Source of the DNA: a virus
IMG/VR virus record: IMGVR_UViG_3300029309_000183
Coordinates: 1 to 32,141 of that record
Length of the DNA: 32,141 nucleotides
Direction: 5' to 3' (one strand)
Positions within the stretch are counted from its first letter, which is position 1; every line of letters begins with the position of its first letter. This document shows positions 1-32,141 of the stretch, piece after piece. Under the pieces are notes generated by a model. It searched no databases, was not told where the DNA came from, and saw only the letters and a list, made by a program, of their open reading frames with translations. The position numbers and the translations under genes were made by a program.

Positions 1-87
1 ATCCAAAGAATAGTTTGACACTCTGTTAGCTTCTGCATTTGCGTTGGTTGGCATTAACCAACTATTAGATATAAATTCTGTTGCCAT
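1..87 (-). CDS. N-terminal part of LamG adhesin / tail fibre (continues at the other window end)
   Basis: The ATG at 87-85 opens 29 codons (MATEFISNSWLMPTNANAEA..., ending NYSLD) that run off the window start. The last eight bases of the window (32134-32141) are identical to bases 1-8. Merging them joins this fragment in frame to the gene at 30037-32141, giving NYSLDFDGTSQFVDVG across the junction, the normal beginning of a LamG jelly-roll domain. The full protein would be 727 residues. The start is preceded by an A-rich stretch, as is usual here. The alternative, that these are two unrelated truncated genes, is unlikely given the in-frame fit. Confidence 0.8.
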   Translation of the reverse strand, partial: MATEFISNSWLMPTNANAEANRVSNYSLD

Positions 88-110
88 ATTTTTTTTAATT
101 AATCATTTAA

Positions 111-1088
111 TTATTCTCCCATTCTATACCAAGCGGTTGGGCTTGATGCATTGCTTAAACTGTCAAGGTCATTCGGAACTCCAGTTCCATAAATTTCTGT
201 TACTGCTGCTGAACTTAGTTCTGTATTATCCCAATATGCAAATTCATCCATACTTCCATTTAAATACTCTTGTCCAGAAAAACTACCGCTTGTTCCTCCC
301 CCTAACCCTATGGCATTACCTAAACCTCTTATAGCTTGTGTTCCATATGGTGAGCCATCATTTAATACTGTTAATGGTTGTCCATCTAACCACATTTTAC
401 AATTAACAATATTTGCTCTATTAGAATCACTGTCAACAGGATTGTAAATAGCTATATGATGCCAATTTCCATCAAATATGTTTTTTGTAGGGTCTGTACC
501 ATTTATTAATTCTGAGTATGCTCTACAATAGCTACTTGAAGCCCTGTAATATTCTAAAGCAAAATGTAATCTTCCGTTTACCATTCCAGCTCCCATTGCA
601 TACCTAAATTTAGGTGCTGCAATATTTGCGTTCCCACAGAAAAAAGGAACATATGTGCCACTTACTGGTTTTATCCAAAAACTAAATGTTCTTATAATTG
701 CAGTTCTATGACCTCCGCCAACTATACCAGCTTCAAAATAAGAATCAACCCCATCAAATGTAAAACTCTGTGTGGATGCAAAAGCGGCGGATTCTATACC
801 TAAAGAACGATTTTCAAAAGTTCCGCTAGGTAAAGTATAAGTAACTGTATAAGAATTTATTGATGACGTTGAAAGCGTTATTTCACCCGTTGAAGAGTTT
901 ATACTTAATCCCTCTGGAGTTGCTGTAAACGTTCCGCCTGTGTCTCCTGTTATCGTTGGCGTAGGATTAGACTCGTCAACTCTATAACTGCTCTGAGAAT
1001 AACTAAAAGCGGCAGACTCTGACTTAGTCGCTCCTGATGGAATGTAAAATAATCCGTTTATTTTTTTAGGGTTAAATATTACTGGCAT
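111..1088 (-). CDS. LamG-domain adhesin with N-terminal Ig-like repeat
   Basis: 325 residues. About residues 35-85 resemble a short Ig/cadherin-like repeat (EGLSINSSTGEITLS followed by YTVTYTLPSG), a type common in Flavobacteriia surface proteins. Residues about 110-325 form a concanavalin/LamG-like jelly roll (QSFTFDGVDSYFEAG, FSFWIKPVSGTYV, FDGNWHHIAIYN, MDEFAYWD). LamG domains usually bind glycans, so this is probably a virion adhesin or fibre component. It lies between a neck-type protein gene and a second, larger LamG gene, as expected for host-recognition genes at the end of a structural operon. No trimerisation or cleavage domain is evident. The exact virion position is unknown. Confidence 0.75.
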   Translation of the reverse strand: MPVIFNPKKINGLFYIPSGATKSESAAFSYSQSSYRVDESNPTPTITGDTGGTFTATPEGLSINSSTGEITLSTSSINSYTVTYTLPSGTFENRSLGIESAAFASTQSFTFDGVDSYFEAGIVGGGHRTAIIRTFSFWIKPVSGTYVPFFCGNANIAAPKFRYAMGAGMVNGRLHFALEYYRASSSYCRAYSELINGTDPTKNIFDGNWHHIAIYNPVDSDSNRANIVNCKMWLDGQPLTVLNDGSPYGTQAIRGLGNAIGLGGGTSGSFSGQEYLNGSMDEFAYWDNTELSSAAVTEIYGTGVPNDLDSLSNASSPTAWYRMGE

Positions 1089-1093
1089 CTCTT

Positions 1094-1561
1094 TTAAGTT
1101 ATTGGTAAATTACAATTATCATAGTTAAACGGTATTTTAAGTCCGATATTCATTCCAAATCCTGTCAACTCATCTTCAAATCTCTCTGTAAAGCTAGTCA
1201 TTGTTGATGAACGAACCAACTGAACTTTTAACCAATCTGAGTTATTTGTAGTTGAGGTCTTTTGCTCAAAATATCCTAATAAGTCAAGCAATACTTGACA
1301 CATATCTGACTTTACATCATTCTCATTGCTTTCATCTTTCTTTACTAAGTCCATTGCTAGAACGTTAAAGTTCCAAGTAAAAGTCCCGTCTCCTAGCGTT
1401 GCAGGTTGGTCAACTACCCAAAATAGTGGATAGTTAAAATCTAACAATTGATTGTGTTCAACAATTTCAAATAAGTCGCCATTGCCAAAGTTTTGAATTT
1501 GCTTATGTGCTGAAGCAAAGTCAGAAAATTCTTTTAATATTTGATTATAAGTCAATATCAT
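1094..1561 (-). CDS. Neck / tail-terminator-like structural protein
   Basis: 155 residues, compact alpha/beta, with HKQIQNFGNGDLFEI near the start, a NYPLFWVVDQP segment and an MDLVKKDESNENDVKSD acidic turn. The pattern matches small proteins I know from Bacteroidota siphoviruses next to head-tail connector genes, where they are presumed tail terminators or neck proteins. Its ATG overlaps the stop region of the upstream connector gene by four bases, so it is probably translationally coupled. The function is inferred from position and general resemblance; no catalytic motif is present. Confidence 0.5.
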   Translation of the reverse strand: MILTYNQILKEFSDFASAHKQIQNFGNGDLFEIVEHNQLLDFNYPLFWVVDQPATLGDGTFTWNFNVLAMDLVKKDESNENDVKSDMCQVLLDLLGYFEQKTSTTNNSDWLKVQLVRSSTMTSFTERFEDELTGFGMNIGLKIPFNYDNCNLPIT

Positions 1562-2106
1562 TTTTTAGCGTTGTTATATTCGTCTCTCCAACAATAAGAA
1601 GAACCTGCAGAGCCTAAATAGTAACTCGTTTGAAATGCTGTCTTTCTAGGGTTTAAATCGTCTGAGTGTTCTTTATACTTAGGAAACAAATTATCGTTAT
1701 CACATAAAAAGTTAATTAGTCTTGCTTCTCTCTCTTCAGCTTTGTTCTTCCACTCATCACGCAAAAACTGTAAGTCTTGGTAGCTTATCGGTTGACTATT
1801 TTCACTCGACTTAGTTGCAACAGACTTATTTCTATACTTAAACAACATAGACGTTGAACACTCATAAACAGTCCATTGAGCCATCGCTGGAGCAATATAG
1901 TTGTCTAACAAATTAGTCTCGTCAGAGTTTAACGTTCCCGCTGTTATCTTTGCTTTTAAATCGTCATATAAAGGAGTCCCTAAAATAGGATGGATTCTTA
2001 ATTCCTGGCAATCTCTAATTGACGGTAAAATCAATCTCATATCGACATTAGGGTCGATTAAAGTTGTGTTCTTAACATATGCTTCTGATATAAATAAAAC
2101 TGCCAT
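1558..2106 (-). CDS. Head-tail connector (adaptor) protein
   Basis: 182 residues from the ATG at 2106, which follows the portal stop (2109-2111) by two bases. A longer reading from 2154 would overlap the portal gene by 46 bases and add a residue run unlike the rest, so I reject it. The N-terminus MAVLFISEAYVKNTTLID and the ILPSIRDCQELRIHPILG segment match helical adaptor proteins of Bacteroidota phages, which attach to the portal and extend the DNA channel. The C-terminal part carries a charged helix (EWKNKAEEREARLINFL). The role rests on sequence feel and on its position directly after the portal. Confidence 0.6.
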   Translation of the reverse strand: MAVLFISEAYVKNTTLIDPNVDMRLILPSIRDCQELRIHPILGTPLYDDLKAKITAGTLNSDETNLLDNYIAPAMAQWTVYECSTSMLFKYRNKSVATKSSENSQPISYQDLQFLRDEWKNKAEEREARLINFLCDNDNLFPKYKEHSDDLNPRKTAFQTSYYLGSAGSSYCWRDEYNNAKK

Positions 2107-2108
2107 AA

Positions 2109-3959
2109 TTATCTTTTTAAACGTACAACTTGTTGTTGCCAAATATGACGACAAAAAGGAGTCGTCTTTCCTGTCTCTGGGTTATTATACCAACCACCTC
2201 GCTTAGTGAAAATAGATATTCCCGTTTGACCAAAATCGTTAGTTAACAACTCTAATTGCTGTAATGTATATCTTTTCGTTGTCGCTAGTAACATCATTTT
2301 TCTGCAAAAAGGTCTACTTTCTGTCTTTAGTGGCGGTGCGTCTGGTCTTTCAATATATTGATAAACAATAAAAATCTCGTCTTGAGGCTTTTGTATTGTT
2401 TCTTTTGCGTCTGGTGTCGGTTTAAAATCTTTGTCTAATGCTTTTGCGTCTACTAAGTTTGAGACCGCTTCGCTAATATCACTTACAGGAACGTTTAAAC
2501 CTTTGCTTAATTCAGTAATTGGTAAGTCTGGAGTCTTAATTAATAGACTTAAAACATCTTTTTCTAAGTCGTTTAATACTGTTGTTATTGCAAAAGACTC
2601 TTTTCTTATCTGCTCCTCATACATTTTAGCGTCTTCTAACGACGTAATTGGGTTAATGTAAGTATCTAACACTTCCAAGTCAGTTTCATTGTAACCTGTG
2701 TCTTTTAATTGACTTAAAATAATATCGTCTAAACTACTTTTTAATTGTACTTGCTGACCAACTTCTAAAGGTGCTAAACCTATTTTCTCTCTAATCTCAT
2801 CTGGAGTCATTACGTTAACAACTGTTTGCTCTGAAAATTGTCTTTGTACTGGCTCTATCTTAACAATATGAACGGGACTTCCTACAATACCGTTAAAGTT
2901 AAGTATTGAGTTAATCAACTCGTTAAATATTTTTTGCTCTGGGTCTATTTGTAAGTTTTGATACAATTGTGACGCAACTGCGATTTCGTCAGCGTTGTTT
3001 CCTAGTCCTGAGCTATCTTTTATGCCAAATAATTTTGGACTCGTTATTCCGTGCGCTGTGAATATCTCTTCTCTTATTTGGTTGTTTAAGTTTATAAATC
3101 TTTCATCTTGTCCGTTAACTGGAATAGGAATAATCTGAGGATGGTCTGATGCTTGGTCAGTAAAAGATAAAAGAGGTTTTCCTGCGTTATCTGAGCCTGT
3201 CGCATAATCTTTAAAACGTCTTTCGATTTGATGCATTTCCTCCTCTGTTGGTTGACCGTTATTAAAACTAATTACATAACCAGCAGACAAGTTGTTTTTA
3301 ATATTACTTAACGTAAAGTTTGCAATCTGTGCGTCTGACTCTAAATAAGGTATTGCAGAAACATAGTCAGGTAGAGGATAAACCCCTACGTCTGGTCTAT
3401 ATTCTTTATAATAAATTAAGTAATCAACGTCACTCTTTGCGCTATCGTCATAAGGAAATTGTTGTAATATTTTAAAATCTTCGTTATTTTGTGGGTTTCT
3501 AGCTGACCAATCGTCAGTATAATAGTAAAGATTATTTTCAACACCGCAACGAATATCGCAAAAGTCAATATGATTAACAGCGGCAATCTTACCATTTTTA
3601 GACATTCTAACCTGTAAAGAAAAACCTCCGTAAACTTTTTTATCTTTTGCTAATTTACTAAGTAAGTCGTCTAAGTTTTCATCCTCATTAGGCATTCTTA
3701 AAAATCCCTCAACATAAGCCTTTTCAGTAAACGATAAATTGCCCTCTATACTAAATCCTTGTCCAACTATAAATTTAACCTTAGAGTTGATTATTTGATT
3801 ATGCTTAGAACTCTCGTTGTATAACTTAGTTAAGTAATCTGGATATGTATTTTTATAAGGTCGCTCTGTTCCGTATTCATACCAGTCGCCTTTTTTTGAC
3901 TCTTTAAACTGAGGCAACTCATAACCTCCAAAATCTAAGGGAATTAATTTTACGCTCAT
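2109..3959 (-). CDS. Portal protein with C-terminal winged-helix-like and MuF-like extension
   Basis: 616 residues. Residues about 1-440 are portal-like: IINSKVKFIVGQGFSIEG, KDKKVYGGFSLQVRMS, and the stretch around EEIFTAHGITSPKLFGI typical of the portal stem and clip. The portal forms the dodecameric DNA gate at one capsid vertex. Unusually, residues about 466-511 (EKDVLSLLIKTPDLPITEL followed by VPVSDISEAVSNLVDA) read like a winged-helix domain. Residues about 550-605 (SRPFCRK...GGWYNN...TTPFCRHIW) resemble the C-terminal Cys/His motif of MuF-type minor head proteins. The extension may therefore replace a separate minor head protein. It overlaps the upstream gene by four bases. The portal call is good; the extension domains are tentative. 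Confidence 0.8.
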   Translation of the reverse strand: MSVKLIPLDFGGYELPQFKESKKGDWYEYGTERPYKNTYPDYLTKLYNESSKHNQIINSKVKFIVGQGFSIEGNLSFTEKAYVEGFLRMPNEDENLDDLLSKLAKDKKVYGGFSLQVRMSKNGKIAAVNHIDFCDIRCGVENNLYYYTDDWSARNPQNNEDFKILQQFPYDDSAKSDVDYLIYYKEYRPDVGVYPLPDYVSAIPYLESDAQIANFTLSNIKNNLSAGYVISFNNGQPTEEEMHQIERRFKDYATGSDNAGKPLLSFTDQASDHPQIIPIPVNGQDERFINLNNQIREEIFTAHGITSPKLFGIKDSSGLGNNADEIAVASQLYQNLQIDPEQKIFNELINSILNFNGIVGSPVHIVKIEPVQRQFSEQTVVNVMTPDEIREKIGLAPLEVGQQVQLKSSLDDIILSQLKDTGYNETDLEVLDTYINPITSLEDAKMYEEQIRKESFAITTVLNDLEKDVLSLLIKTPDLPITELSKGLNVPVSDISEAVSNLVDAKALDKDFKPTPDAKETIQKPQDEIFIVYQYIERPDAPPLKTESRPFCRKMMLLATTKRYTLQQLELLTNDFGQTGISIFTKRGGWYNNPETGKTTPFCRHIWQQQVVRLKR

Positions 3960-4357
3960 AATGAAGGATTGTAAACAATGTTTGTATTTGTTGCGTTTGT
4001 GTGTTGTGTATAAGACGGAGTGTAAGTGCTATCTAATAATTTAACTTTTCCCTCTTCTACTTTTGTCAACCCTGACGGGTCTAAGTTTGTTGAACTAACT
4101 TGCTCAAAAACTTCATAAGAATAAAAACCACCTTTGCCTAATATTAAACTACCATTAACAGCATCGTTAACACCTTCAATAAAATTAAATTCATTGTAAC
4201 GTGTTTTATTAGTGCTTATGTCTGTCATTATAGTATAGTAACTAACTTTAGTTTGGTCGCTAGTAAATTTAAACAAATAATTCGGATTTGTTATTGTACT
4301 TAACTCATAAAGTGTAGCTACAAAATTAGTGGTTTGGTTCTTATTTAACACTATCAT
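3956..4357 (-). CDS. Probable virion structural protein
   Basis: 133 residues, mostly beta (LNKNQTTNFVATLYELSTI, NYLFKFTSDQTKVSYYT), with a low-complexity Thr/Asn-rich tail (TQHTNATNTNIVYN). I recognise similar small proteins next to portal genes in Bacteroidota phages but know no defined function. It starts at an ATGA overlap with the 45-residue gene upstream and overlaps the portal start by four bases, so it belongs to the portal unit. A head decoration or assembly role is possible. The call rests on context. Confidence 0.45.
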   Translation of the reverse strand: MIVLNKNQTTNFVATLYELSTITNPNYLFKFTSDQTKVSYYTIMTDISTNKTRYNEFNFIEGVNDAVNGSLILGKGGFYSYEVFEQVSSTNLDPSGLTKVEEGKVKLLDSTYTPSYTQHTNATNTNIVYNPSL

Positions 4358-4491
4358 TTTTTAGACTTTTTCTTTTCTTCAAAAATATGTTCAGCACCTA
4401 ATTGCTTAAGTAATTTAATATTTTCCTCTTTAACTTCAACTTGAAAGCCTTTTATAAATAACGTGTGACCTAAAAACTCTTTTTTTATCAT
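4354..4491 (-). CDS. Small Lys/Glu-rich hypothetical protein (45 aa)
   Basis: A 45-residue frame, MIKKEFLGHTLFIKGFQVEV and on, ending in a basic tail EEKKKSKK. It fills the gap between the terminator at 4505-4534 and the next gene, and its stop overlaps that gene's ATG (ATGA). This close packing and the protein-like composition support it being real. The function is unknown. It is the first gene after the terminator, so a promoter might lie in the short A/T-rich gap at 4492-4504, but I see no clear motif. Confidence 0.55.
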   Translation of the reverse strand: MIKKEFLGHTLFIKGFQVEVKEENIKLLKQLGAEHIFEEKKKSKK

Positions 4492-4504
4492 AACTTAAAT
4501 TTTT

Positions 4505-4534
4505 AAAAAAAAGGAGGCGTAATAAAACACCCCC
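4505..4534 (-). terminator. Rho-independent terminator after the 171-residue structural gene
   Basis: On the minus strand a seven-pair stem (GGGGGTG with CGCCTCC, including two G-U pairs) encloses an eight-base loop and is followed directly by eight T. It lies 24 bases beyond the stop codon at 4559. It would separate the capsid transcripts from the portal unit. Confidence 0.75.
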
Positions 4535-4558
4535 TCTTCCAAACAACAAAGAACTATT

Positions 4559-5074
4559 TTATGCAATAGTTAAACCAGCTACGACTGACGCTTGGACAGC
4601 GTAGCAAGGAAATTTCGACTTATCAGTAATTTCAATTTGATACTGATTTGCGTCTCCGAAGGCCTGTCCTGTTTGTGCAACAAGAGACGAACCTTCAGCA
4701 AATGCGTCAGCGCCTAAAGCCCAGTATACTCCGTTATTGTCTTTAACAATTACGAAAACTCTCGCCAAAATAGCAAGTTTTAATTCGTTAGACTTTACTG
4801 CTGATAATTTATTTATTGTAAATGCGGCAACATTATCATAAAATGATGTACCGCCTACAGGGTCAATGGTAGACGTTGAAGTTAACGAACCCGATTCCTT
4901 TTTAAGATTGTACTTATAAAAGTTTGTAGCTCCTGCCTGTGTGATAGCAGTAATCTCGTGGTTTGCTAAAGTAAACGCTGTAACATTATCCCTTTCTGAT
5001 ATAAGAATCTCCTCTATTCCGCCGATTGAATCGGAGCAATCTCTGGAAAATCCTGTAGCTAATGGACAACTCAT
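4559..5074 (-). CDS. Structural protein downstream of the capsid gene (tail-tube or head-decoration type)
   Basis: 171 residues beginning MSCPLATGFSRDCSDSIGGI, followed by alternating beta strands (VTAFTLANHEITAIT, FYKYNLKKESGSLTSTSTID) and RVFVIVKDNNGVYWALGAD. I recognise this family as very common in Bacteroidota phages and prophages next to major capsid genes. It is a structural protein, but whether tail tube or capsid decoration I cannot tell. It stands alone between two hairpin terminators (5105-5126 before it, 4505-4534 after it), which suggests expression tuned separately from the portal unit. Confidence 0.6.
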   Translation of the reverse strand: MSCPLATGFSRDCSDSIGGIEEILISERDNVTAFTLANHEITAITQAGATNFYKYNLKKESGSLTSTSTIDPVGGTSFYDNVAAFTINKLSAVKSNELKLAILARVFVIVKDNNGVYWALGADAFAEGSSLVAQTGQAFGDANQYQIEITDKSKFPCYAVQASVVAGLTIA

Positions 5075-5104
5075 AGGTTTAAATTTTTTTTAATTAATTA
5101 ATAA

Positions 5105-5126
5105 AAGGGAGTTTTTACACTCCCTT
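5105..5126 (-). terminator. Hairpin terminator after the major capsid gene
   Basis: A perfect eight-pair stem (AAGGGAGT with ACTCCCTT) encloses a six-base loop, starting 12 bases beyond the capsid stop. The following minus-strand sequence is T/A-rich (TTATTAATTAATT) rather than a pure T run, so termination may be partial and allow graded expression of the next gene. Confidence 0.7.
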
Positions 5127-5137
5127 AATTCTTATTC

Positions 5138-6091
5138 TTATACTAAAGCAAATCTAACAATCTCGTCAGGGAACGCAACGTTCACACCTGTTCTGAAAGC
5201 CATTGTTACTTTGTAAATTCTGTCATTGTCATCATACCAACTTCTAACATCGTTCGCCTCTTCGTCTGGTAAATCAACACCAATAAAAACGTTAGACGCT
5301 CTCATTAAGTAAATGTTGTTATTTGGAGAACCACCAACAGCAGTTAAACCTGGGTCTGAAACAACTTCAATATTAGGGAAACCAATTAAAGGCATAGACT
5401 GAGTCTGTCCTTCTGAAACATAATGGAAATAGTTTCCATCTGCTAACGCTCTTTGGTATAATAAAAACTGTGCTGGAGCAACAAACATTTTTAAATCGTC
5501 TGCGCCTGCGATAGCTTCAGGAGTTAATTCAGCCATTCCTAAAAGAATGCTAATAATGTTTCCAGAAGTATATCCTGTTCCAGTAGTAATCCCTGTAGGG
5601 TTACCGTCAACAGCAGTTCCAGCCGCTAAAATTTGTTTATCTAATCCGTCAAACTTACTTAAGTTAGCAGCACCTGAAGCAGTATCTCCTTGCCAGTATG
5701 CTTTTCCTAAAGCGTCTTGAACTTTAGCAATCTTTTGAGCGAAATAAATCTCCTCGAAAGGAACTTCCTCTTTTTCGTTAGTAAGACCTTGCTTTAACAT
5801 AACAGCAGTATATTTAGCCGCTAGGTCAGTCATACATAAATCCTCGTGAACTGCAACAGCTCCAGGAGTTATTGTTCTTTGTGTTAAAGTAGTTGTTCCA
5901 CTTGCACTTCTAGAACATCCGTCCGCTTGAAAAACAACGTCAGTATCTAAAATGTTAATTGTAGTCGGCCCTTTAACACCGTCTTGGATATTAGCATATT
6001 CTGCTAGTCTACCCTTTGCAACTGACGCCACTATGATGTCCATTGCGTTCTGTTCTGTGTACGCTGGTAATGCGCTTACATCGAAACTCAT
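5138..6091 (-). CDS. Major capsid protein
   Basis: 317 residues, a normal size for an HK97-fold capsid protein without a delta domain. Features include an N-terminal MSFDVSALPAYTEQNAMDII, the beta-rich TINILDTDVVFQADGCS stretch, a long helix FEEIYFAQKIAKVQDALG, the A-domain-like KMFVAPAQFLLYQRALADG, and a C-terminal end VNVAFPDEIVRFALV. The gene lies immediately after the acidic scaffold gene (15-base gap) and before a strong hairpin, the usual setting for the most abundant virion protein. Assembly with the scaffold and maturation by the protease at 6858-8024 are inferred. Confidence 0.85.
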   Translation of the reverse strand: MSFDVSALPAYTEQNAMDIIVASVAKGRLAEYANIQDGVKGPTTINILDTDVVFQADGCSRSASGTTTLTQRTITPGAVAVHEDLCMTDLAAKYTAVMLKQGLTNEKEEVPFEEIYFAQKIAKVQDALGKAYWQGDTASGAANLSKFDGLDKQILAAGTAVDGNPTGITTGTGYTSGNIISILLGMAELTPEAIAGADDLKMFVAPAQFLLYQRALADGNYFHYVSEGQTQSMPLIGFPNIEVVSDPGLTAVGGSPNNNIYLMRASNVFIGVDLPDEEANDVRSWYDDNDRIYKVTMAFRTGVNVAFPDEIVRFALV

Positions 6092-6105
6092 AATTTTATT
6101 TTTTT

Positions 6106-6789
6106 TTAGTTAATAATTTTTTTAGATTTTAAGACACTTATAATATCTTTTTTAGTGTCTTTTTTAAATGCCTTAAACGCTGAATTTCTTTTCTTTACAG
6201 CGTCTTTTGTTGGCTCTACTAAAAGTTTTTCGGTTAGTTCTAAAAGTTTAGCAAAAGATTCTCTTAAGTTAGTAACGTCTTTTTTAAGTTCGTTGAACTC
6301 TTCAGAAAGTGTCGCTTCCATTCCGAAAACTCTTTCTGTAACAATACTCTCAATGATTTTCTTTGCTTCTCTCTCTTGAGACTCAGACAAAGGAGTTGAC
6401 ATTTCTTCTTCCTCTTCCTCTTCAGTTTCAACCTCTGGGACTTCTTCTTCTTCTAACTCAACAACCTCAACGATAACACCGCCCTCAGTAACAATCTTAC
6501 GACCGTCACTTAGTTCGTGTTCTCCGTCTGGTGCTGGTAAAAGTTCGCCCTCAACCTCAACAACAACGGCTGCTCCGACAACTACTTCTGGCTCAATTTG
6601 TGCAACAGTTCCGTCTGCCAAAACAACGTCTTCAAACTTTTCAGTCGTAGACTCTACAGTCTCCTCGCTTACTTCCGTTTGTTCAGTTTCAGTGGTTTCA
6701 GTCTGAATGTTAGATTCTGTTTCAACTTCAACACCTTCGCTTTTGAAAATGCTTTTAATGTCGTTAAACAATTCTTTTAATTCATTCAT
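6106..6789 (-). CDS. Acidic capsid scaffold protein
   Basis: 227 residues. Residues about 16-130 are very acidic and repetitive in Glu, Thr and Val (ESNIQTETTETEQTEVSEE; later runs of Glu). Residues about 130-225 form a coiled coil (LSESQEREAKKIIESIV, ELKKDVTNLRESFAKLLEL) with a basic tail rich in Lys. An acidic region plus coiled coil directly before the capsid gene is typical of scaffolding proteins, which organise procapsid assembly and are then removed, often by a phage protease such as the one encoded just upstream. The Glu-rich part does not look like an enzyme. An exact 18-base element at 6808-6825 lies just upstream. Confidence 0.75.
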   Translation of the reverse strand: MNELKELFNDIKSIFKSEGVEVETESNIQTETTETEQTEVSEETVESTTEKFEDVVLADGTVAQIEPEVVVGAAVVVEVEGELLPAPDGEHELSDGRKIVTEGGVIVEVVELEEEEVPEVETEEEEEEEMSTPLSESQEREAKKIIESIVTERVFGMEATLSEEFNELKKDVTNLRESFAKLLELTEKLLVEPTKDAVKKRNSAFKAFKKDTKKDIISVLKSKKIIN

Positions 6790-6807
6790 AATAAAACTTT
6801 TTTATAT

Positions 6808-6825
6808 TTAGTATATATAACAAAT
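6808..6825 (-). promoter_or_regulatory. Shared 18-base element upstream of the head genes
   Basis: The minus strand reads ATTTGTTATATATACTAA here, 18 bases before the scaffold ATG. The identical 18 bases occur at 16306-16323, just before the first tail gene. No third copy was seen. Two exact copies, each heading a structural transcription unit, suggest a late promoter (TATATA as its core) or an operator. It is not a clean match to the Bacteroidota TTTG / TAnnTTTG promoter. Confidence 0.6.
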
Positions 6826-6857
6826 AATTTAATTTTTGAACGTAAATGTTAATTATT

Positions 6858-8024
6858 TTAGATTTTAACACATTTTCCGTTTTTCTTTTTATATCCCTTA
6901 GGGCATTTTTCGTCATATAAAACTTCTGAATGACTCTCGCAGGGCATATACCAGGTTTTACCCTCATACTCGTGAGTGTGATAACCACCGTCACAACCTA
7001 TACTTAAAGATATTTCTTCAGCTTTCTCTTTTGTACTATAAGCAAGTCTGTCGTCAATTATAGCGTGGTTCTCATCTACTAACATAGAAACAAAATTGTT
7101 TTTTTTCTTTTTATATTTCTTAACTACGTCTCTAATCTTTTTAATTAAGTTAGTAGGATATTTAACAGTCTTATCTTGTCCGAACATACCCTCAACAGAA
7201 AACCCCTTAAACGTTCCGTCTTTTACCATATTCCAAACCTCATCGTTTTCTACCCTCATAGAACCCCACCAACTCCCGTCAGGCGCATCCTCAAAACCTT
7301 TAGGTGCTTTAATGCCTCGTTTAGAATCTATTATTAATGACTCAATAACATAAACACCTTTAGCCTGTAAATTGTTATTGTGCATTAAATTGACATTTGC
7401 GTTTAGACCGTTTTTAAAAAATTTATTTACTATTTTCTCAATTGTCTCTCTACGAAATACAACATAATACTTTTCGTTTTTATCGTTTAGTCTAATAATA
7501 GGTAAATCGGCTTTCATAAAGTAACCGCTAACAATTCTTTTTTCTTCGTTTTCTATTTTAAAGTCTTGTCTGTATTTATCTTTAGTTTTCATTTTATTAA
7601 TTGCCCAGTTGATTCCTGAAGTCCCACCCCATAAAAGCCACGCTAAATAACCGCAGTCTCTCCAAGGTGTGTCTTTATACTCTTTATCAACCTCAGCGTT
7701 TTTTTTATGTCTGTTAAAAGATGCCATACGTCCGATAGTTTCCCAACTGATTTTAGATTTATTTTTTAATTGATTAGCTCTTGAAAGTCCAACCCTTGTA
7801 AAATTGCAGTTGATTTCGTCTTTATGTTCGTCAATCCATTTAAGAGCTTTTTTTGCGTTGTTAGACGCAGACTCTGGATAGTCGTTAAATGTTTCTTCAA
7901 ACTGATGTTTTTGAAATGCCATCCACTCAGATTCTATTGCAGGTGAATCAACAAGAGCTATATAGTCAACTCCCGACTCATCCTCTTCGTCAATAATTAA
8001 TTCTAATAATTCGCTTTTTTCCAT
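6858..8024 (-). CDS. XkdF-like prohead serine protease with extra domains
   Basis: 388 residues. The start ESGVDYIALVDSPAIESEW and the stretch from DLPIIRLNDKNEKYYVVFRR through MRVENDEVWNMVKDGTFKG to GFSVEGMF match the XkdF/Peptidase_S78_2 prohead proteases. Between them, at about residues 45-145, is an inserted domain (FTRVGLSRANQLKNKSKISW, WLLWGGTSGINWAI) that I have seen within Bacteroidota phage proteases but cannot name. The C-terminus (residues about 343-388) is Cys/His-rich (GCDGGYHTHEYEG, MPCESH, KCPKGYKKKNGKC) and may bind metal. It comes before scaffold and capsid genes, fitting a maturation protease. I did not fix the catalytic residues. Confidence 0.75.
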   Translation of the reverse strand: MEKSELLELIIDEEDESGVDYIALVDSPAIESEWMAFQKHQFEETFNDYPESASNNAKKALKWIDEHKDEINCNFTRVGLSRANQLKNKSKISWETIGRMASFNRHKKNAEVDKEYKDTPWRDCGYLAWLLWGGTSGINWAINKMKTKDKYRQDFKIENEEKRIVSGYFMKADLPIIRLNDKNEKYYVVFRRETIEKIVNKFFKNGLNANVNLMHNNNLQAKGVYVIESLIIDSKRGIKAPKGFEDAPDGSWWGSMRVENDEVWNMVKDGTFKGFSVEGMFGQDKTVKYPTNLIKKIRDVVKKYKKKKNNFVSMLVDENHAIIDDRLAYSTKEKAEEISLSIGCDGGYHTHEYEGKTWYMPCESHSEVLYDEKCPKGYKKKNGKCVKI

Positions 8025-8034
8025 AATATAAATT

Positions 8035-10410
8035 TTAGCTTAGTGTTGCCTGTCCTTGAATAACAGCAACTTGGTTTTGTGTGTTAGTAATATCTGTCTC
8101 AGTAACAAAGACTTGTGTCGGTTCTTGTGGAACTAAAGTACTCGTATTTGTAACAGGCGACAATTGAGGAGCAGTCCCTGCGCCTCCCGAAAAGTCAGGT
8201 GCTTTATTTCCATCACCTCCAGGACTTCCGCTTTGAAACTGTTGTTTACTTATTGTTGCAACGTTTGCAAGTCCGTTGGCGACAGCAAGTCCAGCGGCTA
8301 TAAAAGGTTGAGCAGGAAATAAAATACTTTTAGGGTTGGCGGCTGCCGCTGCAAAGATAGCATTAGCACCTTGATAAGTTTGTATTATTGCCTGTGCAAT
8401 TTGTAGTCTTTTATTTATCTCAAACGCTTTCTTTTGACTCTTCTCGTTATCTTTAGCAAACGCAGTTGTTAAGTTAATTAAAGCGTCAACACCTTGTGAC
8501 GCTAAACTTAACTTTGCATCCTCTAACGCAATTTGTCGTTCAAGTTCTTTTTGTTTATCTGCTTCGTCTTTTTCTTGAACTTCTTTCTTTTTTGCCTCTT
8601 CCTCTTTTCTAAATTTATCGTTTATTGCTGTAATGTCAGATTGTAATTTAGTTTGTAACGCTAATTCTAATTCAGCGTTGTCTTTAGCTAGTAAAAACTT
8701 TTCATCATATTGCTCAACTAAATTAGCAATCTCTTGTTCTTGTTCTGTATTTGTAACCTCTTGTAAAAGTTTAAACTGTTTGTCTTGCTCTTGTTGTTCT
8801 TTTAAATTAAACTCTTTTGTTAATTTTAAAATCTCTTGTTCACTTTCAAATCTTATTAAACGCCTTTCATTTTTTGTTAGTTCATCATTCTTTAACAAAT
8901 GATTTCTTTTCATTTTTTCAATCTCAATTAAGTCCTGTAACTCTTTTGCTGACGCTTCTTTTCTTGCTAATCTTAATTGAAATCTAGCCTCTGCGTCTTT
9001 TTGACCTAGTTTAATAGCTTCTTGTAACTTTTTATTAAAATCTTCTTGTGCTTTATTTATTTTTTTAATTGCTTCTTGAGCAATTTTAGCGTTATTTTTA
9101 CGGTCTTCATTATTAACTTGTGTAAATTTACTTTGCGCCTTTATTGCCTCCGCTTCTCTTTTTAACGCTTCGTCAGTTTCGTCAATTGCGGCAACTTGTT
9201 CCATCAATTCATCTGTAAATTGTTTTGAATTTGCGGCTGCTTGTGCTTCCAAATCAATTAAACTTGTAAGACCTCCAGCAACCATTAACAACCCAGTGAC
9301 ATACTCTTCAGTACCAACATTTTGTCCTGTTTGTGCGTCAATTTGTTCTTTTACAATTTCGGCAAATTTTTCTGCTCTTAAGTCTGCGAGTGCTTCCTGT
9401 TTTGCTTTTATAATAAGTAAATCTATATTTTCCTGAAGTGCTTGACTAACTGACTCAATACCGTCTTTTTCAGCGTCAACGTTGCTTAATAAATCTGGAT
9501 ATTCTTCTTGTAGTTCTTTGACAGCTTTTACTTTTTCTTCTCTCGTTTTAGATTCGTCATTTAAAACTTTTTGTAATTTATCAGCCGCTGATAATTCTTT
9601 ACTAATTGAGTCAATAGCTTTTTTTGTTGCTTCGTTCATTTCGGCTTGTGCCGCTGTTGTTCCTGTAATTAAGTTTTTTAACTTATCAAAGTTTGCAATT
9701 AATAAACCAATACCGACAACTAAAGCACCGATTCCAGTAGCAATTATTGCACCTTTCATTAATTTAAACGACTTTGTTGTTGCGTCTGTTGAAAGACCTA
9801 GTAATCTTTGTGCGACTGTTGTCGCTTTTATTACCATTAAATTAGCTTTTTCAGCCACATTTTTAGCAACTAAAACTATAGTACTTTCTTTTTCAAGATT
9901 CTTTCTTAAAGTTTCAACACCCATTAAAACACTCTGAGCCGCCTGAAGTTTTACCATAGTCTCTCGCAACTCTTCGCTTTCAACGCCACTCATAGCCATA
10001 ACACCTTGAAAAGCAGTAAATCCAGCAACGACAGTTGTTCCAATGTCAAGAGCCGCTTGAAGTTTAACTCCGTCATTTGCTAATCTATTTACCTCGTTTT
10101 GAATATCAATATAACGGTCTTTTAAGGCCGCTGCTTTTTGTATTGCTTCTTTTCCTAGAGGCGAAGTTCGTCCAGCCTCTAACGCAATAGCTTGGTATTG
10201 TTGAATTTGTTTATTCATTGCCCGTATATTAACGGGTGCTTCCTCTATCTCTTTATTTAAAGCGTCAAACTGTTGTTGTAACGTTTTAGTTTCTTTGTCA
10301 GATGAATCTAAAGTTTTATTTAGTTTCTTAGTTGCTTTTTCTAAGTTTCCTAAATTCGTTACTGATTTTCCTGTTTGAACGTCTAATTCTAATGCTATTT
10401 TTTCTGCCAT
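8035..10410 (-). CDS. Tape measure protein
   Basis: 791 residues. It is long and helical, with coiled coils at the start (LGNLEKATKKLNKTLDSSD) and centre (charged EKMKRNHLLKNDELTKNERR), a membrane-type segment (IIATGIGALVVGIGLLIANF), Ala-rich helices near residues 680-730, and a Gly/Pro-rich C-terminus. This is the classic tape measure plan: the protein fills the tail tube, sets its length and is ejected with the DNA. At about 0.15 nm per residue a tail near 120 nm is predicted, which supports a siphovirus-like morphology. Its stop-to-start spacing to the upstream 1024-residue tail gene is one base, so they are co-translated. Confidence 0.85.
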   Translation of the reverse strand: MAEKIALELDVQTGKSVTNLGNLEKATKKLNKTLDSSDKETKTLQQQFDALNKEIEEAPVNIRAMNKQIQQYQAIALEAGRTSPLGKEAIQKAAALKDRYIDIQNEVNRLANDGVKLQAALDIGTTVVAGFTAFQGVMAMSGVESEELRETMVKLQAAQSVLMGVETLRKNLEKESTIVLVAKNVAEKANLMVIKATTVAQRLLGLSTDATTKSFKLMKGAIIATGIGALVVGIGLLIANFDKLKNLITGTTAAQAEMNEATKKAIDSISKELSAADKLQKVLNDESKTREEKVKAVKELQEEYPDLLSNVDAEKDGIESVSQALQENIDLLIIKAKQEALADLRAEKFAEIVKEQIDAQTGQNVGTEEYVTGLLMVAGGLTSLIDLEAQAAANSKQFTDELMEQVAAIDETDEALKREAEAIKAQSKFTQVNNEDRKNNAKIAQEAIKKINKAQEDFNKKLQEAIKLGQKDAEARFQLRLARKEASAKELQDLIEIEKMKRNHLLKNDELTKNERRLIRFESEQEILKLTKEFNLKEQQEQDKQFKLLQEVTNTEQEQEIANLVEQYDEKFLLAKDNAELELALQTKLQSDITAINDKFRKEEEAKKKEVQEKDEADKQKELERQIALEDAKLSLASQGVDALINLTTAFAKDNEKSQKKAFEINKRLQIAQAIIQTYQGANAIFAAAAANPKSILFPAQPFIAAGLAVANGLANVATISKQQFQSGSPGGDGNKAPDFSGGAGTAPQLSPVTNTSTLVPQEPTQVFVTETDITNTQNQVAVIQGQATLS

Positions 10411-10411
10411 T

Positions 10412-13400
10412 TTATTTAGTGCTTATAATATTGTATGTAACTCCATCCCATTGAACCTGAACAGTATCAAACGCAGATGTTAAAGTGTAAGTAGTTGAGC
10501 CATCTATCAAACGAGTTGGTGCGCTTAATATAGCTTGATTTGCTGAGTGTAATTTTTTAAACGTCCAAGTTTTACCGTAAGTCGATTCTGTTGCAAACGT
10601 CATTGTGACATTACCTCCCGAAGTGTCAATTAAAAAAGTGCTTACACTCTCAACGGCTTTACTGTTTACGCTAACCTCTTTAGTTGCTCCAGGCCCTTGC
10701 TCAACTCCGTTTAAAAAACTTATGTTGTTGTTTGCTATTATTGTGTTATTAGTATTTAATATACTTACGTTTTTAACTCCTTGAATTAGATTGTTATTTC
10801 CTGTAATTGTTACATTTTCAGAACCAGCCTCAACGTAATTATTAGAACCTATTATAGTTATGTTTTTTGCTGTTGCGTCAATATAATTATTAGACCCTAA
10901 AGCGTTAATCATATTGTTGTTTATAATATTGTTATTTGTGTGCTGTATCATTCCGCTTTGATATAACGGAGTGTTTTCACTAGCAATTAATCCGACTCCT
11001 CCATTTGCTACCGCTGTTGTTGGTGTAAATACTGTTGCTAATTTAATTTTTAAAAACTCGCATTTAGTCACAGGATTAGACGGATTATAATTCTCTATTT
11101 TATTAAGTCTAAAATAAGAACCGTTAAAGTAATATTGTTTTTTAAACGAAAGGTTTTTTATGTCGCCAGGCGTAAGATGAAAATATGCGTTTACTATTTT
11201 ACTATTTATGTCCGTTATCTCTTCAATAAACTTAGAGTAATATTTATTATATAAATTATTATTTGTAAAAGTTATATCATAAAAAGTGTCGTCATAATAT
11301 ACTTCTTTAGTAAGTCCAAAGTTTATATCTATCGTTGGAGTAAAAGGGTCGTTAAAGTGACCAGCATACGGATAGGTTGTCATAAAATTTGCACTAGGCG
11401 TTGTTGACAATTTATTTTCATAATAAAGCCAACCCTGAGCAGTTGCTTTTAATCCTCCGTAATATAATATTCTAATATTAGACTCAGTTTTAGATTGTCC
11501 GTTATTGTCGTCATATTTCTTAATTGTAGCAATAACCCTATCTTGATTAAGTTGTCCGACTATTGGAGTAGGCGAAAATATAACTTCAGTCTTTTTTGTT
11601 TTTTGTAAAAACTCGTTATTTATTTCGTGCTTTCTTTCTCCGTAACATTCATTCCAAGTGTCTAAGTACAATTGATTATAATAATCTTTGTCGTCTTTGT
11701 ATTTGTACAAATATTCTTTTGAGTCAACTTTAGCCATAGGCAAAGACTCAATATTTTGAGAAAAGTCTAATTTTTGAGACCAATCGACAATCGTATTATT
11801 ATAAAAGTCCTCTCTAGGTTCTATTAATAAATTCTTTTTATTTGCTTCGTCTGGCTGTATATACAAATTAAACATCTTTACAATAGACATAAAGAAGTCC
11901 TTTTGTTTTATCTTCTTAGGAATTACGTCAGTATAATTAATACTATTCCCTTCGACATAAGTATTATTAACAACTTTATTTTTAAAAATACCGTTTGCAA
12001 CATTTAACTCAACTGTTCCAGTATATGCCTTTGTTCCACAATCGCCTAAAGTAAACGCTCCAGGCTCAACAAATAAAGGTTGAAAGCCTGTGCTATAATT
12101 ACATCCAGTGTAATATAAATCGAATATATTGTCCTCTTGACCATATAAAGAACTCTGAATAACTATTTGTATAATGTCGCCACTTTCAACAAACTCACTT
12201 TGAGCAGTAATCCAATAACGATTAGGTTGAACAGATTGTTGTCTAGGGTCTGTTGTTGACCAAATAGCAGTTCCATAAACATTGCCATTAAGAACAACGT
12301 CTCTCTTATTATCAATAGTTTCGAAGTAGTCGTTATCTGGATAAGTAGCTCCCGTAGTTGTAACGCTAGTCGTTCCTCCTACAATTGTATCTGTATAAGT
12401 AATGTTAAAACGCTTACTTCCTAAAACTCCAGTCTCAACAGGCGTAGTTGTTCCGAAGGGTGTATAAGTGTAACCTCCTTTAGCATTTCCTGCGCTGTCT
12501 GTATGTAATAAAAATATCTTACCTTCTATTGCTGTAATACAGTTTACATCGTTTGTCGGTGTTGCTCCTGTTCCATACGCTTGTGGCGTAAACGTTCCCG
12601 TTAAATCTACCTCAAATTGAAAGTCATAAGACCCTGTTTGATTACAAGTATATTTACCCGTTGTAGTGTCATAAACTCCGTTAGGGTCTGTCTCTGTAAT
12701 CATTTTAATATCATAGCTCGGGTCGTCTGTATCTCTATGAGTAATTAACGCTTGACTTGCTGAGCTAGTCGCTTGAAATTGCGCCTCAGTTGCTGAGAAT
12801 ATTCTTTGACTTATTGACGTTGACGATAACTTAAAGTCTTTACCACTAAAAGGAATTATTAATTTGTTAAAAGGGTCTGACGTTAAAAACGTTGAGGTGT
12901 AAGTATATCCAGCAGCGGCAAACATTTTGTCAATGTAGTCTTTTGCATATGTTGCTGGAAAAAAGTCAACTACTCCCCATTCATTTAAATCTAATGACGA
13001 AGCATAGTCAATCATAGGATAAACATAACCAGATGACGCAGACCAAGAAGCAACCTGATTTGCTTTAGTCCAATCGTGATTAAGAGTACTCCAATTCATT
13101 GAAGCATCGTCAAGTTCTTTGTCGCCTAAAGCGTTAACAAAGTTTCCTAAGCGTCCAATAATAACACACTCATAAGAAATTAAACCGTCTGTATTATTTA
13201 CTTTTTTTAGTTGTAGATAACCGTCAATTTGTACCTCTCCATCTACTAAGTAAACAACGTCTGTTTTTAAATTAGGATTAAAAGTTTGTAAAGACGTATT
13301 AATATCAAAGATGTGTTCAAATATTTTATTAATCTTTTTAGAACCTGGAATAGTTATCGTCTTTGAAAAGTCCGCTTTTCTTGTGTCAGGCTTTGCAATG

Positions 13401-13486
13401 TCAGCAATATTAAAAGTTAAGTTAGGGTTTAAAGACTCTATTAACTCAATCGTTTGTCCGTCAATATATAGTTCTTCTTTTATCAT
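10412..13486 (-). CDS. Large tail hub/fibre protein with Asn-rich beta-solenoid
   Basis: 1024 residues. The N-terminus (LYIDGQTIELIESLNPNLTF, KTITIPGSKKINKIFEHIFD) matches a large tail protein widespread in Bacteroidota phages, probably baseplate or hub. The middle is beta-rich. Residues about 850-927 contain four Asn-rich 16-residue repeats (SNNYIDATAKNITIIG, SNNYVEAGSENVTITG, then two more degenerate copies), which should fold as a right-handed beta-solenoid. A last domain of about 95 residues (GKTWTFKKLHSANQAILSA) resembles a small fibre tip. It overlaps the 37-residue gene upstream by an ATGA junction and sits directly before the tape measure gene, an unusual order. The precise virion position is not shown by the sequence. 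Confidence 0.65.
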   Translation of the reverse strand: MIKEELYIDGQTIELIESLNPNLTFNIADIAKPDTRKADFSKTITIPGSKKINKIFEHIFDINTSLQTFNPNLKTDVVYLVDGEVQIDGYLQLKKVNNTDGLISYECVIIGRLGNFVNALGDKELDDASMNWSTLNHDWTKANQVASWSASSGYVYPMIDYASSLDLNEWGVVDFFPATYAKDYIDKMFAAAGYTYTSTFLTSDPFNKLIIPFSGKDFKLSSTSISQRIFSATEAQFQATSSASQALITHRDTDDPSYDIKMITETDPNGVYDTTTGKYTCNQTGSYDFQFEVDLTGTFTPQAYGTGATPTNDVNCITAIEGKIFLLHTDSAGNAKGGYTYTPFGTTTPVETGVLGSKRFNITYTDTIVGGTTSVTTTGATYPDNDYFETIDNKRDVVLNGNVYGTAIWSTTDPRQQSVQPNRYWITAQSEFVESGDIIQIVIQSSLYGQEDNIFDLYYTGCNYSTGFQPLFVEPGAFTLGDCGTKAYTGTVELNVANGIFKNKVVNNTYVEGNSINYTDVIPKKIKQKDFFMSIVKMFNLYIQPDEANKKNLLIEPREDFYNNTIVDWSQKLDFSQNIESLPMAKVDSKEYLYKYKDDKDYYNQLYLDTWNECYGERKHEINNEFLQKTKKTEVIFSPTPIVGQLNQDRVIATIKKYDDNNGQSKTESNIRILYYGGLKATAQGWLYYENKLSTTPSANFMTTYPYAGHFNDPFTPTIDINFGLTKEVYYDDTFYDITFTNNNLYNKYYSKFIEEITDINSKIVNAYFHLTPGDIKNLSFKKQYYFNGSYFRLNKIENYNPSNPVTKCEFLKIKLATVFTPTTAVANGGVGLIASENTPLYQSGMIQHTNNNIINNNMINALGSNNYIDATAKNITIIGSNNYVEAGSENVTITGNNNLIQGVKNVSILNTNNTIIANNNISFLNGVEQGPGATKEVSVNSKAVESVSTFLIDTSGGNVTMTFATESTYGKTWTFKKLHSANQAILSAPTRLIDGSTTYTLTSAFDTVQVQWDGVTYNIISTK

Positions 13487-13596
13487 CCTGAACAGCTTTC
13501 GCAGTTATCGTCATCAATGTTACAAGTACGTTCTGGAACTGGCATCTTTTCCAATTCTCTTAACATCTTTTCAAATTCAGTTTCTTTCTTTTCCAT
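13483..13596 (-). CDS. 37-residue Cys-containing microprotein between tail genes
   Basis: The frame MEKKETEFEKMLRELEKMPV... ends CNIDDDNCESCSG, with three Cys in eleven residues after a short charged helix. It starts two bases after the stop of the 447-residue gene and its stop overlaps the ATG of the 1024-residue gene (ATGA), leaving no spare bases. The tight fit argues for a real gene. The Cys cluster could bind metal or iron-sulphur during tail assembly, but that is a guess. Confidence 0.55.
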   Translation of the reverse strand: MEKKETEFEKMLRELEKMPVPERTCNIDDDNCESCSG

Positions 13597-13598
13597 AA

Positions 13599-14942
13599 TT
13601 AAAATCTTTGTCTGTAATTATCAACTCCAAATTCTAGGTTTACCTCTAAATTAAACATCTTATCAACTTTGCTTCTTTTCTCTTCCCAATTGCCCTCTAT
13701 ATTTTTTATTGGTATTCTTTTATTGTTTTCGTGTAAGTATATCTCAGGCGATTCAATCAACTCTAATAACCAATTAAATGTGTCAGCGTCAACCCAATCA
13801 GACGTTAGTTTCATTTTAGGTTTAGACGTTGTGTAATATTGCACTTTTTGTCTATCGCTTATAGAGTAATTAATAACACCAACAGACGATAAGTTTTCAG
13901 GGTTCTGTTTAAAAAACTTTCTCTCAATCTCTTCGCTTCGTTTGCTTACCTTAGTAAAATTAAAACAATCAAAACCTCCTAAAGAATTAAGAAACTCTAA
14001 ACGCCTTGTCTCGTATCTACATTCAGACTCAATATTAAAAAACATTTTCTTAGTTTTTATTGTAGTTGAATTATATAACGCTACACTATAAGAAGTTGCT
14101 GAGGTTGATATTACTGGCTGACTACCCGACAAGAACTCTGCCGCTGCTACGTTGTTAAGCGTTTGAGGTGAACAAGCAACGCTAACGTGATGTTCTGTAA
14201 CTCCTGTCGGTTTTCTTAACTCTGACGTTGATAATATACTCCCTGATGCGTCATATTCGTCTATAATAACTCTATCGATAGGAAAATTAGCGTGGTCGTA
14301 TAAAAACGACAAATAACCTTCGTCTGTTATTTCGACTTTAACATTTTCGCTTCGATTAGGATTTAACGAGTTCGGTTCGTTTGTTAACCAATCTGAGCGA
14401 GTAGCACCTGAGCCAACAACATAGTCCTTAAATTTGTCTGTAACTTGCCAGTCGTAAAAGTTTAAAACGTTACCTCTGTAATTAGGTAAAGCACTATTAA
14501 AAACAATAAAGTCGTAAAAGTTAGCATCCTCTAAAGGACTAGGAAAAGAAACTGTTTGATTTAACGACTGTGTTAATGTGCCACCGTTATAATGTTCCCA
14601 ACCAAAACGAATTTTAAATTGTCTCCAAGATGCGTCATCGTAATAGTTAGCACCTTCTGAATTATCAAACATAGCCTCTTGATTAGTTTGATTAATTTCG
14701 CTTAGTACGTTTTGAACATATGACTCCATAACGCCATTCATATTGACTCTTCCGAATCCGTCAGAACGTACAGGAGTTTTTAATCTCGATAATAGAACAA
14801 CGCCTGTCGTTTCGTATATATCAATAATATATTGAAAACCTTCATAGCCTCTAGTTGTTGCGTCTGACTCTTTAACAACAATCTCAACAGGGTTGTAAAC
14901 TGTCCTATAATTTTGCGGTAAATTGCTTACTGTTATACTCAT
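13599..14942 (-). CDS. Tail structural protein
   Basis: 447 residues, largely beta. The start (ITVSNLPQNYRTVYNPVEIV, GYEGFQYIIDIYETTGVVLL, LKTPVRSDGFGRVNMNG) matches a family I know from Bacteroidota phage tail clusters, usually called minor tail or distal tail protein. The C-terminal third (KMKLTSDWVDADTFNWLLELIESP is longer than shown motifs need; note TFNWLLELIESPEIYLHEN) also fits tail proteins. It overlaps the upstream gp10-like gene by four bases. No enzymatic motif was seen. The function is from context and family resemblance only. Confidence 0.55.
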   Translation of the reverse strand: MSITVSNLPQNYRTVYNPVEIVVKESDATTRGYEGFQYIIDIYETTGVVLLSRLKTPVRSDGFGRVNMNGVMESYVQNVLSEINQTNQEAMFDNSEGANYYDDASWRQFKIRFGWEHYNGGTLTQSLNQTVSFPSPLEDANFYDFIVFNSALPNYRGNVLNFYDWQVTDKFKDYVVGSGATRSDWLTNEPNSLNPNRSENVKVEITDEGYLSFLYDHANFPIDRVIIDEYDASGSILSTSELRKPTGVTEHHVSVACSPQTLNNVAAAEFLSGSQPVISTSATSYSVALYNSTTIKTKKMFFNIESECRYETRRLEFLNSLGGFDCFNFTKVSKRSEEIERKFFKQNPENLSSVGVINYSISDRQKVQYYTTSKPKMKLTSDWVDADTFNWLLELIESPEIYLHENNKRIPIKNIEGNWEEKRSKVDKMFNLEVNLEFGVDNYRQRF

Positions 14943-15511
14943 TTCTTTAAAATCTTTTTCATTCCTTTTGTTAACTTACTTGTAGTAATAATTCTAATAT
15001 CTTTTTTAAACTGATTAAACGCTTCGCCTGTAAAGGTTTCTTTCATACAGTCGTCAAAGAAAAAACGAGGTCTTATTCCTTTATGTGCTATTGATGTCCT
15101 TACAGCATATGCGTTAAGTCCTTTACTTTCTGCCCATTCTCTTATCTGACTAACTCTCGGCCCTTTCTTAAAACTATAAGGCGAGTTAGGCGCTTTAAGT
15201 TCCCAGGGTTGATTATTACTTTTTCTATTTCCTCCAATACCTCTAACACCTTGATTTAAAAAATCGTAATAGTCAGCCATAAACAAAGTAGCAACCATAC
15301 GCTGACCAAACATCTCGACAGGCATCCTGACAGTATCTTTTAAATTGCCTTTAAAGTTTAAACCTTTTTCGTCAATAGTTTGTTTTAAACAAAAAACCAT
15401 TTCAGCGGCAATGTTTCCCATAACTTGAGACATCGTTGTAGGATTATCAACAACAACTTCCTCTAACTGAGAAACGTCAAAACCCATTATATCAAAAGGG
15501 TCGTTACTCAT
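14939..15511 (-). CDS. Tail completion protein, HK97 gp10-like
   Basis: 190 residues. The centre (FMADYYDFLNQGVRGIGG, NSPYSFKKGPRVSQIREWAE) and the GIRPRFFFDD segment follow the layout of HK97 gp10-type tail completion proteins, where a Y-x-x-F/L-x-x-G element is followed by a predicted helix and a C-terminal strand. Its ATG lies within the TGA that ends the -1-frame extension of the tail chaperone (ATGA-type overlap). That independently supports the -1 frame being translated. It is likely a joining protein between head and tail. Confidence is moderate because the similarity is general. Confidence 0.5.
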   Translation of the reverse strand: MSNDPFDIMGFDVSQLEEVVVDNPTTMSQVMGNIAAEMVFCLKQTIDEKGLNFKGNLKDTVRMPVEMFGQRMVATLFMADYYDFLNQGVRGIGGNRKSNNQPWELKAPNSPYSFKKGPRVSQIREWAESKGLNAYAVRTSIAHKGIRPRFFFDDCMKETFTGEAFNQFKKDIRIITTSKLTKGMKKILKK

Positions 15512-15786
15512 CGTCTTTTAATTTTTTGCATTGAGTCATTATGTATCTGTCTTTCCATCTTTTGTTTATCGCTATAATAAGCAACTACGTTTAACGCTTT
15601 AATAACTTCCCACGCTAGAACCTCATCCCACTTGTCAATCCTACTGTTAGTCAAATTGTCTAATGTTGACCACCAACCCCAACGCTCAGCGAATCCAGTT
15701 CCTCTTTTGACTCTTTCATTATCCTCTTCGCTTTCGCTATCAAAGAGGTTTTTATATCTTTTGTTAAGTTCGGTAAGTGATTGTAA
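15508..15786 (-). CDS. -1-frame extension of the tail assembly chaperone (made only by frameshift)
   Basis: In the frame -1 relative to 15660-16304, an open stretch of 92 codons runs from just after the T9 run to a TGA at 15510-15508. Its protein (LQSLTELNKRYKNLF, GTGFAERWGWWSTLDNL, KWDEVLAWEVIKALNVVAYY) looks fully natural and contains the W-G-W motif I know from the second half of Bacteroidota phage tail chaperones. There is no ATG, GTG or TTG start in this frame before the middle of the segment (a TTG within DNLTN), so it must be reached by slipping from the upstream frame. The resulting fusion would be 265 residues (173 + 92), analogous to lambda G-T. Confidence 0.75.
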   Translation of the reverse strand, partial: LQSLTELNKRYKNLFDSESEEDNERVKRGTGFAERWGWWSTLDNLTNSRIDKWDEVLAWEVIKALNVVAYYSDKQKMERQIHNDSMQKIKRR

Positions 15787-16304
15787 AAAAAAACACCAAT
15801 TGGATAAGCAATTGAAATCGGCATATTCTCTAAGAAGTTGTCTGCTGTCTCTCTAACGACTTCACCAGTAACTTTAACATCTCTCCATCTAAACCGCTTC
15901 TTCTCAATTGGTCGGCATATCGTAGTTAGTATTTTATGAAGGTTGTTAAATATTACTTCTTGATTGTCTTTAGCGTCTTGTAAGATTTCCATATTGTTTA
16001 TGTACTCTCCAAATAATAGTTTTTTAGCGTCTAATTTAAACTCATACCAATGAGAACCAATCTTAAAACGTTTGTTCTTTAACGTGTTAGGCAACTCAGT
16101 ATTTAAAAAAGCTAATTTCTTTTTTATTTTATGATAGTCGTCTAAACTTACGTTCTTAATAACTTCTTTCTTTTCGCCTGTTAATACGCAAAGAATATTA
16201 ATAACCCTTTGTATGTCACTCATTTCGGTGTTTAATATAGGTCTTAAATTAATATACTTTTGTAGCGTTATGTCGTCCCAGGACGTTGGTACAGTTATTT
16301 CCAT
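15660..16304 (-). CDS. Tail assembly chaperone, 0-frame product
   Basis: 214 residues starting MEITVPTSWDDITLQKYINL, helical throughout (SDIQRVINILCVLTGEKKEV, MEILQDAKDNQEVIFNNLHK). The family is known next to the tape measure and tail genes of Bacteroidota siphoviruses. At codons 171-173 (GTT TTT TTT) the gene crosses nine T. A -1 slip there leads into the 92-codon extension ending at 15508; without it, translation ends at 15660 after 41 more codons (YNHLPNLTKDIKTSLIAKAK...). Tail chaperones of siphoviruses bind the tape measure and normally come in a short and a frameshifted long form, matching this arrangement. The start lies one base after the shared 18-base element. Confidence 0.7.
   Translation of the reverse strand: MEITVPTSWDDITLQKYINLRPILNTEMSDIQRVINILCVLTGEKKEVIKNVSLDDYHKIKKKLAFLNTELPNTLKNKRFKIGSHWYEFKLDAKKLLFGEYINNMEILQDAKDNQEVIFNNLHKILTTICRPIEKKRFRWRDVKVTGEVVRETADNFLENMPISIAYPIGVFFYNHLPNLTKDIKTSLIAKAKRIMKESKEELDSLSVGVGGQH
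15785..15793 (-). other. T9 slippery site for -1 frameshift
   Basis: The minus strand has nine consecutive T within codons GTT TTT TTT TAC, so the heptamer T-TTT-TTT allows a -1 slip with full re-pairing. The 0 frame and the -1 frame both remain open afterwards. A homopolymer-length error in the assembly would mimic this and cannot be excluded from sequence alone. Confidence 0.65.
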
Positions 16305-16305
16305 A

Positions 16306-16323
16306 TTAGTATATATAACAAAT
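16306..16323 (-). promoter_or_regulatory. Shared 18-base element directly before the tail operon
   Basis: Exact second copy of ATTTGTTATATATACTAA, ending one base before the chaperone ATG at 16304. It follows two tandem terminators, so a new transcript should begin here. If TATATA is the -10 core, transcription would start at about the ATG, giving a leaderless mRNA. Alternatively this is a protein-binding site. See also 6808-6825. Confidence 0.55.
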
Positions 16324-16346
16324 TTTTCAATATTTACAATAAAGAC

Positions 16347-16387
16347 AAAAAAAAAGAGGAAACGCTCTTTTGCCGACTTCCTCTTTT
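16347..16387 (-). terminator. Rho-independent terminator (second of a tandem pair)
   Basis: The minus strand has a perfect ten-pair stem (AAAAGAGGAA with TTCCTCTTTT), a 16-base loop, and continues into a T run. It lies 35 bases after the first terminator at 16422-16449 and before the tail operon. Tandem terminators suggest that packaging and tail transcripts must be kept apart. Confidence 0.75.
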
Positions 16388-16421
16388 AGACCTTAATTAA
16401 TCCAAATCAAAACAAATATAC

Positions 16422-16449
16422 AAAAAAAAAGCTACTCGTTAAAGTAGCT
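16422..16449 (-). terminator. Rho-independent terminator (first of a tandem pair)
   Basis: On the minus strand AGCTACT pairs with AGTAGCT around a six-base loop and is followed by a run of nine T overlapping the stem base. It is placed 25 bases after the stop of the 90-residue gene at 16475. This is a textbook intrinsic terminator. Confidence 0.8.
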
Positions 16450-16474
16450 CTTAAATTATTTGTTTAGTGTTTAA

Positions 16475-16747
16475 TTATTTATTATCAGGAACTGTAGTTA
16501 TATTTTTTAATTGTGGATATTCATTCTCTCTAATAGTCCACTTATCAGTGTAACACTGCAAAATATCACTTTGACATAAACCAGTAGTATAACCATTCTC
16601 TATACAAACAACTAATATTTTTTTATTATCTAAAGATTTATATCTTAATTCATACATATCACTTTCCCACGCTACAAACTCATTGTTGTCTAGTAATAAT
16701 TTAATGTCGTCTAATCTATCTATTTCTTTTTGTGTTAAGTTTTCCAT
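16475..16747 (-). CDS. Hypothetical protein (90 aa) after the large terminase
   Basis: 90 residues (MENLTQKEIDRLDDIKLLLD, then SDMYELRYKSLDNKKILVVC). It is acidic at the start, with a beta-rich second half containing two Cys. I do not recognise a family. It forms a one-gene unit: a promoter-like sequence at 16774-16804 lies upstream and an intrinsic terminator at 16422-16449 downstream. An independently controlled single gene next to the iteron array at 16855-16905 could encode a regulator or host-takeover protein, but nothing in the sequence proves that. Confidence 0.6.
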   Translation of the reverse strand: MENLTQKEIDRLDDIKLLLDNNEFVAWESDMYELRYKSLDNKKILVVCIENGYTTGLCQSDILQCYTDKWTIRENEYPQLKNITTVPDNK

Positions 16748-16773
16748 TGTGTTTGTTTTAATTAATTACAATG

Positions 16774-16804
16774 CTAATATATAAATATATTTATAAACTA
16801 CAAA
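16774..16804 (-). promoter_or_regulatory. Bacteroidota-type promoter candidate for the 90-residue gene
   Basis: On the minus strand TTTG (16804-16801) is followed after 20 bases, minus one, by TATATTAG (16781-16774). This is one mismatch from the TAnnTTTG -7 element, with spacing near that of Bacteroides and Flavobacterium promoters. Transcription would begin about 20 bases before the ATG at 16747. Confidence 0.4.
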
Positions 16805-16809
16805 ACTTT

Positions 16810-16905
16810 TTTAAGTTTTTTTTATCTCTTCTTTTCTCTTCTTATCTTATCTCTTCTTAATGCTTGAGTATTGCTTAAGCATTGCTTAAGTATTGCTTAA
16901 GGACT
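16810..16905. repeat. Iteron array with adjacent polypyrimidine tract (candidate origin or packaging site)
   Basis: Between the terminase gene and the 90-residue gene, four tandem copies of an 11-base unit (TGCTTAAGNAT; first copy TGCTTGAGTAT) occupy 16861-16904. Each copy carries the palindromic CTTAAG or a one-base variant. Next to them at about 16811-16860 the plus strand is almost pure pyrimidine with repeated TCTCTTCTT. Bases 16855-16880 match 22398-22423, inside the initiator-like gene, at 24 of 26 positions. Direct repeats beside a strand-biased A/T-rich tract resemble iteron origins such as oriLambda. A terminase recognition site is the main alternative given the position. Confidence 0.65.
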
Positions 16906-16982
16906 GCTCCCTCTGTTGAGAGCGTAAAATCGTCTAGTTTAGTCACTAATGACAAAATATTTTTTTTACTTTTTTTTAGTAA

Positions 16983-18161
16983 TTATCGTATTGAATACCA
17001 GCCTCTATTGTGTTCTTTTAAATGTATGAGTGCAACGTATCGCAAAGCGTCCATTAAGTGGTCTAAGCCAATAGGTTTTTGTAGACTGTTTCCGTTTTTG
17101 TCTGTCGCCCATTTATATGTCCTGAACTCTTTTTTTAAGTTACTACTATTAACAACGTTTATGTTATAACGTTTAAGAATGTCTATTCCGTTAAGTATTG
17201 AGTCTCTACCTTTAACAGCAGGTTTTGCGTTTATGCCTAGTCTATATAACTCCTCTATTGACTTAGGCTCTGCACTGTCGCAAATAACCTCATCTCTATT
17301 TACAATAGGTTTAAGACGCTCAGCCAGGTCTTGATTAGTTAACCCTTTCTCGTAAACTATTTCTTTTAAATATAAGTCTTTATCTCGTTTGTAAACAGCT
17401 AAACAAGCCGCAGGGTCTAAACTATAACCAAAGTCTAGTCCATACGCTACAAGTTTTGCGTCAGGCATCTTGTCAACGTATTTAACATTCTCATATATTA
17501 ATCCACTTATATTACCATACTCTCCAAGACCGTATATTTTCCAGAACTCTTTGTCTGTTTGTTTAAGGTATTCTATTTCTTTAATTAATGACTTAGGTAG
17601 AAAGGAATTGTTTTTATAATTAGATACTATCACTTCAACGTCTCCGACTTCATTAGAACGCTTTATTTCAATCTCTTGATTAATCCATACTTGCTCATCG
17701 TCAGGGTTAAAGTCAATAAAGATTTTATTCTCAGTTCTCATTAACAACTGAAAAAACTCCTGTTTGTATTCTAATTCGTTTGCTTCATTACAATATAAAA
17801 TATTCCTTTTAGCTCCTCTTAACTTTTGTTCATCGTCTGCACCTATAAACTCAACTAGACGTTTGCCTACTCTATATTGTTTTTTAGTTTTATTATGATT
17901 AACTAAATTATACCAACCCTCTTCTTTTAGAATATCCTCAAAGTCTCTAACAACTGTTCCGTCTAAGTTCGTACGATATTTACGTACTGTTGTCCATACG
18001 CCTTCATAACAATATTGACCGTCTCCATAATTGCCACTAATTAACCATAAAGCACAAAGTTGATTTAACGACCAGGTCTTACTACTTCGAGTCCCTCCTC
18101 GATTAACTACGATTTTTGATTTACTGTCGTAATTGCGTTCAAAGATTTCAGTCGCTTCCAC
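16983..18161 (-). CDS. terL: Terminase large subunit
   Basis: 392 residues, a usual size. The ATPase domain has a Walker A variant GGTRSSKT (residues 22-29) and a Walker B-like ILYCNE with Glu126, followed by coupling motif IFIDFNPDD (147-155). The nuclease domain has YGLDFGYSLDP (Asp243), VICDSAEPKS (Asp295) and LDHLMDALRY (Asp371), the three acidic positions of the RNase H-like fold. The protein pumps DNA into the prohead and cuts it. It overlaps the small subunit gene by 14 bases. Downstream there is a 235-base gap holding the iteron array, rather than the portal gene that usually follows. Confidence 0.93.
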   Translation of the reverse strand: MEATEIFERNYDSKSKIVVNRGGTRSSKTWSLNQLCALWLISGNYGDGQYCYEGVWTTVRKYRTNLDGTVVRDFEDILKEEGWYNLVNHNKTKKQYRVGKRLVEFIGADDEQKLRGAKRNILYCNEANELEYKQEFFQLLMRTENKIFIDFNPDDEQVWINQEIEIKRSNEVGDVEVIVSNYKNNSFLPKSLIKEIEYLKQTDKEFWKIYGLGEYGNISGLIYENVKYVDKMPDAKLVAYGLDFGYSLDPAACLAVYKRDKDLYLKEIVYEKGLTNQDLAERLKPIVNRDEVICDSAEPKSIEELYRLGINAKPAVKGRDSILNGIDILKRYNINVVNSSNLKKEFRTYKWATDKNGNSLQKPIGLDHLMDALRYVALIHLKEHNRGWYSIR

Positions 18162-18618
18162 GCTTTATATTAATATTGATATTGTGAACTGTTTGTTCTA
18201 TCTCTTGTTTGTCTGGAGCGTTTAACCCAAACATCTTTGCAATAGAATCATAAGCACCTCGATAGTCAGAACCCTTAACCATTTCTTTAAGTAAATAAAA
18301 CTTTGATTTCTGCTCTTTAGTAAGGTTTTCTTTTGACGCTAAGTCCATAAGATATTCCCAAGATTTAATCATCTTAAAATAACCCTCAGCGACTTCCTTG
18401 CGTGTTATTTCGTACTTATTAGCCTGTTTAATTTGTAACTCTTTGATTGTTAGTGATATGTTAGTGTCTGCTAACATCTTACTTGAGTTAACTTTAATAG
18501 TATCAATAGAAGTATTTTTTCCAACATCATAAGCACGTCTATAAGCCTCTGACGCATTGCCTGTGTTAACATACTCTTCAGCAAATTTTCTCTGTTTAGG
18601 TGTTAGCTTTTTTTTCAT
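18148..18618 (-). CDS. terS: Terminase small subunit
   Basis: 156 residues. The N-terminus (LTPKQRKFAEEYVNTGNASE followed by AYRRAYDVG) is the helix-turn-helix signature of the Terminase_2 family, which recognises the phage DNA and feeds it to the large subunit. The remaining part is helical (oligomerisation), with a C-terminal strand-like VHNININIKRG. It overlaps the upstream 60-residue frame by 23 bases and the large subunit gene by 14. The rank order small-large is normal. Confidence 0.9.
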   Translation of the reverse strand: MKKKLTPKQRKFAEEYVNTGNASEAYRRAYDVGKNTSIDTIKVNSSKMLADTNISLTIKELQIKQANKYEITRKEVAEGYFKMIKSWEYLMDLASKENLTKEQKSKFYLLKEMVKGSDYRGAYDSIAKMFGLNAPDKQEIEQTVHNININIKRGSD

Positions 18619-18778
18619 ACTTCTTAATTAAGTCTCTAACCCATTTAGGTGTCGTCTTTCTTTCGTGTGCTAGTTTTAGTCTTTCTATTTGCCAACTGGT
18701 GCAAAACTTTCCTTTTGTCTTTTCTAGTAATTCCTTTTCTAGTATCTTTATTAGCTCTAATGTCGTCACTATTCTCAA
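18596..18778 (-). CDS. Basic helical frame before terS, possibly the frameshifted C-terminus of the upstream gene
   Basis: 60 residues if started at TTG 18778 (or GTG 18769); there is no ATG. The content (ELIKILEKELLEKTKGKFCT, ERLKLAHERKTTPKWVRDL) is strongly protein-like, more so than the overlapping end of the 88-residue frame. A stop codon lies immediately upstream in this frame. It therefore reads best as the continuation, after a +1 shift, of MKLTQKEIAEQKK... at 18911, giving roughly 104 residues. Alternatives are an independent gene with a non-ATG start, or a sequencing indel. The function is unknown. Confidence 0.5.
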   Translation of the reverse strand: MRIVTTLELIKILEKELLEKTKGKFCTSWQIERLKLAHERKTTPKWVRDLIKKYEKKANT

Positions 18779-18911
18779 TCACTTGTTTAATAAAATAATC
18801 TGGCAATGTTCGCCAATTCTCTCTCGCTTCCATAAAACGCACAAAATAATTGACGGTTTCTGCTCCGTGCAATTTCTTTTGTTCAGCTATTTCCTTTTGT
18901 GTTAGCTTCAT
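18645..18911 (-). CDS. Hypothetical protein (88 aa), frame possibly broken
   Basis: The first 45 residues (LTQKEIAEQKKLHGAETVNY, FVRFMEARENWRTLPDYFIK) look natural. From about residue 47 the sequence becomes an unusual Lys/Arg/Thr/Asp mixture (ANKDTRKGITRKDKRKVLHQ) with little structure. At that point the +1 frame (18778-18596) turns into a well-formed helical protein. The 134-base overlap of two frames is far more than the usual 4-20 in this genome. The gene starts at an ATGA junction with the 45-residue gene upstream. Its position just before terS suggests a packaging or regulatory role, unproven. Confidence 0.6.
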   Translation of the reverse strand: MKLTQKEIAEQKKLHGAETVNYFVRFMEARENWRTLPDYFIKQVIENSDDIRANKDTRKGITRKDKRKVLHQLANRKTKTSTRKKDDT

Positions 18912-19045
18912 ATGTCAGCTAAATCTTTTATATTAACTTTAAACTGTTTTACGTTACCCTCTTTATTGTGAGAAACGATAGCATATTTACTATGTAGTTT
19001 TTTAATATAAACTTGCTTTCCATTATATGTTAAACGTCTTTTCAT
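18908..19045 (-). CDS. Small basic hypothetical protein (45 aa)
   Basis: A 45-residue frame (MKRRLTYNGKQVYIKKLHSK, YAIVSHNKEGNVKQF) with an SH3-like or beta-barrel feel. A second ATG directly upstream at 19048 would add one Met. It fills the gap between the 73- and 88-residue genes, and its TGA overlaps the next ATG. I do not recognise the family. The size and basic charge would suit a nucleic-acid-binding accessory protein. Confidence 0.6.
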   Translation of the reverse strand: MKRRLTYNGKQVYIKKLHSKYAIVSHNKEGNVKQFKVNIKDLADI

Positions 19046-19055
19046 CATTTCTTTT

Positions 19056-19277
19056 TTATAGTTCGTCTTCTCTGTCCAATTCATCTAAGTTGTATATATA
19101 TGATAATTCTAAAATTCTAAAATCGTAATTGTCGTTTAATGTCATTGATGAGACTCCGTTTATACTAAACATCTCATAGACCTCTCCATTCATTTCTGAA
19201 TAGTAGAATAGACCCTCTTCGTCTATAAAATATCCGTAGCTAACTTTTCCCTTTCTTTCGAGTTCGTTTTGTGACAT
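19056..19277 (-). CDS. Acidic hypothetical protein (73 aa)
   Basis: 73 residues, MSQNELERKGKVSYGYFIDE and on, ending in an acidic tail LDELDREDEL. It has several aromatic residues in short strands and no known motif. It overlaps the upstream Lys-rich gene by 38 bases. The acidic character next to a very basic neighbour could indicate a DNA mimic or an interaction between the two, which is speculation. Confidence 0.6.
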   Translation of the reverse strand: MSQNELERKGKVSYGYFIDEEGLFYYSEMNGEVYEMFSINGVSSMTLNDNYDFRILELSYIYNLDELDREDEL

Positions 19278-19515
19278 TCTTTTTAACTGTTTTCTTTTTT
19301 ACTACTTTTTTCTCTGTCTCTTCCTGTCTTAATAACCAACCGTATAATTGAGCCATTTGGTTTTTAACGCAACTATTACACGCCCAACTAATTCGCATCT
19401 CTGGATTAATTTGTTTTAGTATTGGTTCTAATTCTTTTTTTAAAAAGTCTATTCCGATAGTTGACGGAAAAGCACTTGTTAACTTATATATTTTTATTAC
19501 TTGTTTAGCATTCAT
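19240..19515 (-). CDS. Small protein with CxxC motif and Lys-rich tail
   Basis: 91 residues from the ATG at 19515 (MNAKQVIKIYKLTSAFPSTI). A longer reading from 19551 would run into the upstream membrane protein gene by 40 bases; the shorter start leaves a four-base overlap and is preferred. Residues about 46-56 hold WACNSCVKNQM, a single CxxC that may be half of a zinc site. The last 25 residues are almost all Lys, Thr, Val and Arg (KKVVKKKTVKKNVTKRTRKK), probably DNA- or RNA-binding. I know similar proteins near terminase genes in Bacteroidota phages but not their function. Confidence 0.6.
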   Translation of the reverse strand: MNAKQVIKIYKLTSAFPSTIGIDFLKKELEPILKQINPEMRISWACNSCVKNQMAQLYGWLLRQEETEKKVVKKKTVKKNVTKRTRKKGKS

Positions 19516-19718
19516 AACAATCGTCTCTCTATTATACGCAAAAATAAACAACTAGACAACACAATATAATTAAAATTTATAAAAAAAACTATTATTGATA
19601 TCCAGAACGTCAGACAAAAGCTACAATTAAAAGGCTTAAAGTCTAATATATTTAACATTGGTCTAGCGTAATCCGACCAAGTTGTCGTTAGTGTTATTAT
19701 TAAAATTATCTCAACCAT
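19512..19718 (-). CDS. Small membrane protein
   Basis: 68 residues with two hydrophobic stretches, IILIITLTTTWSDY near the start and a longer TFWISIIVFFINFNYIVLSS. Between them lies FKPFNCSFCLTFW with a CxxC. The layout recalls small DUF1360-type membrane proteins carried by phages. It would sit in the cytoplasmic membrane; superinfection exclusion or a lysis accessory role are possible but unsupported. It overlaps the sigma-like gene by eight bases. Confidence 0.6.
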   Translation of the reverse strand: MVEIILIITLTTTWSDYARPMLNILDFKPFNCSFCLTFWISIIVFFINFNYIVLSSCLFLRIIERRLL

Positions 19719-20199
19719 AGAACTCGTTTAATTGCCATTTTTGTTTTATTCTTTTAGACAGCTCATCTATTTTAAAATTAATAGTTGAGTTGCTTATTTT
19801 ACTTTTCTCAGACAAACAAGACTTTATTCCTCTACATATTAAGAGTTGTTCTATAAGTATTTTATCTAAACCAGATAATGAGTTCACTAATTCAATTAAG
19901 ACCTCATCTTTAAAACAACTATTTGAATAAGTATCTACATCTTTTAAGTCTTGAAAGTGTGACGGTATATAGTATTTACGTTGATATTGTCCTCTCTCGT
20001 TTATTATTTGAAATAAACAAAGTTTGTAAATGTATTTCTTAACGCTGTTTTCTTTTTCTAATTGTATAATAAAGTCCTCTCCCTTTTCTAATAAGAGTAA
20101 AATTATATCCTGTTTAAAATCTTGTAATTGAACAACTCTATATTCTCGACCAATAAACAAAATAAAATTTTCTATTTTCTTAATTAGCTTGTCGTTCAT
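19711..20199 (-). CDS. Sigma-factor-like protein, putative late regulator
   Basis: 162 residues. The segment DFKQDIILLLLEKGEDFI to KKYIYKLCLFQIINERGQYQ resembles sigma-70 region 2 (the D-x-x-Q-D/E and I-x-N-x-x-R pattern). The C-terminal part (SGLDKILIEQLLICRGIKSC, ISNSTINFKIDELSKRIKQK) would fit a region 4 helix-turn-helix. Such short ECF-like proteins are frequent in Bacteroidota phages before the packaging genes. If active, it could direct host RNA polymerase to phage promoters, possibly the exact 18-base element found before the tail and head units. The family assignment is by pattern only. Confidence 0.5.
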   Translation of the reverse strand: MNDKLIKKIENFILFIGREYRVVQLQDFKQDIILLLLEKGEDFIIQLEKENSVKKYIYKLCLFQIINERGQYQRKYYIPSHFQDLKDVDTYSNSCFKDEVLIELVNSLSGLDKILIEQLLICRGIKSCLSEKSKISNSTINFKIDELSKRIKQKWQLNEFYG

Positions 20200-20208
20200 T
20201 TCGTAAAA

Positions 20209-20553
20209 TTAATAATCTTTTTGAACATTATACATTTCTGACTTTAAAAAACTTATATTAGTTCGCATTGAGTCAGCTACTCTATACCCTGACTCTAATA
20301 AACGTCTCAGTCTATACATCTCAGGAACAGCAACGTTTGCCTCGTTTGTTGCCCTGGCAACGCTGAAACCCTCTTTTACCTTACTATGAATAACAGACTC
20401 AAAGTCTTGATGTGCTTTCGTTCTTATTGTCTCAACGTGATATAACATAGACGTTAATTGTTTTAATTGGTTGTTAAGCGTCTGACCGTCAAAGATGTCA
20501 GTTGAATTATAGTCGTCTATAATATCAGCAATTTTATTTAGTGTTTCTTTCAT
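20209..20553 (-). CDS. Helical hypothetical protein (114 aa)
   Basis: 114 residues, all alpha-helical (MKETLNKIADIIDDYNSTDI, QLKQLTSMLYHVETIRTKAH, RLRRLLESGYRVADSMRTNI). The regular spacing suggests a helical bundle. I have seen similar proteins between replication and terminase genes of Bacteroidota phages but no function is known to me. It overlaps the resolvase-like gene by 20 bases and precedes the sigma-like gene by nine. Confidence 0.6.
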   Translation of the reverse strand: MKETLNKIADIIDDYNSTDIFDGQTLNNQLKQLTSMLYHVETIRTKAHQDFESVIHSKVKEGFSVARATNEANVAVPEMYRLRRLLESGYRVADSMRTNISFLKSEMYNVQKDY

Positions 20554-20899
20554 TTCTTAACTCTTCTAATTCTTTAACAATATTAACAAAGTCGTTAAAC
20601 TCAATAGCAACATAATCTAATTCAAAATTTTTCGTAAAACAAACTAAAGGAATAGTTCCTCTCGGCGCGTCATTACGAGACTGCGCTAGTGCTTTCCAAA
20701 TATTAAGTTTCTCTTGGTTCTTACATTCCCACGAAAACTCTGACATAATAGAGTTATCGTCAATACACAAAATGTCTCCTTTAAAATCCATACCGCCAGA
20801 AAGCGGAGTCCTTTTAATTTTACAGTTAAATTCTTTTGCTAATTCGTTTGCTATTTTTAGCTCGAATCGTTTTCCTTTTTTATTTGCGTTTAGTGCCAT
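20534..20899 (-). CDS. PD-(D/E)XK nuclease, Holliday junction resolvase-like
   Basis: 121 residues. The N-terminus NKKGKRFELKIANELAKEF has the Arg-x-Glu pattern of Hjc-type resolvases (Glu13). It is followed by GGMDFKGDI (Asp42) and SWECKNQ (Glu58-x-Lys60), giving the complete E...D...ExK active site. Such enzymes cut branched DNA before packaging. The KALAQSRNDA helix and a hydrophobic strand PLVCFTK complete the fold. Position between replication and packaging genes supports a role in resolving replication or recombination intermediates. VSR-like or generic nucleases are alternatives. Confidence 0.7.
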   Translation of the reverse strand: MALNANKKGKRFELKIANELAKEFNCKIKRTPLSGGMDFKGDILCIDDNSIMSEFSWECKNQEKLNIWKALAQSRNDAPRGTIPLVCFTKNFELDYVAIEFNDFVNIVKELEELRNERNTK

Positions 20900-21071
20900 C
20901 GTTTATTAGTTTTCTTATTTGCTTTCCTAAGTCTCTGTCGTTTGGATATTTCTTACAATACTCTCTTAATATATAACTTAATATTTTATTAGTCTTTAAC
21001 TCATCCTCGTAAATATGAATGTAAACTGAGTCTTTAACTTGACGATATTCGTTAAGAGTCCTTTTCTTCAT
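20880..21071 (-). CDS. Small hypothetical protein (63 aa)
   Basis: 63 residues, basic and helical (MKKRTLNEYRQVKDSVYIHI, NKILSYILREYCKKYPNDRD). It overlaps the small membrane protein gene upstream and the resolvase-like gene downstream by 20 bases each. No family was recognised. The spacing says it is part of the same replication/recombination operon. Confidence 0.6.
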   Translation of the reverse strand: MKKRTLNEYRQVKDSVYIHIYEDELKTNKILSYILREYCKKYPNDRDLGKQIRKLINDGTKRK

Positions 21072-21177
21072 TTTCTAAATATATTTGTATAATTTTTAAT
21101 AAACACATTCCTGAGATTATAGCTAAAAAGTGAGAAGCTAACATTAAATAATAAATATTGTTAATAAGATGTTCCAT
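21052..21177 (-). CDS. Small membrane protein (41 aa)
   Basis: The ATG at 21177 begins MEHLINNIYYLMLASHFLAI, and residues about 9-30 form one hydrophobic membrane-type helix ending in a charged tail (YLENEEKDS). It lies two bases after the stop of the 91-residue gene and overlaps the next start by 20 bases. Tight packing supports expression. Its function is unknown. Confidence 0.55.
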   Translation of the reverse strand: MEHLINNIYYLMLASHFLAIISGMCLLKIIQIYLENEEKDS

Positions 21178-21179
21178 AA

Positions 21180-21455
21180 TTATAATTCTTTTAACTCTTG
21201 TAATTTACTAATTTTTATTTTAAGTTCAACTATATCTTTAGTCTGTACTGCGTTATCTAAACGCAACTTTCTAACTTCTTTTAATAAGTTTCTGTTGTAA
21301 TCAGCTAACTCGTGAATAGTCTCCATTGTCGTTTTAAGCGTCTCTAACGCATCTAATCTATTTTTAGATGGTTTACCCTTATCACAGTCGTGCATTGCTT
21401 TTATAATTAAAATATGTAATTTATTTTTTCTTAGTAACAATTCTAACTCATCCAT
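21180..21455 (-). CDS. Coiled-coil hypothetical protein (91 aa)
   Basis: 91 residues, nearly all helix, with heptad-like patterns (LEALETLKTTMETIHELADY type content, then LLKEVRKLRLDNAVQTKDIV). It overlaps the helicase gene upstream by eight bases, so it is translated with it. It could be a helicase-loading or replisome accessory protein, as its position after the helicase suggests, but no known loader motif (such as an AAA+ site) is present and its size is too small. Confidence 0.55.
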   Translation of the reverse strand: MDELELLLRKNKLHILIIKAMHDCDKGKPSKNRLDALETLKTTMETIHELADYNRNLLKEVRKLRLDNAVQTKDIVELKIKISKLQELKEL

Positions 21456-22317
21456 AATTCTCTGTGTTTTTAAGTGGATTAACTCCTCCGATTGTGAAGC
21501 CTAAGCCGTTATTATAATTAAATCTTAAAGGCTCGTTTAACATTGTAGGCTTTCCTCCTGATTCTCGGTCTTTAATTTTTAAAATGTGTATTTCTGTCAT
21601 AGGCCACAAGTCAGGATGTGAAATGAGGCGGTGACATACAAATAGACTATCGACTCTATTAGGAAACACCTGGCCGCCTTCACAGTCAGCCTTACGAGGA
21701 TTTTGTATGTGACCGTTAAGTAAATGGTCTGGAGGATAAACTCTTCGAGCCGCTTCAGTTTGAGGATGTATGCTAACAAATAAAGTCTTTTTTGTTTTAT
21801 TACAAAACTCTCTAGCACTATTGCAAAAATTGTAGTTTCTGTCAAATTGATTAACTCTTCTATCGTGATTCAATCCTGTATAAGGGTCGATAGCGCAGAC
21901 ATCAGCGTCAGACTTTGCAAAGATGTTAAAGAGTTCAATATGACTGTAAAGTTTTCTATTGTCTATAAACTTAAAATATTGACTTATTTCTTTATTGTAT
22001 TTTAATATCTCAAACTTATTTAAGTCTTTTAATTTTGTGCCTGTCCACATTTCAATGATGTCTCTTTTTAATTGTGAGGACTTATTTTCACCAGACCAAA
22101 TAATGAATTTTAATTTATGTATTTTAGCAAGTGTTGTAAAATACCAAAGCAACCAAAACGTCTTCCCTACATTATCAAGGCCTAAACAAAGATTAAACTC
22201 TCCTCTTTTTAAAACTAAGTTCTCATCCAGTTTACAACCTATCTTAAGACCTTGCTTAATTTTACCGTCTTTGTAGTCATATAAATATTTAAGTGCGCTG
22301 TCGTCTTCTACTATCAT
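21448..22317 (-). CDS. RecA-fold replicative helicase-like ATPase
   Basis: 289 residues. Walker A is GLDNVGKT (46-53), and a Walker B strand SDADVCAIDPYTGL ends in Asp144. A later strand TLFVSIHPQTEAARR and GGQVFPNRVDSLFVCHR match the H4 and arginine-finger regions of DnaB/Twinkle-type or KaiC-like ATPases. It lacks an N-terminal primase or DnaB N-domain, so it is a short ring ATPase. It starts at an ATGA overlap with the initiator-like gene, the same initiator-helicase pairing as in many phages. Recombinase (RecA/UvsX-like) function is an alternative but less likely given the neighbours. Confidence 0.7.
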   Translation of the reverse strand: MIVEDDSALKYLYDYKDGKIKQGLKIGCKLDENLVLKRGEFNLCLGLDNVGKTFWLLWYFTTLAKIHKLKFIIWSGENKSSQLKRDIIEMWTGTKLKDLNKFEILKYNKEISQYFKFIDNRKLYSHIELFNIFAKSDADVCAIDPYTGLNHDRRVNQFDRNYNFCNSAREFCNKTKKTLFVSIHPQTEAARRVYPPDHLLNGHIQNPRKADCEGGQVFPNRVDSLFVCHRLISHPDLWPMTEIHILKIKDRESGGKPTMLNEPLRFNYNNGLGFTIGGVNPLKNTENYG

Positions 22318-22730
22318 TTTGTTAAAAGTTTTTTAACCTCATCAGATACTTTTAAGACGTTATCATTTTCATATTTATCTTTTATGTTCTTTTCTTTTCT
22401 TAATGCTTTAGCATTGCTTAAGCTATGCTTTCCGCCTTTTCTTCCTGACTCAACTCTTTTATTGTGTGCTTCTTTACGTTCTTTGTATTGTTTATCTAGC
22501 CAGTCAATAATAATATTTTTATTTTTTTGTTTAACTATTCCAACTTTTATTAGACTTTCATAATCGTCTGGAATTATTCTTTTGTATTGTTCAAATGGAA
22601 CTTTACACTCTTTGCTCCAATAATAGCAGACTACTTTCATAAAAGAGCCTTGTTGTTTTAGGCTTAAGAAACTTATTGTTCCCGTTAGCCATTGATTTGG
22701 GTTGAATTTAAACCAAGGTAAATCTGTCAT
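22314..22730 (-). CDS. DUF1376-like replication initiator / replisome organiser
   Basis: 138 residues from the ATG at 22730 (MTDLPWFKFNPNQWLTGTIS); a start at 22766 would add a poor leader. The pattern of a Phe/Trp-rich start, LSLKQQGSFMKVVCYYWSKE and a winged-helix-like VPFEQYKRIIPDDYESLIKV matches the DUF1376 group of phage replication proteins. A basic linker follows (KERKEAHNKRVESGRKGGKH). The linker DNA (22398-22433) holds iteron-like repeats, as the lambda O gene carries its own origin. It precedes the helicase gene with a four-base overlap. The most likely job is opening the origin and recruiting the helicase. Confidence 0.6.
   Translation of the reverse strand: MTDLPWFKFNPNQWLTGTISFLSLKQQGSFMKVVCYYWSKECKVPFEQYKRIIPDDYESLIKVGIVKQKNKNIIIDWLDKQYKERKEAHNKRVESGRKGGKHSLSNAKALRKEKNIKDKYENDNVLKVSDEVKKLLTK
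22398..22433. repeat. Iteron-like repeats inside the initiator-like gene (candidate replication origin)
   Basis: On the plus strand three 10-base units follow each other: TGCTTTAGCA (22404-22413), TTGCTTAAGC (22414-22423) and TATGCTTTCC (22424-22433), preceded by a T-rich polypyrimidine stretch from about 22381. Bases 22398-22423 match 16855-16880, in the gap after terL, at 24 of 26 positions. Location within the linker of a replication initiator gene is the lambda plan. Confidence 0.6.
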
Positions 22731-22756
22731 TGTTCTTTGTTTTAGTTTGTTTATAA

Positions 22757-23224
22757 TTAGAAACATTTTAACTGCTCATATGCTGAAATTTTAAGTTTAG
22801 TTAAATCGTGTTTTTCAGGTTTAAAAAAATCTACTAGAAATTTGTCATTTGTTATATTATACTCATTTTCAATAAAGTCTTTAGGCTCTTTGCCGTATTT
22901 ATTATTTTTTATTTCTTGAATATAAGAAATTCCATTAATTGTTTTAGCGTTTAAAAAATTATCGTCAATTTTAATTTCGCTTTTAACAATAAAACATTTT
23001 ATAATTGAATTATCATTTAATTTTATATTGCTTAAGTTACTTAATTGTTTATATAAGTTTATACTACATTTATCATTTTTATTTTTATGATCAATTATAA
23101 AAGTATATTTTGTATTATATTTTGTAATTAAAGTATCAATATCCATTATAGTTCTTAATCTGTCTGAATTTATACTTAATAAAAAATTTAATTTATTGTT
23201 ATGATATTTTTCATTATATTTCAT
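22757..23224 (-). CDS. Unrecognised AT-rich gene next to the ABC-GNAT fusion (155 aa)
   Basis: 155 residues from the ATG at 23224 (MKYNEKYHNNKLNFLLSINS). Starting at 23281 would overlap the upstream gene by 40 bases, so the later start is preferred. The predicted fold is mixed alpha/beta (RTIMDIDTLITKYNTKYTFI, IIKCFIVKSEIKIDD) with no known catalytic motif. The codons are markedly richer in A and T (Asn, Ile, Lys) than those of neighbouring genes, as is partly true of the ABC-GNAT gene, which suggests the two arrived together. It could be a partner of the ABC-GNAT protein. I do not know its family. Confidence 0.6.
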   Translation of the reverse strand: MKYNEKYHNNKLNFLLSINSDRLRTIMDIDTLITKYNTKYTFIIDHKNKNDKCSINLYKQLSNLSNIKLNDNSIIKCFIVKSEIKIDDNFLNAKTINGISYIQEIKNNKYGKEPKDFIENEYNITNDKFLVDFFKPEKHDLTKLKISAYEQLKCF

Positions 23225-23241
23225 TGTTATTTGTTTTAAAT

Positions 23242-24441
23242 TTAAAATAATCTTGTTTGATTTTGTGCTACATTTTTCCAAGCATCAGCATTAAATGTAA
23301 TAATGTGAATTTCATCTTCAAATTGTTTACCAATATATTTGTAAGATTTTGTAACACTTTCTTTTATAGTTTTTATACCTGTTTGAAATTTAATTATTCC
23401 TTCTTTAGCTTTTTTTAAAATATTTTTATTTGATTTTTTAATTTGTTCTACATTATTTGTTTCTCCACTTAAAATCCAGTATTTGGTATTTCTACTCATA
23501 CCAATAAAAAGTGACGGATTACTTGTTTTAATATAAAGAGTTTGTTTGTTTTTTTTATACATTGAACCAAATATATTTAATATTTTAATTCCTATTCCTA
23601 AACCTTGAAAATCAGGCAAAACAACAAGTCTTGAGACTCTATAAGCGTTTTTTATTGTTCCACTAGGCATTGGTAAAATAGCAATAAAACCAACAGGCTT
23701 TTCATTCCATATTAATATAAAACATTTAGCCGATTTGTTTAAATCTTCTGTTAAATAATGATGTTGTTTGAATATATTCCAAGTTTCATATCTACATCGA
23801 AATATCTGTAATTTAATTTCTGGTCTTGATTGCCGAAGTAAGGAGGGCTTTTCAACCCTCCCTTTTAACGGTGAGTAAGTCCAATCTGGTAACAACCATT
23901 CCATTATGTCAAAATGACAACTTGCTAATATTATTTTTTTATTGTTTCTTCTTATATATTTTTGTAAAGCGTTACTCATAGCTTTTGCAACGTCTCTATC
24001 AACAACAGAAGTATATTCGTCAATTAGTATAGTTTCGTTTTCTTTTGCGTTTCCTACTTTGTAGGCTAATTCTGCTCTGTATTGTTCACCATTTGACAAT
24101 GTATGAAAAGGTCTTAACCAAGTTGGAACAGAACTTAAACCCATTGAACTTAACAACATTGTTGCTTCGTTAGGTTCTAACCAATTAAAATTGCTTATTA
24201 AAGGTTTTTTATTACTAAAAACACATTTACTTAAATTTCCAAATTCTTTTAATAATGTAGTCTTTCCTGTTCCAGAACCTCCATAAATAACACCAATATT
24301 CCATTTAAATGTTTTACATTCAGAAAAATTTATTGGAATGTTTACAGATGTTTCTTCATTGTTTTGTATGTCAAAAGATTCATAAATGTAATTTGTATAT
24401 TTATCGTTAATTATTTTACTTGATTTTTTTATATATTTCAT
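23242..24441 (-). CDS. ABC-type ATPase fused to a GNAT acetyltransferase domain (COG2401-like)
   Basis: 399 residues. The N-terminal soluble ABC ATPase has Walker A GGSGTGKT (54-61), signature LSNGEQ (115-120), Walker B ILIDEYTS (138-145, Asp141/Glu142) and a switch His176; no membrane segments occur. Residues about 215-330 are a GNAT domain with HHYL (227-230), KPVGFIAILPMPSG and the acyl-CoA-binding RLVVLPDFQGLGIG (271-284). The combination matches COG2401. The HHYL...VVLP-QG-GIG subtype recalls phage Mom-like GNAT proteins, some of which modify DNA bases (Mu Mom), so DNA or nucleotide modification against host restriction is a reasonable hypothesis. The last 70 residues are Lys-rich and unassigned. 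It overlaps the upstream gene by one base. Confidence 0.85.
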   Translation of the reverse strand: MKYIKKSSKIINDKYTNYIYESFDIQNNEETSVNIPINFSECKTFKWNIGVIYGGSGTGKTTLLKEFGNLSKCVFSNKKPLISNFNWLEPNEATMLLSSMGLSSVPTWLRPFHTLSNGEQYRAELAYKVGNAKENETILIDEYTSVVDRDVAKAMSNALQKYIRRNNKKIILASCHFDIMEWLLPDWTYSPLKGRVEKPSLLRQSRPEIKLQIFRCRYETWNIFKQHHYLTEDLNKSAKCFILIWNEKPVGFIAILPMPSGTIKNAYRVSRLVVLPDFQGLGIGIKILNIFGSMYKKNKQTLYIKTSNPSLFIGMSRNTKYWILSGETNNVEQIKKSNKNILKKAKEGIIKFQTGIKTIKESVTKSYKYIGKQFEDEIHIITFNADAWKNVAQNQTRLF

Positions 24442-24722
24442 TAGTTATTTTTTTTTAAATTATTAACGTAAAAGTCTTTTTCTTCTTTGCTTATGTCTTC
24501 CCATTTGTAAACAGGAGTGGAACCGTAGTCCCACTCGTTATTATAATAAGCCTCTCTTTTGTAGTTTGGTATTGGTTTTACTGGTACAGGCTTATAAAGT
24601 TGACATAAATAAATAGAATCAAGTTCCCATTGTTCTGCTAATTCTGGTATTGTATAACCCTCAATTAACAATTCTTGTATAAGACTCGAAAACCATTCCG
24701 AACTTCTTTTTATTGAACTCAT
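24441..24722 (-). CDS. Hypothetical protein with helix-turn-helix-like start (93 aa)
   Basis: 93 residues. EGYTIPELAEQWELDSIYLC near residues 21-40 has the look of a helix-turn-helix (the x-TIxELAExxxLx pattern). The remainder is Pro/Tyr-rich (KPVPVKPIPNYKREAYYNNE) and ends with a charged helix. Its stop shares a base with the ATG of the ABC-GNAT gene (TAATG), so the two are translationally coupled. It might target that protein to DNA or regulate it; this is inference from position. Confidence 0.55.
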   Translation of the reverse strand: MSSIKRSSEWFSSLIQELLIEGYTIPELAEQWELDSIYLCQLYKPVPVKPIPNYKREAYYNNEWDYGSTPVYKWEDISKEEKDFYVNNLKKNN

Positions 24723-24739
24723 CTATTATCTGTTTTAAC

Positions 24740-25018
24740 TTAAAAGGGTAAATCGTTAGACGACTCCCAGGAGTCTGACTCTTGCTTTACAGGCTGTGCT
24801 TGACTTTCTGTATCAGGCTTCCAAGTATCAACAGAAACAGCAACGTTTTTTCCGTATTGGTCTGCTTCGTCTTTTACGTTTATGTTTAATTTAATAAATT
24901 TATTTCCATTATACTCTTGAATGTAATCTTTAATTTTAGACGGGTTAATTGTTACTTTTAACCATTTTTCGTTCATTGTCTTACCGCTTCCACAGTAGAT
25001 TGTTTTTTCTTTTTCCAT
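24740..25018 (-). CDS. Single-stranded DNA-binding-like protein
   Basis: 92 residues. An OB-fold-like beta pattern (EKWLKVTINPSKIKDYIQEY, FIKLNINVKDEADQYGKNVA, VSVDTWKPD) is followed by a flexible Gln/Ser/Glu-rich linker and an acidic C-terminal tip SSNDLPF. That tip mimics the DDDIPF tail through which bacterial SSB recruits partner proteins. It is shorter than cellular SSB but comparable to phage versions. It lies between the exonuclease and the replication genes, as expected of a recombination/replication cofactor. Confidence 0.65.
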   Translation of the reverse strand: MEKEKTIYCGSGKTMNEKWLKVTINPSKIKDYIQEYNGNKFIKLNINVKDEADQYGKNVAVSVDTWKPDTESQAQPVKQESDSWESSNDLPF

Positions 25019-25030
25019 TTTTATTTGTTT

Positions 25031-25138
25031 TTATTTGTTATTGTAATATCCATTGTTAAGTCGTTCTTCTACGAGTCTATCATATGCCTCGTCAATTAAG
25101 TCAAAAAAGTCTCTTGGCTCTTCGTTTTCGTCTTCCAT
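25031..25138 (-). CDS. Small acidic protein (35 aa)
   Basis: The frame MEDENEEPRDFFDLIDEAYD... is 35 residues long, strongly acidic at the start and ending GYYNNK. It occupies the gap between the exonuclease stop (25142) and the SSB-like start (25018). There is no other candidate here and codon use is normal. It could be an interaction peptide, but its function is unknown. Confidence 0.5.
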   Translation of the reverse strand: MEDENEEPRDFFDLIDEAYDRLVEERLNNGYYNNK

Positions 25139-25141
25139 AGT

Positions 25142-25792
25142 TTATTTATTTAGGTTTGTTTTTATGTATTCTCTACAGTCTATAACTCTTTTATAGATGT
25201 TTTCAATAACAGCGTCATCTCTTTCAATGTTAAACACTTTTATTCTATATTTAGAATCTATATGACTATACTTATAATAATTGCTAAAAGACTCATAATT
25301 GTCTGAGTTACTAAACTTATATTCTCGCTCAATTAATTTGTCAGGCGTGTCCATAAGTGTGTAAATTAATTTATAATTATCTAATCCTGTCAAAGCCATA
25401 TATCCCTGAGCTTGGTAAAAATATGCTTTATTTGGTATAGCGTCAAAGAACAAAGGAAAGCTATAACAATCCCAACTGTTTTTAACGTCAATTATATGGT
25501 CTGTAAGTATTGCGTCAGGAGTTCCAGTTAAAAAGTCGTTTTCAAAACTCTTTTCATTTTTAATTAGTTCGTCATAACCTAAGTTTTCAGCAACATAATT
25601 AAGTGACTCTTGTTCGACTTGATTTCCTTTATCTATGTATTTACTACTAAACTCTTTTTTACGTCCATAGATTTGTTCTTTTAGCCAGTCTTGACAATAA
25701 GACTTTGTTGTCTTAGATATTGTTTCAGTCTTCATTGCTGGGTTAGTCATTATTTGACCTATTGCCGAGCATCTTATTTTAAATTCTTTCAT
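25142..25792 (-). CDS. YqaJ / lambda-Exo-like PD-(D/E)XK exonuclease
   Basis: 216 residues. The active site motifs are in order: GNQVE (Glu60), GTPDAI (Asp93) and IIDVKNS (Asp102-x-Lys104), followed by YFYQAQGYMALTG, the Gln-rich helix typical of the YqaJ group. Such enzymes resect DNA ends to make 3' single strands for annealing proteins. Its start overlaps the annealing-like gene upstream by four bases and the SSB-like gene follows, so the three form a two-component recombination set like lambda Red. Confidence 0.8.
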   Translation of the reverse strand: MKEFKIRCSAIGQIMTNPAMKTETISKTTKSYCQDWLKEQIYGRKKEFSSKYIDKGNQVEQESLNYVAENLGYDELIKNEKSFENDFLTGTPDAILTDHIIDVKNSWDCYSFPLFFDAIPNKAYFYQAQGYMALTGLDNYKLIYTLMDTPDKLIEREYKFSNSDNYESFSNYYKYSHIDSKYRIKVFNIERDDAVIENIYKRVIDCREYIKTNLNK

Positions 25793-26169
25793 TGTTTTCT
25801 TTTAAAATCGTCTGACTCGTCTTCGCCAAATACGCCTAAACTGTAAAGTCCTGATAATTTTAAGACAACTCTTGACATTGCTCTCTTCTCAGCGATTGCA
25901 ACAGGATAAGCATTTCTGTTGTTGTCTGGACTTGCTTCGCCGTATGTCTCTATAATAACATCATTAAGTTGTCCGACTGCTTTTATAACGCAAGTTTTAC
26001 GTTCTGGACTATAATGTTTTAAATCGTATTCTATTTTAATATTAAGATTCGCTTGAATTTTATCGATTCCTGACCTCGTTATTATTTGATAATGAGGATG
26101 TTTAAACGTATCTTCAACGTTTAAGTTGTACTCTATAAAGAGACGGTTTAGTTGTTCTTTTCGTGTCAT
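25789..26169 (-). CDS. Putative single-strand annealing / recombination protein
   Basis: 126 residues. After an alpha/beta N-terminus, the segment ETYGEASPDNNRNAYPVAIA followed by EKRAMSRVVLKLSGLYSLGV and GEDESDD resembles the GEA...AEKRA..R pattern seen in Rad52/Erf-like proteins of phages. It is clearly shorter than RecT or Erf. Its direct coupling to the exonuclease gene (ATGA) supports an annealing role. The alternative is a DNA-binding accessory subunit of the exonuclease. The family is not certain. Confidence 0.5.
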   Translation of the reverse strand: MTRKEQLNRLFIEYNLNVEDTFKHPHYQIITRSGIDKIQANLNIKIEYDLKHYSPERKTCVIKAVGQLNDVIIETYGEASPDNNRNAYPVAIAEKRAMSRVVLKLSGLYSLGVFGEDESDDFKRKQ

Positions 26170-26461
26170 AATTTTTGATTTTAACTATTGATTTTTTTAT
26201 TGTTTTAAGTCGTTTAGGAAAGTAATTATAATTAATTAATTTTAATTTATAATCTATCTCGTTAAAAATTTCTAGATATTCCTCAAATCGTTCTTTGTGT
26301 ATTATTATGTCTTTGCGACTAGGTGTCCAGGTGTTTGAACTTAACAATCTTTTGTTGTAATTTATTCTTATTACTAAAAGTCTGAGTTCATTATATAAGT
26401 CTTTGGACGCTTCAAAGCGTTCCCACTCTTCTAAATATTCACTATAATTATTCCAACTCAT
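26114..26461 (-). CDS. Helical basic hypothetical protein (115 aa)
   Basis: 115 residues, helical and charged, starting MSWNNYSEYLEEWERFEASK and ending in a basic tail (KKSIVKIKNYDTKRTTKPSL). It overlaps the next gene by 56 bases, the longest well-supported overlap in the early region; the overlapped part codes its basic tail. No known domain was seen. Its position suggests a role in recombination. Confidence 0.55.
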   Translation of the reverse strand: MSWNNYSEYLEEWERFEASKDLYNELRLLVIRINYNKRLLSSNTWTPSRKDIIIHKERFEEYLEIFNEIDYKLKLINYNYFPKRLKTIKKSIVKIKNYDTKRTTKPSLYRVQLKR

Positions 26462-26655
26462 AGCAGTTCTTTTACTTTGTTAATAATGTTATAAAGTTCA
26501 TCAAACTCGCCTGTGTCAACAATTAAATGGTAATTAGTCTGAAAGCTAGTAAACTCAATTACTGTTGGATTGCCTTCTCTATTGTCGATTGATACTTTGA
26601 CGTCTGTATTGTCGTCTTTAAATTGATAAGTTCTCTTTGTTGCTGTTGCTTCCAT
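26458..26655 (-). CDS. Small hypothetical protein (65 aa)
   Basis: 65 residues from the ATG at 26655 (MEATATKRTYQFKDDNTDVK); a TTG-type upstream start at 26682 would increase the overlap with the preceding gene from 38 to 65 bases. The second half alternates strands and a helix (FDELYNIINKVKELL). No family was recognised. Overlap with the next gene is four bases. Confidence 0.55.
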   Translation of the reverse strand: MEATATKRTYQFKDDNTDVKVSIDNREGNPTVIEFTSFQTNYHLIVDTGEFDELYNIINKVKELL

Positions 26656-26854
26656 TTTTTTTATTATTATGTTTTTTAACAAAATCTTTCATAAAGTCTA
26701 CAATAGTAGAAGAATAACTAAACTCCCACCAAGAAACAATACCTTCTTTTTTAGCTTTTTCTTGAAGTTCTTTGTGTATGTCTACAAACTCCTGAACTAG
26801 TTCTTTATCTTCATTTTTAATAGAGAATGTTTTAACTCCTTTTAACTGTTTCAT
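26618..26854 (-). CDS. Small hypothetical protein (78 aa)
   Basis: 78 residues (KGVKTFSIKNEDKELVQEFV, ELQEKAKKEGIVSWWEFSYS) with a Ser/Asn/Lys-rich end. The N-terminal half is a charged helix and the middle has two Trp. It may be an RNA/DNA-binding or toxin-neutralising early protein, but nothing specific can be read. It begins three bases after the stop of the 29-residue membrane peptide gene. Confidence 0.5.
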   Translation of the reverse strand: MKQLKGVKTFSIKNEDKELVQEFVDIHKELQEKAKKEGIVSWWEFSYSSTIVDFMKDFVKKHNNKKNGSNSNKENLSI

Positions 26855-26857
26855 TTT

Positions 26858-26947
26858 TTAAATATTAGTTATTAAATAAAATAAAATTTTGTAACTCAAA
26901 TAAAAGGCAGTTACAATGCCCATAATATTAAATATTTCTTTTTTCAT
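26858..26947 (-). CDS. Single-pass membrane peptide (29 aa)
   Basis: The frame MKKEIFNIMGIVTAFYLSYK... is 29 residues with one hydrophobic helix (IVTAFYLSYKILFYLI). Its TAA lies three bases before the next ATG. Small hydrophobic early peptides are often host-interaction factors. The overlapping 22-residue frame at 26928-26996 ends inside its start. It is supported by packing and composition only. Confidence 0.4.
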   Translation of the reverse strand: MKKEIFNIMGIVTAFYLSYKILFYLITNI

Positions 26948-26996
26948 TATAAAATATAGCAGTTAAGGCAGTAAATTCTAATATTAATTTTTTCAT
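26928..26996 (-). CDS. Possible leader peptide (22 aa)
   Basis: A 22-codon frame, MKKLILEFTALTAIFYNEKR..., overlaps the start of the 29-residue membrane peptide by 20 bases. It begins like a signal peptide, then turns polar. It could be a leader whose translation couples to the next gene, or a chance frame. Weak evidence. Confidence 0.25.
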   Translation of the reverse strand: MKKLILEFTALTAIFYNEKRNI

Positions 26997-27007
26997 AGTT
27001 TAGTTAA

Positions 27008-27154
27008 TTATTTTTTAAATTGATTATAAATTTTAACTGCATGCTCTTTATCTTGAGCATTAATTGAATTACCTGTGCTTTTACCATTTTTATAAAGTTC
27101 AAACCACATGAACCCCATATAATCTTTGTTACTTCTTTGAACTGCTTTAATCAT
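27008..27154 (-). CDS. Small hypothetical protein (48 aa)
   Basis: 48 residues from the ATG at 27154 (MIKAVQRSNKDYMGFMWFEL). The longer reading from 27208 begins with MYCIYIYIYKHK, translated from the promoter-like AT repeat, and is rejected. Protein features are short strands then an amphipathic helix (DKEHAVKIYNQFKK). It is the first gene of the early operon after the metallophosphoesterase gene. Confidence 0.55.
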   Translation of the reverse strand: MIKAVQRSNKDYMGFMWFELYKNGKSTGNSINAQDKEHAVKIYNQFKK

Positions 27155-27181
27155 AATTTTAGTTGTTTTAAGTTTATGTTT

Positions 27182-27209
27182 GTAAATATATATATAAATA
27201 CAATACAAA
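27182..27209 (-). promoter_or_regulatory. Possible early promoter
   Basis: The 110-base gap 27155-27264 holds TTTG at 27209-27206 and TATATTTA (27190-27183), near the Bacteroidota TAnnTTTG element, on the minus strand; the spacing of 15 is short. An A/T-only inverted stretch at about 27226-27242 lies upstream. It is the only gap able to carry a promoter for the whole early operon, which is the main argument. Confidence 0.35.
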
Positions 27210-27264
27210 TTACATTTTACTATAACTTTTTTTAAAAAAAAATTAAGCTACTTTGAGAAAATAA

Positions 27265-28311
27265 TTAGAAAAAATGTGTAAATCTACAAATTTGACCTCC
27301 AGTAGGATGGTGTATAAAGCCTTCAATTGCAGGTAAATTAAGATAACCTTGTGAATGATGCCACGAGTCTGGAGGACTAGGCGAACGCATTGTCTCAACA
27401 TTAACCGAGACAATATCGTTAGAGCGTTTAGAATGAAAGTGATGTAAATAAATATAGCGTCTGTTGCATTTTGCCCATAAATGAGGACACTCTGTTGCCA
27501 TAATTAACGGTAAGTCGTTTGCTTTGCCTTTGTCGCCGTGACTAAAGCCGATTAAGTTATTTTCATAACCTATGTATTTGCGAGTAGCTGGAGAAACATC
27601 AAAAGAAACGTTTTTACAATTTTTAAAATGCGTCTCGATTAAATTTGACAAGTAAAAACCACTCTGGTAGTCGTGATTGGACGGACAAAAAACACAATGA
27701 ACAGGAGCAACTTTCATTAACTTCTCTATAATATCAACATAAAGTCTTTTAGCCATTAAGAAAGACTCATACCACATTAAACCGTCAGACTCGACAAAAG
27801 TTCCTTTAGTTGTTTTGTTAGGTGTGTCATAATGTAAAATATCGTTACCTAGCACTAAACAAATTTTATTTAAAGGAAAGCCTTGAACCTTATCTAAAAT
27901 TGATTTAACACCCGTTAAAACGCGAATAACAGCCTCTTGACTGTTGTATGTTTGCCCTGTCTCTAATTCAGACGCTACTTTGCCAATATGAACGTCAGCA
28001 GGGTCAATTACTAATAAATGATTGTTTAGTTTTTTAGTGTATTCTATTTTATCGTAGTTAGGAGCGTGGTCTTTAAAAGTCTTTAACATTTCGTCAAAGA
28101 ACTTATTTTTGTCATCCTGTCTGTAAAGTGGATTTTTAAAGAATAATGACGAGTTTTTAGACTTAACCCATCCGTGTTTTATATCATTAGGACTAACGCC
28201 TTGTTGTTTAGCCTCTTCTTTTATTCTACGATACTCTAAAAGTATATCCTCTTCATCTTCTTTTAGACGATACCTAGTCGAGTTTCTACTCTTACTTTTT
28301 TTATTTTTCAC
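27265..28311 (-). CDS. Calcineurin-like metallophosphoesterase
   Basis: 348 residues. The metal ligands appear in order: ADVHIG (Asp106, His108), LGNDILH (Gly155-Asn-Asp157), SNHDYQ (Asn212-His-Asp214), SHGDKG (His258) and LHHFH (His291/His293). An N-terminal basic region of about 90 residues (KNKKSKSRNSTRYRLKEDEE...) may bind DNA. Related phage enzymes are called Mre11/SbcD-like or DNA repair exonucleases, so nucleic-acid processing is likely though the substrate is unknown. It lies between the lysis-type genes and the early operon, six bases after the holin-like gene. Confidence 0.8.
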   Translation of the reverse strand: MKNKKSKSRNSTRYRLKEDEEDILLEYRRIKEEAKQQGVSPNDIKHGWVKSKNSSLFFKNPLYRQDDKNKFFDEMLKTFKDHAPNYDKIEYTKKLNNHLLVIDPADVHIGKVASELETGQTYNSQEAVIRVLTGVKSILDKVQGFPLNKICLVLGNDILHYDTPNKTTKGTFVESDGLMWYESFLMAKRLYVDIIEKLMKVAPVHCVFCPSNHDYQSGFYLSNLIETHFKNCKNVSFDVSPATRKYIGYENNLIGFSHGDKGKANDLPLIMATECPHLWAKCNRRYIYLHHFHSKRSNDIVSVNVETMRSPSPPDSWHHSQGYLNLPAIEGFIHHPTGGQICRFTHFF

Positions 28312-28316
28312 TTTGT

Positions 28317-28760
28317 TTAACTCTTTTTAGCTCTTCCTCCAAAGTAAAAAGACACAATTGAAACTGCGACTCCTTCAACAAGTCCACAACTATGAATCAT
28401 AAGTTCTTTATTGTGTTCTGGTATATTAATAAATACTATTGCAATAATTAAAAAGACAAAACTAACAAGCCCAATAACGCCTGTAATATTCATCATCCAG
28501 TCTATTCCTCCAACTTTTAAAATTTCAACTTCTCTTTTCCTTGCTGAATCTCTGTCTTGAACTTCTAAATTATATAACTCAACTGTTTGCTGGTGTATTT
28601 GTGCTTTCTCTTCAGGTGTTAAATCTGGGTCTGTGTCAACTAATTTTTTAACAACTCCCAAAATTCCTTTTTCTGGCAATAAATCGCCAACAACATCAAA
28701 CACTTTAGGTGCTTTATTTTTTAAGAATTGTCCTAACTTACTGTCTTTTAATTTACTCAT
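28317..28760 (-). CDS. Holin-like membrane protein (GTA holin 3TM type)
   Basis: 147 residues. A soluble N-terminal half (LTPEEKAQIHQQTVELYNLE followed by QDRDSARKREVEI) precedes two membrane stretches, DWMMNITGVIGLVSFVFLII and a weaker LVEGVAVSIVSFYFGG, and a basic end GRAKKS. The motif of charged helix with RDSARKRE then a membrane pair matches the GTA_holin_3TM family used for cell lysis and release. The gene follows the putative peptidoglycan enzyme by five bases. The holin role is likely though the third segment is weak. Confidence 0.65.
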   Translation of the reverse strand: MSKLKDSKLGQFLKNKAPKVFDVVGDLLPEKGILGVVKKLVDTDPDLTPEEKAQIHQQTVELYNLEVQDRDSARKREVEILKVGGIDWMMNITGVIGLVSFVFLIIAIVFINIPEHNKELMIHSCGLVEGVAVSIVSFYFGGRAKKS

Positions 28761-28765
28761 TTTAT

Positions 28766-29356
28766 TTATTTTAAATCTTTTTCGTCTATTAAAGTATATG
28801 AGAAACTATTTCCCCAATATTTTTCTGCTTTTTTACATATATCAATAAACAACTCAAACTCATCTGAGTTCTGAAATACTTGACAACCCGCCGAATAACC
28901 GTCAACTGTTTTTCTTTCTCCCTCACTTGCTTTGTGTATATTAATACCGAAATATCCTGAAATAATTGTATTGTCTAGCATATCGTAATTTGTGTCTTTA
29001 TCTTCGTCTCGATATACGTCAACTTTTCCGCCTGTTTGCACTAACGCTGTGTATGTGTAATGAGTTCCCAATTGCCAGACTCCTCTGTATTGATTAGGGA
29101 CTAAAATAGCACAGCCTTTTGGATTCATTGGAGTCTCTAAGTATTTTAAACCTGGGAGTGTTGTAGCTTGAAACTCTAAAGAGTTCCACTTGCCTTTATA
29201 CTTCCAAAACGTTGTTATAGTATCGTTAAATAAATTTGTTGTTGGATTTGACTCTCTAACGCCTACAATATTTAAATTAAAAGGCTTAACATCTGACTCA
29301 TAGACTTTATAACCTTTTGACTTCATTGACGTTATTAAAGTGTTTAATTTACTCAC
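28766..29356 (-). CDS. L,D-transpeptidase-like (YkuD-type) peptidoglycan enzyme, candidate lysin
   Basis: 196 residues. GINIHKASEG with His141 followed by GYSAGCQVF (Ser155, Gly157, Cys158) is the His-x(13)-SxGC signature of YkuD-type L,D-transpeptidases and related cysteine amidases. Upstream strands (TLPGLKYLETPMNPKGCAIL, QYRGVWQLGTHYTYTALVQ) fit the beta-rich core. It lies between a membrane coiled-coil gene and the holin-like gene, the place expected of an endolysin. No other muramidase or amidase is visible in the genome, so it may be the lytic enzyme. It has no signal peptide and would need the holin to exit. Confidence 0.6.
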   Translation of the reverse strand: MSKLNTLITSMKSKGYKVYESDVKPFNLNIVGVRESNPTTNLFNDTITTFWKYKGKWNSLEFQATTLPGLKYLETPMNPKGCAILVPNQYRGVWQLGTHYTYTALVQTGGKVDVYRDEDKDTNYDMLDNTIISGYFGINIHKASEGERKTVDGYSAGCQVFQNSDEFELFIDICKKAEKYWGNSFSYTLIDEKDLK

Positions 29357-29648
29357 GTGAGTTCCTTTTTCTTGTTGCTTTTGATTTTGCGTTTAATAAG
29401 AGTCTCTCTTCCATTCTAGCCAACTTCTCTCTCAACGCTGTGTTTTCAGTAATCAAACTATCGATTTTTGCTTCTAAGGTAGTAATTTTATCTTTAAGTT
29501 CTTCAATAACTTTAATTGAAAGACCGTCATTTCTTTTCTCTTTATCGGCTTTTATATCCATTCGTTTTTTTACGAGTTGCCAAATTTCTTTTATTCCTAA
29601 CCCTCCAACGAGAGCAGTTATCGCCATTAGTAAGTTGTGGTCTTCCAT
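29349..29648 (-). CDS. Membrane-anchored coiled-coil protein (possible lysis accessory)
   Basis: 99 residues from the ATG at 29648 (MEDHNLLMAITALVGGLGIK). A TTG start at 29672 would overlap the upstream basic protein gene by 17 bases and is rejected. Residues about 6-20 are a short hydrophobic segment; residues about 45-85 are a strong coiled coil (IEELKDKITTLEAKIDSLIT) ending in a basic tail KATRKRNSRE. The design resembles holin or spanin-like helper proteins. Overlap with the lysin gene is eight bases. Confidence 0.55.
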   Translation of the reverse strand: MEDHNLLMAITALVGGLGIKEIWQLVKKRMDIKADKEKRNDGLSIKVIEELKDKITTLEAKIDSLITENTALREKLARMEERLLLNAKSKATRKRNSRE

Positions 29649-29655
29649 TTTTATT

Positions 29656-29775
29656 TTATTTACCTTGTCCAACGTATTTCTTTTTCCATCCTTTTTGACC
29701 TTTTGAGGCGTTCTTGCTATGTATGCCAGGACGCTTCTTTTTAGGTTTGTATATTTTAGCAGTTAACCCTCTCAT
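29656..29775 (-). CDS. Very basic 39-residue protein
   Basis: The frame MRGLTAKIYKPKKKRPGIHS... has about 40% Lys/Arg/Gly and a single Trp (GQKGWKKKYVGQGK). Its ATG shares a base with the TAA of the 80-residue gene upstream. I recognise near-identical small basic proteins in other Bacteroidota phages, where they often precede lysis genes; the function is unknown. Nucleic-acid binding or membrane interaction is plausible. Confidence 0.6.
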   Translation of the reverse strand: MRGLTAKIYKPKKKRPGIHSKNASKGQKGWKKKYVGQGK

Positions 29776-30017
29776 TATTCAGGCATTGGCTCAGACCATT
29801 CAGGGCTACTCATAAGAGTAAGTGCTTCTGAATGATTCATTTTATCACCTACTATTGGCAATGCTCCACTTGTTACATAACTTGGTTCTGTAATGTATGA
29901 AAGCAACCCTTGAGTGTTTGCTAAGTTTCTACGCATTGTTTGTGCAGATGTTTGATTTACCTGTGAAAAGTCAACTTTTGAAGTTTCTGTTAATTCTATT
30001 ACTATGTATGTTGCCAT
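29775..30017 (-). CDS. Hypothetical protein after the LamG adhesin (80 aa)
   Basis: 80 residues (MATYIVIELTETSKVDFSQV, NLANTQGLLSYITEPSYVTS). The N-terminal strand and the polar Thr/Ser/Asn content suit a small virion or adhesin-associated protein, for instance a fibre chaperone or cap. It starts 19 bases after the LamG stop and is followed by the basic protein with a TAATG overlap. No family was recognised. Confidence 0.5.
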   Translation of the reverse strand: MATYIVIELTETSKVDFSQVNQTSAQTMRRNLANTQGLLSYITEPSYVTSGALPIVGDKMNHSEALTLMSSPEWSEPMPE

Positions 30018-30036
30018 TTTATTTTTATTTTAATAT

Positions 30037-32141
30037 TTATGTTGGTACTGATGTTGATTTAGCTAAAACGCTCATTGAATATGATACGGCATTATTTTCA
30101 GAATACGGACTGTTGCCTGTTCTGTTTGTGCCTGATGACATACCTGAAGATGTTCCACTTCCTGTGGCTCCTACTCCGTCAACTAAATCTGCTTGTGTCA
30201 TATTTGCTGAAGTTCCGTTGTTAGTTCCTATCTCATCCAATACAGTCCAGTTTGTGCCATCAAATGATGAATTTACACTTCCTAACCTCCACCAAGATAC
30301 TGGTGTTACTTCAAAAGTGTTTAAGTCAAAAGGTTTGCCTTCATTGTAAAGTGTTTTTACTTGCGTTGCTGATAATGCTGAATTATAAATTGATAGATTA
30401 CTCATTTCACCTTCAAACTCATATGTATTCAATTTTCCAATAACTAAATCACCACCACCAGACGGGATTGAAGCAGGAATAGAACCTACTGAATTGAAAG
30501 CAACATAATTACCATCAGCATATACTTTTAATCTATCTGCATCAGTCGCACCACTTCCGTCATAAACAATTGCAAGATGCAACCATTTTTCTTGTCCAAG
30601 TGTTCCGAATTTATTTAATGACCACGTACCTGCAATGTTACTAAATGAACTACCTATATTTACATAAAATTGACCTCCACTTCCCGCCCAAAAATAAGCT
30701 CCAAAATTATCAGAACTACTTAAATCAGAAATACCACCTCTTTGGTCTAATGATGCGGGATTAATCCAAACAGAATACGTTAAATTTGTATAGTTATCAA
30801 CGTTTAAATTAGTACTAATAAAATCATCTGTTCCATCAAATGAAAGTGAAAAAGGGTCATAGGATTGGTTAATTATAAGGTCGGATTGCACAAGGTTTGA
30901 AGCAGTCATACCTGAAGATGTGCCAGTGTTTGAGTTACTTGATGCGTCAGGGATACTCCAATTAGAGCCATCAAAGGTTGCTGATGCGTCTAATTCCCAC
31001 CATCCTTGTAAGTTGCTCCAAGAAGCAATATTTGGCGGTGTTCCGTAGTTATATAAAGATTCAACTGATTCTGTTCCTGTTGCTGGTAATGCTGTGTTAA
31101 ACACTGAAACATTTGACATTTTGCCATTAATTGAATTTGAACCAACTCCATCAGCTTCAGAAATTAATGTATCTAAAATAGTATCATTTGTTGTTCCAAC
31201 ACCTGTTAAGGTTTCATTGAAACTTCCGTTTAAATATAAACTTACAGAATCTCCATTTCTTGTAAACGCTATATGAATCCAAGTGTTTGTATTAGTTAAT
31301 ATATTTCTTGCGTCTGTATTATCAAACTTCAAAGCTACCTGTGGATTACCTATTGAATAAGTTGTAAAATTAACTACACTTGAAAATCCTGTTGATATAA
31401 ATACAAGGTAATCAAATTGATTTGTGCTTGAACCTATTGGAATTTGCGTTGTATCTTGGGTTTCATTATAATACCAGAAAGAAACAGTGTTTGTAGTACC
31501 TAAATTAATTGATGGTAGATTTATTACTGGGCCTAAAGAACCATCACTTTGAAATACATAATCTTTTTCTGCTGAATTTGGTGTTAAAAACTCCCCGTTA
31601 AATCCAGCATTTCCAAGTGGGTAATATGCCACAGGTTTTCTTCCATTTGTTATTGCCATAGGGTTGCCAATAGCTGAGCCAGTACCATACAGTTGAGTTA
31701 CTTGTGAAGATGAAAGCGAGTAATCAAATATTGAAACCTCTGTGATTTTGCCATCCCACTCAAAACCAGATAAAGTTGAATTTTTTCCAATGGTAGTGTT
31801 ATTACTTGTATAATTTATTGTTCCAGTTTTACTTGCACTACTTGCTTCTACACCATCTACATATAACTTCATAGTAGTTCCATCCCAAGTAGCGCAAACG
31901 TGAAACCATTGATTTAGTGTAGGTAAGGTTGTAGATATAGTTGACCAGCTACCTGTTTTTATACCAAATTGCAAAACACCACCAAAAACAAAAATACCAT
32001 AATCAACACTTGCTCCTCTACCAATTACACTTCCATTAGATGTATCTGTTTTATATGCCCAAGCTGAAATACTTAAAGCAGTTGTAGAAGGTTTTAGGTT
32101 ACCAACATCTACAAATTGTGAAGTTCCATCAAAATCCAAAG
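30037..32141 (-). CDS. Three-domain LamG adhesin / tail fibre, main part (start lies at 1-87)
   Basis: About 699 codons, running off the window end and continuing at 87-1. Three LamG jelly-roll domains are seen: one near SLDFDGTSQFVDVG to KITEVSIFDYSLS, one near INLPSINLGTTNTVSFWYYN, and one near FSLSFDGTDDFISTNLNV to EMSNLSIYNSALSA. Linkers contain repeated Trp/Asp-rich units (ATFDGSNWSIPDASS and SSFDGTNWTVLDEIG), a sign of internal duplication. The C-terminus is Ser/Gly/Thr-rich. Proteins of this type in Bacteroidota phages are presumed glycan-binding fibres. With the fragment at 1-87 it totals 727 residues. Chaperone or cleavage signals were not found. Confidence 0.8.
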   Translation of the reverse strand, partial: LDFDGTSQFVDVGNLKPSTTALSISAWAYKTDTSNGSVIGRGASVDYGIFVFGGVLQFGIKTGSWSTISTTLPTLNQWFHVCATWDGTTMKLYVDGVEASSASKTGTINYTSNNTTIGKNSTLSGFEWDGKITEVSIFDYSLSSSQVTQLYGTGSAIGNPMAITNGRKPVAYYPLGNAGFNGEFLTPNSAEKDYVFQSDGSLGPVINLPSINLGTTNTVSFWYYNETQDTTQIPIGSSTNQFDYLVFISTGFSSVVNFTTYSIGNPQVALKFDNTDARNILTNTNTWIHIAFTRNGDSVSLYLNGSFNETLTGVGTTNDTILDTLISEADGVGSNSINGKMSNVSVFNTALPATGTESVESLYNYGTPPNIASWSNLQGWWELDASATFDGSNWSIPDASSNSNTGTSSGMTASNLVQSDLIINQSYDPFSLSFDGTDDFISTNLNVDNYTNLTYSVWINPASLDQRGGISDLSSSDNFGAYFWAGSGGQFYVNIGSSFSNIAGTWSLNKFGTLGQEKWLHLAIVYDGSGATDADRLKVYADGNYVAFNSVGSIPASIPSGGGDLVIGKLNTYEFEGEMSNLSIYNSALSATQVKTLYNEGKPFDLNTFEVTPVSWWRLGSVNSSFDGTNWTVLDEIGTNNGTSANMTQADLVDGVGATGSGTSSGMSSGTNRTGNSPYSENNAVSYSMSVLAKSTSVPT

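Follow-up and report, generated by a model that had tools for sequence, protein, structure and literature searches.

To our knowledge, Mom of phage Mu is the sole characterised DNA modifier among GNAT proteins; this protein, a methylcarbamoylase, is PDB entry 8bv8, and its gene lies near the right end of the Mu genome. Base acylation of DNA had reportedly been predicted already in 2013, by Iyer et al., for phage proteins in which an ABC ATPase is joined to a GNAT domain. In the passages of Iyer et al. 2021 that deal with phage ABC-GNAT proteins, these are predicted to acylate DNA bases (PMC7824862). For this architecture, section 3.4.7 of the same paper names Tenacibaculum phage pT24 and cites for it QAX98348.1, which in the records is a protein of Aeromonas phage AsFcp_2. 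A literature search on COG2401 and ABC-GNAT biochemistry found no experimental papers on any member and, among the papers searched, no mention of COG2401. Here, we looked at an ABC-GNAT gene within a viral stretch of 32,141 nucleotides (the window) and compared its sequence and its genomic position with those of its relatives.

The gene is an open reading frame of the minus strand that starts with ATG and contains zero internal stops, the plus strand across the same interval being stop-rich. The features of the encoded protein are the following.

23242..24441, minus strand: ABC ATPase-GNAT fusion gene, 399 aa (open reading frame, Pfam, PHROG and alignment)
24259..24282, minus strand: Walker A, GGSGTGKT, residues 54-61 (its G, S, G, G and K invariant in 19 divergent relatives)
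24082..24099, minus strand: ABC signature, LSNGEQ, residues 115-120 (L115, S116 and G118 invariant)
24016..24030, minus strand: Walker B and catalytic glutamate, ILIDE, residues 138-142 (D141 and E142 invariant)
23914..23916, minus strand: H176, candidate H-switch of the ABC ATPase (invariant)
23815..23874, minus strand: linker between ABC and GNAT, residues ~190-209 (in frame in the window gene)
23752..23763, minus strand: HHYL, residues 227-230, in the N-terminal helices of the GNAT domain (Y229 invariant)
23590..23607, minus strand: QGLGIG, residues 279-284, acyl-CoA pyrophosphate-binding loop (G280 invariant, G282 and G284 near-invariant)

The first-pass annotation had described an ABC ATPase joined to a GNAT domain in one gene, with both motif sets intact in a single frame. 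Domains and motifs bear this out, and all five motifs stand at the residues that it gave. Since the signature follows only ~54 residues past Walker A, the ABC domain is a compact one. In the alignment of the 19 divergent members, the invariant positions included G54, S56, G57, G59, K60, L115, S116, G118, D141, E142, D148, H176, Y229, R271, P276 and G280. These positions comprise the residues with which a functional ABC ATPase performs catalysis, together with the loop by which a GNAT holds CoA, and from their conservation both ATP hydrolysis and acyl-CoA binding are predicted. Pfam GNAT models matched residues 216-300 (E 2.7e-6 to 9.8e-6), the Pfam P-loop matches were weak, and phrog_11143, a full-length phage family of unassigned function, matched the window protein with E=4.2e-137.

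Relatives of the window protein were found by tblastn in 61 phage records and, in addition, in 181 stretches of viral contigs. The phage records ranged from Nonlabens phage P12024S (63% identity) and Tenacibaculum phage pT24 (56% identity over 83% of the query) to phages of Gordonia, Leptospira, Porphyromonas and Streptococcus. Gene 24 of P12024S (AFM54685.1) is a full-length orthologue annotated as hypothetical, archaeal ATPase and GNAT, and QAX98348.1 is 33% identical to the window protein over 99%. With a soluble ABC domain and a GNAT domain both intact, homology to the published exemplars and a genomic link with DNA modification (see below), the window gene by its sequence belongs to the predicted ABC-GNAT DNA-modification family of PMC7824862, of which it has the same architecture. 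The core idea of the first-pass annotation was therefore an existing published prediction. The published statement is a prediction, and the passages of PMC7824862 on this family are silent on the slot exchanges, GNAT module exchange, frameshift and formyltransferase linkage that we describe. Two relatives call for a remark. The pT24 gene (L003, ~6760) contains an in-frame TGA within its GNAT part, reading V*INVISP, for which an error in sequencing, recoding or loss of an intact gene may account. L108, a contig that binning had assigned to a Woesearchaeota archaeon MAG, carries an ABC-GNAT gene (67%) beside phage-like genes, one of them large-terminase-like, and is probably a mis-binned phage.

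The whole-chain fold model showed two domains with moderate quality (pLDDT 73.8, pTM 0.45). When it was searched with Foldseek, one part matched canonical GNATs and the other ABC nucleotide-binding domains. The Pfam and Foldseek matches thus place the protein in the GNAT fold that it shares with Mom, and a relationship to Mom had been put forward at first reading. This relationship did not hold. Profile-profile comparison of 19 ABC-GNAT with 7 Mom sequences (hhalign) gave a probability of 0.5% and left the GNAT region unmatched, Mom (8bv8) was absent among the 50 best Foldseek matches, and the best GNAT matches were ordinary ones such as 1y9k, RimI and Naa60. Moreover, the QGxGxG motif of the classical CoA loop is kept in ABC-GNAT and missing from the Mom alignment, and Mom lacks an ABC domain. 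Both are GNAT-fold proteins of phages linked to DNA modification, although their sequence relationship is undetectable. As ABC-GNAT is not a Mom homologue by sequence, it is genomic position that backs a Mom-like mode of action. Aeromonas phage AsFcp_2 (L120, L133) was found to carry an ABC-GNAT gene together with a Mom-like gene in one genome, so the two need not be mutually exclusive.

The position of the gene was studied within the phage group of the window. Its neighbours are listed here.

24740..25018, minus strand: 92-aa replication-module gene on the upstream side (weak match to SSB, phrog_378, E=0.024)
24441..24722, minus strand: 93-aa HTH-like gene, the last conserved gene ahead of the slot, overlapping the ABC-GNAT start (TAATG)
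22757..23224, minus strand: small protein of 155 aa whose sequence pattern resembles PD-(D/E)XK/VRR-NUC, MDID ... FIIDHK (174 aa if read from TTG)
22314..22766, minus strand: 150-aa replication-module gene on the downstream side (weak match to a primosomal protein)
21448..22317, minus strand: DnaB/primase-helicase-like gene, 289 aa, the anchor of synteny

Syntenic relatives were fetched via the DnaB-like gene (21448-22317) irrespective of the presence of ABC-GNAT. As the slot we took the interval bounded by the 92/93-aa genes and by the 150-aa/DnaB genes, and we inspected it in the 58 loci with sufficient upstream sequence; in L157 and L158, its upstream border was unrecognised. About half of the 58 loci had just one small gene in the slot. 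An insert of more than 1 kb was present in 27 of them, and 26 of these 27 carried modification or modification-linked genes; counted as distinct inserts at 95% identity, the figure was 21 of 22. Here, Pfam was run on representatives, and the other loci were assigned by similarity to these or by reading the sequence. The window phage and L147 had ABC-GNAT there. Elsewhere we found ParB/N6-N4 DNA methyltransferases (Pfam E=2e-10), MT-A70 (4e-23), an N6-N4 methyltransferase with a helicase-like gene (9e-25), the 7-deazaguanine enzymes QueC (2e-76) and PTPS/QueD (8e-17) with QueE-like genes, a thymidylate-synthase-fold enzyme (2e-61), TAGT TET-associated glycosyltransferases (2e-31 and 3e-39), a Tet_JBP dioxygenase (5e-23) with a glycosyltransferase, and a PAPS-reductase/DUF3440 (2e-31) with ParB. 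The sole large insert with no recognised modification gene was that of L162. For the DUF3440 PAPS reductase, FkbM and thymidylate-synthase-fold genes, a service in DNA modification is what we infer. Throughout L139-L217, the place upstream of the DnaB-like gene is a hot spot that exchanges very different modification cassettes, usually with a small nuclease-like gene after them. The PAPS-reductase-DUF3440 and ParB-domain genes (L160:2872-4080, L201, L152) form an IbrA/IbrB-like pair in this DNA-modification slot, which hints at a DNA modification, sulfur-containing or of a related kind, as the product of DUF3440 PAPS-reductase proteins.

The same kind of exchange was observed in two unrelated phage groups. 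At the right end of Mu-like phages of P. gingivalis, five carried ABC-GNAT and four carried Mom as alternatives at one slot. In the pairs compared, the left flanks were 81-87% identical in DNA until ~130-260 bp before the cassette, and the terminal 87-91 bp were also conserved. The slot seems empty in Porphyromonas phage010a_HG1691old (L126), which apparently has neither gene. In actinobacterial phages, the slot lies between a ParB-like gene 1 and the terminase. Gordonia phage NHagos and others have ABC-GNAT there; Sour, Quesadilla and Laurie have sets of TGT/QueC/QueD/QueE/FolE genes; MakoManhole has an aGPT-PPlase2 set, and LittleMunchkin is arranged alike. Thus, in Gordonia and mycobacterial phages, ABC-GNAT replaces 7-deazaguanine and thymine-hypermodification cassettes. 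For Rosebush, which shares its genus with Laurie, dPreQ0 was detected in the DNA by LC-MS/MS (PMC6884629). ABC-GNAT is also immediately preceded by a ParB_N gene in phages of Leptospira, Lactococcus, Pasteurella and Arthrobacter. The 7-deazaguanine, TET/JBP-TAGT and thymine-hypermodification cassettes hence share slots with ABC-GNAT in related phages, although their chemistry and enzymes are unrelated to it. This positional evidence from three unrelated phage groups is new. The three independent exchanges with known DNA-modification genes support the view, proposed at first reading, of a phage DNA-modifying counter-defence enzyme within an inserted segment. On this basis, we consider it quite probable that ABC-GNAT is a phage DNA-modification enzyme. 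A slot position is circumstantial, and such slots could take other anti-defence genes.

A rival role would be the acylation of a protein, for instance a defence protein or the RNA polymerase of the host, in the manner of the phiKMV-type GNAT Rac, with the ABC part as a module for recognition or assembly. The canonical GNATs that head the structural matches often acetylate proteins, and phage GNATs that acetylate RNA polymerase are described in PMC7824862. However, under protein acylation one would not expect DNA-modification cassettes as allelic replacements in three unrelated groups, nor the ParB neighbours, and we hold it to be very unlikely.

Both neighbours of the window gene had been suggested as possible partners. 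For the 93-aa gene, this proved wrong: HTH-like and part of the replication module, it also occurs in ~40 syntenic loci with no ABC-GNAT. The 155-aa gene is a frequent companion. Its family adjoins ABC-GNAT in 32 of ~79 loci and in all 24 of the 24 loci retrieved with its own profile, and from the latter count we had first read it as an exclusive partner. This reading was withdrawn after the syntenic survey, since the family also follows FkbM/TAGT genes in loci free of ABC-GNAT (L213, L214 and L216, one sequence cluster) and since loci free of modification genes have different small proteins, with nuclease-like (D/E)xK patterns, at its position. Of the suggested partnership, the frequent neighbourhood thus stands and the exclusivity does not. 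In the family, D49 and K66 (174-aa numbering) are invariant, and D64 is replaced by E in some members. Sequence searches in Pfam, PHROG and PDB gave no significant match for it (the Pfam VRR_NUC model reached E=0.0074, in three of 23 members). The model of the protein (pLDDT 84.5) had a VRR-NUC domain as its best viral fold match in BFVD (E=1.1e-3, prob 1.00), and its PDB matches were non-significant, with the PD-(D/E)XK endonucleases SfiI, HincII and DpnI among the best.

The two genes might form a phage-borne restriction-modification pair, in which the GNAT would mark phage DNA and the nuclease would attack unmarked DNA of the host or of competitors. The neighbourhood, the invariant D ... 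(D/E)xK pattern and the viral VRR-NUC match are in keeping with such a pair, and Mom-nuclease fusions are described in PMC7824862. Against it speak the loci in which the family follows FkbM/TAGT genes, the nuclease-like substitutes beside no modification gene, and the majority of ABC-GNAT relatives, which have no 155-aa gene. A putative nuclease of replication or recombination is the more economical reading of the 155-aa protein, and we regard a restriction-modification pair as unlikely.

The window gene encodes ABC and GNAT in a single frame. In ten relatives, which come from Bacteroidota, Lactococcus, Streptococcus, Oenococcus, Thomasclavelia and Enterococcus, GNAT is encoded in another frame than ABC; the offset is -1 in every case, and the shift falls within the linker between the two domains (residues ~185-210). 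Five Bacteroidota loci (L110-L114) have the sequence A_AAA_AAG in the linker, and the conserved HHY region of their GNAT frame is preceded by no start codon; on account of this slippery site and start-less frame, -1 frameshifting is the best explanation there. L138 and L137 have an A_AAA_AAG or A_AAG_GGC heptamer in the gap. L005, L123 and L136 showed homopolymer runs only, and in these three internal starts might operate. RNA folds 3' of the slippery sites showed no shared strong hairpin, so we claim no stimulator of frameshifting. Altogether, the -1 offset in ten relatives is consistent with programmed ribosomal frameshifting, for which these genes are candidates.

The GNAT part could instead belong to an acetyltransferase of small molecules (an antibiotic or a metabolite) carried as a moron and fused to ABC by accident. 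Such enzymes do exist among GNAT domains of similar size, and several annotators label ABC-GNAT relatives as transporter ATPases. Yet the co-expression of the two domains, by fusion or frameshift, persists in several bacterial phyla, both active sites being preserved, and the slot pattern indicates DNA modification specifically, which makes an accidental fusion extremely improbable.

A formyltransferase-like gene was observed directly after ABC-GNAT in Bacteroidota prophages, in P. gingivalis phages (in both of those whose annotation was read) and in one Pseudomonas phage. The genes are these.

L109:6990-7634, L110:7010-7678, L111:7021-7701, L112:6982-7650: formyltransferase-like genes
L113:7003-7671, L117:5846-6319, L121:4586-5203: formyltransferase-like genes

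Pfam Formyl_trans_N was found in L117 and L121, and the motif HPSLLP in L109, L113 and L121. This suggests a formyl group in the final modification where the two genes adjoin, and it means that the modification can require more than one step. A rival picture is that the GNAT acts before incorporation, its substrate being a free nucleotide or base precursor, or else that it takes over a base which another enzyme has modified. Besides the formyltransferase genes of the Bacteroidota, Porphyromonas and Pseudomonas relatives, the nucleotide-level pathways that use the same slots would fit this. On the other side, the slot of the window phage lacks nucleotide-pool enzymes, and next to the gene a further modification enzyme was not recognised. 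Judging from SbcC, MutS and UvrA, an ABC ATPase fits polymer DNA better than a free nucleotide. We therefore see a free or pre-modified substrate as quite unlikely, and DNA modification by ABC-GNAT on the polymer as the preferred reading.

To look at variation within the gene, we compared 34 sequences, the relatives being 63-88% identical overall to the window protein. The ABC half was conserved and the C-terminal part of the GNAT was variable. The variable part corresponds to one further feature of the window gene.

23287..23658, minus strand: exchangeable GNAT module, residues ~262-385, 22.6% GC (swapped between phages with a common rest of the gene and common flanks)

Between L031 and L009, identity was 97% for residues 20-215 and 31% for residues 262-385; for the window protein and L023, identity was 95% in ABC and 31% in GNAT. 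Over 561 pairs, which are non-independent, the two identities were uncorrelated (Spearman -0.07). The GNAT parts fell into seven types at a 60% cut, and the ABC and GNAT trees rejected each other (AU p=1.8e-38 and 1.6e-46). At the DNA level, the window and L023 were 82-97% identical through the ABC part, 13-57% at residues ~270-385 and again 88% from ~390, with sharp breakpoints within conserved synteny. The GNAT variation is a cassette exchange within the gene. The simplest reading would be that the swapped module changes the target site or the chemistry, that is, the group added, under the pressure of host defence. The exchanged part is AT-rich (22.6% GC, against 28.7% in the ABC part, 32.6% in the window and 17.9% in the 155-aa gene) and so accounts in part for the AT-rich insert in which the gene had been placed at first reading. 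The arrangement resembles HsdS of type I restriction-modification systems, in that a variable recognition or catalytic module sits on a constant platform that uses ATP. It differs from it in that homology is absent and that the exchanged part of ABC-GNAT may or may not set a DNA recognition sequence.

DNA modification by ABC-GNAT could then proceed as follows. The GNAT domain would bind acyl-CoA and move an acyl-type group onto a base of the phage's own DNA. The compact soluble ABC ATPase, probably an ATP-clamped dimer, would use ATP to engage or travel along DNA and so present the target, and the modified phage DNA would be shielded from host restriction or other DNA-sensing defences. A swap of the C-terminal GNAT module, the ABC platform staying constant, would most simply alter either the target site or the added group. 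We hold each of these chemical steps with less confidence than the role in DNA modification itself. A fuller version, which we offer as tentative, is that of an ATP-driven DNA base acyltransferase, of a kind hitherto uncharacterised, with a conserved ABC clamp and interchangeable GNAT modules setting target or group, comparable to the HsdS swaps. In several lineages, programmed -1 frameshifting would give a fixed ABC : ABC-GNAT ratio and an asymmetric dimer with a single acyltransferase arm, and in some phages the formyltransferase would extend the chemistry.

These results give strong positional support to a 2013 prediction on a widespread phage gene family, for which our literature search had found no earlier direct support. 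They also provide matched pairs on the same host for nucleoside comparison, namely the Gordonia phages Axumite and Sour and the P. gingivalis phages with Mom or ABC-GNAT. If the proposed role is true, ABC-GNAT would be a second, ATP-coupled GNAT route to modified phage DNA, unrelated to Mom in sequence and equipped with exchangeable modules; both the DNA modification and, as a tool, the enzyme may be new.
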